NCBI GenBank assembly: GCA_030602565.1
Contig: JAUVZL010000013.1
Location: forward strand, 1-49,002
From: Candidatus Stahliibacteriota bacterium
GTDB lineage: Bacteria > Hydrothermota > Tepidihabitantia > SM23-42
Length of the DNA stretch: 49,002 nt
Direction of reading: 5' to 3'
Made by a program: the position numbers and the translations under genes. The notes beneath the pieces were generated by a model. The model ran no database searches. It was given only the letters and a program-made list of their open reading frames with translations, and was not told where the DNA came from. Shown here in pieces: positions 1-49,002 of the stretch (the stretch's first letter is position 1; each line of letters begins with the position of its first letter).

Positions 1-36
1 TTTTAAATGAATTAAGAAGATTGTCAAGGGTAATTT

Positions 37-219
37 CCAGAAACTTGGACACATCTTTATCCCTTGATTCTGAATTTATCAAATAAACTCCTTACCTTAA
101 TCCTCTCCTCGAAGAGGAGAGGAAAGCCATCTTTTCGTACACCCTCTCCCTTTTTAAGGGAGAGGGAAAGGGTGAGGGTTCCCCGAAATATCTGTTGAAC
201 GATGTGTCCAAGTGTCTGG
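37..219. repeat. MITE-like element with 22-bp imperfect terminal inverted repeats
   Basis: The left end 37-58 and the right end 198-219 are inverted copies of each other (20 of 22 bases match, 13 of them contiguous: 43-55 against 201-213). Inside lie two strong hairpins, 102-122 (9-bp stem, 3-nt loop) and 142-166 (11-bp stem, 3-nt loop). No transposase is encoded; the only open frame across it (57-266, minus) has low-complexity composition and overlaps both ends, so I do not call it a gene. I see no clear target-site duplication. This is a non-autonomous palindromic element or the relic of one. Confidence 0.5.
102..179. repeat. CT/GA-rich palindromic repeat
   Basis: Two successive hairpins (102-122 and 142-166) are followed by a purine-rich 3' arm ending near 177. 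The same architecture (C/T-rich arm, short loop, G/A-rich arm, then a second GGG-rich arm) recurs at 48957-48991 at the other end of the window, so this is probably a dispersed intergenic palindrome family of the genome. Confidence 0.45.
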
Positions 220-378
220 TGACCGTTAACATACATGGTTCCCACATTTTGGCACTCAGATGGCACTTCGTTCTTTAAAGCTAAAGAAATCAGTCTGTGG
301 TTTGAGGCAATCAGTGTTTATCATATCAATTGAATTATTGCACTACATCGAATAAGTTTCGACTATAATCGAAAGTTC
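220..378. other. Non-coding stretch, nothing recognised
   Basis: Between the MITE-like element and the promoter at 379 I find no open frame with coding character, no tRNA and no terminator. There is a small dyad around 358-375 (TTTCGA and TCGAAA arms) just upstream of the promoter, which could be an operator, but nothing else supports that. Confidence 0.3.
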
Positions 379-406
379 TTGACAAAAGTTTCGATTTGAG
401 TATAAC
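379..406 (+). promoter_or_regulatory. Sigma70-type promoter for the 59-aa ORF
   Basis: TTGACA (379-384), 16-bp spacer, TATAAC (401-406). The ATG at 412 begins only 5 nt after the -10 hexamer, so the transcript would be leaderless. A TTTCGA/TCGAAA dyad lies just upstream. Confidence 0.55.
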
Positions 407-411
407 GTCTT

Positions 412-591
412 ATGGAAGAAATATATTATGCTTTCAATCCTTGGTGGGAGAATCGGAAGTTTGACTTCGGACTCGGAATTATTATAATTAACAGACTTCC
501 ACAAACCTTGCACAGGAAGGTGCTGAGGATTCGCAAAGCGTTGTTGCGTCTATATCTCAATTGGATAGAGCGTCGTATTTTGAAGTTTTGA
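412..591 (+). pseudogene. 59-aa leaderless ORF, probable remnant of an AAA/DUF4143-type ATPase
   Basis: ATG at 412, stop at 589-591. The product begins MEEIYYAFNPWWENRKF. An aromatic 'NPWW' stretch at the very N-terminus is, from memory, typical of bacterial/archaeal AAA ATPases of the DUF4143/AAA_14 group, where a 'GIxR' segment and a P-loop follow. Here no P-loop follows; the rest is basic and ends in a sequence that overlaps a tRNA-like relic. A good promoter with 16-bp spacing sits immediately upstream and there is no Shine-Dalgarno, matching the leaderless pattern of other genes here. I infer a truncated gene whose promoter survived. Alternatively it is a genuine small protein. Family assignment is by pattern only. 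Confidence 0.4.
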
Positions 592-625
592 GGTTACGAG
601 GTTCAGAACTTCTGAACTTCTTAGC
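545..625 (+). other. tRNA-like relic
   Basis: Bases 556-571 (CTCAATTGGATAGAGC) are a textbook tRNA D-arm. After 19 nt (18 in a normal tRNA) comes an AGGTTACGAGGTTC variable-loop/T-arm-like sequence. Acceptor arms do not pair and the anticodon stem is broken, so it cannot be a functional tRNA. It overlaps the 3' end of the 59-aa ORF, suggesting a tRNA fragment captured in a rearrangement. An odd-length perfect palindrome at 601-617 lies inside it. Confidence 0.3.
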
Positions 626-666
626 TTCATAAGTTCATCTTTTCCCAGTTAACTAAAGGCTCTACT

Positions 667-712
667 CCTACAAATTTCGACATTCTCGGTCACCCTGTTT
701 AGATTTGACTCC
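667..712. repeat. REP-like dispersed repeat, copy 1 (3' of murG)
   Basis: This matches 16405-16450 over its length: it shares CCTACAAAT at one end and CTCGGTCA-CCTGT--AGATTTGAC-CC at the other. It lies 4 nt beyond the murG stop codon; the second copy lies 3 nt beyond the stop of the MFS gene. This copy has lost most of its dyad. Probable role: 3'-end processing or termination; origin possibly a RAYT/IS200-associated palindrome. Confidence 0.5.
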
Positions 713-716
713 ATAC

Positions 717-1787
717 TTACGATGTAATGATACAGTCCTGGATGACTTTCACCACATTGTCAATACCATTGGTTTGACCAGCTGCACGCATTGCTGAAAT
801 CATAGCATGGCGATTCGCATAGACCTTTGCTATACATTCAACCAGAGAATCTTTATGCAGATCTTCTTCCATGAGCACATGGCTGAAGCCCTGAGCTTCA
901 GATGTCTTAGCATTCAGTATCTGATCTCCCCGACTCACTTTTTTTGAAAGAGGAATGAGTACGTTTGCCTTCTTTAGTTCTAAAAGCTCAAAGAGTGTTG
1001 TTGCACCGGCTCGTGATACCACAATATCTGCCATTGCGTACAGGTGAGGCATTTCTTTGTCCACATACTCAAACTGTGTGTAACCGGACTGTCCTTGCAA
1101 GGCTGCATCTACTCTGCCAGGACCACAGAGATGACAGACATTGAATTTACCAAGTAGTTGTTCCAATGCACTTCTTACTGTTTTATTTATATGCTCTGCA
1201 CCCAGGCTTCCTCCTATCACCAGCACCACCGGCTTGGAGTTTGCAAAGCCACAGAACTTTTTTCCCTCTGTTTTCTCGCCTTTGAGCAATGTTTCTCGAA
1301 TCGGTATTCCAGTATACACTGCTTTATCCGTTGGCAATGTGCGTGCGGTTTCAGGAAAACTGATACAGATTCGATTCGCACAAGGCGCTGACAATTTGTT
1401 GGCGAGGCCAGGTGTAGTGTCGGATTCGTGAATCACAACCGGTACGCGGTGTACCCAAGCAGCCCAGACCAATGGGCAAGTTACAAAACCTCCTTTACTG
1501 AATAAAATATTGGGACGTAGCTTCTTGATGAGCAAGATAGCCTGCACAACTCCTTGAACTACCCGGAAGACGTCGGCGAAATTCCGAAGATCGAAATATC
1601 GCCGAAGCTTACCTGCAGCTATAGAGTAGTAAGGGACGTCAATAACCCTTACCAATTCCTGTTCGATCCCTGACTTTCGGCCAATATAGTAAATCTCAAA
1701 GCCTAATGCCTTCAATCGGGGAATAAGTGCAAGATTTGGGGTAACGTGGCCTGCTGAGCCACCACCAGTCATTATGATCCGTTTCAT
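717..1787 (-). CDS. murG: UDP-GlcNAc:lipid I GlcNAc transferase MurG
   Basis: 356-aa GT28 glycosyltransferase that adds GlcNAc to lipid I to give lipid II at the inner face of the cytoplasmic membrane. The N-terminal GGGSAGHVTPNLAL loop corresponds to the MurG GGTGGH loop; the C-terminal domain has GGSLGAEHIN and SRAGATTLFELLE, the UDP-GlcNAc binding region, then a DQILNA motif. A TTG at 1802 would add five residues, but the ATG at 1787 has a GGA Shine-Dalgarno at proper spacing and matches the family start, so I chose it. It is the last gene of the ubiA-uppP-peptidase-murG operon, 11 nt after the peptidase stop, and lies outside any dcw cluster in view. A REP-like repeat follows its stop. 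Confidence 0.93.
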   Translation of the reverse strand: MKRIIMTGGGSAGHVTPNLALIPRLKALGFEIYYIGRKSGIEQELVRVIDVPYYSIAAGKLRRYFDLRNFADVFRVVQGVVQAILLIKKLRPNILFSKGGFVTCPLVWAAWVHRVPVVIHESDTTPGLANKLSAPCANRICISFPETARTLPTDKAVYTGIPIRETLLKGEKTEGKKFCGFANSKPVVLVIGGSLGAEHINKTVRSALEQLLGKFNVCHLCGPGRVDAALQGQSGYTQFEYVDKEMPHLYAMADIVVSRAGATTLFELLELKKANVLIPLSKKVSRGDQILNAKTSEAQGFSHVLMEEDLHKDSLVECIAKVYANRHAMISAMRAAGQTNGIDNVVKVIQDCIITS

Positions 1788-1798
1788 ATTATTCCATG

Positions 1799-3733
1799 TC
1801 AATAAAGATATTTTTTCAAGAACAATATCTTTGCCTGATTATAGAAATCCTGGTTGGGTTTTTTGGCCAAACCGTGTCCTTCATCCTCAGCAAGAAGATA
1901 CCAGACGTCAACTTTGTTTTTTCGTACTGCTTTGACGATCTGCTCTGCCTCGGTAACTGGTACGCGCGGATCATTTAAGCCTTGAACTACGAACAGAGGC
2001 TTGGTGATTTTATGAGCATTGGTCAAGGGCGATATCTGTTCTAAGAATTTGCGCATTTGGGGGTCGCGTTCATCACCATATTCTTGCCTTCTTAAGTCCT
2101 GACGGTACTTGCCGGTATTTCGTAAGAAAGTAACGAAATTGCTGATGCCAATAGATTCAATACCACATCGGATACGCTTTGGATAATGGACCATTGCCGC
2201 AAGCACCATATAACCACCATATGAGCCGCCAATAATCGCGACACGCGATGCGTCCAATTCAGGCTGTTTTAGAATCCAGTCGAGCAGCGCACCGATATCA
2301 CGTACCGAGTTTTCCCGATTATACGCATTGTCAAGGGACATGTATTCTTTTCCATAGCCAGAAGAACCTCGGATATTCGGAGCAATGACCCCAATACCTA
2401 ATTCATTCAAATAGAACTGGGTTATTGGCGAAAAACCGGGGACATATTGCACCGCCGGTCCGCCGTGGCACATGATCAATACTGGATAGGGTGGTTTGGA
2501 TCCTGTGGGCTTGAAATAAAATGCCGGGATGAGACGCGGTGCCCCTTCAATACTGTCAAACGTTGGATAATGGATGAGTTGAGGTTGGATAAAGCCTGCT
2601 GTATCAAGACCGGCAACCTCGCTATAGGTCCAGCGTGTGAATGTTTTGTGTTTGAGGTCCAAGGTATACACATCAGTCGGTGATTTAGGCGTGCTAATAA
2701 CCATCGCGAGTTTTCTGCCGTCTGGCTTATATTCAATATTATATATGATACCCTGGGGTAGGCGCGCCTGGCTGATTGAGTATGTCCTGGTGTTCAAAAA
2801 ATAGAGTTTGTGGATACCGTCTTCATTGCTAATTAAGGCAATGGTATCACCAGATGGAGACAACTCGAATTCTTCGATATCCCATGGTATATTTTTTGTT
2901 AAGATTTTATTATTTTTTGTTTTTAGATCATGATATAAAAGCTGTTTGAATTCGCTGTATTGATCAGAAACCATATAGATCCCTTGTCCGTGCTTTGACC
3001 AGTGTGCTATACCATAGGCAATTGCTGAATCGACCGGATTGATCGGGCTCAATGAATTGGTGTTCAGATCTAAGATGTGATAATAAGATTCATTCGATGA
3101 TATATATTGTTTGACCAGGAGTTTTTTGTCATCAGGAGAGAATTCGATTGGTGCCCAATAACCGCTATTTTTACATACCCTTGTGAAAGCCTTTCCTTTT
3201 TTTACAAAACCAAGGTAGATATCAAAGTCCTTGCCGTTTCTCATCGTACTACGAAACGCGAATTTATCGCCTCTATTCGACCAAACTATAGCACCATACT
3301 TAGCTTTTCCATCAGTCAATAATTGCTGCTTGCCGGTTTGGTAGTTATGTTCGTAAATCTGGTATTTTTCATTGCCTGCCGAGTCACTGGTAAAGAGGAA
3401 AAATGGTATTTGTCCATTTGGACAGACATACGCGGCATTCAATGGTTCTTTTGAAAAAGTAAGTTGTTGGCGAAAACCTTTTGGGACTTCAACAAGATGG
3501 ATTTGTGATACCTCAGCCAGCCGCGTGCGGATGAGCATGCCTTTATTATGAGGCAGCCAGCCGCGAAAAGATGCATAATGGGTATTTAAATACGGGGTTA
3601 ATTGCTGCACTAACTCAGCCGGTATGACGGGGATGTTTTCAATGAGGAGATTGTCTTTTCGATACTTTTTTACCTTAGCAAAGCACTCTTGAGCAAGGAA
3701 TAAAATTAATATCAAGAATAATACTTTTTTCAT
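1799..3733 (-). CDS. S9 family prolyl oligopeptidase (acylaminoacyl-peptidase/DPP-like), exported
   Basis: 644 aa. An N-terminal signal peptide (MKKVLFLILILFLAQECFA) is followed by a WD40-like/TolB-type beta-propeller (about 60-370) and a C-terminal alpha/beta hydrolase. The catalytic nucleophile is S504 in GGSYGGY, with the charge relay Asp in GLNDPRVP and His in DEGHGL; HGGP forms the oxyanion region. It should hydrolyse short peptides in the periplasm. The start at 3733 makes a 4-nt ATGA overlap with uppP; the longer frame would disrupt the signal peptide. Exact specificity (dipeptidyl, acylaminoacyl or oligopeptidase) cannot be told from sequence. Confidence 0.9.
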   Translation of the reverse strand: MKKVLFLILILFLAQECFAKVKKYRKDNLLIENIPVIPAELVQQLTPYLNTHYASFRGWLPHNKGMLIRTRLAEVSQIHLVEVPKGFRQQLTFSKEPLNAAYVCPNGQIPFFLFTSDSAGNEKYQIYEHNYQTGKQQLLTDGKAKYGAIVWSNRGDKFAFRSTMRNGKDFDIYLGFVKKGKAFTRVCKNSGYWAPIEFSPDDKKLLVKQYISSNESYYHILDLNTNSLSPINPVDSAIAYGIAHWSKHGQGIYMVSDQYSEFKQLLYHDLKTKNNKILTKNIPWDIEEFELSPSGDTIALISNEDGIHKLYFLNTRTYSISQARLPQGIIYNIEYKPDGRKLAMVISTPKSPTDVYTLDLKHKTFTRWTYSEVAGLDTAGFIQPQLIHYPTFDSIEGAPRLIPAFYFKPTGSKPPYPVLIMCHGGPAVQYVPGFSPITQFYLNELGIGVIAPNIRGSSGYGKEYMSLDNAYNRENSVRDIGALLDWILKQPELDASRVAIIGGSYGGYMVLAAMVHYPKRIRCGIESIGISNFVTFLRNTGKYRQDLRRQEYGDERDPQMRKFLEQISPLTNAHKITKPLFVVQGLNDPRVPVTEAEQIVKAVRKNKVDVWYLLAEDEGHGLAKKPNQDFYNQAKILFLKKYLY

Positions 3734-4482
3734 TTGAAAAACAGGATAAGGATACTTACTACTAAACAATAGATGCCAAAAAGATGAAAATACTTATGGA
3801 CTAATCGGCGCAATATGCTCAAGGCGATGAGACCAAAGATAAAGCTGAAAAACATACCGATTAAAATACTGATTGGGTTATCTATTACTGATATCGTTTT
3901 TAATTCTAAGATATTAGCCCCAAGGATTGCGGGTAAGGACAATAAGAATGAGAATTTAAAAGATTCTTCAGGGCTTATTTTTGAGAATAGTCCAGCCGAG
4001 ATTGTCATGCCAGACCGTGAAATCCCCGGGAATAAGGCAAACATCTGCGCTAACCCGATAATCAATGCGGAAAAGACATTAACTCGCTTATTGCTTTTTT
4101 TGAAAACCATGGTCATAATAAGCACGAGTCCAGTTATCCCCAAAAAGATACTCACCATAGTCATATCTTTGAAAGTTTCTTCGATTTGCGTTCTCAAGAG
4201 CAAGGCAAAGATAACGATGGGGACAGAACCGATAATAATGTTCAAGATATAATTGATACTTTGTTGCTCACGTTTGAATGCACCCTTTAATAACTCGGCG
4301 ATAGGTTTAGCAAAAAACACCAGCGTCGCAAGGAAAGTGCCGAAATGCAAGAAGATTGCCAAGACTACCGGTTCAGTAATACCAAAGTACTTCTCAAGAA
4401 TGGCAAGATGGCCTGAACTTGATATTGGCAAAAATTCAGTAAGGCCCTGGACAATGCCGAGAATGATAATTTTAATAATCAT
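3730..4482 (-). CDS. uppP: Undecaprenyl-diphosphatase UppP/BacA
   Basis: 250-aa polytopic membrane enzyme that dephosphorylates undecaprenyl pyrophosphate and recycles the lipid carrier for peptidoglycan and other envelope polymers. The first family motif is ILGIVQGLTEFLPISSSGHL (residues 7-26), with the catalytic Glu and SSSGH; the second is PGISRSGMTISAGL (about 153-166). Length is typical, slightly short of the 265-273 aa of enterobacterial forms. It overlaps ubiA upstream and the S9 peptidase downstream by 4 nt each, so all are translationally coupled. Its position beside a prenyltransferase and murG fits a polyprenyl-lipid operon. Confidence 0.95.
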   Translation of the reverse strand: MIIKIIILGIVQGLTEFLPISSSGHLAILEKYFGITEPVVLAIFLHFGTFLATLVFFAKPIAELLKGAFKREQQSINYILNIIIGSVPIVIFALLLRTQIEETFKDMTMVSIFLGITGLVLIMTMVFKKSNKRVNVFSALIIGLAQMFALFPGISRSGMTISAGLFSKISPEESFKFSFLLSLPAILGANILELKTISVIDNPISILIGMFFSFIFGLIALSILRRLVHKYFHLFGIYCLVVSILILFFK

Positions 4483-5288
4483 ATGATCATTGCCACAAGA
4501 CCAGTTGCCATGGCGAATTTCAAAAACCTGCTGAGCTTTGAGAATTCACTGGCTGCAGGTTTTTTCACGAGCTTGACCAAACAATAAATGATGATCGGGC
4601 AAGCAAAGAAAAGCACGACAATCATGTATCTCACCGAGAGGATTTCAAGGATATAAGGCAGGGGTAAGAGTATGCACAATACGCCGAGGAAGAAAGCACT
4701 GATTATTGACGCCCGCCGGATACCAAGCGCAATGGGGATTGATACAACATTGTTTTTTTTGTCGCCTTTGATATCGATGATGTCTTTTATGATTTCTCGC
4801 GGCATGTGGATGAAAAACGAGAAAACAAACGGAAAAATGCTTACCGGATTTTTCACCACAATTCCGCCGAGCACAAAACTCAAGCCAGTAATAGCCGATA
4901 CAATAATGTTGGCAACCGGTTTTTTCTTAAGGAATGCGGCATAGGCAAAAAGCAGAATCGATACGCCGAGCACCAGGAAAAAGACCACCAGATTGATGGA
5001 AAGAGAGAATACAAGGGATATGATTAGCAGACATAGTGCCAAGACAATAACGAGTTTCCGGTCTGCCTTACCTGATGCTAGGGGACGCTGCGGGTTATTA
5101 ACTTTGTCGATTTTGATATCATATAGATCATTGATAAGGTTGCCAAAACCACAGGTTACAAACCCGATCATACCGGCTAATATCAATGCAGGCGGTAAGG
5201 TAAAACCATAACCGATCCACGCACCTACCCATACAGAAACCAATGTGATGATGCAATTTATCGGGCGCAGCATTGTGACGTAAGCCAT
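4479..5288 (-). CDS. UbiA-family prenyltransferase, DGGGP-synthase-like
   Basis: 269-aa integral membrane prenyltransferase with about 8 helices. The first Asp-rich motif is NDLYDIKIDKVNNPQRPLAS (about 49-68); the second is DIIDIKGDKKNN. The wording of motif 1 (NDxxDxxIDKxNxPxRPLxSG) is what I associate with archaeal digeranylgeranylglyceryl phosphate synthase and its bacterial FCB relatives, rather than with 4-hydroxybenzoate prenyltransferases. The substrate is therefore inferred; a quinone or heme prenyltransferase role remains possible. It is the first gene of the operon. The ATG at 5288 lies 5 nt after a TACAAT -10 box and no Shine-Dalgarno is present, so translation is predicted to be leaderless. 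Confidence 0.82.
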   Translation of the reverse strand: MAYVTMLRPINCIITLVSVWVGAWIGYGFTLPPALILAGMIGFVTCGFGNLINDLYDIKIDKVNNPQRPLASGKADRKLVIVLALCLLIISLVFSLSINLVVFFLVLGVSILLFAYAAFLKKKPVANIIVSAITGLSFVLGGIVVKNPVSIFPFVFSFFIHMPREIIKDIIDIKGDKKNNVVSIPIALGIRRASIISAFFLGVLCILLPLPYILEILSVRYMIVVLFFACPIIIYCLVKLVKKPAASEFSKLSRFLKFAMATGLVAMII

Positions 5289-5293
5289 GGGTT

Positions 5294-5321
5294 ATTGTAT
5301 TTATATCAGTCCTAAAGTCAA
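5294..5321 (-). promoter_or_regulatory. Promoter of ubiA-uppP-S9-murG operon
   Basis: On the minus strand: TTGACT (5321-5316), 16-bp spacer, TACAAT (5299-5294), then 5 nt to the ATG. It is divergent from the ruvX promoter 30 bp away. Confidence 0.6.
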
Positions 5322-5351
5322 CTGCTGAACCTTTGAGGAGTGGATTTTGTA

Positions 5352-5379
5352 TTGACATCTAATGATATTTCACTATAAT
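5352..5379 (+). promoter_or_regulatory. Promoter of ruvX-mltG-signalling operon
   Basis: Consensus TTGACA (5352-5357), 16-bp spacer, TATAAT (5374-5379). The leader is about 50 nt, with an AGGAG Shine-Dalgarno before ruvX. No other promoter is obvious until 12892, so it probably drives genes up to 12878. Confidence 0.7.
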
Positions 5380-5434
5380 TTTCTTAAGCTACCATGGGGT
5401 GTTGTTTATCATAAAAGCGTAATAGGAGAAAGAA

Positions 5435-5851
5435 ATGAGAGTTATGGCTATTGATTACGGGAAAAGCAGAGTCGGTATTGCGTTGAGTGATCCACTGGGT
5501 GTAATAGCTCAACCCCTGACAAGCATCAAAGTGAAATCTCAGAAAGAACTCTTCAGACAGATCTTAAAGATAATTCAAGAAAGCGACGTTGGGCTCATTA
5601 TTATTGGCAATCCACTGTCCCATAAAGGGGAAGCTACTGAAATGTCTGATGAAATATCCAGGTTTATAAAGCGGTTAAAAAAGAGGATTAATACCGAAAT
5701 CAAATTATGGGATGAAAGATTTACGAGCCAATATGCCATGAACATATTGAAAACAATGAAGGTAAAAAAACAGAAGGGTTTGGTCGATCAGGTTGCAGCA
5801 TCAATAATGCTTGATGAATACCTGAGATCATGCTCTACATGCACGACATGA
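5435..5851 (+). CDS. ruvX: RuvX/YqgF Holliday-junction resolvase-like nuclease
   Basis: 138-aa RNase H-fold protein of the YqgF family, implicated in 16S rRNA 5' maturation and, by homology, in Holliday junction resolution. The signature VMAIDYGKSRVGIALSDP at residues 3-20 holds the first acidic active-site residue; IIIGNPLSHKGEATEMS is the second conserved region, and LWDERFTSQYA and DQVAASIMLDEYL complete the family pattern. Length is normal. The start is preceded by AGGAGAAAG, a good Shine-Dalgarno. The stop overlaps the start of mltG by 4 nt; yqgF beside mltG is a common bacterial pairing. Confidence 0.93.
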   Translation: MRVMAIDYGKSRVGIALSDPLGVIAQPLTSIKVKSQKELFRQILKIIQESDVGLIIIGNPLSHKGEATEMSDEISRFIKRLKKRINTEIKLWDERFTSQYAMNILKTMKVKKQKGLVDQVAASIMLDEYLRSCSTCTT

Positions 5852-6819
5852 AAGGAACCGCCTTAGCTTGTCTAATATCCGTTATCATTGTTCTTGTCTG
5901 GCTACAGCCTATTAACCTGGGTAGTACAGAAGTGACTATACCGAATGGTGCAACCGCGCGGGAAATCGCCGAAAACCTTGCTCTTCATCGCGTGGTTCGA
6001 GACAAAAAGGAATTCATCCTCTGGTTGAGGATATCAGGTAAGGAAAAAGATTTGAAATCTGGTAGTTATGTATTGCAGAAGTATAAGAATCCACTTTACA
6101 TCATCAATAAACTCTCAGAAGGAAGTCGGTCTGATATTATTGTTACTATACCAGAGGGGCTGACCCTTTATGAAATTGCTGATATCCTCGAGCTCCACGA
6201 TATTGTCAACAGAGATTCTTTTATTGCATTATGCAAAAACAGGTCATTTATCAAGAACGTAGGTTTCACACTTGTTTCGCTTGAAGGATATCTTTTTCCT
6301 GATACGTACTCATTCAGCCTTGCTCAAACCGATTCTTCGGTTATTGCACAACTTCTCGAAAATTTTGGAAGACATCTTGAGAAATACGAAATCCGAACCC
6401 CTGATTCGATTTTTAAAATAATTACGTTGGCATCACTCATTGAAAAAGAAGCCAGGGTCGAGGAAGAAAGACCGATTATCGCCAGAGTTTTTCTAAACAG
6501 GCTTAAGACTAACCGGCCTTTGGAATCTTGCGCAACGGTATTTTATGCCTTGCATATAGCCAAGCCTGATAAATATCAGGAGAAAAACAAATTGACTAAA
6601 CGAGATTTAAAATTCGAGTCATCCTATAATACATACATACATACCGGTCTGCCGCCTGGCCCGATTTGTTCACCTGGCGAGAATTCAATTAAGGCGGTTA
6701 TTTACCCGGCTGACGTTGACTACCTATATTTTGTTGCAAAGGGAGACGGCCACCACCATTTTTCGAAGACGTTCCGGGAACATATTGCGGCAAAGGAAAA
6801 ATACAATGCTGAGAAATGA
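5848..6819 (+). CDS. mltG: Endolytic murein transglycosylase MltG
   Basis: 323-aa YceG/MltG family enzyme that cleaves nascent glycan strands at the membrane and sets their length. One N-terminal transmembrane helix (about residues 4-22) is followed by a LysM-like region (VTIPNGATAREIAENL and TIPEGLTLYEIADIL) and the catalytic domain, with SLIEKEARVEEERPIIARVF containing the catalytic Glu and TYIHTGLPPGPICSPGENSI. I chose the ATG at 5848 because it makes the ATGA overlap with ruvX seen throughout this window; a start at 5830 adds six residues without a Shine-Dalgarno. It overlaps the next gene by 14 nt. Confidence 0.93.
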   Translation: MKGTALACLISVIIVLVWLQPINLGSTEVTIPNGATAREIAENLALHRVVRDKKEFILWLRISGKEKDLKSGSYVLQKYKNPLYIINKLSEGSRSDIIVTIPEGLTLYEIADILELHDIVNRDSFIALCKNRSFIKNVGFTLVSLEGYLFPDTYSFSLAQTDSSVIAQLLENFGRHLEKYEIRTPDSIFKIITLASLIEKEARVEEERPIIARVFLNRLKTNRPLESCATVFYALHIAKPDKYQEKNKLTKRDLKFESSYNTYIHTGLPPGPICSPGENSIKAVIYPADVDYLYFVAKGDGHHHFSKTFREHIAAKEKYNAEK

Positions 6820-9226
6820 ATTTGAAGATATCCTGATACTTGACACACCCTACTATAAGAATCTCACAAAGACATATCGTGACACGGTCAATTTCAGTCG
6901 CTATATCAGTATATTGAAGCAAATCGTCAAAGCAGATGGTTTTCTTAAGGCACTTGAAAATAAAGGCGGTAGGGAATTAGTATATTTAGGTCGGAAGATT
7001 TTCTCTTTGCAAGAAGAATTTGTTACTAATTATCTGAACTTTTTGTCAGACCAGTCGATGATCAACAAATGGGAGGAGTTCTTTGAGCGATACAGCAAGA
7101 ATATATTTGAGATATACCAAAAGTTTGTTGCCAAGGATAGTAACAAGATACTCATTTTTGAAATCGTCAACAGGAAGCTTCTGCGCGACCTCTTGACCAA
7201 ACATACTTATGATACACGTATTGAAAACAGGGCGGTGATCGCTGAGCGTTTTGGTGTTGTCGTAAACCAATTATTCAATTACATTCGAAATTCATTGACC
7301 GAAGACATCACCGTCAATGATGAACTGATTATAGATACATACGAGAAAATTCCACTTTTGCCGCGTTGCGACCGCAGCGAGACCATGAAGTTGTTAGCCA
7401 AGAATTTTCTTCAGCAAGGGTTGCCGGAAAACTTATATACTGCTATTTCAAAGAATATTATGACTACCTATTATGTTGAAACAAAAACAAAAGTTATTGA
7501 TTCACTAGATAAACTGGTCATTCTGACTAAAGACAATATCCGTGAGATATTCAAGACGCACTTCTTTTTTCCTGATGAAGACAGCCTTACTGAGATCATT
7601 GAGTTGCTTAGCAAGAAGGCACGCGAAAAGACTACAATAGTGAAGAATAAGAAAGAGGAGATAGATGGAAGGGTGGCAGTAACACGTCGCAAGATAAAAG
7701 AAACGATGAACACGATAAAAGGCGAATTGATTGGTCTTACGGAGAATTTTTCAACTGAAGAATCGATCGATAACATGATAAAAAGGTTACGTCGCAATCT
7801 AATTAGCAATGCCTATGATTTACGAATTTTTAAAAATCAGTATCAGGAATATGTCAAGAGAGAAAGTGAGCTGGATAGTATTGTGAATTTCAAACCAGGC
7901 GATCTTCAAAAGTTCATTCTAAAGAATGAATGGGATCCGTATATAATTTTAACATTCAGCGGTGATAAAAAAGTCGGTGATGAACAGTTGCAGACGATGG
8001 TCAAGGAGGCGCTTGGAGAAATCAAAGGGAATAAAGAGGCGATGGAGGTGATGAACAGATATCGGGTGACCGGTTTCCTGAAAGACAAGTACGATACAGC
8101 AAAGATTATGGAAAGAGTACAAACCATAAACAGGGAAATAATACTGCCTCTTGTTAAATCATTCCTGTTAGAAGAATTGCTTGATTACTATCCCAAGTTA
8201 TCAGGTGTCGTGTCAGCAGAAAGCATCCGCTTCCTTGCTGAAGAAGCCTTGGCTGGTAAGGTTTCAATGATTGAGAAGGACATTAAGGTCAGTCTCGTAC
8301 AGAAGGGTGAACATCCACTACTCAATATCTCGCGCTACAAAGAATTGGTTTCGATATTTGTTTACGATATCAGGGGTTCCACATTTATGGGAACAAAATT
8401 GATGGATGCGAAGCGAGAAAGCGAAATAAGAAATTTCTTCCAGGAATCAATGCTATCAGTTGCCGAGAAATACGGTGGTGTTCCAATAAAAGACACTGGT
8501 GACGGCGGTATTGTTATCTTCTCAGCCAACCACCAGGCGGTAAAGAACCATGAAACTCTGGAGCTTAAGGGGGGCAGCGTGCTATCGGCGGTAAGGAGTG
8601 GTTTGGAAATGGTCCAGGTCGCAGAAAGTTTTGTGCAGGAGAATATAAACAAATACCAGGATTGGTTCAGGGAGGCAGAGAAACGCAAGATTAACTTCGA
8701 AGGTGCCACCTACGCAACCCTGCCGCCTTCTTACCAGGCTATTTTTCAAATCGGCGTTGGTATAGCTTCAGGAGTATACCCCAAAGAAATATTCTTGGAC
8801 AAGAATGCCTTCGGTGAGCTCGATGTCACTGGTATGCTTGTCCGGGAAGCCAACTTCTATTCGAAAGTCAAAGCAAAGGCTAAATCGACAGTGATCCTTG
8901 ATGATGCCTCAGTTTACAATTTGCTATTAAATGTTAACAAATTTTCTTTCTTGAGTGAAGCAGGGTTAAGAATCGATCCACTTCTGTTAAATATCGAACA
9001 AGGTCTTGAATACTGGATAAATCAAAAATTCACAAGAAGAGGGTTTATCCTTGACCTGTATAAAATATTCGTAACCCAGCTGGGACAGGAGATTTCACAT
9101 CCTGGTAGTCTTAAGATAATAGTGGGCGATTTCGATATTGAGATTGATGAAACTGGTGAGATAAAGGATGACAAAGGTGGGCGCGGAAAGTTCCTCTTTG
9201 AAGTTTTCTCGGAGGCGACGAAATGA
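6806..9226 (+). CDS. Divergent class III nucleotide cyclase-like protein (paralog 1)
   Basis: 806 aa, soluble, no signal peptide. Residues 1-500 are mostly charged helices with coiled-coil potential (about 270-350) and match no family I know. The C-terminus is a cyclase-homology domain: VYDIRGST with metal Asp D521 and KDTGDGGIVIF with D566, so both metal ligands are kept. Between that and IGVGIASG (about 650) lie some 80 residues, about twice the usual gap, including WFREAEKR and TYATLPPSY, which are conserved in the next gene. The later helix reads ANFYSKVK where cyclases have NLAARL, so the Asn may be kept while Arg is Lys. Cyclase activity is therefore uncertain. ATG at 6806 has an AAGGA site; the longer frame runs into mltG. 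Confidence 0.75.
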   Translation: MLRNEFEDILILDTPYYKNLTKTYRDTVNFSRYISILKQIVKADGFLKALENKGGRELVYLGRKIFSLQEEFVTNYLNFLSDQSMINKWEEFFERYSKNIFEIYQKFVAKDSNKILIFEIVNRKLLRDLLTKHTYDTRIENRAVIAERFGVVVNQLFNYIRNSLTEDITVNDELIIDTYEKIPLLPRCDRSETMKLLAKNFLQQGLPENLYTAISKNIMTTYYVETKTKVIDSLDKLVILTKDNIREIFKTHFFFPDEDSLTEIIELLSKKAREKTTIVKNKKEEIDGRVAVTRRKIKETMNTIKGELIGLTENFSTEESIDNMIKRLRRNLISNAYDLRIFKNQYQEYVKRESELDSIVNFKPGDLQKFILKNEWDPYIILTFSGDKKVGDEQLQTMVKEALGEIKGNKEAMEVMNRYRVTGFLKDKYDTAKIMERVQTINREIILPLVKSFLLEELLDYYPKLSGVVSAESIRFLAEEALAGKVSMIEKDIKVSLVQKGEHPLLNISRYKELVSIFVYDIRGSTFMGTKLMDAKRESEIRNFFQESMLSVAEKYGGVPIKDTGDGGIVIFSANHQAVKNHETLELKGGSVLSAVRSGLEMVQVAESFVQENINKYQDWFREAEKRKINFEGATYATLPPSYQAIFQIGVGIASGVYPKEIFLDKNAFGELDVTGMLVREANFYSKVKAKAKSTVILDDASVYNLLLNVNKFSFLSEAGLRIDPLLLNIEQGLEYWINQKFTRRGFILDLYKIFVTQLGQEISHPGSLKIIVGDFDIEIDETGEIKDDKGGRGKFLFEVFSEATK

Positions 9227-11487
9227 ACAAATACCTGATCTCAGATATTCAGAACTTTGTGGAAGAAAAGAGTCAGCAGTGTACATTGCTTAAGGAACGA
9301 TTTATAAATGCCAGTGATTATGCCTACAATATAGCCGCGATAAAACAGGGGTTGGGATTTCTTGGAATTTCAGACGAACCCTTGGTGGTTTTCGAAAACC
9401 GAACAAACTTCGTAATCTGGCTGGGGCGTCGGCTCATTGAATATGATGGTTATGAACTGCCACTTTATATCGGGCATAAGAGGATGGGCTTGCCGGTTCC
9501 TGATGCACTGGTCGAGAAATGTCCTCATGCGATAGTCGGATTTATTGAAAACACGGGTAAGCAAAAATTCGTCCAGGATTTTACAAAGGAACTCAGGAAA
9601 GTATCTTTCTCACTTGAAATATTTCTGTATGTGCACCAAAGTATAATGACCTCCCGTATGGAGAGTCTTTTGCCCGGTTTGCTTTCTGATATAGAAAGGC
9701 TCGGTTTTACCAGTAGAAAAGAAGCGCTCAAAAAAATACCTCAAGTGTATCTTGATTATTTATCCGAAGCCTCGTTTTTGAAATTAACTAAGAAGATATC
9801 TTCGAGGCTGCGGGGGATAAGGACAAAAATGGAGCAAGAGCTTAAGAACATTGATCTATATTCTGTGCGTCTGAAAGAGCAATTGCAAGAATTGTATCTT
9901 GAGGCGGACAAAGGTTTGAGGGATATTATTGAGAATGAAGTTGAAAAGCCGGTAGATGTGAAGGTCGTTACCCAAAAAACCTCTAATTTGTTCTCCCGTT
10001 TAGACCGACTTTTTCTTGGTAATGTTTATCACCTAAAGGATTACGAAAACCGACGTAATGAGATACTTAGGACATTACAGCAGGAAGAAAATTTTAGATA
10101 CAATGTCGAGAAACAAGAATTCAATAAACGCAAAAAGATCGGTGAAATCTACGATGAATTCATGTTTTATAACAAATTCGGTGCCCTGACAAAAAATGAG
10201 CAAAAGGTTTTTACCAAAGGGCTCACCCATAAGTTTGAACAGCTGCACCGTAAGAAAAGCTCGAGTTTGGCGATGCTCAATAAATTTGAGAAACGGGGTT
10301 TATTGTCCGTGGATTTGGATTTTGATGGAATTACACGGGCATACCACACTTTCATAAGGGATTCTATTATCCCCCAACATCTTGGGCAGTGTTTGCTTAA
10401 TTTGGTTAGCTGTTTCCCACCCGCGAGTGATCAGCCTGATAGGGTTGTACGGGATTCAGCAAATTTGAAAATCCTATCTCTTGAAGGCAAAAATGTCTTG
10501 AGCCTACGTGTTAAAAAGCGTTCTTATCCTGAAGATGTGAAGAAGTATGTAGAAACGCTGCGTAGGTGTATTACAATCATGGTTTATGATATCCGAGGTT
10601 CTTCATACATGGGTATCAAGTTGCACGATGCCGCCAAAGAACAGCGGATAAAGTATAAATTTGCCAAAGAGATGGCTGATATTGTCAAAAAACATGGCGG
10701 TTTTTTATTAAAGGACACCGGTGATGGCGGTCTTGTGTGGTTTGCCGAAAACTCGGGTTCGTTATATAGCCACCTTTATACTGAATCGGTCACCGGTCGT
10801 GGCGTTAAATTGCGTTCTTCAATTTTCTCGGGAGCCGAGTTTGATCTCATTCCAGCGGCGGATGCATCAAAGCGTGCGATACTCTGTGCCCGGGATATGG
10901 TTCAACGAGCTGAGGAATTTATCCGTGCCAACTTCATGCACTATCGTGAATGGTTTGCAGAGGTCGCTGAGCGGACCCTTGAGTTAGATGGTATCACTTA
11001 CGCCTTATTGCCGCCAGAGTTTAAGAGTCTTTTCAGAATAGGCGTTGGTATAGCGTCGGGTGTACCGGCCAGAGATGTTGTTTTCTCAGCGAATTCTTTC
11101 GGTGATCCGGATCTCGTCGGACCGATCATGTCAGACGCCAACCTTTACTCTATGGAACGTCAGCCCGGGCGTTCAGTTATCATTTGCGATTTCCCTTCTT
11201 TGGTGAACACAGTGCTAAATATCGAAGGTTATGACTACCCAACTGAAGAAGAGGATTTCGAAAAATACATCCGAGCAGGCGAAGATTTAAGACTTAGCAA
11301 CCATGGCTATCGATTTGGTGATCATAAGATAGCTATTATGCCCCGGGGGATTCACTATTTGGAGGAGCTCAATAAACAGAAAGCAGTTGTAAGCAGCGAA
11401 GTGTCGGACGTGTGGATTAGCGACAATTGTCTCTACAATCAGCAAAAGAAGAAGATAAAACCGATTTACGAAGTAATAAACATATAA
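9223..11487 (+). CDS. Divergent class III nucleotide cyclase-like protein (paralog 2)
   Basis: 754 aa, a paralog of the preceding gene with which it makes an ATGA overlap. The N-terminal 430 residues are helical, with a likely coiled coil at about 190-350. The cyclase-homology domain starts with MVYDIRGSS (D456) and KDTGDGGLVWF (D501). The insertion is longer (about 100 residues to IGVGIASG) and again contains YREWFAEVAER and TYALLPPEF, so this motif is a family trait. The transition-state helix reads DANLYSMER, with Met at the Arg position, so catalytic competence is doubtful; it may act as a heterodimer partner of paralog 1, nucleotide sensor or pseudoenzyme. It ends in a TAATG overlap with the GGDEF gene. 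Ligand and partner are unknown. Confidence 0.72.
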   Translation: MNKYLISDIQNFVEEKSQQCTLLKERFINASDYAYNIAAIKQGLGFLGISDEPLVVFENRTNFVIWLGRRLIEYDGYELPLYIGHKRMGLPVPDALVEKCPHAIVGFIENTGKQKFVQDFTKELRKVSFSLEIFLYVHQSIMTSRMESLLPGLLSDIERLGFTSRKEALKKIPQVYLDYLSEASFLKLTKKISSRLRGIRTKMEQELKNIDLYSVRLKEQLQELYLEADKGLRDIIENEVEKPVDVKVVTQKTSNLFSRLDRLFLGNVYHLKDYENRRNEILRTLQQEENFRYNVEKQEFNKRKKIGEIYDEFMFYNKFGALTKNEQKVFTKGLTHKFEQLHRKKSSSLAMLNKFEKRGLLSVDLDFDGITRAYHTFIRDSIIPQHLGQCLLNLVSCFPPASDQPDRVVRDSANLKILSLEGKNVLSLRVKKRSYPEDVKKYVETLRRCITIMVYDIRGSSYMGIKLHDAAKEQRIKYKFAKEMADIVKKHGGFLLKDTGDGGLVWFAENSGSLYSHLYTESVTGRGVKLRSSIFSGAEFDLIPAADASKRAILCARDMVQRAEEFIRANFMHYREWFAEVAERTLELDGITYALLPPEFKSLFRIGVGIASGVPARDVVFSANSFGDPDLVGPIMSDANLYSMERQPGRSVIICDFPSLVNTVLNIEGYDYPTEEEDFEKYIRAGEDLRLSNHGYRFGDHKIAIMPRGIHYLEELNKQKAVVSSEVSDVWISDNCLYNQQKKKIKPIYEVINI

Positions 11488-12878
11488 TGGAAGCTCTAAT
11501 CTATGACAGTGATCGTCTGCGCCTTGCTACGATGGCGCGCAATTTGCAGGATGTGGGTCTTAATTGGTCTGCAGTTGCAGAACTTGAAGACATAAAGAAA
11601 CGTCTTCAAAAGAAGAAATTTGATTTGCTGATCCTCGATGACTCAGCAATGAAGATACTTGAACGCCTGAGGAAACTGGATTTGACCGTTCCGATTATCA
11701 TGATTACTGATAAGACAACAGAGATCGATTATGAGAAGCTCATTTTCATTGGTGTGGAAGGAGTTATCACTAGGCCCTACCGGGCAGATTTTTTCAAGAA
11801 AGTCGTCACCAAAGCGATGAAGAATAGAAGAGCAGTTCTTACTAACATGAAGGCGATGGTTTCACTCAGACAAAAGATTCAGGAACTGCAAACACTCAAT
11901 GAAGTGGTCCAGGCAATAAGTTCGTCTCTAAAGCCGAATGAAATCCTCCGTATCATTATGGAAAAAACCGCGGATTTGATAAAGGCTGAGGGTTGGTCAG
12001 TACTGCTATTTGATCATGAACAAGGCGAACTTATTTTTGAAGCAGTCGCGGGTGAAGCTGGAAAAAAGCTTCTAGGTTTGAGATTGAAAGTCGGTCAGGG
12101 TGTGGCTGGCTGGGTCGCTCGGTATGGTCAATCCCTGATTGTTCCTGACGTATCCAAGGATCCAAGATTTTACTCCGGCGTCGATAAGAAAACAAAGTTT
12201 ATCACAAAATCAATCCTTTGTGTTCCTATGCGGAGTCGCGATAAAATCATTGGTGTTGTTGAGGTCGTTAATAAGATTGGTGGTGAACCGTTCACCCAGG
12301 ACGACCTTGAGATATTTGAGAATTTCGTGGCTCACGTGACCATTGCGCTGCAAAATGCGACTATGTATCGCAAAATGGAAGAAGCCACTCTGATCGATGA
12401 CCTTACACAGCTTTACAACGTGCGTTTCTGTAACCGGTATCTTGAAGGATATCTGAATGGCCGAAAGACGCAAAAAGGCGTAGTTTCCCTGATCTTTCTT
12501 GACATTGATTTCTTCAAACTTGTGGATGATAATTATGGACACTTAGTCGGCAGCGAAACGTTGAAATATGTTGGGGAAAGGATAAAGCGGGTGGTAAGAC
12601 ACGAGGATGTGGTGATACGATACGGTGGAGATGAGTACATCGTCATTCTTCCTCGTACTGATAAGAAGATTGCCCGGGTTATCGCTGAACGGATTAGAAA
12701 AGAAATTAACCAGGAGCCGTTCTATGCATTCAGTAATAAGAAATTCAACATATCTGTTACGCTTGGCGTGGCAACTTTTCCTGAAGATGCGAAAACCCGT
12801 GACGACTTGATTGGTAAGGCAGACAAAGCAATGTACGAAGGAAAATTATCTGGGCGCGACAGAGTTATCCTTGCCTGA
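11487..12878 (+). CDS. REC-like/GAF/GGDEF diguanylate cyclase
   Basis: 463 aa. Residues 1-112 form a receiver-like domain with the DSD acidic pair, a candidate phospho-Asp in LLILDDSA and IIMITDK, but RPY where the conserved Lys-Pro is expected. A GAF domain follows (about 135-290: LKVGQGVAGWVARYG, SILCVPMRSRDKIIGVVEVVNK). The GGDEF domain has GGDEY at 380-384 and an RHED inhibitory site (R371-D374) five residues upstream, so it should make c-di-GMP from two GTP with product inhibition. The start at 11487 shares one base with the previous stop (TAATG); a longer in-frame start at 11427 would overlap that gene by 60 nt and precede the receiver fold. Operon context couples it to the two cyclase-like proteins. 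Confidence 0.88.
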   Translation: MEALIYDSDRLRLATMARNLQDVGLNWSAVAELEDIKKRLQKKKFDLLILDDSAMKILERLRKLDLTVPIIMITDKTTEIDYEKLIFIGVEGVITRPYRADFFKKVVTKAMKNRRAVLTNMKAMVSLRQKIQELQTLNEVVQAISSSLKPNEILRIIMEKTADLIKAEGWSVLLFDHEQGELIFEAVAGEAGKKLLGLRLKVGQGVAGWVARYGQSLIVPDVSKDPRFYSGVDKKTKFITKSILCVPMRSRDKIIGVVEVVNKIGGEPFTQDDLEIFENFVAHVTIALQNATMYRKMEEATLIDDLTQLYNVRFCNRYLEGYLNGRKTQKGVVSLIFLDIDFFKLVDDNYGHLVGSETLKYVGERIKRVVRHEDVVIRYGGDEYIVILPRTDKKIARVIAERIRKEINQEPFYAFSNKKFNISVTLGVATFPEDAKTRDDLIGKADKAMYEGKLSGRDRVILA

Positions 12879-12891
12879 TACAATATTTTCA

Positions 12892-12919
12892 TTGCCAAAT
12901 GTTGAATTTTGACTATAAT
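12892..12919 (+). promoter_or_regulatory. Promoter of CBS-antiporter operon
   Basis: TTGCCA (12892-12897), 16-bp spacer, TATAAT (12914-12919). ATG follows after 5 nt at 12925, so the mRNA is predicted to be leaderless. Confidence 0.6.
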
Positions 12920-12924
12920 ATAAT

Positions 12925-13416
12925 ATGAAGATTGAAGAACTACCAATTTCTGAGGTAATGGACCGGGATGCTATTACCGTGCAACCCTCAACAACGCTAG
13001 TTGAGTTGATTAAACTGATGAGGAAGCTGAACCAACATATGTTTCCAGTTATTGATAAAGAGAATACCCTGCTTGGTACTGTCAACTACCGTGGCATATG
13101 CAGTATCTTTAGGCCCTTCTCAAGGTCGATTAGTGAAATCGTAAAGAGAATGCCTTTTGTTGAAAATGTTGATGATGAGGATTTAAACCTTGAATTGTCT
13201 CCTGAAATGGGCATGTTGATTCTCGTTGATGATATCGTTAATACGAATTTTATTTCTGTGAAGGAAGATGCCACAATTAAAGAGGCTCGCCGTTTGATGA
13301 AACTACACAATATTGAATTGCTGCCCGTTGTTTCTGACAAGAAATTGGTCGGTATGCTATCTTTGCTCGATATTTTCGTGTATATTTTCAAAGAGTACGA
13401 CATCATAAAAAAGTGA
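12925..13416 (+). CDS. Tandem CBS-domain protein
   Basis: 163-aa cytoplasmic protein made of two CBS motifs (about 7-60 with VMDRDAITVQPSTTLVELIKLM, and about 90-150 with NFISVKEDATIKEARRLMKLHNIELLPVV). Such pairs bind adenine nucleotides and usually regulate a partner enzyme or transporter. The partner is probably the antiporter encoded next, with whose GTG its stop overlaps (GTGA at 13413-13416). No Shine-Dalgarno precedes the ATG; the -10 box ends 5 nt upstream. Which ligand is bound cannot be told from sequence. Confidence 0.88.
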   Translation: MKIEELPISEVMDRDAITVQPSTTLVELIKLMRKLNQHMFPVIDKENTLLGTVNYRGICSIFRPFSRSISEIVKRMPFVENVDDEDLNLELSPEMGMLILVDDIVNTNFISVKEDATIKEARRLMKLHNIELLPVVSDKKLVGMLSLLDIFVYIFKEYDIIKK

Positions 13417-14591
13417 ACACACTCCTGAGTGCTGGTTTAATACTATTACTCGGTTTTATCGGCGCTCGTCTTTTGAAATACGCTCGCTTGCCCAGTGTCA
13501 CCGCATTTCTTCTCGTCGGTATTCTGATCGGTCCCCATGTTCTGAATCTTGTCACGGTGGGGATATTCGCGGCATCTGACTTCTTCTCGAATCTGGTATT
13601 GGGGGTTATTGCTTTTAGCCTGGGTGAGAATTTCCGACTGGAAGAGATAAAGAAAGGTATGAAACAAGTGATGTGGATTTCTCTTACGGCAGCATTGGTA
13701 ACATGGCTGCTTGTTTCAGTGGCAATTATTTCTTATCTGATCATTATTGGACATCCGATATATCCGGCAATTGTGCTTGGCGCAGCTGCTTCGGCGACCG
13801 CCCCTGCGGCGACGGTTCTGGTCATCCGTGAGTATCGCGCCAGCGGATTTTTTACTGAAATGCTTCTTAAAGTTGTTGCCATTGATGATGCCTGGTGTCT
13901 TATGCTGGCTGCTTTGGCAATTGCGTTTGCTAATGCCATGAGGGCTGAGGTATTTCAGATGACAATAGTCTTTGCTGGTATAGGTGAGATATTCGGAGCC
14001 CTTATTATTGGTGCGTCATTTGGCTATCTCTTTTCCTTTTTAAGGCGCTTTGTGAAAACCTCAGAGGAATTTTTGGTTTATATTTTTGGTTTGATATTAT
14101 TGAACGTTGGATTCTCCATTGCCATACACGTATCGATTTTACTGTCTTCAATGATGATGGGTATTGTTGTAATAAATCTAGCGCGCGAGAATTACAAATT
14201 CTTTGAGGTTATAAGGACCGTCGATGCGCCGCTCTACCTGATTTTTTTCATTCTTGCCGGCGCACATTTAGACTTCACAATTCTCTATAAAATGGGTATT
14301 GTCGGTGTGCTATACATCATCTTTCGTGTCATCGGAAAAGTGTACGGTGCAAGACTCGGTGCGAGAATAAGCAAGGCACCTAAGTCAATTGAGAATTGGA
14401 TAGGGTTGAGTCTGACGCCGCAGGCTGGTGTCGCGCTTGGCATCGGACTCGTCGCCAAATCAACTTTTCCTGATTTTGGTAATTACATATTCACCGTGAT
14501 CGCAGCAACAACCGTGATCTTTGAATTAGTAGGTCCACTTCTTACAAAGATTAGTTTGATTAAAGTTGGGGAGATTGTATCAACTGAATAG
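13413..14591 (+). CDS. CPA2 (Kef/NapA-type) cation:proton antiporter, copy 1
   Basis: 392-aa membrane protein with about 12-13 helices and no C-terminal TrkA-N domain. Family features: FLLVGILIGPHVLNLV near residue 40, the GAAASATAPAATVLVIREY stretch (about 125) and KVVAIDDAWC (about 150), whose adjacent acidic pair is the ion-binding site of electrogenic CPA2 exchangers. It should exchange Na+ or K+ for H+ at the inner membrane. GTG start overlaps the CBS gene stop, so the CBS protein is a likely regulatory subunit. The next gene is a tandem paralog. Confidence 0.88.
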   Translation: MNTLLSAGLILLLGFIGARLLKYARLPSVTAFLLVGILIGPHVLNLVTVGIFAASDFFSNLVLGVIAFSLGENFRLEEIKKGMKQVMWISLTAALVTWLLVSVAIISYLIIIGHPIYPAIVLGAAASATAPAATVLVIREYRASGFFTEMLLKVVAIDDAWCLMLAALAIAFANAMRAEVFQMTIVFAGIGEIFGALIIGASFGYLFSFLRRFVKTSEEFLVYIFGLILLNVGFSIAIHVSILLSSMMMGIVVINLARENYKFFEVIRTVDAPLYLIFFILAGAHLDFTILYKMGIVGVLYIIFRVIGKVYGARLGARISKAPKSIENWIGLSLTPQAGVALGIGLVAKSTFPDFGNYIFTVIAATTVIFELVGPLLTKISLIKVGEIVSTE

Positions 14592-15762
14592 CACTCTTGG
14601 TTTAGCTTTAATCATTATCACTGGTTATTTCGGCGCCAGGTTGCTGCGTAAAATTCATTTTCCTGCAGTAACAACATACCTCTTGGTTGGCATTCTCATC
14701 GGACCCAATTTACTGAATCTCATACCGGTAAGGATAATGATGCTCTCTGATTTCTTATCGAATTTCGTTTTAGGGATAATCGCATTTTCACTCGGCGCAA
14801 ACTTCACGATAAAAAGTATTAAAGCATCAGGTTCCCCAGTGATCTGGATATCCCTTTTAGAAGCAAGTTTTGCTTCGATCCTTGTTACACTTGTACTGAT
14901 TACCTATGCAGTCTTGAGAAACACAGCGATACAGCCTTTCTTTGTGCTTGGCGCGGCGGCAGCTGCCACTGCACCGGCAGCCACCGTTATGATCATTAGA
15001 GAATATCGTGCTCGAGGGGCGGTTACTGAAATGCTTTTGCGAGTAGTTGCCATCGATGATGCCTGGTGTCTGATCTTATCAGCATTTGGCATAATGTTAG
15101 CCAGTGCCTTGGCGAGCGGATCAGCCAATTTCACTATTATTATAAGTTCACTTGCTCATGTGCTTTTGTCGGTTGTGCTGGGTGGCCTATTGGGGGTTGG
15201 TTTGCACTGCTTCTCGAAGTTTGTGAGGAATAAAGAAGAATTGCTCATTATAACCCATGGCTTTATCCTTTTTATCGTTGGTTTATCAATTCAATTGCAT
15301 TTGTCACCACTTTTGACGAGCATGGTCAGCGGTATCGTTATTGCCAATATATCAAACAGAAGTACGCCATATTTCGAATCGTTGCGCAAAGTTGATATGG
15401 CTCTATTTTTGGCATTTTTTATTCTCGTTGGCGCAAATCTGGAAATCGGCATGGTTCCGCAGGTCGGGATTGTTGGACTGCTCTATATTGTATCCAGAGT
15501 TATCGGAAAGTTCGTTGGTGTTGCAGTAGGCGCTCGAATTAGCCGGGTTGATCCGCGCATTGGAAAGTACCTGGCGTGGGGTCTTGTGCCCCAGGCAGGT
15601 GTTGCCCTGGGCGTGGCTCTTTCTGCTAAGGCATTATATCCGGCGTACGGGACGATGATTTTTACGACGATAACCGCGACCACTGTAATATATGAATTAA
15701 TTGGTCCATTGTGTACAAAATACGGACTAAAGAAGGCAGGGGAGATCACGTCAACTGAGTAG
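14566..15762 (+). CDS. CPA2 (Kef/NapA-type) cation:proton antiporter, copy 2
   Basis: 398-aa paralog of the preceding antiporter along its whole length (GAAAAATAPAATVMIIREY, RVVAIDDAWC, LVPQAGVALGVALSAKA). It probably arose by tandem duplication, and the two may form a heterodimer or differ in ion preference. The start is uncertain. No ATG exists: TTG 14566, TTG 14575 or CTG 14584 are possible, all overlapping the previous gene. A GGGGAG at 14568-14573 suits 14584 best, where the sequence also aligns with the paralog's first residue. Convergent with tRNA-Pro. Confidence 0.86.
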   Translation: MGRLYQLNSTLGLALIIITGYFGARLLRKIHFPAVTTYLLVGILIGPNLLNLIPVRIMMLSDFLSNFVLGIIAFSLGANFTIKSIKASGSPVIWISLLEASFASILVTLVLITYAVLRNTAIQPFFVLGAAAAATAPAATVMIIREYRARGAVTEMLLRVVAIDDAWCLILSAFGIMLASALASGSANFTIIISSLAHVLLSVVLGGLLGVGLHCFSKFVRNKEELLIITHGFILFIVGLSIQLHLSPLLTSMVSGIVIANISNRSTPYFESLRKVDMALFLAFFILVGANLEIGMVPQVGIVGLLYIVSRVIGKFVGVAVGARISRVDPRIGKYLAWGLVPQAGVALGVALSAKALYPAYGTMIFTTITATTVIYELIGPLCTKYGLKKAGEITSTE

Positions 15763-15774
15763 TATTTGAATAAA

Positions 15775-15848
15775 TCGGGGCGATCCGATTTGAACGGACG
15801 ACCTCCAGCACCCCAAGCTGGCGCGCTAAACCACTGCGCCACGCCCCG
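15775..15848 (-). tRNA. tRNA-Pro (GGG)
   Basis: A complete cloverleaf on the minus strand: a 7-bp acceptor (CGGGGCG with CGCCCCG), a GCGC D-stem, and anticodon stem CCAGC/GCTGG with loop TTGGGGT giving anticodon GGG. The T-arm has the TTCAAAT loop and the discriminator is A. CCA is not encoded. A strong promoter lies about 55 nt upstream. Confidence 0.95.
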
Positions 15849-15901
15849 CACAAAATTTACCCTATCCCATATCCACCATTGATAGCGGGAGAGGATATTC
15901 A

Positions 15902-15929
15902 ATTATAGCGACCCAGATTTTAAAGTCAA
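15902..15929 (-). promoter_or_regulatory. Promoter of tRNA-Pro
   Basis: Minus strand: TTGACT (15929-15924), 16-bp spacer, TATAAT (15907-15902), directed at tRNA-Pro. It lies just beyond the nikR stop codon, so it could also be boosted by nikR read-through. Confidence 0.65.
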
Positions 15930-15935
15930 GCAGGT

Positions 15936-16355
15936 TTAACAGACTTTTTGTCCAGTTGTGGTGGTAATAAGTTTACCGTGCTTCACGCCTTTTGTGCTCT
16001 GTAATTTATCGGCGATTTTCCTTATTACTTTTCCCTTGCCTCTTACAATAAGTACTTCCAAGCAATTATGTCTATCAAGATGAATGTGCATAGTTGAGAT
16101 AATTTGTTTGTGATACTTATGCTGTAAAGCAGTCAGGGTTTCAGTTAGTTCGTGCACTTCGTGACTGTAAACGAGCGTGATCGTGCCGACGGTCTTTTGA
16201 TCAGTCGCCTGCCATTCCTGTTGGACAAGACGTTCCCTGATGAAGTCACGGATCGCCTCAGAACGATTGGTATAGCCTATTTTTGCGATGAGTTCATCAA
16301 AAACCTTTAATAATGATCGATCCATTGAAACGCCGAACCTTATTGCATCAGACAT
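15936..16355 (-). CDS. nikR: Nickel-responsive regulator NikR
   Basis: 139-aa ribbon-helix-helix/ACT-type repressor. Residues 1-45 form the RHH DNA-binding domain (IRFGVSMDRSLLKVFDELI, NRSEAIRDFIRERL). The C-terminal nickel-binding domain contains the high-affinity ligands H90, H92 and C98 in MHIHLDRHNCLEV, with H79 as the residue contributed by the other subunit. It should repress nickel uptake genes when Ni is plentiful. No nickel transporter is adjacent, but the window contains larA, a nickel-dependent enzyme family. It has its own promoter and an AAAGGAG Shine-Dalgarno. Confidence 0.94.
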   Translation of the reverse strand: MSDAIRFGVSMDRSLLKVFDELIAKIGYTNRSEAIRDFIRERLVQQEWQATDQKTVGTITLVYSHEVHELTETLTALQHKYHKQIISTMHIHLDRHNCLEVLIVRGKGKVIRKIADKLQSTKGVKHGKLITTTTGQKVC

Positions 16356-16375
16356 GGTACTCCTTTGTTCAGTGA

Positions 16376-16403
16376 ATTATAGCCGGGAAAAGAACCGCGT
16401 CAA
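16376..16403 (-). promoter_or_regulatory. Promoter of nikR
   Basis: Minus strand: TTGACG (16403-16398), 16-bp spacer, TATAAT (16381-16376), followed by an AAAGGAG ribosome site before the ATG at 16355. Confidence 0.65.
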
Positions 16404-16404
16404 C

Positions 16405-16450
16405 CTACAAATGGGGTCAAATCTCGGTCAGCCTGTCGAGATTTGACCCC
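16405..16450. repeat. REP-like palindrome, copy 2 (terminator-like, 3' of MFS gene)
   Basis: A perfect 14-bp stem (16413-16426 with 16437-16450) and 10-nt loop lie 3 nt beyond the stop of the MFS gene. No T-run follows on the minus strand, so a classic intrinsic terminator is not certain. The sequence is clearly related to 667-712, which sits in the same position after murG. Confidence 0.6.
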
Positions 16451-16453
16451 AGC

Positions 16454-17704
16454 CTATAGTTTGGTTCTGGTATCGTGAGGGATAGAACGATAGATGATTA
16501 AGGCGAGGGTTGTCGTCAGGCAAAGAAATACACCGACACCAAAGATGATAACATGTGGTTTCATATTATTCGAGATGATACCGATGAATACAGCGCAGAG
16601 TATAAAGGTCACATTGATGATAAATTCCTTGGTGGCGAAAATCCGGCCTCTTACTTCTGTAAGCACATCTTCTTGTAGGATCGTATCCTGTGATATCCCA
16701 ATGATAGAAAAGACTATGCCGGCAATTACTGAGACAATATAGAGGAAAATAACGTTTACAAAAACCGATCCTATCAGAAAAAACACCGCAAGTACCGCCA
16801 TACTGCAGATGATCAGCTTGCCCCGATTTACGTTTTTCCCAAGGAAACCCATGAGCAGGCCGCCGATAAGCATACCAATGCCAATAACGCCACCGAGCCA
16901 CCCAACCCCCATGGTCCCCATGCCAAATTCTTGCTGTACTAAAAAGATGAGTACGGTATATGAAACTGCGGCAACAAAAGGTAAGACAAAAACAGATAGC
17001 ATGACGAATACTACAATGCGATCTTTCACAAGTAGAATACCCAATTCTTTGAGATCCAAAAGGAAAAGGTTTAAAGACTTCTTGAGTTCCCTAAAAAGAG
17101 AAAATTCCAATTTCTTTACGGGCTCAAAGAAAACTCGGGCGCCCATGCCGAGCACCAGGATACCGGCGATAAAATGGGTCGATGCATCGATATAAAAACC
17201 GATCTGCCAACCAACCCAATGGACGAGATAACCGCCACCGACCATCCCGATAAAAGTGGCGAGCCGCGCCAGGGTAATGATGAGTGAATTTGCCTGAACT
17301 AATTCATTATGCTCGACGAGATCCGGTACGAGCGCGTTGCGTGAAGTATTATTAAAAAGATCGAGTGCAAAAAAAAGCACGACCAATATCCAAATAGGCA
17401 GAATGCTGTGGGTTATTATGACAAGCGGGGGGGTCAAGAAAATCAAAAATGCTTGAACGAGATGGCATCGGAGCATGATAGTCTGCTTATTACAGTGATC
17501 GATAATAACCCCGGCAAACGGTGCAAGCACAATAATCGGTAGGGTGAAGGCAACAGAGAACTCACTGAACGCGGAGATACGCCCAGGTGACATGACGCCA
17601 ATTAAGGTTATTATCACCATGTGCGTGAGACGATCGCCGAGTTGTGAAATGGTATTGGATAAACTTAAAAAAGTGATGCCCCGTTTTTTCAAGAGACTAA
17701 ACAC
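16454..17704 (-). CDS. MFS transporter (MFS_3/EntS-like exporter)
   Basis: 416-aa protein with about 12 predicted membrane helices. The N-terminal half has SLSNTISQLGDRL in TM1 and FSEFSVAFTLPIIVLAPFAGVIIDHCNKQ leading into the loop 2-3 motif, the pattern of the MFS_3 group that includes the enterobactin exporter EntS and macrolide efflux pumps. The substrate is unknown. GTG at 17704 is used: it lies 5 nt after a TAGACT -10 box with TTGACT at 16-bp spacing and has no Shine-Dalgarno, so a leaderless mRNA is predicted. Confidence 0.85.
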   Translation of the reverse strand: MFSLLKKRGITFLSLSNTISQLGDRLTHMVIITLIGVMSPGRISAFSEFSVAFTLPIIVLAPFAGVIIDHCNKQTIMLRCHLVQAFLIFLTPPLVIITHSILPIWILVVLFFALDLFNNTSRNALVPDLVEHNELVQANSLIITLARLATFIGMVGGGYLVHWVGWQIGFYIDASTHFIAGILVLGMGARVFFEPVKKLEFSLFRELKKSLNLFLLDLKELGILLVKDRIVVFVMLSVFVLPFVAAVSYTVLIFLVQQEFGMGTMGVGWLGGVIGIGMLIGGLLMGFLGKNVNRGKLIICSMAVLAVFFLIGSVFVNVIFLYIVSVIAGIVFSIIGISQDTILQEDVLTEVRGRIFATKEFIINVTFILCAVFIGIISNNMKPHVIIFGVGVFLCLTTTLALIIYRSIPHDTRTKL

Positions 17705-17709
17705 GGCAT

Positions 17710-17737
17710 AGTCTAGTCAATTACGTAATGAAGTCAA
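17710..17737 (-). promoter_or_regulatory. Promoter of MFS gene
   Basis: Minus strand: TTGACT (17737-17732), 16-bp spacer, TAGACT (17715-17710), 5 nt to the GTG start codon. Confidence 0.5.
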
Positions 17738-17743
17738 TGACGG

Positions 17744-17825
17744 GGAATTAGGGAATCAGGTGATCAGGATAACAGGAGATCAGATTGTATATTACCTGGT
17801 GCCCTGATATTCTGATAATCTGGTG
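17744..17825. repeat. Two opposed 8-bp-period degenerate tandem arrays
   Basis: 17744-17783 reads as five 8-nt units (GGAATTAG, GGAATCAG, GTGATCAG, GATAACAG, GAGATCAG). 17794-17825 reads as four units (ACCTGGTG, CCCTGATA, TTCTGATA, ATCTGGTG), which are reverse-complement-like versions. Together they form a loose dyad between the MFS promoter and the end of the cupin gene, possibly serving as a terminator-like structure for the cupin transcript. Confidence 0.55.
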
Positions 17826-17829
17826 TTCT

Positions 17830-18171
17830 TCAAATAATTGGTATGACGCAGATGAATTTAAAGGGCATGGCTGAATTATTTATGAAACTATGCTTATCAC
17901 CGGGTTGGACAAAAAGTACATCACTTTTTTTAACTATGATCTTATCTTTACTGTCATCGAGAATCGCAGTACCTTCAACAATAAATATCTCGTGCTCGGT
18001 ATCTTCATGGGTATGTACTGGTATTAAACCGCCCGGTTGTAGTTCAAAGAGTCTCATGGCATAATGCTCAGCACCATCTTTTTCAGCGATAAGCCATCGG
18101 AGTGTACAACCTTTGGTTCCTTTTAGACTCGACCTTTCTTCAAGAACCTCACCGCTATGTTTAATCATCAT
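17830..18171 (-). CDS. Small cupin-domain protein
   Basis: 113-114 aa single-domain cupin. The first motif is GGLIPVHTHEDTEHEIFIVEG with the metal-binding His, His, Glu and later His; the second is VQPGDKHSFINN. These are metal-dependent beta-barrels of very varied function, so no reaction can be assigned. ATG codons at 18171 and 18168 both fit. A TTGACA/TAGTGT promoter with 16-bp spacing ends 8 nt upstream of 18171 and no Shine-Dalgarno is seen, so a leaderless or nearly leaderless message is likely. A longer GTG start at 18183 would overlap the -10 box. Confidence 0.82.
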   Translation of the reverse strand: MMIKHSGEVLEERSSLKGTKGCTLRWLIAEKDGAEHYAMRLFELQPGGLIPVHTHEDTEHEIFIVEGTAILDDSKDKIIVKKSDVLFVQPGDKHSFINNSAMPFKFICVIPII

Positions 18172-18179
18172 TGTATCTA

Positions 18180-18207
18180 ACACTATTCAAAAATGATATG
18201 GTGTCAA
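18180..18207 (-). promoter_or_regulatory. Promoter of cupin gene
   Basis: Minus strand: TTGACA (18207-18202), 16-bp spacer, TAGTGT (18185-18180), 8 nt to ATG at 18171. Confidence 0.5.
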
Positions 18208-18261
18208 GCATCAGAGACTGAGGTTTACCCACATCTATAGCCTGGTTTAGAAACCGACCTC

Positions 18262-18289
18262 TTGACAATCGATTATTATCTGTTAAAAT
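18262..18289 (+). promoter_or_regulatory. Promoter of secreted Kelch protein 1
   Basis: TTGACA (18262-18267), 16-bp spacer, TAAAAT (18284-18289). A strong AAGGAGGTG Shine-Dalgarno follows at 18298-18306. Confidence 0.65.
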
Positions 18290-18309
18290 GTAACAATAAG
18301 GAGGTGTAT

Positions 18310-20493
18310 ATGAAATATATGGTTATTGTAGTGGCAATAGCAGCGATCATGAGCTTTGCTATCGCCACAGATGGTGATGTCGAACACAGTGCTGAACCCA
18401 GCTCTGATGCCCATCTCGAACACGTCTTCAAACTAGAAACAGCCCGGCAAGGTACGACTCAAGTTATAATCGGTGTCCAGGCGGCCGGCAACTATATCCC
18501 TTTCTGGGGTAATAATTATAATGCATGTCGATTTATGACCTTATATCTCCAGAGCGAAATAGATGTTCTTGGTAAAATCGTAACCCTGTCCTTTATGCCT
18601 TGGTCGAGTGCTACCGGTACTTATGATAATGTGAGGGTGAAGCTATGTCATACAAGTGCTACTGAGTTGAGTACGACATTCGATAATAATTATACTGGCA
18701 ACACGCCGGTTGAGGTTATGAATGTAGGGAGCTTACTCGTCGGTAATGCCGGTAATGTATGGATGGACTGGGATATTGACTTTGACTATAACAATACTGA
18801 TAACCTGCTCGTTGAAATACTCTGGAATGGTGATGCTGGTGTTGCTGTTCCGATCTGGCGAACGACTGAAACAGTACCGAGAAGATTGTATGCCTGGGAT
18901 GATAATGCGACAACAGGTACGGTCGGAAATCAATGTTATTATGTGAAGCTGGCGATCTCGACTGGTCCACCACCCGAGCATGATGTCGGTACCACGGCTA
19001 TCAATGATCCAGGTCTTATAGAGTTCCCAAATACAACGCTTGATCCGACCGCTACCTACCAGAACTTTGGTACGAGCCAGGAAACCTTTGATGTCTATTT
19101 TGTCATCGATTCTTCAGAGACTAATGTATATAACGAAACCGCCAATATTACCCTTGATGCCGGTATTGATACAACGATCTCATTTGCTTCCTGGACTACT
19201 GGTGGATCAAATGGTATTGTTTATGATGTCACGGCCTATACAGTATTGAGTGGTGACGTTAACCCGGCAAATGATACATTGACTCAAACGACAACAACCC
19301 AGAGTGCTTACTGGAAGACTTATGCAACCATGCCCCAAGCGACCTATTATAATGCCGCTGTTTATTCTGATGTCACCGGTGCACAGACCGTTTGGTCTGT
19401 GGGTGGTTATCCAACCTATACCAGCATCTTTGAGTTTGATTGTGCACTAGAATCCTGGACAACTTCATCTGCCGTACTCAATCACGAGGCACAGAGAACA
19501 GCTGCTGCTGCCTGCATGGGTAGAATCTATGTTATGGGCGGTTGTGATGCCGGTTTTACCGCACACAACTATGCTCAGGAATTTGACCCGGTCGCTAGCA
19601 CGGTAACTGATGTTACAGCAATGCCAACCGCTCGTTATTTCAATGGCGCATTGACCTGGAATGATACACTTATCTATGTGCTCGGTGGTCAGGCTGCGAG
19701 TTACTATAATACTGTTGAGATCTATGATCCGGCAAATGATGCCTGGACAACCGGTACTGCCATGCCTTCAACGAATCGTTCATTTGCCTGTGGTATTCAG
19801 AATGATACGATCTATGTGGCTGGTGGTTGGAATGGTGGATATATTTCGGGTAGCTGGATTGGTGTAATTGATCCTGTTACTCCACAGACTATCACCTGGA
19901 CCGCGATTGCTGATATCCCAACTGGTACGTCTGGTCAGGCTGGTCGTTCACGTCTCCAGGGTGCTTGTGTTGAGACGCCGAGTGGTTGGAGATTCTACTT
20001 TACTGGCGGTGATGACCACGGTGCTTCATACCCTGCATATGATACCTGGTTCTATGATCCAAATACTGCTGCCTGGGTTCAGGATCTTGATAAGACAACG
20101 CCGATCAGCAATTCACAGTGTGCTGTCTATGTGCCAAATCCATTTGATCATGGTGTGTTATTCTGTGCTGGTGGTTTTAATACAGCCACTTCCAGCGGAA
20201 CAAATGCTACTGAAGGTCTGGTCAATATCGGTACGGGTATTCAGGAAACACCACCTAACACTCATGAACTTACTGGCTTTGGTTTTGCGGCCATGGCTAA
20301 TCCATCAAAAGGTATGATTTCCTATGCCACATCAGTGTCTGGCAGAGTTACACTCAAGGCATATGATGCAACTGGAAGACTTGTTGAAACACTGGTTAAT
20401 ACAGTACAGCCAGCTGGGATACTAATAATATCGCGAATGGTGTTTACTTCATCAAACTCGAAGCACAAGGTGAAGTTGACACGCACAAGATGA
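18310..20493 (+). CDS. Secreted Kelch-repeat protein with frameshifted C-terminal sorting domain
   Basis: 727 aa as read. Signal peptide (1-20), an N-terminal beta domain, a CARDB/Ig-like domain beginning DVGTTAINDPGL (about 233-335), then Kelch motifs (YVMGGC, YVLGGQ, YVAGGW) forming a propeller. It is paralogous to the protein at 32185-35082 from the CARDB domain on. The normal C-terminal tail starts (KAYDATGRLVETLVNTVQPAG) but then reads LIISRMVF. A +1 frame from 20418 restores DTNNIANGVYFIKLEAQGE and ends at 20507. The loss equals 19 nt relative to the paralog, between two CTGG repeats. Without the tail, export or surface anchoring should fail. Start chosen by Shine-Dalgarno. Confidence 0.85.
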   Translation: MKYMVIVVAIAAIMSFAIATDGDVEHSAEPSSDAHLEHVFKLETARQGTTQVIIGVQAAGNYIPFWGNNYNACRFMTLYLQSEIDVLGKIVTLSFMPWSSATGTYDNVRVKLCHTSATELSTTFDNNYTGNTPVEVMNVGSLLVGNAGNVWMDWDIDFDYNNTDNLLVEILWNGDAGVAVPIWRTTETVPRRLYAWDDNATTGTVGNQCYYVKLAISTGPPPEHDVGTTAINDPGLIEFPNTTLDPTATYQNFGTSQETFDVYFVIDSSETNVYNETANITLDAGIDTTISFASWTTGGSNGIVYDVTAYTVLSGDVNPANDTLTQTTTTQSAYWKTYATMPQATYYNAAVYSDVTGAQTVWSVGGYPTYTSIFEFDCALESWTTSSAVLNHEAQRTAAAACMGRIYVMGGCDAGFTAHNYAQEFDPVASTVTDVTAMPTARYFNGALTWNDTLIYVLGGQAASYYNTVEIYDPANDAWTTGTAMPSTNRSFACGIQNDTIYVAGGWNGGYISGSWIGVIDPVTPQTITWTAIADIPTGTSGQAGRSRLQGACVETPSGWRFYFTGGDDHGASYPAYDTWFYDPNTAAWVQDLDKTTPISNSQCAVYVPNPFDHGVLFCAGGFNTATSSGTNATEGLVNIGTGIQETPPNTHELTGFGFAAMANPSKGMISYATSVSGRVTLKAYDATGRLVETLVNTVQPAGILIISRMVFTSSNSKHKVKLTRTR

Positions 20494-20507
20494 TTCTCGT
20501 GAGATAA
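20418..20507 (+). pseudogene. Displaced C-terminal sorting tail of the Kelch protein
   Basis: This reads GAT ACT AAT AAT ATC in the shifted frame to give a Por-secretion-like tail (NIANGVYFIKLEAQGE, MILVR, stop 20505-20507). It is nearly the same as the last residues of the 32185-35082 protein, proving that the reading frame was originally continuous. Confidence 0.75.
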
Positions 20508-20528
20508 TCCTAAACGATTCACTTTTGT

Positions 20529-20563
20529 CCGCCCCCACACTAATGCCATTAGTGTGGGGGCGG
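20529..20563. terminator. Strong hairpin terminator-like structure
   Basis: Perfect 15-bp GC-rich stem (20529-20543 with 20549-20563), 5-nt loop, 22 bp after the true end of the Kelch gene. There is no long T-run after it (ATAAAGTAATAATAG), so termination may be weak or the hairpin may protect the mRNA 3' end. Confidence 0.65.
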
Positions 20564-20763
20564 ATAAAGTAATAATAGGATTTAATGTAAGTATATTTGT
20601 ATTTAATATAGGATTATATTTCTAGAACTGTCTGGTGATTTTAGTCGACAAAAGATGCGTTGCCGTGCTGTCGATCATGAAATTTGATTCATAATCAAAC
20701 TGAAGATAGAGAAATTTAAAAAATTATACGATAGTATAGGCAAACAATGTTTTGTGTCAATGA
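20564..20763. other. AT-rich intergenic region
   Basis: No ORF, RNA or promoter was recognised. A small hairpin (TTTGATT/AATCAAA arms) is near 20684-20700. It lies between convergent transcripts. Confidence 0.3.
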
Positions 20764-21084
20764 TTATCGTCTTGAAACTTTTAATTTACGGAAAACTGAA
20801 TATATACTGTAGGCGATAAGAATGCCGGCGATGATCCAGAACCAAAAAGGCAGGTTACGTCCCCATACAACAACATAAGTAAAAGGCGCTATTATAACGA
20901 TCGCCAATACTATAGCAAAGATTTTAACTTGCTTGAAGTTTTTTTTCCTAAGACCAGCCGCTATTTTGTACACAGAGAGCCAAAATGGAATGATCCCCGC
21001 GCCGTAGATCGCACCAAAGATCAGAGGATTGACGCCGTAGTTATTACGTACGTGAGCCAGCCAATTATTGATATAATCGATCAA
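20764..21084 (-). CDS. Small conserved membrane protein, function unknown
   Basis: 106 aa with three probable membrane helices (about 18-40, 52-72 and 77-97) and a basic C-terminus (RKLKVSRR). The YINNWLAHVRNNYGVNPLIFGAIY N-terminus resembles a widespread family of small uncharacterised membrane proteins. The only available start is TTG at 21084; no ribosome site is evident and the gene lies 25 nt after the aldolase-like gene, so it is probably co-transcribed with serS and expressed weakly. I cannot assign a function. Confidence 0.7.
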   Translation of the reverse strand: MIDYINNWLAHVRNNYGVNPLIFGAIYGAGIIPFWLSVYKIAAGLRKKNFKQVKIFAIVLAIVIIAPFTYVVVWGRNLPFWFWIIAGILIAYSIYSVFRKLKVSRR

Positions 21085-21109
21085 ATGATCAAACTAATTA
21101 AACAACAAT

Positions 21110-21673
21110 TCAGAAGATGATCTGTTTAAAAACCAGGAATTTCGCGAGGTATTCTAGCCTTTCAAGTTTATATCTTGCATCGGGTAAATCACTGCCAACA
21201 GTAACTGCGCCGTAGCGATGGATAACGATAATATCGGTTTTCTTTATAGCTGCGGTTACTGCCTTGGCTAATTCTGCAGACCCGGGTTTGATACTGCGGA
21301 TGAAATCAACATCTTTTAGATGTTTTTCCATATCTGGTAAGGCACTGAGGTTGAGGGCTCCTGGCTGGATGCCGATCAGATTCGTGAAGAAAGGATGGGC
21401 AAGGATGACCGCGTTGATGTCTTTTCTGTTCTTATATATGCCGAGATGCATATTCAGTTCAATAGACGGTGCACCCTTGGCGACTTTACCACTGGTATTA
21501 ACTCTTAGGATATCATCGGGTTTTAAATCGGCTTTGCATAGACCAGTTGCTGTTATATAAATTTCCTTACCATTGCGCACGCTTATATTACCGTTTGTTG
21601 CGTAAATTAAGTCCTTGTTATAGAGAATAACGCCGGTTTTTATTATCGCTTTAACAATCTGTTCTTTTTTCAT
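21110..21673 (-). CDS. Class II aldolase/adducin-family protein with altered metal site
   Basis: 187 aa. Fold signatures of the FucA/AraD family are clear: ATNGNISVRNG (substrate phosphate loop), PSIELNMHLGIYKNR with the catalytic Glu, and DLPDARYKLERLEYL at the C-terminus. The zinc ligands look damaged, however. The usual HxH reads ILAHP (first His is Leu) and the third His, expected just before the Gly in 'HHG', reads HRYGAV (Tyr at that position). The enzyme may use another metal geometry or may not be an aldolase. ATGA overlap with serS links its expression to translation. Confidence 0.8.
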   Translation of the reverse strand: MKKEQIVKAIIKTGVILYNKDLIYATNGNISVRNGKEIYITATGLCKADLKPDDILRVNTSGKVAKGAPSIELNMHLGIYKNRKDINAVILAHPFFTNLIGIQPGALNLSALPDMEKHLKDVDFIRSIKPGSAELAKAVTAAIKKTDIIVIHRYGAVTVGSDLPDARYKLERLEYLAKFLVFKQIIF

Positions 21674-22938
21674 TCAATATACTCCTTACCATCCATATAA
21701 GACTGCAGTATTTGTGGGATGCTTATGCGACCGTCTTTTGTTTGATTATTCTCCACCAGAGCAATGAAAACCCTTGGTGTTGCCAGCCCAGAACCATTCA
21801 TCGTACAGACATAGTCAACTTTGCCTTTTGTACTGCGATAGCGGATATTTGCCCGGCGCGCTTGATACTGATCATAGATACTCACTGAAGATACTTCAAG
21901 CCATTCTTTCATACCGGCCGCATATATTTCGATATCGTATGTCTTCGCTGCGGCAAAGGTCATATCACCCGTGCACAGCAACATGATTCGATACGGAAGA
22001 CCGAGCAGTTTAGCGACTTGCTCTGCGTCATTCAGGAGTTTCTCGAATTCCTCATAACCATGTTCAGGGGTCGTGTATTTTACAAGCTCAACTTTATTGA
22101 ATTGATGAACTCTTTTGATACCTTTCACGTCCTTGCCATAGGAACCGGCTTCGCGCCGGAAACATGGTGTATATGCAGCATAATACAGGGGTAATTGTTT
22201 TTCCGGTATTATCTCATCACGGTGCATATTGGTTAGCGGTACTTCAGCGGTTGGACAGAGGTAGAACCCGTCGTCACGGCACTTGTACATATCGTTTTCC
22301 AATTTAGGAAGTTGTCCAGTACCATACAGACAGCTTGTCGGGTTGAGCACCGGCGGCATAATCTCGGTATAGCCGTGTTTTTTAGTATGCAAATCAAGGA
22401 AGAAATTTATCAACGCCCTTTCCAGTCTTGCTCCAATGCCTTTATAGAGAATAAAACGTGAGCCAGAAACCTTAGCTGCTCTTTTAAAATCGAGGATATC
22501 GAGAGCTTCCGCGATCTCCCAATGCGTAAGCGCATTGAAGTCAAAATCAGGTGGTTGTTTTAAACCTCGAATGAATTGATTGTTGTCACTGCTTTGACCG
22601 ATTGGCACTGATTCATGGGATATATTTGGAATCCATTTAACTGCTTCGAAGAATTTATCTTCCACTTCTTTTTGTATTTTGCTCATGTTTTTGATCTTTT
22701 CTGCTAAATCTTTTGCCTGTTGCATCTTATCTTGGGATTCTTTGCCTTCACGCTTGAGCTCTCCGACCTTTTCTGATAGAACGTTCCGCTGCTGCTTTAG
22801 TTCTTGAATTTCAGTTATCCCAGCACGCCGCTGTTTGTCCAAATCGATTATTTTGTCTAATTTGACACCCTCATGCCGATCTTTTATTGCCTGTCGGATA
22901 ATATCAGGGTTATCTTTGAGCAGTTTCAAGTCAATCAT
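21670..22938 (-). CDS. serS: Seryl-tRNA synthetase
   Basis: 422-aa class II aminoacyl-tRNA synthetase that charges tRNA-Ser (and tRNA-Sec) with serine. The N-terminal tRNA-binding coiled coil covers about 30-100; the catalytic core has motif 2 (PCFRREAGSYGKDVKGIKR) and motif 3 (GSGLATPRVFIALVENNQ). It starts with the canonical MIDLKLLKDNPDIIR, so the ATG at 22938 is secure. That ATG lies 6 nt after a TATAAT box, and no Shine-Dalgarno exists, making this the clearest leaderless housekeeping gene of the window. Confidence 0.96.
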   Translation of the reverse strand: MIDLKLLKDNPDIIRQAIKDRHEGVKLDKIIDLDKQRRAGITEIQELKQQRNVLSEKVGELKREGKESQDKMQQAKDLAEKIKNMSKIQKEVEDKFFEAVKWIPNISHESVPIGQSSDNNQFIRGLKQPPDFDFNALTHWEIAEALDILDFKRAAKVSGSRFILYKGIGARLERALINFFLDLHTKKHGYTEIMPPVLNPTSCLYGTGQLPKLENDMYKCRDDGFYLCPTAEVPLTNMHRDEIIPEKQLPLYYAAYTPCFRREAGSYGKDVKGIKRVHQFNKVELVKYTTPEHGYEEFEKLLNDAEQVAKLLGLPYRIMLLCTGDMTFAAAKTYDIEIYAAGMKEWLEVSSVSIYDQYQARRANIRYRSTKGKVDYVCTMNGSGLATPRVFIALVENNQTKDGRISIPQILQSYMDGKEYIE

Positions 22939-22944
22939 CCGGGT

Positions 22945-22972
22945 ATTATACTCTAAATCTCTGACAAGTCAA
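22945..22972 (-). promoter_or_regulatory. Promoter of serS operon
   Basis: Minus strand: TTGACT (22972-22967), 16-bp spacer, TATAAT (22950-22945), 6 nt to the ATG. It diverges from the larA promoter. Confidence 0.7.
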
Positions 22973-22992
22973 CCTGAGGAAATAGGCAGTTA

Positions 22993-23020
22993 TTGACACA
23001 ACCGCATATTCGGGTACAAT
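22993..23020 (+). promoter_or_regulatory. Promoter of larA
   Basis: TTGACA (22993-22998), 16-bp spacer, TACAAT (23015-23020), 5 nt to the GTG start at 23026. Confidence 0.7.
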
Positions 23021-23025
23021 AGACT

Positions 23026-24276
23026 GTGGAGCTCAGATTCGGCAAAAAAACTGTTAATTGCGAGGTTTTTGACGAGAATTTAATGGGTGTATTAGAGTAT
23101 TCTCGACATGAGGTTGGGCCTTTGAAACAAATCCTGGAGCAGTGTATTCTTAATCCCATAGGTAAACCCCGTTTAATTGATTTGTTAAAGAAGAATAAAC
23201 CAAAAGATCTGGTTATCATCGTTTCTGATATAACCCGTTCAATCGCTGATTACGCAATAACCTTGGGGTTTCTGGTCAGTGAAGTAGTAGAGGCTGGGAT
23301 TGATGAAGAAAATATTGAGTTTGTAGTTGCTCTGGGTACCCATCGAAAGCATACGCCTGAAGAAAACGAGTTACTTTATGGAAACCTGGTTTCTGATTTT
23401 CGATTCTCATTTCATGACTGTTATAATGACCTTGTCTCTATTGGAAAAACGAGTTCAGGTCTTGAAATACAGGTTAATAAGCGGGTAAGAGCCGCTGATT
23501 TTGTGATCGCTACGGGTCGGGTAAATTTTCATTATCTAGCTGGTTTTTCCGGGGGTAGAAAAGCAATACTCCCGGGGATTTCTTCTTACGAGACGATCAG
23601 AAGCAATCACTGTAAGTTAAGACGCGATGGTGTCTCATTGGGTAGGATTGAGTCCAATATAATTGCTCAGGAGATGGATGAGGCAGCCCAGTTATTCGGG
23701 GTTGATTATCTGCTGAATGTGGTTGAGACACCTGACAAGCAAATCGCCGGGGTATTTTGTGGTGATGCGGTTCACGCATACAAGACCGCGGTTGAATATT
23801 TTAAGTTAGAACGCATATCAAAAATAGCAAAGCAGGCAGATTGCGCGATCGTCTCGGCTGGCGGGTATCCAAAAGACAGAACATTTTATGCTGGCCATAA
23901 GGCGATAAACAATGCTGTAAATGCAGTAAGACAAGGTGGTTCAATAGTCCTGGTCAGCGAGTGTGAAGAGGGTATAGGTAATCCGGAGTTTGAAAAGCAT
24001 ATGCTCAGTAATGGCATTGATGAGCTGTTAGACTGTCCAGAAGCAAAGATACAAGTCGGCGGGCACCGTGCCTTTAAAACTTCTCAGTTACTTAAAAATT
24101 ATAAAATATACGTAGTTTCTAAATTAGATTCCAAGGTGCTGTCACAGATGAACTTTATACCAGTCAAGAATATTGATAGCGCAATAGACCAAGTTAAGAA
24201 GAATTGCGGTCAGGATTTCAAGGTTTATGTTGTGCCCGATGGGCGGTCAGTACTTCCCGTAGTAAATGGAAAATGA
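23026..24276 (+). CDS. larA: LarA-family nickel-dependent racemase
   Basis: 416-aa protein of the LarA/DUF2088 family, which uses the nickel-pincer cofactor to racemise lactate or epimerise related 2-hydroxyacids in the cytoplasm. Recognisable: VIIVSDITRS (DxTR), VALGTHRKHTPEE (GTHR), GRVNFHYLAGFSGGRKAILPGI (His-rich active site and GGRK) and AGGYPKDRTFY. The true substrate is not certain, since the family is broad. No larB, larC or larE is in the window. Start is GTG directly after the -10 region, without a Shine-Dalgarno. NikR in the same window suggests nickel homeostasis matters for this cell. Confidence 0.85.
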   Translation: MELRFGKKTVNCEVFDENLMGVLEYSRHEVGPLKQILEQCILNPIGKPRLIDLLKKNKPKDLVIIVSDITRSIADYAITLGFLVSEVVEAGIDEENIEFVVALGTHRKHTPEENELLYGNLVSDFRFSFHDCYNDLVSIGKTSSGLEIQVNKRVRAADFVIATGRVNFHYLAGFSGGRKAILPGISSYETIRSNHCKLRRDGVSLGRIESNIIAQEMDEAAQLFGVDYLLNVVETPDKQIAGVFCGDAVHAYKTAVEYFKLERISKIAKQADCAIVSAGGYPKDRTFYAGHKAINNAVNAVRQGGSIVLVSECEEGIGNPEFEKHMLSNGIDELLDCPEAKIQVGGHRAFKTSQLLKNYKIYVVSKLDSKVLSQMNFIPVKNIDSAIDQVKKNCGQDFKVYVVPDGRSVLPVVNGK

Positions 24277-24292
24277 AATAGGAGGTTTGATT

Positions 24293-25999
24293 ATGTTGAT
24301 GCAAAAGTTACGAAAAAACATTAGATATGTTCTTGTTGTTGCTCTCGTTGGTTTTTTAGGTTTGATATTTTTTCAGTGGGGCGCAGATATTACTGGAAGG
24401 AAAGATGAGCGGAAGACAAATGTTGCAGAAATCGACGGTGTCCCGATTTCCTTTAGGGATTACATGGGTTTTGTGCGAACTAAAGAAGCTGACAATAAAA
24501 ATATTTCTCATGAGCAGATCTGGATGATGTTGCTTGAGGAAATAATGTGGAACAAGTTGATCAAAGAAGAAAGGATCCGGGTGACTGATCAAGAGATTCT
24601 GGCAATAATCAGAAGCAATCCGCCGCGTGAGATCTACGAATCAGAATATATGAAGAATGAGCAAGGGGAGTTTGACTACAATAAATACCTTGAACTTCTG
24701 AGAGCACCACAAAGCCGTGCATGGCTTCTTGAATATGAATACAAATTGCGCAAAGAAGTGCCAAGGGAGAAACTGCGTTCACTATTAGCAAGTTTTGGTT
24801 GGACATCGCCTTTTGAGGACAGTCTCGGTCTTTTTCTTCAGATGACAAAATATGATATTTCATATTTGCAGCTCCCTATGTTTCGCGCCCGGAGTTTGTT
24901 AGATATAAGTGACGATGAAGCTGCGCAGTACTATGCCAGTCATGTTGAGGACTTTACTGAACCTGAGCAGCGCGTGCTGAAGTTTGTGTTTTTTGAGAGA
25001 AAACCTACACATTATGATACGGTGGAAGCAAAGGAACGCATTGAAGATTTTGTTGCAAGAATCGAGGAAGGCGAAGATTTCCTGGAATTAGCTAAAGAGG
25101 TGAGTGATGATACATTAGTTGTCATCATCTTTGAAGGGGTTGTAGGGTTGAAACCTTACCTGATGAATGTCTATAAGACCCTGAAAAACGGCGAAATGTC
25201 GGGGATTATCAATGCTCCTCACGGTTATGAAATAATAAAGCGGATCAGTAAGGGAAAAATTTATAAGGTCAAAGCTAATATTGAAGTATCTCAGACCACG
25301 ATCGGCGAAATCTTTGATGAGATATTATCTTTCAAGGAAACCGCGCGCGAAATCGGTTTTGATTCGACCGCTGTAGAAATTGGTCTGCAAATACGCAATA
25401 CATATCCACTGGATCCAGATAATGTTAATTTTCCAGTACGTAATACAAAAAAGTTTGCCGAATTTGTCGCCAGGGCAAAATCCGACAAGATCGGCGGGCC
25501 ATTCAGCAGCTTAGGCGGTTATTATCTTTTAGTGCTTGATTCAATAATACCAGAACATAGACCGGCATTTGAGGATATTGCATCGAGAGTAAAGGGGGCA
25601 ATGGAAAAAGATCGGTTGAAAATCATCACGCGAGATCATCTCGATGACATTTACAGACAGTTAACTGCCGGTAAATCAATGGAAGAAATTGCATCAGAAG
25701 ATACCTTGCTTTTCTTTAGAGAGCGGCAAGATATTAATCTCGCCCAGGTCACGATGACTATGGGCGGCGAATTTGCCGGTCTCGTTGCCACCTTGGAACA
25801 AGGTCAACTGTCCAACCCTTTGACCATGGAATGGGCAGGTTACATAATCCGCTGCGATAAGAAAATGGACATACCTTTTGACAGCACCATGGTCATGCCC
25901 ATTCAGATGAAGAAGCAATCCCGTCTCCAGTCATTAACGGTTAATCTATTTACGCCTAAAGAAATTGAAGATAATCGGGATGATTTTTTTATCGATTGA
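24293..25999 (+). CDS. PpiD/SurA-like membrane-anchored periplasmic foldase
   Basis: 568 aa. One N-terminal membrane anchor (about 10-30, YVLVVALVGFLGLIFF) with basic residues before it puts the rest in the periplasm. A SurA_N-type helical domain (VAEIDGVPISFRDYMGFV onward, about 45-190) is followed by parvulin-like PPIase segments, one around 220-330 ending in GYEIIKRISKGK and another around 370-430 (GGPFSSLGGYYLLVLDS). It probably assists outer-membrane protein folding. I chose ATG 24293 for its perfect AGGAGG at 24280-24285; an upstream ATG at 24266 overlaps larA. It is likely transcribed with larA. Confidence 0.85.
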   Translation: MLMQKLRKNIRYVLVVALVGFLGLIFFQWGADITGRKDERKTNVAEIDGVPISFRDYMGFVRTKEADNKNISHEQIWMMLLEEIMWNKLIKEERIRVTDQEILAIIRSNPPREIYESEYMKNEQGEFDYNKYLELLRAPQSRAWLLEYEYKLRKEVPREKLRSLLASFGWTSPFEDSLGLFLQMTKYDISYLQLPMFRARSLLDISDDEAAQYYASHVEDFTEPEQRVLKFVFFERKPTHYDTVEAKERIEDFVARIEEGEDFLELAKEVSDDTLVVIIFEGVVGLKPYLMNVYKTLKNGEMSGIINAPHGYEIIKRISKGKIYKVKANIEVSQTTIGEIFDEILSFKETAREIGFDSTAVEIGLQIRNTYPLDPDNVNFPVRNTKKFAEFVARAKSDKIGGPFSSLGGYYLLVLDSIIPEHRPAFEDIASRVKGAMEKDRLKIITRDHLDDIYRQLTAGKSMEEIASEDTLLFFRERQDINLAQVTMTMGGEFAGLVATLEQGQLSNPLTMEWAGYIIRCDKKMDIPFDSTMVMPIQMKKQSRLQSLTVNLFTPKEIEDNRDDFFID

Positions 26000-26009
26000 T
26001 AAAATAGCG

Positions 26010-28055
26010 CTATTCGAGAAAATAGCCTAATAGCCCTTTGCCGATTTCAACATCAGGTATCTCCTTGATCCGTATTTTGAAATCGTAACGCCATATCTCA
26101 CCCAATTGTGTGAAGTTGAAAACCGCTTCCCAACAATGCATATTACGATTCAGACCGAAGCTATAGTCGATTAATCTCTTTTCGTCCCAATCATAACGGC
26201 CTGAATAGGTCATTGACCAATTGCGGGTTGGCTTTATCTTACCGGTGAACCAAATCTGGTACTGCCCATCTTTTGCATAGCTTTGATTGAGGCTGATTGA
26301 GAAGAAATCAGTTTTCAATGCTGCAACATTAGTCACTGAATAGTTATACTCTGTGTCATACGGGTTGACCGAGCCTCTAACCTGGGTTGCGAAGTTAGTA
26401 ATCGGGTTGGGAAAAGGGTTATAAGGGAACTCAAGAACACTATTAATTGTTGAAAGCGAATCGGTCAAGAGGTTGTACGAGCTATTTATATGAAATTTGG
26501 CAAGGGTTTTCTTTACTTGTTTTTCGCCGATTTTCGCTTCGAACACCTGACCCAGGCCAAAACTCAATCGGTTCGTTTTGTTGAAACCCGATATACCGCT
26601 GACTTTTGGGAACCCTCCAAAATCAAAATCTGGGGTATATGAATATGTGACGCCGGGTGATATTTTATGCAATATACCACTTATCCCAAACATCCTGATA
26701 CTAAACACTCGGTACAGATTAGTGGATGCGGTAGTCTCAAAGGAATATCCAAAGCGCATCGGCATTGAATTGCCTGCAGTGTCTTCATCGAAGACTGCAA
26801 GGTCAAGGTTCATTCTTGGTGAAACAGTCAAGAGGTTGAAGATATTTTGTTGCATGGATGGTGCAGTTTGGACATTTGCGCCGGTGACATCATTCGTGCC
26901 CAGCGAGTCGCTCGTTCGGCGCCTATTGACATGCCCGGCAAGCGAGTAGTTGATCAATGAAAACAGCATTTTCGAGGGTCCAGAAATTGTATAAAAGGGC
27001 AGCTTCTCAGTTACTGTGCTGGTGGTTGTATCAACAAACTTCTCTATTCTTTCATAGGAGAAGCTGTTTTTATAACCTTTGATGCTTCGACTGAGTGTTG
27101 CCTGCGATATGATTTCTTGTTCTAACCACAAAGGTGTTGTGTCGGCATACTCTCGTTGATAAGTATTGTCACTGAGATACTTTATATCGCAGTTGAAACT
27201 TGAACCAAAGAGAAAGTAGGTTGAGTTATTGCGTGCCTGAATTGTGAATCTTTCACGTTTGGAATCAGTTTCTCTAATGTAAGATCCATAGATTGAACCT
27301 TTAGAGAATGGTGAAAAATCCCAAACCCCTTCAACACGTGGCATTACGCCTTTCTTTTCCATGGCATCAAGTTGCAGCGTTATGTCGGCGTAATCTGAAA
27401 TGACTATATAGTATGCCAAGCCTCTGATGTATTTCCCAAAATCACGAGAATTGCCTATTTTGAAAGGCAAGAGGCCTGATTTCCTTTTTGATGATATCGG
27501 TACGAACCAGAAAGGTGCAGCCATTACTGGTATGCCGTGGATAAACAAAACGATTGGGCGCGCAATGACCATGTCACCGAGATATACTTTCATCTTTGGC
27601 GAATAAAAATAGTAATGCGGGGGTGTATCGCTGCACGTTGTATACTTACCCGAATAGGCGTTTACCGTGTTTTCATCTATCCAATAGATTTCTTTGCCGT
27701 CAAGAAACCCTTTATCAATTTGGGTTATGCCATGAGACATCATAGCTTTCCTGCTTTCGATATTGTAGCGCAGGTAATCACCTTTAATAGAGTCTTGTGA
27801 CTGCCGTAGATCGCAAGTGCCAAAGGCTTCCAGGATATTGCTTTCAATGTAATAGTACGCACTATCACTCGTGAGCCGGATATCCTGGTAAGTTATGATC
27901 GATGAGTCCTTCAGTATAATAATTGATTTCTCAATATCATAGATTATTTTCTTGGCACGATATTTGACTACCTCAAATGTCTGGACCAGACTGGTATCTT
28001 GTTTGATATCCAACCCTTGTCCTTGGGCAAGGATGAGGTAAAAAAAGAGGGTCAT
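26010..28055 (-). CDS. lptD: LPS-assembly protein LptD-like (OstA) outer-membrane protein
   Basis: 681 aa. A short signal sequence (about 1-14) is followed by an OstA/LptA-like N-terminal domain (VKYRAKKIIYDIEKSIIILKDS, ITYQDIRLTSDSAYY, IESNILEAFGTC). The characteristic LptD segment MVIARPIVLFIHGIPVMAAPFWFVPISSKRKSGLLP comes next (about 165-200), then a large beta-barrel rich in alternating aromatic residues. It inserts LPS or LPS-like lipids into the outer leaflet. Its first ATG overlaps the stop of the AAA/TPR gene (ATGA). Convergent with the foldase gene, with 10 bp between the stops and no visible terminator. Confidence 0.88.
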   Translation of the reverse strand: MTLFFYLILAQGQGLDIKQDTSLVQTFEVVKYRAKKIIYDIEKSIIILKDSSIITYQDIRLTSDSAYYYIESNILEAFGTCDLRQSQDSIKGDYLRYNIESRKAMMSHGITQIDKGFLDGKEIYWIDENTVNAYSGKYTTCSDTPPHYYFYSPKMKVYLGDMVIARPIVLFIHGIPVMAAPFWFVPISSKRKSGLLPFKIGNSRDFGKYIRGLAYYIVISDYADITLQLDAMEKKGVMPRVEGVWDFSPFSKGSIYGSYIRETDSKRERFTIQARNNSTYFLFGSSFNCDIKYLSDNTYQREYADTTPLWLEQEIISQATLSRSIKGYKNSFSYERIEKFVDTTTSTVTEKLPFYTISGPSKMLFSLINYSLAGHVNRRRTSDSLGTNDVTGANVQTAPSMQQNIFNLLTVSPRMNLDLAVFDEDTAGNSMPMRFGYSFETTASTNLYRVFSIRMFGISGILHKISPGVTYSYTPDFDFGGFPKVSGISGFNKTNRLSFGLGQVFEAKIGEKQVKKTLAKFHINSSYNLLTDSLSTINSVLEFPYNPFPNPITNFATQVRGSVNPYDTEYNYSVTNVAALKTDFFSISLNQSYAKDGQYQIWFTGKIKPTRNWSMTYSGRYDWDEKRLIDYSFGLNRNMHCWEAVFNFTQLGEIWRYDFKIRIKEIPDVEIGKGLLGYFLE

Positions 28056-29836
28056 TCTTTGAGAATTTCTTTGTAACTGTCTAATACAACCTTATAGTAT
28101 TTTAAAGCTTTTTTCTCATCACCCAAAGCTCGATATACATCGGCGAGACCTTCGTTGAGTGCCACGAGTATGTCCAGATCAACCGAATCCTTTTTGCGTT
28201 GACATAAATCAAGGGCTTGAGTGTAATAGTTGATCCCTGATTCATAACCCCCCTTTCTGATGGCGTGGTTTGCAGACTTCATCAGGAATTCAATTGCTTT
28301 CTTGTAGTCTTCGGCTTTAAGATAATGAAATGCTGCTTGTTCTTCAAAACCATGTATGCGCCGATAGTAATCAGCGAGACGGGCGTGTCGGTTTTGCTTG
28401 TCTTCAACTAAATTGTATATTTCGCTATGGAGAAGAGGTGAAATGAATATATAATTGTTGTAATGCCTCTGCAAATATGCCCGGTCCACAAAATAATCAA
28501 ATGAGAACAAGTTCTTTTTATCGATTGGTAGTTCATCCGGACTTATTTCAACACCAGCAACCGCAAGGCTGAGTATGAACTCTAGTTTATCGTTTTCCAG
28601 CAGGTCCAATCTTCTCTTTACTGTTGTTTCAATATCATGAAAGGCAAGACTGAAATCAGCAAGCGCGTTTTCACCCAGATATTGATTATAAAGGTAGATT
28701 ACTTTTTCTTCCTTGTACAACCGTAGATATTGTAGGACATGGAAAGGAGTTGTCGGTGGCAAGGTGACTTTTTCATCGGTGATATTTTCAACGAGATTCT
28801 CCAGACGTTTTTTCTCGATGGACCTCAGTTCAAACTCTTTCAATCCCGAGATGCCGATTTCCGACATCGCAGCGGTGAAGATGAATTGTACGTTTTCTTC
28901 AACGAGTCTCGTCATCAATTGTTCGACAAAATTTGCTGATGAGGCATCCATATTCTCGATGTCTTCAATTATTATCACTACTGGGGTGTTCCAAGAAATG
29001 CGTTTGACCACTTCGGCAACGCTCTGTGATATAATTTCGCTCCGTGTTTTGATTTCAATTTTTTCCAAAATTGATTCTTCCTCATTGAGACTTAGAAAAT
29101 CCAAAATCGCCAAGTAGGAAGTGCCGATATCCATAATTTCAAGTGATTTTAATTTTTTCTCAATGATTGTTTGTTTTTCTTCAATACTTTCAACATCGTA
29201 TACCCCAAGTATTTGAGTGACGATATCAGTTATCGGCTTCAGGGTACGGCCAATGCTGTAAGATGGACAGAAAGTTCGGTAGATTTCTTTTTCACGCCAT
29301 TCATCAGTTAACTGATCGAGAAAAATGGTCTTGCCACAGCCCTGGTGACCCAGGACAAGTACTGCATTGGTAACAGTTAACAGATTCTTAAGCAATTCAA
29401 TTTCGTTTTTTCGCGATAAGATGAGTTCTTGTTTTTTCTGCTCAGGAAATATAAGCTCACCTACTACGTTATCGAGGCGGCAGACGAGTATCTGACTCGA
29501 CATGCCTTCAATTGATAGCATGCCCAGCGATGTCAGCGCGAATTTTTCAATAACCTGTTTTTCGATCTCTTCAGAAAACAAAATTTCTTCGAACTTTGCG
29601 ATTTTAGCAAGCCCTTTGGCGAGTCCAATATACTGGGAAAAGCCAAAACGGCCTTCAGGGTAGTTCTCTTTCATCTTCAGCAAGCAGGATATAATGTTAA
29701 CATCTCGACTGCGTGCCACGATCATATCCTTCTCAGCTTGGACAATGCTACCTGAAAATCTCTCTATATTGTATATAATATCCTGGAATTTTTCCTTTGT
29801 TAAACCGCGGATGAAAATACTCAAGAAATATTCCAT
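28052..29836 (-). CDS. AAA ATPase/TPR protein with a degenerate cyclase-like N-terminus
   Basis: 594 aa. Residues 1-130 resemble the C-terminal half of class III cyclase domains: GFSQYIGLAKGLAKIAKFEEILFSEEIEKQVIEKF, LGMLSIEG and VCRLD follow the 'A.RL..A..gEIlvSe....' pattern, but both metal-binding Asp motifs are absent. A STAND/AAA-type NTPase follows with Walker A GHQGCGKT (about 163-170) and Walker B VVIIIEDIE. The C-terminus (about 500-590) has two to three TPRs. This is the layout of cyclase-AAA-TPR signalling proteins with a dead cyclase. RBS GGAG precedes the ATG. The operon (deoB-cdd-this-lptD) gives no direct hint of the signal. Confidence 0.78.
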   Translation of the reverse strand: MEYFLSIFIRGLTKEKFQDIIYNIERFSGSIVQAEKDMIVARSRDVNIISCLLKMKENYPEGRFGFSQYIGLAKGLAKIAKFEEILFSEEIEKQVIEKFALTSLGMLSIEGMSSQILVCRLDNVVGELIFPEQKKQELILSRKNEIELLKNLLTVTNAVLVLGHQGCGKTIFLDQLTDEWREKEIYRTFCPSYSIGRTLKPITDIVTQILGVYDVESIEEKQTIIEKKLKSLEIMDIGTSYLAILDFLSLNEEESILEKIEIKTRSEIISQSVAEVVKRISWNTPVVIIIEDIENMDASSANFVEQLMTRLVEENVQFIFTAAMSEIGISGLKEFELRSIEKKRLENLVENITDEKVTLPPTTPFHVLQYLRLYKEEKVIYLYNQYLGENALADFSLAFHDIETTVKRRLDLLENDKLEFILSLAVAGVEISPDELPIDKKNLFSFDYFVDRAYLQRHYNNYIFISPLLHSEIYNLVEDKQNRHARLADYYRRIHGFEEQAAFHYLKAEDYKKAIEFLMKSANHAIRKGGYESGINYYTQALDLCQRKKDSVDLDILVALNEGLADVYRALGDEKKALKYYKVVLDSYKEILKE

Positions 29837-29867
29837 ATATGCTCCGGTCGATAATAATCGTTTATCT

Positions 29868-30287
29868 TCACGTAATAAATGGTTTGGTTAACAACGTCTT
29901 GAGCGGATGAAATCTGAACTCTGCCGTTTTGTTCATTGTCACCACCATAATATTTGGGGCAAATTCGCTGATAACCTGGAGACATGCACCGCACGGCAAT
30001 ATGAAGTCGATCTGGGGCGAATAGACCAAGAGCACCTGGAATTTCCTCTCGCCTTCAGATAGCGCTTTAAATAGAGCAATTCTTTCCGCGCACATAGTCA
30101 GTGAATAGGAACTGTTTTCGATATTAGAACCGGTGTAGATCCTGCCGTCTTTGCAGAGCACCCCGGCGCCGACGCGGATCTTTGAATACGGCGCATAAGC
30201 TGTTTTGACACTTTGTTTTACTGCCCTGACCAATTCTTTAGACAGAATTTTGCTACGCGAGGCAGGCATCGAGGAAATTTTGGCCAT
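29868..30287 (-). CDS. cdd: Cytidine deaminase
   Basis: 139-aa zinc-dependent cytidine/deoxycytidine deaminase of pyrimidine salvage. Zn and catalytic motifs: TMCAERIALFKAL (CAE with the proton-shuttling Glu) and LPCGACLQVISEF (PCxxC); substrate-binding GSNIENSSYSLT. Normal homotetrameric length. The ATG at 30287 has a GAAGG site and overlaps the deoB end by 35 nt. Placement with deoB makes a nucleoside-salvage pair: deamination of cytidine and use of the pentose-1-phosphate. Confidence 0.93.
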   Translation of the reverse strand: MAKISSMPASRSKILSKELVRAVKQSVKTAYAPYSKIRVGAGVLCKDGRIYTGSNIENSSYSLTMCAERIALFKALSEGERKFQVLLVYSPQIDFILPCGACLQVISEFAPNIMVVTMNKTAEFRFHPLKTLLTKPFIT

Positions 30288-31419
30288 TTTTTATACCTTC
30301 AATATCAAGATAACAAGCAATTGTTTTTGCTAAATCGGAAAATGTTTTTCTTGTTCCCAGATCGGTGCCAGTACGTTTTGCAGTCAAAACAAGGATTGGC
30401 ACGTATTCGCGCGAATGGTCAGTTGAAGCGGTTGTCGGATCATTGCCATGGTCAGCCGTAATAAACAGCAGGTCATCTCCGTCAGTTTTCTCAATGATCC
30501 TTTCAATCCCTTGATCGATTTCAATTAACCCCTGGTTAAAACCCTCAATATCATTACGATGACCCCAGTCCATGTCAAACTGTATGAAATTCACGATAAT
30601 CAAGCCGTTATTGATTTGATCCATTGCCTTAAGCGTAAGGTCTACGCATTCAAGGTCATTCACTGAATGGTATGATTTCGTGTAGCCACGATGGCTGAAT
30701 AGATCGTCTATTTTACCGATTACTATAACGTCAAGTCCTTTATCTTTTGCAAAGTCCAGCAGGGTTGGTTCAGGGGGAAGCACTGAGAAGTCCCGGCGGT
30801 CCTTGGTTCGGTAAAAGCTCGGCGATTTCCCGGTAAAAGGACGGGCTATTACACGGGCAACATTGTGTTTGCCATGCAACAGTGCCCGGGCGATTTCACA
30901 GAATCCATACAGCTCATCAAGAGAGAAAACATCAATATGACATGCAATCTGGAAAACACTGTCCGCTGATGTGTAGACAATGGGTCGTTTGGTTGCAATA
31001 TGCTCATCACCCAGTTTTTTTATTATTTCCGTACCTGAAGCAGCAAGATTCCCTAAAATCCTATGGCGAATTTTTGTTTCGAATTCTTTGATGATCTCAT
31101 CGGGGAATCCATCAGGATAAGTTGGAAACGGTTCTTTAAGCACGAGTCCGAATAATTCCCAGTGTCCAGATGTTGAATCTTTGCCCGGTGATTTTTCAGC
31201 CATTTTGCCAAAACACGCAAGTGGTTTATCAGTCGGCTTGACACCCTTGATAGGTGCGATGTTGCCCAAACCGAGTTTTTCAAGGATTGGCAATGTTAGT
31301 CCGCCACAGCTTTGTGCGAGATTACCCAGGGTATTGGAACCCTGGTCATTATATTCTGCTGCATCAGGTAGTTCACCAATGCCGACCCCGTCTAAAATGA
31401 GCACGATCGCCCTTTTCAT
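30253..31419 (-). CDS. deoB: Phosphopentomutase
   Basis: 388-aa metal-dependent enzyme of the alkaline phosphatase superfamily that interconverts (deoxy)ribose-1-phosphate and -5-phosphate. Motifs: LILDGVGIGELPDA with the first metal Asp, GSNTLGNLA, KDSTSGHWE with the nucleophilic Thr/Ser region, DMDWGHRND and ITADHGNDPTTASTDHSRE. I took the ATG at 31419, where the family begins; the longer frame upstream is a non-coding extension. A TTTACA/TATACT promoter with 16-bp spacing ends 8 nt before the ATG and no Shine-Dalgarno is visible, so it is near-leaderless. Confidence 0.94.
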   Translation of the reverse strand: MKRAIVLILDGVGIGELPDAAEYNDQGSNTLGNLAQSCGGLTLPILEKLGLGNIAPIKGVKPTDKPLACFGKMAEKSPGKDSTSGHWELFGLVLKEPFPTYPDGFPDEIIKEFETKIRHRILGNLAASGTEIIKKLGDEHIATKRPIVYTSADSVFQIACHIDVFSLDELYGFCEIARALLHGKHNVARVIARPFTGKSPSFYRTKDRRDFSVLPPEPTLLDFAKDKGLDVIVIGKIDDLFSHRGYTKSYHSVNDLECVDLTLKAMDQINNGLIIVNFIQFDMDWGHRNDIEGFNQGLIEIDQGIERIIEKTDGDDLLFITADHGNDPTTASTDHSREYVPILVLTAKRTGTDLGTRKTFSDLAKTIACYLDIEGIKNGQNFLDACLA

Positions 31420-31427
31420 TATAAAAA

Positions 31428-31455
31428 AGTATATATAATTTTGAGTATTTGTAAA
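31428..31455 (-). promoter_or_regulatory. Promoter of deoB-cdd-AAA/TPR-lptD operon
   Basis: Minus strand: TTTACA (31455-31450), 16-bp spacer, TATACT (31433-31428), 8 nt to ATG 31419. Confidence 0.5.
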
Positions 31456-31514
31456 GGTATATTGAGGAATATTTTTATGACTGATCTGTATATATAGATA
31501 GAAAGGAGGCAGCC

Positions 31515-32120
31515 ATGAGAGACTATAAAGCAATGTATGGCGTATACCTGAGAGTTGGTATATTTTCCAGCCTGGTGATTTTTGTCATGCTTTTCACCTT
31601 TGTGCCGTATAAAGCACCCCAGCCTTATGAACTGAAAAGGGATATTGCAACCATCATCGATATCATTGATACTGAAATAGATGTTATAGAAGAACCGCCA
31701 CCAGAAGAACGTCCCAGCGTTGCAGTTGAGGCATCGAGCGAGGTGATAGATGAGGCAGTAGAGACTATTGCGAAGACTGATTTTGAGGAAGATCCGCTCA
31801 GAGTTATACCAGTAGGCCCGGAAATCGAAGTTGTGCCCTATTATCGACTTGAAGTAAAACCCAAACCTGTATTTAGCGCGAAACCTACCTATCCTGAAAT
31901 TTGCCGGCAAGCCGGTATTGAAGGCACGACTGTGGTTAAAATGTTGATCGATATAGACGGTAGTGTCATCGATGTGAAGATCTTGAAATCGAGTGGTAAT
32001 CAATTGCTCGACCAATCAGCAATTGCCGCGGCAAGAAAATCCACGTTTACACCTGCGAAACAACGGGATACACTGGTCCGGGTTTGGGTTTCCCGGCCAG
32101 TACGTTTCCAATTGAAATAA
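31515..32120 (+). CDS. tonB: TonB-family protein
   Basis: 201 aa. A single N-terminal membrane helix (about 12-32) is followed by an acidic, proline-containing periplasmic linker (EEPPPEERPSV) and a C-terminal TonB_C domain (about 118-200: KPTYPEICRQAGIEGTTVVKMLIDIDGSVIDVKILKSSG, then DQSAIAAARKSTFTPAKQRD). It transmits proton-motive force from ExbB/ExbD to outer-membrane receptors, none of which is encoded here. AAAGGAGG Shine-Dalgarno at good spacing. A bidirectional terminator follows. Confidence 0.92.
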   Translation: MRDYKAMYGVYLRVGIFSSLVIFVMLFTFVPYKAPQPYELKRDIATIIDIIDTEIDVIEEPPPEERPSVAVEASSEVIDEAVETIAKTDFEEDPLRVIPVGPEIEVVPYYRLEVKPKPVFSAKPTYPEICRQAGIEGTTVVKMLIDIDGSVIDVKILKSSGNQLLDQSAIAAARKSTFTPAKQRDTLVRVWVSRPVRFQLK

Positions 32121-32133
32121 TAACCGTATAAAG

Positions 32134-32162
32134 AAAAAGCCCCGTTTTAAACGGGGCTTTTT
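32134..32162. terminator. Bidirectional intrinsic terminator
   Basis: An A-run, a GCCCCGTTT/AAACGGGGC stem and a T-run. Symmetric, so it serves both tonB (+) and the convergent Kelch gene (-). Confidence 0.88.
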
Positions 32163-32184
32163 CCTGTAGATCGATTGTGTGTGA

Positions 32185-35082
32185 TTATTTCACGAGAATC
32201 ATCTTGCGGGTTGCAGTTTCGCCTTGTGCTTCGAGTTTCAAGAAGTAGACACCATTAGCAATATTACTCGTATCCCAGTTGACTGTCTTGGCACCGGCGG
32301 GCTGCACTGTATTGACCAGTGTTTCAACAAGTCTTCCAGTTGCATCATATGCCTTGAGTACGATTCTTCCAGACACTGAGGTGACATAGGAAATCATACC
32401 TTTTGATGGATTAGCCATAGACGCAAAACCAAAGGTAAATGCAGTCTCGGATTGGTTAGGTTTCTCAGCGATACCGGTGTACCAGGGTAGTTTCCAGACT
32501 TGATCCGTAGCAGTCCAGCCGCCAGTGGGATCGCCGCCGACAACATAAATTTCCGTACGGTATTCGTGGCCGATAAGGTAGTCATTACGGCAGATGGTCA
32601 TCGGATAATCAGGCAGCGCGGTCCACGTGTCTAGTTCAACATCGTATTCCCATGCATGATTGGTAATGGTCGCAGCGTTCTCAAACCCGCCAACCATATA
32701 GAGAAACCATTTGCCGTTGCGGGTCAACTGGGTTGCGCCGTTGTTGAAGTTGGCGACCGGCAGAGCCGAACCTGTTGACCATACGATCGTCTCGCAGGTG
32801 CCTGGATTAATGACGCCATAATAGAGCGTGGAGTAAGCAGCTGAACCGTTATAACCGCCGACCAACCAGATCGTATCGCCGGTCATGGCAACGCCTTGCA
32901 TCATGTTTGTCTGGGGCAGCGCGGTACCTGTGGTCCAAGCGTTGGTATAGACATTGTAGATCTGGACATTATTGGAGGGAGCAGAGCCGTTGTATCCGCC
33001 GAGCATATAGATGAGCGAATCGTTGTAAACCACCTGTCCGGCGGCCATGCGGCCAAGCGGCATGCTTGCGCCATTGGACCAGGAATCACCCGCCACGTTA
33101 TAAATCATGTTGTAAGTATACGGCGAACCGCCATCAAACCCACCGAAAATGTAGAAGTTGCCGTTGATATAAGAAGCGTCAATCCAGTCCACGGCGTATG
33201 GCATGTTCGTCATGGTCGCCCAGGTATCAGTGATCGGATCGTACTGATAGGTGAAGTTGTGGTAATTGTATCCACCGTCCGGGGTTCCGCCGAAGGAGTA
33301 GATGTGGTCGTTGTCCGAATCATAACCGGTCGCTTGACATTCTTCCGGCGTGGACAGGGAGGCGCACTGAATCCAGTTACCAACAGTGGACACAATGGTC
33401 TGCTGAGTTAACGTGTCATTTGCTGGATTAATATCAGGACCGAATACTGTATAGGCCATGATAACATAAACAATACCATCATTAGGACCACTAGTCCATG
33501 TAGCAGTAAATGAGTAGGTCGTATCCACACCTGAATCTAAAGTAATATTAGCGGTCTCATTGTATAGTACAGTGCCGGACGAATCGACAACAAAATAGAT
33601 ATCAAAGGTCTCTGTATCAGTACCGAAATTCTTATAGGTTGCGGTCGGATTGATCGTCATATTTGGGCCTATCGTAAGACCTGGATCATTGATAGCCGTG
33701 GTACCGACATCATCTGACGGCACGTAGACGGTCGCAGCAATGGTGACATTATCGAAAGCTGCATACCATGCCCAGGAATTGGCATCATCATAATAGAAGT
33801 AAACCTGGACTCTCTGATAACCAGCATAAGCTGATACATCGACCGAATCATATGACCCAGAATTATCAGCGGTATATGTGGCCAATGGTACGACGTTCCA
33901 TGATGCGCCGTCAAAATACTTGATACCGACTTCAAACCAGTCACCAGTTCCGACGTCGTTATAGCACCAGCCATACCAGAGCCAATCCATTGACGGAAGC
34001 GGTACGAGGACAGGTGATAAACAGGTGTCACCGATCCAGCCGGCGCCTGAACCAGCTGCATCAGAATCGATCCAAAACGATGAATCATCTGGCACCGGAC
34101 ATTCGTACCCTGAACTTTGTTTGTAATGAGAATCATAGACTGTCCAAGCAGCTGGGAATGCTGCACCATTAGTATGGGTCCAGCCCTGCCAACCGGTCTC
34201 AAAGTCCCAGAAGGCAGCAGGCGCTGGCGAAATACCAACGTCATAGACGAAGATCTTGTCCGGGTCTCCCTGGTCAAGGACATAGACATACTGACCATCA
34301 AAGGTACAATCAGCAGTAGACGTCTGGCTCTGTGAAGGATCACAGTCCCATACTGAGTCTGGTGTGGTATTCGGAACACCAGCAGTTACGCTATGCTGGA
34401 AGAATTGTGCCTGGGTTGCATCCTCGTTACAGTAAAATAAATATGCTGGTGACGACGCGCCATAGGCACCACTAGCACCACATGCGCTTGAAAGAGCCCA
34501 GGTGTTCCAAGTACCGGTCTGGGAAGGCTGTGCATAGCTACACCCATCAAAACCCCAGTCGGCCCCATAAATAACATCATCCACTGTATTGAATCCACAA
34601 CTAATTCCATAATTAGGCCATGGGGGGATTGAGCGGTAGGAAGAGACTACTCCAGTGGTCATGTCGACTTCATAGACATAGCCATCATATCCCATTGCAT
34701 ACATTACATCACCACCAGCATAACCGATACCAAGGTGGAAGGTTGGTGCACCTACTAACTGGAAAGAGTCTATTTTGGTACAGGGTGAGGTTTTCTGGAT
34801 ACAATAGACCCAGTTTTCATAGCTGAATGGGATAACCCAGAGACCATCTCTTTCCCAGTCATAGGTAAGGCCGAAGCAATATAGACTAATTGAACCCAAG
34901 TCGATTACATCAACAAGGGTCGGCGTAGACCTTGAACCAGTGTACTGACTGCTGCCAATATTCGGCGCTGTGAAATTATGATCAGGTGCAATAGGAGCTT
35001 TCACGGCATCTGCATCTGATGTGCCCGCAAAGAGCATAGGCACTATTCCTAAGCACAATGCAAGGATAAGTATTTTTTTCAT
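32185..35082 (-). CDS. Large secreted Kelch/CARDB protein with C-terminal sorting tail
   Basis: 965 aa. Signal peptide (KKILILALCLGIVPMLFAG). The N-terminal region (about 50-290) is a propeller-like segment, followed by a jelly-roll/immune-inhibitor-A-like domain (FWDFETGWQGWTHTNG, about 300-460), a CARDB-like domain from DVGTTAINDPGL, a Kelch propeller (IYSFGG, FYIFGGF, IYMLGGYNG, IWLVGGYNG) and a C-terminal tail (SGRIVLKAYDATGRLVETLV through NGVYFLKLEAQGE to MILVK) of the type used for T9SS/Por export in the FCB group. Probably surface-exposed; no enzyme motif seen. Start at 35082 has AAAGGAGG. It is the intact paralog of the 18310 gene. Confidence 0.87.
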   Translation of the reverse strand: MKKILILALCLGIVPMLFAGTSDADAVKAPIAPDHNFTAPNIGSSQYTGSRSTPTLVDVIDLGSISLYCFGLTYDWERDGLWVIPFSYENWVYCIQKTSPCTKIDSFQLVGAPTFHLGIGYAGGDVMYAMGYDGYVYEVDMTTGVVSSYRSIPPWPNYGISCGFNTVDDVIYGADWGFDGCSYAQPSQTGTWNTWALSSACGASGAYGASSPAYLFYCNEDATQAQFFQHSVTAGVPNTTPDSVWDCDPSQSQTSTADCTFDGQYVYVLDQGDPDKIFVYDVGISPAPAAFWDFETGWQGWTHTNGAAFPAAWTVYDSHYKQSSGYECPVPDDSSFWIDSDAAGSGAGWIGDTCLSPVLVPLPSMDWLWYGWCYNDVGTGDWFEVGIKYFDGASWNVVPLATYTADNSGSYDSVDVSAYAGYQRVQVYFYYDDANSWAWYAAFDNVTIAATVYVPSDDVGTTAINDPGLTIGPNMTINPTATYKNFGTDTETFDIYFVVDSSGTVLYNETANITLDSGVDTTYSFTATWTSGPNDGIVYVIMAYTVFGPDINPANDTLTQQTIVSTVGNWIQCASLSTPEECQATGYDSDNDHIYSFGGTPDGGYNYHNFTYQYDPITDTWATMTNMPYAVDWIDASYINGNFYIFGGFDGGSPYTYNMIYNVAGDSWSNGASMPLGRMAAGQVVYNDSLIYMLGGYNGSAPSNNVQIYNVYTNAWTTGTALPQTNMMQGVAMTGDTIWLVGGYNGSAAYSTLYYGVINPGTCETIVWSTGSALPVANFNNGATQLTRNGKWFLYMVGGFENAATITNHAWEYDVELDTWTALPDYPMTICRNDYLIGHEYRTEIYVVGGDPTGGWTATDQVWKLPWYTGIAEKPNQSETAFTFGFASMANPSKGMISYVTSVSGRIVLKAYDATGRLVETLVNTVQPAGAKTVNWDTSNIANGVYFLKLEAQGETATRKMILVK

Positions 35083-35181
35083 TATTCCTCCTTTAATTGG
35101 AATATTTGTTTTAGGGATATACATAATATATCCAGGCTCTATCCCTGAAAAACCCGGTTGAGTGTTTTAAAGGTTGTAAGT

Positions 35182-35198
35182 ATCACCTCCTTTCTTTC
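35182..35198 (-). promoter_or_regulatory. Remote full-length Shine-Dalgarno (STAB-SD-like) in 5' leader
   Basis: On the minus strand this reads GAAAGAAAGGAGGTGAT, an extended complement to the 16S rRNA 3' end, but it lies about 100 nt upstream of the real start, which has its own Shine-Dalgarno, and no start codon follows at the right distance. It resembles the 5' mRNA stabiliser known from Bacillus cryIIIA. Confidence 0.45.
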
Positions 35199-35249
35199 AA
35201 ATAATTTCAGAAAACTATATAGTCATCCATTTCTGGATAACTAAGTATT

Positions 35250-35277
35250 ATTATAACAAAAATCAGTCATTTGTCAA
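35250..35277 (-). promoter_or_regulatory. Promoter of large Kelch protein gene
   Basis: Minus strand: TTGACA (35277-35272), 16-bp spacer, TATAAT (35255-35250), a full consensus with an unusually long leader of about 160 nt. Confidence 0.72.
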
Positions 35278-35325
35278 TAGTCAAATTGCTGCGCATTGAC
35301 TGGATATATGATTAGGAGAAAACTC

Positions 35326-35353
35326 TTGCAATATCGATGATTTATAGTATAAT
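35326..35353 (+). promoter_or_regulatory. Promoter of plsC-ispH
   Basis: TTGCAA (35326-35331), 16-bp spacer, TATAAT (35348-35353), 6 nt to the ATG at 35360. Confidence 0.6.
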
Positions 35354-35359
35354 AATCTA

Positions 35360-35938
35360 ATGACTTTCAAATGGTTTATCTCCTGGATTCTAGTTTTCCC
35401 TTTGTTTAAGTTGCTAACCGGCATAAAGATAACCGGTACAGTACCGAAAAAAGGGTCTTTTATTATCGCGTGCAATCATGTATCTTTTCTTGATCCACCA
35501 ATCGTCGGTATTTGTGCAGCAAGGGAAATCTATTTCCTGGCTAAAATCGGTCTATTTCAAACCTCAAAAGCTTTTGCCTGGTTGATAAAGGCATATAATG
35601 CCATACCTATTAGCGGTGTTCAGGGTTTGATGACCGCGATAAAGTTGCTGAAAAGGGGTGAGGTAGTGGTGATTTTTCCTGAAGGCACCAGGTCAAGAAA
35701 AGGGCAGATGCTGCCGTTTAACCCCGGGGTCAGTTATCTTGCAATCAAGTTGGGTGTTCCTGTTATCCCTACATACATAGCCAATTCAAACAAACGGTTT
35801 TTAAGAATTATACTGCGGTTAAATAGATTGAAAATTAGCTTTGGCAAACCCGTTTCGCCTGCAGGCTATGAAAACAGCCGTGAAGATATGGAGAGGTTTG
35901 CCCGGCGATTAAAAGAGGAGGTATTGAAACTGAGATGA
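35360..35938 (+). CDS. plsC: 1-acyl-sn-glycerol-3-phosphate acyltransferase (PlsC-like)
   Basis: 192-aa membrane-associated acyltransferase making phosphatidic acid from lysophosphatidic acid. An N-terminal hydrophobic helix is followed by the catalytic NHVSFLDPP (NHx4D, about residues 40-48), and FPEGTRSRKG (about 110-119) binds the glycerol phosphate. Slightly short but complete. The ATG lies 6 nt after the -10 box with no ribosome site, predicted leaderless. Its stop overlaps ispH by 4 nt. Ester-lipid synthesis beside an isoprenoid gene, in a window that also has a DGGGPS-like UbiA, is worth noting. Confidence 0.9.
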   Translation: MTFKWFISWILVFPLFKLLTGIKITGTVPKKGSFIIACNHVSFLDPPIVGICAAREIYFLAKIGLFQTSKAFAWLIKAYNAIPISGVQGLMTAIKLLKRGEVVVIFPEGTRSRKGQMLPFNPGVSYLAIKLGVPVIPTYIANSNKRFLRIILRLNRLKISFGKPVSPAGYENSREDMERFARRLKEEVLKLR

Positions 35939-36759
35939 TAATTTATCGTGCACGTTACGGCGGTGTTTGTTTTGGTGTAAAAAGGGCGATTGAGATGGCG
36001 CTCAAAGCTGTGAAGAAAGGCAAATGCGTCTATTCACTTGGTCCGTTGATCCATAATCGGTTGGCAGTCGAGAAACTAGAAAAGAAGGGTATTATTACTG
36101 TCGACAAAATCAGGGACATCAAAAATAAAAAAGTAATAATCCGTTCACACGGGATACCGCCAACGCTTCTTAAGGAATTGAAAAGAAAGAAGTTTGAGAT
36201 CATTGATGCAACATGTCCAAGGGTGCGGCGTGCCCAACGCTATGTGGAGAGACTTATTAAAGATGGTTATTATGTTGTAATCATTGGTGAAAAAGACCAT
36301 CCCGAGGTAAAAGGTCTCCTGGGCTATGCAGGTAACAGAGCAGTGATGTACTCAAAGGATCTGAAGCTCAAAAAGCACAAGATCGGCATGGTTCCCCAGA
36401 CAACGCTTGATTTGGTCCATTTGAACGAGGCGATTGCCAATCTCATACCAGGTGTATTAGAGATGAAAATCTACAACACGATATGCAAGGCAACGATACT
36501 GCGTACTAAAGAGGCTATGCGTATTGCCGAGAAAGCCGATATGATGCTTGTTGTTGGCGGTAAGAACAGCGCTAATACAACGCGGTTGTATCAAATGTGC
36601 AAGAAAATAAAGCCGTCCTATCACATTGAATCGGTTGACGACATTTTGACTGATTGGTTTGAGGGGGTTAAGAGCGTTGGCGTGACCGCTGGTGCATCAA
36701 CCCCTAAGGATCAAGTTGAAGATGTTATAGATTTTATTAAGAAGAAATATTCTGATTGA
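35935..36759 (+). CDS. ispH: 4-hydroxy-3-methylbut-2-enyl diphosphate reductase IspH
   Basis: 274-aa [4Fe-4S] enzyme that performs the last step of the MEP pathway, HMBPP to IPP and DMAPP. The three cluster Cys are in GGVCFGVKRAI (C12), DATCPRV and YNTICKATILRTKEA; HGIPP, GEKDHPEVKG and VGGKNSANTTRL bind the substrate. Normal length. ATGA overlap with plsC indicates co-translation. It ends 6 bp from the convergent ABC permease gene, with no visible terminator. Confidence 0.95.
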   Translation: MIIYRARYGGVCFGVKRAIEMALKAVKKGKCVYSLGPLIHNRLAVEKLEKKGIITVDKIRDIKNKKVIIRSHGIPPTLLKELKRKKFEIIDATCPRVRRAQRYVERLIKDGYYVVIIGEKDHPEVKGLLGYAGNRAVMYSKDLKLKKHKIGMVPQTTLDLVHLNEAIANLIPGVLEMKIYNTICKATILRTKEAMRIAEKADMMLVVGGKNSANTTRLYQMCKKIKPSYHIESVDDILTDWFEGVKSVGVTAGASTPKDQVEDVIDFIKKKYSD

Positions 36760-36765
36760 ACACTG

Positions 36766-38418
36766 CTAAAAATCCCTTTGCTCAAGGGATTTGAGGCCCA
36801 TGCGCAAGGGAAAGATAATTGTGATTGTGTTGAGGACGAGAAAAACTATCAGAGGTATCAATATCATGAGGTGGTTGACAGGCCGACTATAGTATTTACT
36901 TATTATGTAGTGATACGCTGGCGTGGCGAGAATTATTATTGAGATTCCTACATAGGCGATGCTTGCCAGAGCGGCAACAATCCCTCCGCTGCCCGCGGCG
37001 ATTCTTGATGGATTGGTTTCGTCAAATTGGGGGAATCGCGCACCTAAACCGAGGTTTATTGAAACTAAAGATGCGGCAACGAACAATGCGATTACTGGCA
37101 TCAATACATACATCTGGGGATCAGTTTTGATGAATAAGTTCGAGAGGATCAGGAGACTCTCCAGGATCACTATTGCAATTATGACGTTTGTACAGTACTT
37201 GATCTTCATGACCTTGCTTAAGGGAAGGGACGAAGAACAGATAAACCATATGCCAGCACGTTCAAGACTTATGGCTGGGAATATGAACCTTACGCCCAGG
37301 GTTGCGAGCACAAAAGTAACAAACGTGAAATTGAGGAACGACACAATAGTGCGCCATAGGGGAAAAGTGAAGTATAAAGGGGTTCTTTTCAAAGAAATTA
37401 TATATACGACCAATAATATTATGAAGACTGATAACTGTACCCATTGAATAGGCTCACGAATAAAAACGAGCAAGTCTTTAAAGAATAATGTCCGTGACTG
37501 ATTATATTTATATGTATGGAGGAGTGATTTCCTTCGTTTTCTTTTTGTCCCGTGTTCATTGATAAGTATCCACGATTTTGCATAGAGAACTTTCGCCGCA
37601 AAAAAAGCGATAATTGTCATGCTAAGACTAATGAACAGAAGTAATGCAAAGTAGAAAAAACCAAGATTTGCACGACCGCTCAAGCCTTTTAATATGTTGC
37701 TCAACCAGGTTGATGGGACATAAGTGCCGCCTACTGTTGTCAAGTTGGTGGCAAACCTTAAGAGTTCTTGTTCGTTGTCCGTCTCAAAGACCTTGAGGAG
37801 TGCGGGGTTATTGGTTTTTACGTATAAGTAGGTTAACCCGATGATGAGGATGACCGATAGGATTATTACGTCCCTTGAACTCAACTTAGGGAAAAGGCGA
37901 AAAACGGTAAAGATTAATAACGACGCCACCGTGGTTGGGATAATCAAGTAGATCAAGATACTCACAATTGACACAGGGTAGTAAAAAACCGGCGCCTGGG
38001 TTGTTATTCCATAAGCAGTGATTAAAGGTAGGGCAAGGACCATTGTTGCCCACGATGCATAAATGCAGTTTTCAAACAGTTTGCTAAGGTATATTGATGT
38101 CGGCTGGATCGGTAAAGAAAACAGGAAATCCAGTTCTTTATTGTTATAAAACGTTGAGAATGAAGTTATGACATTGCTGAACAAGAGCATGGTGAAGAAT
38201 ATGAAAAATACCATTTCAATGATCCGGTCCATGAGCGCGAAGCCAATTGCCTCAACGGTCATGAGATACTTGAAGATACGAAAGAACACATAATAAGAGC
38301 CGAAAAGAAAACAGCCGATCACAAACACGAACGATAATAATTCAAGGGCATGCATTGAAAGGATTGATTTGGCAATTATCCTAATGCGGGTGATAAAGAT
38401 GATGCGAAAATCTCTCAT
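36766..38418 (-). CDS. ABC-2-like transporter permease
   Basis: 550-aa polytopic membrane protein with about 12-14 predicted helices and no enzymatic motif. It lies 15 nt after an ABC ATPase gene, so it is the membrane partner of that exporter. The sequence (SFSTFYNNKELDFLFSLPIQPTSIYLSKLFEN near residue 85-116) is the kind seen in ABC-2 type permeases of drug/lipid exporters, where LxxLPIxP motifs follow the first helices. Substrate unknown. No strong Shine-Dalgarno is evident before the ATG. Confidence 0.82.
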   Translation of the reverse strand: MRDFRIIFITRIRIIAKSILSMHALELLSFVFVIGCFLFGSYYVFFRIFKYLMTVEAIGFALMDRIIEMVFFIFFTMLLFSNVITSFSTFYNNKELDFLFSLPIQPTSIYLSKLFENCIYASWATMVLALPLITAYGITTQAPVFYYPVSIVSILIYLIIPTTVASLLIFTVFRLFPKLSSRDVIILSVILIIGLTYLYVKTNNPALLKVFETDNEQELLRFATNLTTVGGTYVPSTWLSNILKGLSGRANLGFFYFALLLFISLSMTIIAFFAAKVLYAKSWILINEHGTKRKRRKSLLHTYKYNQSRTLFFKDLLVFIREPIQWVQLSVFIILLVVYIISLKRTPLYFTFPLWRTIVSFLNFTFVTFVLATLGVRFIFPAISLERAGIWFICSSSLPLSKVMKIKYCTNVIIAIVILESLLILSNLFIKTDPQMYVLMPVIALFVAASLVSINLGLGARFPQFDETNPSRIAAGSGGIVAALASIAYVGISIIILATPAYHYIISKYYSRPVNHLMILIPLIVFLVLNTITIIFPLRMGLKSLEQRDF

Positions 38419-38433
38419 TGTTTGGGTGCTTAC

Positions 38434-39177
38434 CTATACCTCTTGTTCTAGAGGAAGTTCTTCAGAGAGCTTAAGATATATTTCCTCGATATCTTTTTTC
38501 CCGGAAATCTCCGAGAGTTCACTGAGCGCGCCGATAAATTTCAATTCGCCCTTATTGATAATACCGATTTTACTCGCTATTTCCTTGGCAAATGACAGCG
38601 TGTGAGTGCAGATAAACAGGGTTTTACTCTGTGCCTTTAGTTCCAAAAAGATCTCGCGAACTGATTTACTGGATTTTGGATCCAGCCCAACGAGCGGTTC
38701 GTCGATCAATATCAAGTCAGGGTTATGGAGAAACAGTTGACACATTATTACTTTTTGCTTCATGCCGTGGGAATAGGTTTCAGAGAAATCATCTATCCAT
38801 TCACCGATATCAAGTTTCCCCAAAAGCGCGTCCATTCGGCTTTCGTATTGGTTCTTATTGATGTCATAGATACCAGCGATGAAATTGATGAATTCACGAC
38901 CGGTCAATTTGTTGTAAATGAAAGGTTCGTCTGGAATGTAACCAGTCATCCGCTTTGCTTTCAAGGGTTCTTTAGCTAAATTGATACCTTTGATATATAT
39001 ATCACCGTGCGTAGGGTGGAAAAGACCAGCAATAAGTTTGAGCGTCGTTGTTTTACCAGCGCCATTAGGTCCTAAGAGTACAAAGATCTCACCGGGGTCT
39101 AATTCAATGTTCAGGTTCTTGAGCGCCCAGGTCTTGCCGAAGTGTTTGCGCAGTTCTTTTATAACGAGGGTCTTCAT
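38434..39177 (-). CDS. ABC transporter ATP-binding protein (ABC-2 exporter class)
   Basis: 247 aa. Walker A GPNGAGKTT (about 35-43), an ABC signature reading YSHGMKQKV (a variant of LSGGQ common in DrrA/CcmA-like ATPases), Walker B LILIDEPLVGLDP and an H-loop in ICTHTL. It should power the permease encoded downstream. Two copies would serve one permease chain, or the permease may dimerise. It follows the transglutaminase gene by 18 nt, suggesting one operon. Confidence 0.92.
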   Translation of the reverse strand: MKTLVIKELRKHFGKTWALKNLNIELDPGEIFVLLGPNGAGKTTTLKLIAGLFHPTHGDIYIKGINLAKEPLKAKRMTGYIPDEPFIYNKLTGREFINFIAGIYDINKNQYESRMDALLGKLDIGEWIDDFSETYSHGMKQKVIMCQLFLHNPDLILIDEPLVGLDPKSSKSVREIFLELKAQSKTLFICTHTLSFAKEIASKIGIINKGELKFIGALSELSEISGKKDIEEIYLKLSEELPLEQEV

Positions 39178-39195
39178 AAGTTCTCTTGACGGTGA

Positions 39196-40665
39196 TTATT
39201 TTAGTTTTGAATCAAGGATCCTGATCTGCAACTTACCAACGACTTTCAGGACTTTTGCCCATTCAGAGACTTCACCCTCTTTTAGTTTCAGATGTCCGAT
39301 GTCCGCGGGAAATTGATTGAATGTTGGGTCAACCGGCACCCATTTACCAAGCCATACCGCACACCAGGCATGATAAAAATAGGCTGAGCCCTGAAGACTG
39401 ACCAGACCTACGTAGATCTTGGTCGGGATACCCTGAGCCCGTGCTAATGCAGCAAAAAGCACGGCGTGTTCGTTGCAGTCGCCTTCTTTTGTTTTCAAAA
39501 CATCAATCGCTGATGGCAAGGATGCGGTCGGGGTTTTTTCGAGCATCTTGTATACGCCAGTCACGAGCCTGTCAACAATTTTTTTGGCATTCTTTTCTCC
39601 ACCCACAATTTCCTTTGCCTTGGCAATTATCTGTGCATTTTCGCATTGAATGTAAACTGACGGCTTGAGAAATTCGTCGTGTTCTTTAATAGGTATGTCA
39701 AGATCAGGTAATTCAGCGAGCTCAGGTACATATAATTCCAAGATAATGGGTTCTTGACCCACTAATTTCTGAAAGTCATCATCGAGGTCGAGGTCAGTTG
39801 GTGTAATATCCATGAGCTTGAGTTTGAGAAAAGACAACTTTCCAGCGTCGCCAAGTGGTTTGTCTGGTTTCACCGAGAAGAAAGAAAGGAGGTCAAATGC
39901 TTCAGCTGGCTTTATGTCGGCGAGCGCTTCTTCTTTTGACAAAGGGATCATTTCCATACCCATTGCCGGCGATGCTCGTTTGATTAATTTGAAATCGTCG
40001 TCAAACCACGCTATTTCACTTAACCCCATAATAGTGATTTCTACTTTTATCCCCGAATATTCTTCACCAAAAACACTTACTTTTTCCTTATCAAGTACTT
40101 TTATATTGGCCCGGGTTGAGGATTGGGTTGTTGGGTCAAAATAAGGTATCGTGATCTCATCACCCGGCTTCATATTTTTCTTTTTTATTACTTCTTCTAT
40201 AGCGGTTGGTAAATATGGCTTTTCTTCAAGGTTGATTGTCTGGGTATGTGGGATACCCTGTGAATAAGCGGTTAAGTGAAGCTTATTCCCTTCTACGATA
40301 CCTTCGACTCTTGATTCATGACCCATTGTTTCAAGATGTAATTTAAATTCCTTTAAGACATATTCATGATCAGTATGACTGTAAATATGCGTATCTACGG
40401 TCCTTTGTGCATTCATCATCATCAGGCTCATCCGGCTGCGATTTTCTACAATGATACCAGTATCAGTCTTTGTTATTTTAGTAAAAGAATAGCCGATGCG
40501 TTGTCCTTGGAGAAATACACCAAGCCATTCTTCTGTCGTATTCAGCTCGGTAGACATTGGGTTCTGATCCACCGCCAGATTTTCTGGTTTTGGTATTTTC
40601 AAAATCAAGTAAATGCTCACCGCAAATATTGCTATGATTATGACTAGGCCAAGAAATTTCTTCAT
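39196..40665 (-). CDS. Membrane-anchored transglutaminase-like protein
   Basis: 489 aa. The N-terminal membrane anchor (about 4-23) is followed by an unassigned beta-rich region (about 40-250) and a C-terminal transglutaminase/papain-like core. The catalytic triad is visible as Cys in TKEGDCNEHAVLFAALARA, His in YFYHAWCAVWLG and Asp in WVPVDPTFNQ. Such proteins may cleave or crosslink peptides in the periplasm. It heads the operon with the ABC exporter. GAAAGGAG ribosome site; promoter at 40687. Confidence 0.86.
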   Translation of the reverse strand: MKKFLGLVIIIAIFAVSIYLILKIPKPENLAVDQNPMSTELNTTEEWLGVFLQGQRIGYSFTKITKTDTGIIVENRSRMSLMMMNAQRTVDTHIYSHTDHEYVLKEFKLHLETMGHESRVEGIVEGNKLHLTAYSQGIPHTQTINLEEKPYLPTAIEEVIKKKNMKPGDEITIPYFDPTTQSSTRANIKVLDKEKVSVFGEEYSGIKVEITIMGLSEIAWFDDDFKLIKRASPAMGMEMIPLSKEEALADIKPAEAFDLLSFFSVKPDKPLGDAGKLSFLKLKLMDITPTDLDLDDDFQKLVGQEPIILELYVPELAELPDLDIPIKEHDEFLKPSVYIQCENAQIIAKAKEIVGGEKNAKKIVDRLVTGVYKMLEKTPTASLPSAIDVLKTKEGDCNEHAVLFAALARAQGIPTKIYVGLVSLQGSAYFYHAWCAVWLGKWVPVDPTFNQFPADIGHLKLKEGEVSEWAKVLKVVGKLQIRILDSKLK

Positions 40666-40686
40666 TTTCTGCTCCTTTCTTTCAGT

Positions 40687-40715
40687 ATTATATCCAGCCC
40701 CCGTACGATAGTCAA
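40687..40715 (-). promoter_or_regulatory. Promoter of transglutaminase-ABC operon
   Basis: Minus strand: TTGACT (40715-40710), 17-bp spacer, TATAAT (40692-40687), then an AAAGGAG ribosome site. This is the only promoter seen here with a 17-bp spacer. Confidence 0.6.
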
Positions 40716-40768
40716 TGGATAAAGATAGAAGACGGAAAAATAACAGAGTGATAAAGTCACTAAGTCAT

Positions 40769-40887
40769 TCAGGCTGTTGATTTAGTGGAGTAGGGGCTTT
40801 AGCCCCGTCAAAAGCAATGAAATTTCATCAGTTTTCACGAGCATAAATGCTCTACTCCAGTGAAAAATGACTTTTTCAACAGCCTGA
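40769..40887. repeat. 119-bp palindromic element, copy 1
   Basis: Bounded by perfect 12-bp inverted repeats (TCAGGCTGTTGA at 40769 and its complement ending at 40887). Internal dyads include GGGGCTTTAGCCCC, TGAAATTTCA and AGCATAAATGCT, and GGAGTAG pairs with a distant CTACTCC. It appears identical base for base to 43692-43810. No coding capacity. It is flanked by 8-nt-period repeats with AGTCAT. Confidence 0.85.
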
Positions 40888-40913
40888 TTAGGTCATTGAA
40901 ACCAAGCATTTAT

Positions 40914-40945
40914 TGGTTTAGGTATTTTAGGCATTTAGGCGTTTT
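40914..40945. repeat. Short 8-bp-period array (ATTTAGGY)
   Basis: About three degenerate units of ATTTAGG(C/T), the reverse complement of the unit in the long array at 45224-45327. It lies between the 119-bp element and the apgM promoter. Confidence 0.5.
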
Positions 40946-40963
40946 GGATTTTTATACTTAGTC

Positions 40964-40991
40964 TTGACTTCCTGTTTTTTTCGGATATAGT
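40964..40991 (+). promoter_or_regulatory. Promoter of apgM-purH
   Basis: TTGACT (40964-40969), 16-bp spacer, TATAGT (40986-40991). An AAAAAGGAG ribosome site precedes the ATG at 41016. Confidence 0.65.
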
Positions 40992-41015
40992 CATTCTTTA
41001 ATAAAAAGGAGTGGT

Positions 41016-42209
41016 ATGTCGAAAATTCTGCAAGACTTATTGACCAAGAATGAAAACAGGATAATTCTTATTGTCCTTGATGGTTTGGGCGATTTGCCAA
41101 ACCCGGACAAGACAGCTTTAGAGATAGCAAAAACCCCTAACTTGAATAAGCTGGCAAAGAAAAGCGGTTTTGGGTTAACGACCCCGGTTGCGTCTGGTAT
41201 TACACCAGGCAGCGGTCCTTCACACCTTGCCATGTTTGGTTATGATCCGGTAGAGCACCAAATCGGTCGCGGTGTGCTTGAGGCTCTGGGTATTGATTTG
41301 GATGTCGAGGAAAAGGATTTGGCAATACGGGGGAATTTCGCAACGATAAGGGATAAGGTTATAACGGATCGCCGGGCTGGTCGAATTTCAACTGAAGAAT
41401 GTACCAGGTTATGCAATAAATTGCAGGCCGCGATTAAAACAATTGAAGGTATATCGCTTATGATTAAGCCAGCTAAAGAGCATAGATTTGTGGTGAAATT
41501 TCAGGATGCAGAGTTTTCTGATGCTCTGACTGATGCTGATCCGCAAAAGGACAACCAGGCTCCAGTATTTGCTAAGGCAAAAACCAAAGCTGCTGAAAAA
41601 TCTGCAGAGATCATTAATACTTTTATAAAAACCGCTGCTTTGGTGCTTAAAGATGAAGAAAAATCAAACTATGTTTTGCTCAGAGGGTATGCGCGGAACC
41701 CGAACCTGGAGTCTATGGCAAAACGATTCGGTATTAACCCGGCAGCGATCGCAACATATCCAATGTATCGGGGTCTTGCTCGATTAGTCGGTATGAGTGT
41801 TTTGAAGACCGGTGAGACAATCGCTGATCAAATAAAGACCCTGAAAGAGAATTACTTGAAATTTGACTTTTTCTTTTTCCATATTAAAGGAACTGACAAA
41901 GCTGGTGAAGATGGTGACCCGGCAATGAAGGTTAAATACATTGAAGCATTTGACAAAAAATTGCCTGAAATCCTGAAATTAAAACCTGAGGTTCTTTGTA
42001 TAACCGCAGATCACTCCACGCCTACCTTGCTCCATTCACATTCGTGGCACCCAAATCCCTTGTTAATATATTCAAAATATGTCTTCCCTGAAAAGAAGGA
42101 TTTCACTGAAAGAAATTGCGTAACTGGCAGCTTGGGTAGGATGAGGTCACTTGATCTAATGCCTTTGTTATTAGCAAATGCATTGAAAATAAAGAAATAT
42201 GGAGCTTAA
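41016..42209 (+). CDS. apgM: Cofactor-independent phosphoglycerate mutase, archaeal (ApgM) type
   Basis: 397-aa alkaline-phosphatase-fold enzyme interconverting 3- and 2-phosphoglycerate in glycolysis/gluconeogenesis. The start [17 protein letters not shown] holds the first metal Asp; [14 protein letters not shown] contains the nucleophilic Ser; [13 protein letters not shown] and [19 protein letters not shown] carry metal ligands. It lacks the large GpmI insertion, so it belongs to the archaeal-type family, also common in deep-branching bacteria. It sits, with purH, between two identical 119-bp elements. Confidence 0.94.
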
Positions 42210-42211
42210 TC

Positions 42212-43669
42212 ATGGCGCAAACAATTACTAAAAAAGCCCTTATATCAGTAGCTGAGAAAGAGGGCGTTGTTGATTTTGCCAAGTCTTTAGCAGGTCTTGG
42301 TTTTCAAATAATCGCCACTGGCGGTACTTGTAGGTTACTGGAAGAGAATGGTATTGAAGCAGTTAAGATAAGTGATTATACAGGTGGTTCAGAAAGCGAA
42401 CGTGTTAAAACGCTCAGTCAAAAGATTGCAAAAGAAATCCTTGAGACCGGAGAAATCGGCCTTGTGGTTTGTAACCTCTATCCCTTTTTCGAGCAAAAAG
42501 GCAAATCCTTAGATGAAATGATAGAGTTTATTGATATCGGTGGTGTGACTTTATTAAGAGCAGGAGCAAAGAATTACAAGAAGGTTGGGGTTGCATATGA
42601 CCCGGCACAGTACAACGAGATTATCGAGGTGCTGAAAAATGATGGCTTTACTGAAGACTTTCGGCTGAACTTAGCAAAACAAGCATTCGGTTACATTGCG
42701 TGGTATGATGTTGTTATTGCCGAGTATTTTGGTGAGGATCTTGACCGGCAGAGATATTTCTCGGTTGGCGCAGAGCGGTTTATCCCCATGCGCTACGGGG
42801 AAAACCCGCATCAAAAAGCAGCTTTCTATCTCAATAAATTAGAACAAGAAGGTTTCATAATCCACGGTGGCAAACAGATTTCCTACAATAATATTCTTGA
42901 TGCCGAAGTTGCATTTGGTACAGCAAATGAATTCGTTGATGAGAGAGCTTGTGCGGTTATCAAGCACCAGACACCATGTGGTGTTGCCACAGGTGAAAGC
43001 CAGGAAGAGGCATTTGAGCGCGCCTATATGGCCGATTCAATGTCTGCTTTTGGCGGTTTAGTGGGGTTTAACCAGGAAGTCACTGGAGCAACTGCCGAGT
43101 TGATTAAAAAGCACTTCTTCGAGGTTATCATTGCTCCGGGCTTTGAAAAAGACGCACTCGAAATCTTGAAGACCAAGAAAAACTTAAGAATTGTAGAACT
43201 ATTGCCTGAGCTCATGCTGCCCATTGTCTATCGTCCGGTTTTTGGTGGTATCCTGGTTCAGGAACGTGATAAGGGTGATGTCAAGGATTGGGAAGTAGTT
43301 ACCAAGAGAGCGCCTGATGACTATGAAACCGAAGCCTTGAAATTTGCCTGGAAAGTAGTCAAATGGACCAAGTCAAACTCGGTGGTTTTTGCGATAAAGG
43401 GAAGGACTGTGGGTATTGGTGCTGGTCAGACTTCAAGGGTCGGTGCCGTAGTGATCGCGGCGCAGCAGTCAGTGGACAGAAGTGCCGGTATTGTTATGGG
43501 TTCAGATGCTTTCTTTCCTTTTCGCGACGGCGTTGATACCGCTGCAAAAGGTGGTGTGACTGCGGTGATCCAACCGGGTGGCTCAAAACGTGACCAGGAA
43601 GTGATCGATGCGTGTAATGAACACGATATGGCGATGGTCTTTACACACATGAGACATTTCAGGCATTAA
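42212..43669 (+). CDS. purH: Bifunctional AICAR formyltransferase/IMP cyclohydrolase PurH
   Basis: 485-aa enzyme of the last two steps of purine synthesis. The N-terminal MGS-like cyclohydrolase domain (about 1-185: ALISVAEKEGVVDFAKSLAGLGFQIIATGGT, VVCNLYPF) is followed by the transformylase domain (about 190-485: LRYGENPHQKAAFY in the form MRYGENPHQ, KHQTPCGVA, SDAFFPFRDGVDTAAKGGV). It is somewhat shorter than the usual 510-530 aa but has both domains and all main motifs. It starts 3 nt after the apgM stop with a GGAG site. No other pur gene is in the window. Confidence 0.95.
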   Translation: MAQTITKKALISVAEKEGVVDFAKSLAGLGFQIIATGGTCRLLEENGIEAVKISDYTGGSESERVKTLSQKIAKEILETGEIGLVVCNLYPFFEQKGKSLDEMIEFIDIGGVTLLRAGAKNYKKVGVAYDPAQYNEIIEVLKNDGFTEDFRLNLAKQAFGYIAWYDVVIAEYFGEDLDRQRYFSVGAERFIPMRYGENPHQKAAFYLNKLEQEGFIIHGGKQISYNNILDAEVAFGTANEFVDERACAVIKHQTPCGVATGESQEEAFERAYMADSMSAFGGLVGFNQEVTGATAELIKKHFFEVIIAPGFEKDALEILKTKKNLRIVELLPELMLPIVYRPVFGGILVQERDKGDVKDWEVVTKRAPDDYETEALKFAWKVVKWTKSNSVVFAIKGRTVGIGAGQTSRVGAVVIAAQQSVDRSAGIVMGSDAFFPFRDGVDTAAKGGVTAVIQPGGSKRDQEVIDACNEHDMAMVFTHMRHFRH

Positions 43670-43691
43670 AAGAGCTTAGTCATTGAGTCAT

Positions 43692-43810
43692 TCAGGCTGT
43701 TGATTTAGTGGAGTAGGGGCTTTAGCCCCGTCAAAAGCAATGAAATTTCATCAGTTTTCACGAGCATAAATGCTCTACTCCAGTGAAAAATGACTTTTTC
43801 AACAGCCTGA
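43692..43810. repeat. 119-bp palindromic element, copy 2
   Basis: Appears identical in sequence, length and orientation to 40769-40887, 22 bp downstream of the purH stop codon. It could act as a 3' hairpin for purH and for the convergent barrel gene. Flanked by AAGTCATT-type 8-nt repeats on both sides. Confidence 0.85.
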
Positions 43811-43843
43811 TTAAGTTATTAAGTCATTCTTTCTTCATTCTGA

Positions 43844-45199
43844 CTACAGTATTGCCCACAAGCTGAGATCAAAGGTTGTATCATCTAGGTTATTGCCTGG
43901 TACGTGCCCGTAATTGCGCCAAAAGCATTTACCCGCCGTGGCTCTGAAATAGAAATCATAACGGAGTGTATAATCAAGTCCGAAATTGATTTTTAGTTTC
44001 TTTTCAACTATGCCGGATGGAAAAGGCGGTGTCCAGGTACCTCCTTCTTGCTCATAAGGTAAAAAGATACTCCCCTGTCCTTTTCTCACATATTCAAGCT
44101 CTAATTTAGGATATAGACCAAATCGATTTATGAATTTTACTGCACAGGATAATTTATCAACATCGTTACCCAAAGGAAAACCCAAGGGATGGGTACCGCG
44201 TACATAAATATTGTCCTGTATCCGGTGTGTATACACCCACTTATCAACAAAGGTGTAATTCATCTTCACCAGAAAATTATCAAATAGTACTGACTTGAAG
44301 CCTACTTTGTAAGCCAGTTTGTCAGGGTATTCGTCATCTTCATACATGTAATCATCGATCAGTAGTTCACCATAGATAATAGACTCAAATAGTCGTAACT
44401 GGATATCAAAGCACCACATGATATTATCATTACGGTCTAACCCCCATTGTGATAGATAATAGGGCAGGAAAGGATTTAGATATAGGGGTTCGAGCGATTG
44501 TCCAAAAAGCAGGGCTTCGCTAAACCCTAATTTTAAGAATTTTCTCAGGTTTACTCCAATGCGGTGAATTGAGATATAACGATTTTGGGAAATGTCGAGA
44601 ACTGAAAAGATATTGTAGAATTCAAAGTAGCGAGTAGGTATGAATAACAAATAGCTGTCATATGCTTGAGAGTCAAGGGAGAAAAGGAGGTCATTATCGT
44701 CACCAAAGCCAAGCAGGTAATTTCTACGGCCAATATCAAAATGTATCATGCCAACTTCCATCTTCATTAATCCTTCAGTTAGGTAAACCTGAAAGTCATG
44801 CCATGGTTTTGGCCCGGCGGTATCGATATCTGAAGCACGCTGACACCTCACTGCTTGGGAAAACCCAATATTCTTAGCCAACTGCCCACCTAATCGTAGA
44901 TCGAGAAAACCGCACCTATACTCTGGTTCTAATTGATAGATGGCATTGAGGTGAATTAGATATGAGAAATCCTGATTTTTCGTCAAAAGCGGGTTAAAAA
45001 GTGATATGATTTTTCTATCCAATGGATTGAGTTTGACATCATTAATAAGAAGTTCATCTATTTGCGGAATGACCCACTCTACTTCATAAGGTCTTATCAA
45101 AGGGATATCAATAAGACTTCTGATCTGTAAGTATTCGATATTGTCCATTATCGGTGAGTCAATTGGGATTGTATAAGTGAGCAAAATAAATAATAACAT
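43844..45199 (-). CDS. Outer-membrane beta-barrel protein (Wzi/capsule-assembly-like)
   Basis: 451 aa. A short signal segment (about 1-12) precedes NIEYLQIRSLIDIPLIRPYEVEWV, an N-terminal helix and 'RPY' feature that I associate with Wzi-like barrels of the FCB group. The rest is rich in alternating aromatic/hydrophobic beta strands, ending in a Leu rather than Phe. It may bind surface polysaccharide or act as a porin; this is a pattern-level assignment. AGGAGG ribosome site. The 8-bp tandem array lies in its leader. Confidence 0.65.
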   Translation of the reverse strand: MLLFILLTYTIPIDSPIMDNIEYLQIRSLIDIPLIRPYEVEWVIPQIDELLINDVKLNPLDRKIISLFNPLLTKNQDFSYLIHLNAIYQLEPEYRCGFLDLRLGGQLAKNIGFSQAVRCQRASDIDTAGPKPWHDFQVYLTEGLMKMEVGMIHFDIGRRNYLLGFGDDNDLLFSLDSQAYDSYLLFIPTRYFEFYNIFSVLDISQNRYISIHRIGVNLRKFLKLGFSEALLFGQSLEPLYLNPFLPYYLSQWGLDRNDNIMWCFDIQLRLFESIIYGELLIDDYMYEDDEYPDKLAYKVGFKSVLFDNFLVKMNYTFVDKWVYTHRIQDNIYVRGTHPLGFPLGNDVDKLSCAVKFINRFGLYPKLELEYVRKGQGSIFLPYEQEGGTWTPPFPSGIVEKKLKINFGLDYTLRYDFYFRATAGKCFWRNYGHVPGNNLDDTTFDLSLWAIL

Positions 45200-45223
45200 T
45201 AAAACCTCCTACATAAGACAAAT

Positions 45224-45327
45224 GCCTAAATGCCTAAATACCTAAATACCTAAATGCCTAAATACCTAAATACCTAAATACCTAAATACCTAAATGCCTA
45301 AAATACCTAAATGCCTAAATGCCTAAA
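45224..45327. repeat. 8-bp tandem repeat array, 13 units of RCCTAAAT
   Basis: Thirteen consecutive units of (A/G)CCTAAAT, with a single one-base insertion in the unit at 45296. It fills the intergenic space between two minus-strand outer-membrane genes, ending 25 bp upstream of the ATG at 45199. Copy number could change by slippage. Confidence 0.9.
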
Positions 45328-45346
45328 AGAACCCATGGCCTTCGAT

Positions 45347-46645
45347 TCAAAATCCTTTTTCTAACATAAGATGAATCTTGCCATCTCGCCAGGTTCCTTG
45401 TTTTGGCCACGCAAAGATAAGCGCGGCGTCTAATACATTAGATGCCATTGCCATGCCAAAGCCATAGGAGTACTTTATTTCATCTTGAACCCAACCAATA
45501 TCAAATAAGGGGTAGATAAACAATCTCTTGTACTCCAGGTTAACCCAGGCACCACTCTCATCGTCGAATTCTTCTTCAAGGTAGCCGCGCAAATTCTGTG
45601 AACCGCCGATACGGTAGTAGTCAAAATACTCAAATGAATCAGTCTCAACATAATAGCCGTGGGGTCTTAAATAAAACTTCATCATTTGGAATTCACCATC
45701 ATATTGAAACCGCCACCGGTCGTTTTGGCGAAAGAGGTATTCATAATTAATCTGTTGAGAACACGACCAAATCAATGATTCATAATCAAAGCCTAAACCA
45801 ATGCCCACGAAGTTATCAGAATATTGTTGGCTTGGGTTATCATCGCCAAAATAGGAAAAAGACTCAACCCCGGATATCAAAGAAACGCTGAAGTATTCAC
45901 CAATCGGTGCGATTATCTTACCCGCAAATTTGACGAGTCGAACACTGTCATACGTCCAGAGCGAAAAATTGCCGTTCAAGGCGATCGGATATATTAAGAT
46001 CGGTTCAGTGAAATCCAGGGCGAAGAGGGTTTGATAATCATATTGAAAAGTCAATCGGCGCAAGGTGCCGAGTAGGTTTATGGTACTGTAAATAATACTG
46101 AAATCATACTTGTCTTCGCTCAGTGCACCATAGGCAATTAAGTTATCACCTGGTTTTTCCTCCAGTTTGAGTAAAACATAATAGTCGCCATTTCTCAATA
46201 CGATATTCTCCTGGACTGAATTGAAAGCCTCAGTTTCGAGCAGGTTCTTTTTGGTGCGGGCAAGAGACTTACTGGAAAAATAGGTTCCCGTTTTAAAGTC
46301 GGCAACTTTGCGTACAGGACCAAGGTCAGTGCGACCCTGGACATCAAAAAGATAATCAGCAACCGTTATTCGTTTACCTTCTTCCATCATAAGGACTACT
46401 TTTTCAATAACACTATCAGTGTAAATGACCGACGGAAAGATGCGACAGAAAGCAAAACCCGCTTCCGTATACTTACGGATAATGGTTTTTGTCAGTCTTT
46501 CCACGTCAGCCTTGTTTTTTGTTTCACCCTTATTTCTGAGTAAATACTGTGCAGAAAAAAATCGATTACCATGAATTTCAATCGCAATATCTTGTTGCAT
46601 ATTCGACAGTGATAAAAGGAACAGGAGGCTAAGAGCGTCTAACAA
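45347..46645 (-). CDS. Omp85-family outer-membrane protein (BamA/TamA-like)
   Basis: 432 aa. Signal sequence (about 1-16), then one to two POTRA domains (IAIEIHGNRFFSAQYLLRNKG; VERLTKTIIRKYTEAGFAFCRI), then a 16-strand-type barrel with the family GGSQNLRGY motif (the VRGF/Y loop-6 equivalent) and a terminal Phe (LMLEKGF). Much shorter than BamA, so more likely an accessory translocase or a FhaC/TamA-like protein. Only TTG (46645) can start it: the frame has a stop just upstream. No ribosome site is visible, so it probably relies on coupling with the HNH gene 12 nt upstream. Confidence 0.82.
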   Translation of the reverse strand: MLDALSLLFLLSLSNMQQDIAIEIHGNRFFSAQYLLRNKGETKNKADVERLTKTIIRKYTEAGFAFCRIFPSVIYTDSVIEKVVLMMEEGKRITVADYLFDVQGRTDLGPVRKVADFKTGTYFSSKSLARTKKNLLETEAFNSVQENIVLRNGDYYVLLKLEEKPGDNLIAYGALSEDKYDFSIIYSTINLLGTLRRLTFQYDYQTLFALDFTEPILIYPIALNGNFSLWTYDSVRLVKFAGKIIAPIGEYFSVSLISGVESFSYFGDDNPSQQYSDNFVGIGLGFDYESLIWSCSQQINYEYLFRQNDRWRFQYDGEFQMMKFYLRPHGYYVETDSFEYFDYYRIGGSQNLRGYLEEEFDDESGAWVNLEYKRLFIYPLFDIGWVQDEIKYSYGFGMAMASNVLDAALIFAWPKQGTWRDGKIHLMLEKGF

Positions 46646-46657
46646 TGTTGCGCAGTA

Positions 46658-47164
46658 CTATGATTGAAACAGAAAGGGTCGCCATTTGGTCTTGGGCGGG
46701 CCAAATTCATTCAACACGAACGTAAAATAATGGGGTTTCTTTGATCTTTTGATCAGTTTCATATTGGCATCCTTTGGCAGCCGATTCCCTTTGCTATTGT
46801 TACACTCAAGACACGCGCATACAAGGTTCTCCCATGTGTCATTTCCACCAAGAGCTTTGGGTACTATATGATCCGTCGTCATGATACCGGTTTTCTTACC
46901 GCAATATTGACACTGGTGGTTATCGCGTTTGATTATATTCTTCTTGGTTAATGATATTTCTTTGCGTTTGATGCGGACATAGTATTTCAACCTAATTACT
47001 GATGGAACCTGATACGTAATACTGATTGTGTGGATTAGTATCCCACCTACCCTTTCAATAAGGTCTACTTTACCTAAAATCATTAATGTAATCGCCCTTT
47101 TTACTCGTAGAATCGTTAATGGTTCATAGTTCTGGTTCAACAACAGGACCGGTGTTCGAAGCAT
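46658..47164 (-). CDS. HNH endonuclease family protein
   Basis: 168 aa. The N-terminus RTPVLLLNQNYEPLTILRVKRAITLMILGK is typical of a widely conserved stand-alone HNH family, and the HNH core (about 85-140) shows a zinc CxxC pair (CQYCGKK), the catalytic DHIVPKALGG, and a second CLECNNSKGNRLP. It probably nicks or cleaves DNA; physiological role unknown. The start shares one base with the stop of the upstream small gene (TAATG). Confidence 0.9.
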   Translation of the reverse strand: MLRTPVLLLNQNYEPLTILRVKRAITLMILGKVDLIERVGGILIHTISITYQVPSVIRLKYYVRIKRKEISLTKKNIIKRDNHQCQYCGKKTGIMTTDHIVPKALGGNDTWENLVCACLECNNSKGNRLPKDANMKLIKRSKKPHYFTFVLNEFGPPKTKWRPFLFQS

Positions 47165-47529
47165 TAGAAATCAATCTCAATTGGCGCAATTTTATCAATG
47201 ACAAAATGTTTAGTGTATGTAAATAACCCAAAGATACTTGATGAATCGTCATAAGCAACATAAATCCTCAATGAATCATTTATCGTTCGATCGATGATAA
47301 TGGAATCCGGGTTTAACTCAATATTGGCTTCCTTTGCCTCTTTAGTAAGCTGGTTGATTATTTCCTGGTTCCCCATTGCATAACCAGTCCTTGCAGCATG
47401 GTCAACCTTTTCCGCGATTGTGCTGCGAGTCAGATGGACCCGGACAATTTGATAGGCGCCATATCCAATTATCAGCAAAATAATTATTATTATGATGACG
47501 CCGAAGCCAGAAATGCCTTTGTTTTTCAT
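47164..47529 (-). CDS. Small single-pass membrane protein, function unknown
   Basis: 121 aa. The N-terminus KNKGISGFGVIIIIIILLIIGYGAYQ is a basic segment and one Ile-rich membrane helix, followed by about 90 residues predicted periplasmic. It recalls prepilin-like or DUF4845-like proteins, but I see no convincing peptidase cleavage motif. I chose ATG 47529 because GGGGGA lies at the right spacing; the ATG at 47541 has no site. Operon with the TPR lipoprotein. Confidence 0.7.
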   Translation of the reverse strand: MKNKGISGFGVIIIIIILLIIGYGAYQIVRVHLTRSTIAEKVDHAARTGYAMGNQEIINQLTKEAKEANIELNPDSIIIDRTINDSLRIYVAYDDSSSIFGLFTYTKHFVIDKIAPIEIDF

Positions 47530-47543
47530 ATTATCCCCCATAA

Positions 47544-48746
47544 TTATTTACAGTAGAACCATTTATCCTCTTCAAGCCCTTTTATCCAATTATTACAACG
47601 CGTGATTTCATTAGCGGCATAGGTACTGTATTTGCTGTCGGCACGGGCTTTGGAATAATAAGCAACCGCACTGCGTAAATTGCTCAGTGCGGCGTTTAAT
47701 TTTGGACAGTGTTTCTTAGCTTTATTGCTATCCCAGGATGCTTTGGAGGCATACCCCCTTCTTTCATAGATATCGCCAAGCAAGACATTGGCATACAGGT
47801 TATTTGGTTCAATTTTCTGTGCTTGTTTTATATAACTCTCTGCCGCACCATATTTACTGCGGGAAATATTGAGGTCGGCAAGAGAGAACAAAGGGAAGGC
47901 TTTATCAGGTTCTAACTTTTGTGCTTCTTTGTATTGAGTTTCTGCTTTCGTATATTTCTTCTGACGCTGATAAACCAGACCCAATTTGAGACGATACAGG
48001 TAATTATCCGGTTCTTTCTCAACTAAATATTCATACTGCTGGGCCGCCTTACTATAGCGTTTCAGGTCAGTGAGCGTCTCGGCAAGATTTTCTCTTACTT
48101 CCAGATTCTTGGGTTTCAATGTGACGAGGTTTTCAAGATATCCAATTGCCTGATTCGGATTGTCCATCTCAATATAGACCTTGGCAATCGCTAGCTGAGT
48201 CGAGAGGTTATCAGGTTCATATTTTTCGCTCTTATTGTAGTAGATAAGGGCTTTATCGTATTCCTTGGTCTTTGTGTAAATGTAACCGAGACCGTTCAGC
48301 AGATTCACATTTGTGGAATCAATCATCAAGCCGCTTTGATATTCGACGATAGCCTCACTATAGCGCTTGGTTTCTGCATACAATGCAGCAAGCCCTTCAT
48401 ATGCCCGCGGGTCCATTGGGTCAACTTTTTTCACCTGGTTATAGGTTGCTTCAGCATTAACAAGATCACGCTTTTTACGGTGTGACTTGGCGAGGAGGAT
48501 ATATGCTGCATAGTAATCGGGTTTTATCTTTATCGCTTCTTTAAGTTTTTCAATGGCGGCGTCATAGTTACCCTGCTTATAATATTCCAGAGCAAAGGCA
48601 TATAAAGCTTCAGGATTTTCTTCGGTGGGTTGGACAATGGGTTCTTGAGTATCCGCTTTGGCTGTTGTCTGGATAGGTGCACAACTGATGACAATTAAAC
48701 CTACTAATACAAAAACCAAATATCTTGCTCTTAATATCGTGTCCAT
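47544..48746 (-). CDS. TPR-repeat lipoprotein
   Basis: 400 aa. A type II signal peptide with lipobox VISCAP places the protein in the envelope as a lipoprotein. Residues about 45-345 consist of roughly eight consecutive 34-residue TPRs (for example ALEYYKQGNYDAAIEKLKEA and GLAALYAETKRYSEAIVEY). TPR lipoproteins commonly scaffold outer-membrane or secretion complexes (BamD, PilF-like), which would fit the two barrel genes downstream. GGAGG ribosome site. Only 22 bp separate it from tRNA-Ala, too little for its own promoter. Confidence 0.88.
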   Translation of the reverse strand: MDTILRARYLVFVLVGLIVISCAPIQTTAKADTQEPIVQPTEENPEALYAFALEYYKQGNYDAAIEKLKEAIKIKPDYYAAYILLAKSHRKKRDLVNAEATYNQVKKVDPMDPRAYEGLAALYAETKRYSEAIVEYQSGLMIDSTNVNLLNGLGYIYTKTKEYDKALIYYNKSEKYEPDNLSTQLAIAKVYIEMDNPNQAIGYLENLVTLKPKNLEVRENLAETLTDLKRYSKAAQQYEYLVEKEPDNYLYRLKLGLVYQRQKKYTKAETQYKEAQKLEPDKAFPLFSLADLNISRSKYGAAESYIKQAQKIEPNNLYANVLLGDIYERRGYASKASWDSNKAKKHCPKLNAALSNLRSAVAYYSKARADSKYSTYAANEITRCNNWIKGLEEDKWFYCK

Positions 48747-48768
48747 TATACCTCCATTTCTTTTGGTA

Positions 48769-48841
48769 TGGAGCCGACGGGATTTGAACCCGTGACCTCT
48801 TGACTGCCAGTCAAGCGCTCTCCCAACTGAGCTACGGCCCC
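48769..48841 (-). tRNA. tRNA-Ala (GGC)
   Basis: Complete cloverleaf on the minus strand: acceptor GGGGCCG with CGGCTCC including the G3-U70 pair that identifies alanine tRNAs, D-arm GCTCAGTTGGGAGAGC, anticodon stem CTTGA/TCAAG with loop CTGGCAG (anticodon GGC), and T-arm GGGTTCAAATCCC. Discriminator A, CCA not encoded. Confidence 0.96.
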
Positions 48842-48956
48842 ATTATATTGTAAAACAAAGGGTAACAGTTTAGTTTTTCCCAAAAATTCTTATACCTATC
48901 ACTCAAACTTCGCTCCTTTAATGGGACCACCATCATACCCCACACATTACATATTT

Positions 48957-48991
48957 CCCCTCCCTTGATGGGAGGGGATAAAGGGGAGGGT
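48957..48991. repeat. CT/GA-rich palindromic repeat, second copy
   Basis: An 8-bp perfect stem (48957-48964 with 48970-48977) is followed by a further purine-rich arm (to about 48991), the same plan as 142-179. Probably a genome-wide intergenic repeat. Confidence 0.45.
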
Positions 48992-49002
48992 GATAATTAA
49001 CC

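Follow-up and report, generated by a model that had tools for sequence, protein, structure and literature searches.

Paralogous class III cyclase-like proteins encoded next to a GGDEF protein in WOR-3 bacteria: a candidate nucleotide-responsive partner of a diguanylate cyclase

The closest worked example of a class III cyclase gene that adjoins a GGDEF gene is found in Xanthomonas campestris, where cGMP made by XC_0250 activates the adjacent GGDEF protein XC_0249 through a cNMP domain, and a mononucleotide signal thus controls c-di-GMP synthesis (PMC3770947). The locus described here lies in a 49,002-nucleotide stretch of DNA from a WOR-3/Stahlbacteria MAG (the whole stretch is referred to below as the window) and resembles the Xanthomonas pair in gene layout; we propose that c-di-GMP synthesis may be controlled likewise by two cyclase-like proteins, P1 and P2, acting with a GGDEF protein, P3. 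The systems differ in that XC_0249 has a cNMP-binding domain where P3 has REC and GAF domains instead, and XC_0250 is an active guanylate cyclase whereas P1 and P2 carry an adenine-type Lys/Asp pair but no catalytic Arg; moreover, P1 and P2 are tandem paralogues, none of which are described for XC_0250/XC_0249. In fold, in the two metal-binding Asp residues and in the purine Lys/Asp pair the P1/P2 family agrees with class III adenylyl cyclases such as Pseudomonas CyaB (3r5g), Spirulina CyaC (1wc1) and mycobacterial Ma1120 and Rv1900c, but it departs from them in the absence of the Arg of the N-x3-R motif, in an insertion between strands beta-3 and beta-4, in an unrelated helical N-terminus and in lying below Pfam detection. 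There is also a likeness to the mammalian heterodimers of C1/C2 adenylyl cyclase and of soluble guanylate cyclase, in which the cyclase domains are likewise paralogues whose catalytic residues have diverged; in those enzymes, however, the metals or catalytic residues are lost from one site, whereas in P1 and P2 alike the metal and purine residues are retained and the Arg is missing. The DUF2652 nucleotide-cyclase-like proteins are comparable in that they, too, are bacterial, class III-like and divergent, with an activity that is not known (PMC4886424), although P1 and P2 have no DUF2652 match in Pfam and occur in other phyla and in another gene context. A literature search whose coverage left out most subscription journals returned no report on WOR-3 cyclases.

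P1, P2 and P3 span positions 6806-12878 of the window as three open reading frames, in the following setting:

5352-5379, plus strand: sigma-70-like promoter before ruvX, TTGACA-16-TATAAT, 12/12 consensus positions (pattern scan)
5435-5851, plus strand: ruvX/yqgF-like gene, an ORF named at first reading, heading a putative operon; its place is conserved in families f1-f3
5830-6819, plus strand: mltG-like gene, an ORF likewise named at first reading
6806-9226, plus strand: P1, 806 aa, helical N-terminus, class III cyclase-homology domain and C-terminal extension
9223-11487, plus strand: P2, 754 aa, paralogue of P1 with the same layout
11487-12878, plus strand: P3, 463 aa, degenerate REC, GAF and GGDEF domains
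12892-12919, plus strand: strong promoter-like site after P3 and before a CBS gene, TTGCCA-16-TATAAT (pattern scan)

There is a 14-nt overlap between the mltG-like gene and P1, the P1 stop and P2 start codons overlap by 4 nt in an ATGA (9223-9226), and P2 and P3 meet in a TAATG (11485-11489) of which the P2 stop codon TAA occupies 11485-11487 and the P3 ATG 11487-11489; the three coupled genes reported in the first-pass annotation are thus present as described. The promoter at 5352-5379 is likely to be the start of the transcript and the site at 12892-12919 likely marks the end of the unit, and these two sites suggest that ruvX, mltG, P1, P2 and P3 are probably transcribed together. No RNA element was found in the region with Rfam. 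Behind the strong promoter-like site, the plus strand at 12925-15762 encodes a CBS-domain-like gene followed by tandem cation/proton antiporter-like paralogues (392 and 398 aa), a cluster that is kept 3' of P3 in many f1 genomes. The minus strand at 1799-5288, divergent from ruvX, carries S9 peptidase-like, uppP/BacA-like and UbiA-like genes whose place is kept in most f1 genomes. Two tRNA genes, tRNA-Pro(ggg) at 15775-15848 and tRNA-Ala(ggc) at 48768-48842, are on the minus strand; an antisense ORF at 15483-15902, over tRNA-Pro(ggg), is spurious.

P1 and P2 align by BLASTP with 26% identity over 565 columns (E 5e-54), and the alignment takes in some 300 residues of the helical region. In P1 the helical N-terminus comprises approximately residues 1-500 and the class III cyclase-homology domain approximately residues 508-722, with the C-terminal extension beyond. 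No Pfam or NCBIfam model above cut-off matches either protein, and their assignment to class III is based on Foldseek and hhalign. CyaB (3r5g) is the best Foldseek match for both, the matches with a probability near 1 are class III cyclases only for each of the two, and hhalign of the cyclase region of the family against the genome's own canonical cyclases (97.5%, E 4.9e-12) sets the residue correspondence used below. AlphaFold models are helical and confident for the N-terminus of P1 and mostly helical for that of P2, and the cyclase part of both is of low confidence in these monomer models (17-row alignment). The N-termini match no family in Pfam, NCBIfam, PDB sequences or Foldseek, so that the earlier description of paralogues with a C-terminal class III domain and N-termini of no recognised family is upheld on both counts. 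A known sensory family was rejected as their source, the sole match being a weak, coiled-coil-like one of P2 to UPF0335; this profile match joins residues 138-222 to the helical UPF0335 structure (PDB 6jyk, E 2.4e-4) and possibly reflects a coiled coil alone. None of P1, P2 and P3 contains a long hydrophobic, membrane-type stretch. A Pycsar-like role in phage defence was also rejected, PADLOC giving no match.

The WOR-3 and Edwardsbacteria phyla were covered in depth, and a single wider genome scan relied on two exact peptide patterns; MAGs make up most of the genomes, some being scaffolds joined by N runs, and f, G and L below label families, genomes and loci. P1, P2 and P3 occur in every searched genome of the taxonomic order except G026 (84% complete). 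Apparent breaks inside P2 of G007 and G022 were rejected as real, since they are assembly artefacts at 100-N joins. Gene maps show the order ruvX-mltG-P1-P2-P3 in f1 and f2 and, at 30-40% identity, in f3, and the exact 4 nt ATGA overlap of P1 and P2 is found in 19/19 loci with an adjacent pair; an arrangement held to such identity, with the overlap at every locus, is beyond chance. In f15 the pair is adjacent and overlapping, without the rest of the cluster. Relatives are present in 53 of 147 genomes across the WOR-3 phylum and in all ten Edwardsbacteria genomes searched. The P1 clade is monophyletic (support 100/99), and P1 is an old duplicate of P2 within WOR-3. It is absent from Edwardsbacteria, f11, f20 and f21, and in f16, f28 and f30 it is encoded at a separate genomic site; outside f1-f3 and f15, P1-like genes lie beside valS or between rplQ and valS.

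A P2-like gene followed directly by a GGDEF gene was seen in 43 of 50 gene maps from the two phyla, spread over ten WOR-3 families (f1 and f2 together 16, f3 1, f16 4, f20 1, f21 4, f28 1, f29 2, f30 5, f31 1) and Edwardsbacteria (8). With only ten GGDEF genes in the 2.7 Mb of the genome that contains the window (G000), the expected chance of such adjacency is well below 1% per gene. Exceptions, which count against the regulatory reading given below, are the seven maps in which the P2-like gene has no GGDEF neighbour (five in f11, with G129 and G072) and G070, where a lone P1-like gene directly precedes a GGDEF gene. Upstream of P2-GGDEF there are five unrelated neighbours, namely mltG with P1, pyrC (of pyrR-pyrB-pyrC), pilT (of pilB-pilT), a tldD/pmbA-like protease and creatininase; since the tie is constant while the neighbourhood varies, P2 with its GGDEF gene is the core unit. 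Adjacency to the GGDEF gene in related genomes had been set in advance as a test of the first-pass annotation, and it was found throughout the order and, as P2-GGDEF, beyond it. A link to cell-wall growth through ruvX and mltG had also been suggested. The position of the mltG-like gene is conserved in f1-f3 only, and the gene maps of other lineages do not place it beside the module, which beyond the class stands behind pyrRBC, pilB/pilT, tldD/pmbA or creatininase genes; with the P2-GGDEF tie conserved and the neighbourhood not, there is no argument for a cell-wall role, and we rejected it as lineage-local.

Active-site residues were compared in 81 cyclase-domain rows, representing 79 distinct loci. 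Both metal-binding Asp residues (D521 and D566 in P1 numbering), the adenine-specifying Lys (K562) and the purine Asp (D673) are present in 81/81 rows, and the transition-state Arg of N-x3-R in 0/81. Of the seven canonical cyclases of the window's genome that could be read, six keep the motif, so its loss belongs to the P1/P2 family, which thus has the fold, profile, metal Asp residues and Lys/Asp pair of class III and is without the N-x3-R of an active enzyme. The insertion between the beta-3 and beta-4 strands amounts to some 65-85 residues. At the position of the catalytic Asn the rows have Arg (29), Asn (28), Ala (11), Ser (6), Asp (5) or Gly (2), and Arg marks exactly the P1 clade (29/29 rows). 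P1 itself has R680 at this position and F684 at that of the catalytic Arg; P2 of the window has Ser and Leu respectively, with its metal Asp residues and purine Lys/Asp retained. The Asn is kept in every P2 lineage that lacks P1 (Edwardsbacteria, f11, f20 and f21) and is gone from P2 in f1-f3 and f30 alone, which have P1; this association of Asn loss with the presence of P1 is suggestive and represents two events on the tree. Five positions past the missing Arg there is a Lys, Arg or His in 78/81 rows, which could serve as a stand-in for it.

Pfam identifies REC, GAF and GGDEF domains in P3 and no cNMP-binding (CRP-type) domain. Its active site is GGDEY, with GGDE(Y/F) in every P3-type homologue whose GGDEF domain is complete, and judged by this motif P3 should be an active diguanylate cyclase. 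The RxxD I-site reads RHED in P3 and is kept in f1/f2 and some Edwardsbacteria, being lost in most other families. The first-pass annotation of a REC-GAF-GGDEF protein with both sites intact needs amendment only in that the REC domain is degenerate: D7 and D51 are present, the Lys is replaced by Arg, six residues are missing past D51, and D51 itself is lost in two f2 genomes, so that the acidic pair, phospho-Asp, Thr/Ser and Lys-Pro of a phosphorylated response regulator are not found as a complete set. P3-type proteins of f28-f30 and f13 have no REC domain at all. With REC neither part of the core nor intact in the window lineage, where the conserved Lys and part of a loop are gone, phosphorylation is unlikely to be the main input to P3. 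The GAF domain, whose fold serves in some proteins to bind cNMPs, is present in P3 and most homologues and absent from the GGDEF partners in f20 and f21. G000 also encodes 11 canonical class III cyclase matches, four cNMP-binding (CRP-like) proteins and three MshEN domains; PilZ was rejected as a c-di-GMP receptor, there being none in the genome.

The reading that we prefer, with a probability of roughly 45%, is that the cyclase-like proteins form a class III module which binds ATP, has altered catalysis and controls how active the partner diguanylate cyclase is. Such a module would be cytosolic, with nucleotide binding by the class III cyclase-homology domains as its input and c-di-GMP as its output. 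By analogy with the family, P2 (here with P1) would dimerize in cyclase fashion through the C-terminal domains, and the invariant residues may hold metal-ATP at the dimer interface; the long helices would relay the bound state, or an unknown N-terminal ligand, to the GGDEF protein of the same transcript, and direct contact could then move the diguanylate cyclase activity of P3 up or down. After duplication of P2 in WOR-3, the catalytic Asn would have become Arg in P1 and been lost from P2 in the window lineage, probably giving an asymmetric P1:P2 heterodimer here and a P2 homodimer where P1 is absent. The heterodimer put forward previously is therefore plausible and not universal, P1 being absent from or encoded apart in several lineages. 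It had further been proposed that the pair makes or senses a nucleotide. Invariant ATP- and metal-binding residues agree with this, the missing Arg speaks against the making, and the two together tilt the case towards sensing or altered catalysis: canonical cAMP synthesis by the module is probably weak or absent, which would make an ATP-state sensor more likely than a cAMP source. A broader claim, which we put forward only tentatively, is that these proteins form a new class III cyclase-derived family in at least two phyla that has given up ordinary catalysis and now serves a diguanylate cyclase as its ATP-sensing regulatory subunit; c-di-GMP would then be set directly by adenine nucleotide status, and WOR-3 would have a two-paralogue sensor with a reshaped interface.

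The main rival to the sensor model is that P1 and P2 are active cyclases with a shifted catalytic residue, whose cAMP binds the GAF domain of P3 or CRP-like proteins and in this way acts on c-di-GMP. The basic residue at +5 is a counterpoint to a sensor, in that it might replace the Arg and leave an active enzyme; the invariant metal and adenine residues, with a Lys/Asp pair of the ATP type, the frequency of GAF in the GGDEF partners, the cNMP-binding proteins and canonical cyclases of the same genome, and the cGMP precedent of XC_0250/XC_0249 (PMC3770947) can all be read in the same direction. We nevertheless think this route somewhat unlikely, as the transition-state Arg is absent from all members, P3 is without a CRP-type domain and the f20/f21 partners are without any GAF. 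An asymmetric heterodimer with one rebuilt site, in which P2 would supply the metals and P1 the Lys, Asp and new R680, so that the pair alone is catalytic and P2 alone inactive in the window lineage, would account for R680 throughout the P1 clade, for loss of the P2 Asn in P1-bearing lineages alone and for the fixed translational coupling of P1 and P2 in f1-f3 and f15. It is improbable, however: the metal Asp pair of P1 shows no relaxation, the P1 and P2 genes lie apart in f16, f28 and f30, and the Asn losses amount to only two events on the tree. Against the preferred reading, too, stands the retention of all four binding residues in both paralogues, which differs from mammalian C1/C2, so a simple one-site heterodimer is not indicated. 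Least probable of these alternatives is that the module hitch-hikes in housekeeping operons, sharing a transcript while its cyclase-like and GGDEF proteins are functionally unlinked; its location inside core operons (ruvX-mltG, pyrRBC, the ligA/pil region) and the lineages that lack a GGDEF neighbour fit such a view, which accords poorly with a P2-GGDEF tie that persists in two phyla as all other neighbours change.

The near-constant adjacency of P2-like and GGDEF genes in two uncultured groups suggests an unrecognized ATP-linked c-di-GMP switch and, if the sensor model is correct, a conserved and hitherto undescribed pathway leading from mononucleotides to c-di-GMP in phyla where genetics is almost lacking. 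The family would also test the capabilities of class III cyclase domains that have no catalytic Arg, and its natural series (an Asn-bearing P2 by itself; a P2 lacking Asn alongside an Arg-bearing P1) provides ready comparisons for cyclase evolution. At several loci of other WOR-3 families (L154:3687-12041, L194, L198, L199 and L201) the P2 homologue is part of a pyrR-pyrB-pyrC(-P2-GGDEF)-uridine kinase-like cluster, where a pyrimidine link is possible. In f20/f21 (L164, L165, L166, L192 and L193) it lies 3' of pilB (MshEN) and pilT and 5' of the GGDEF gene, an arrangement that suggests type IV pili to be a target of c-di-GMP in these families.
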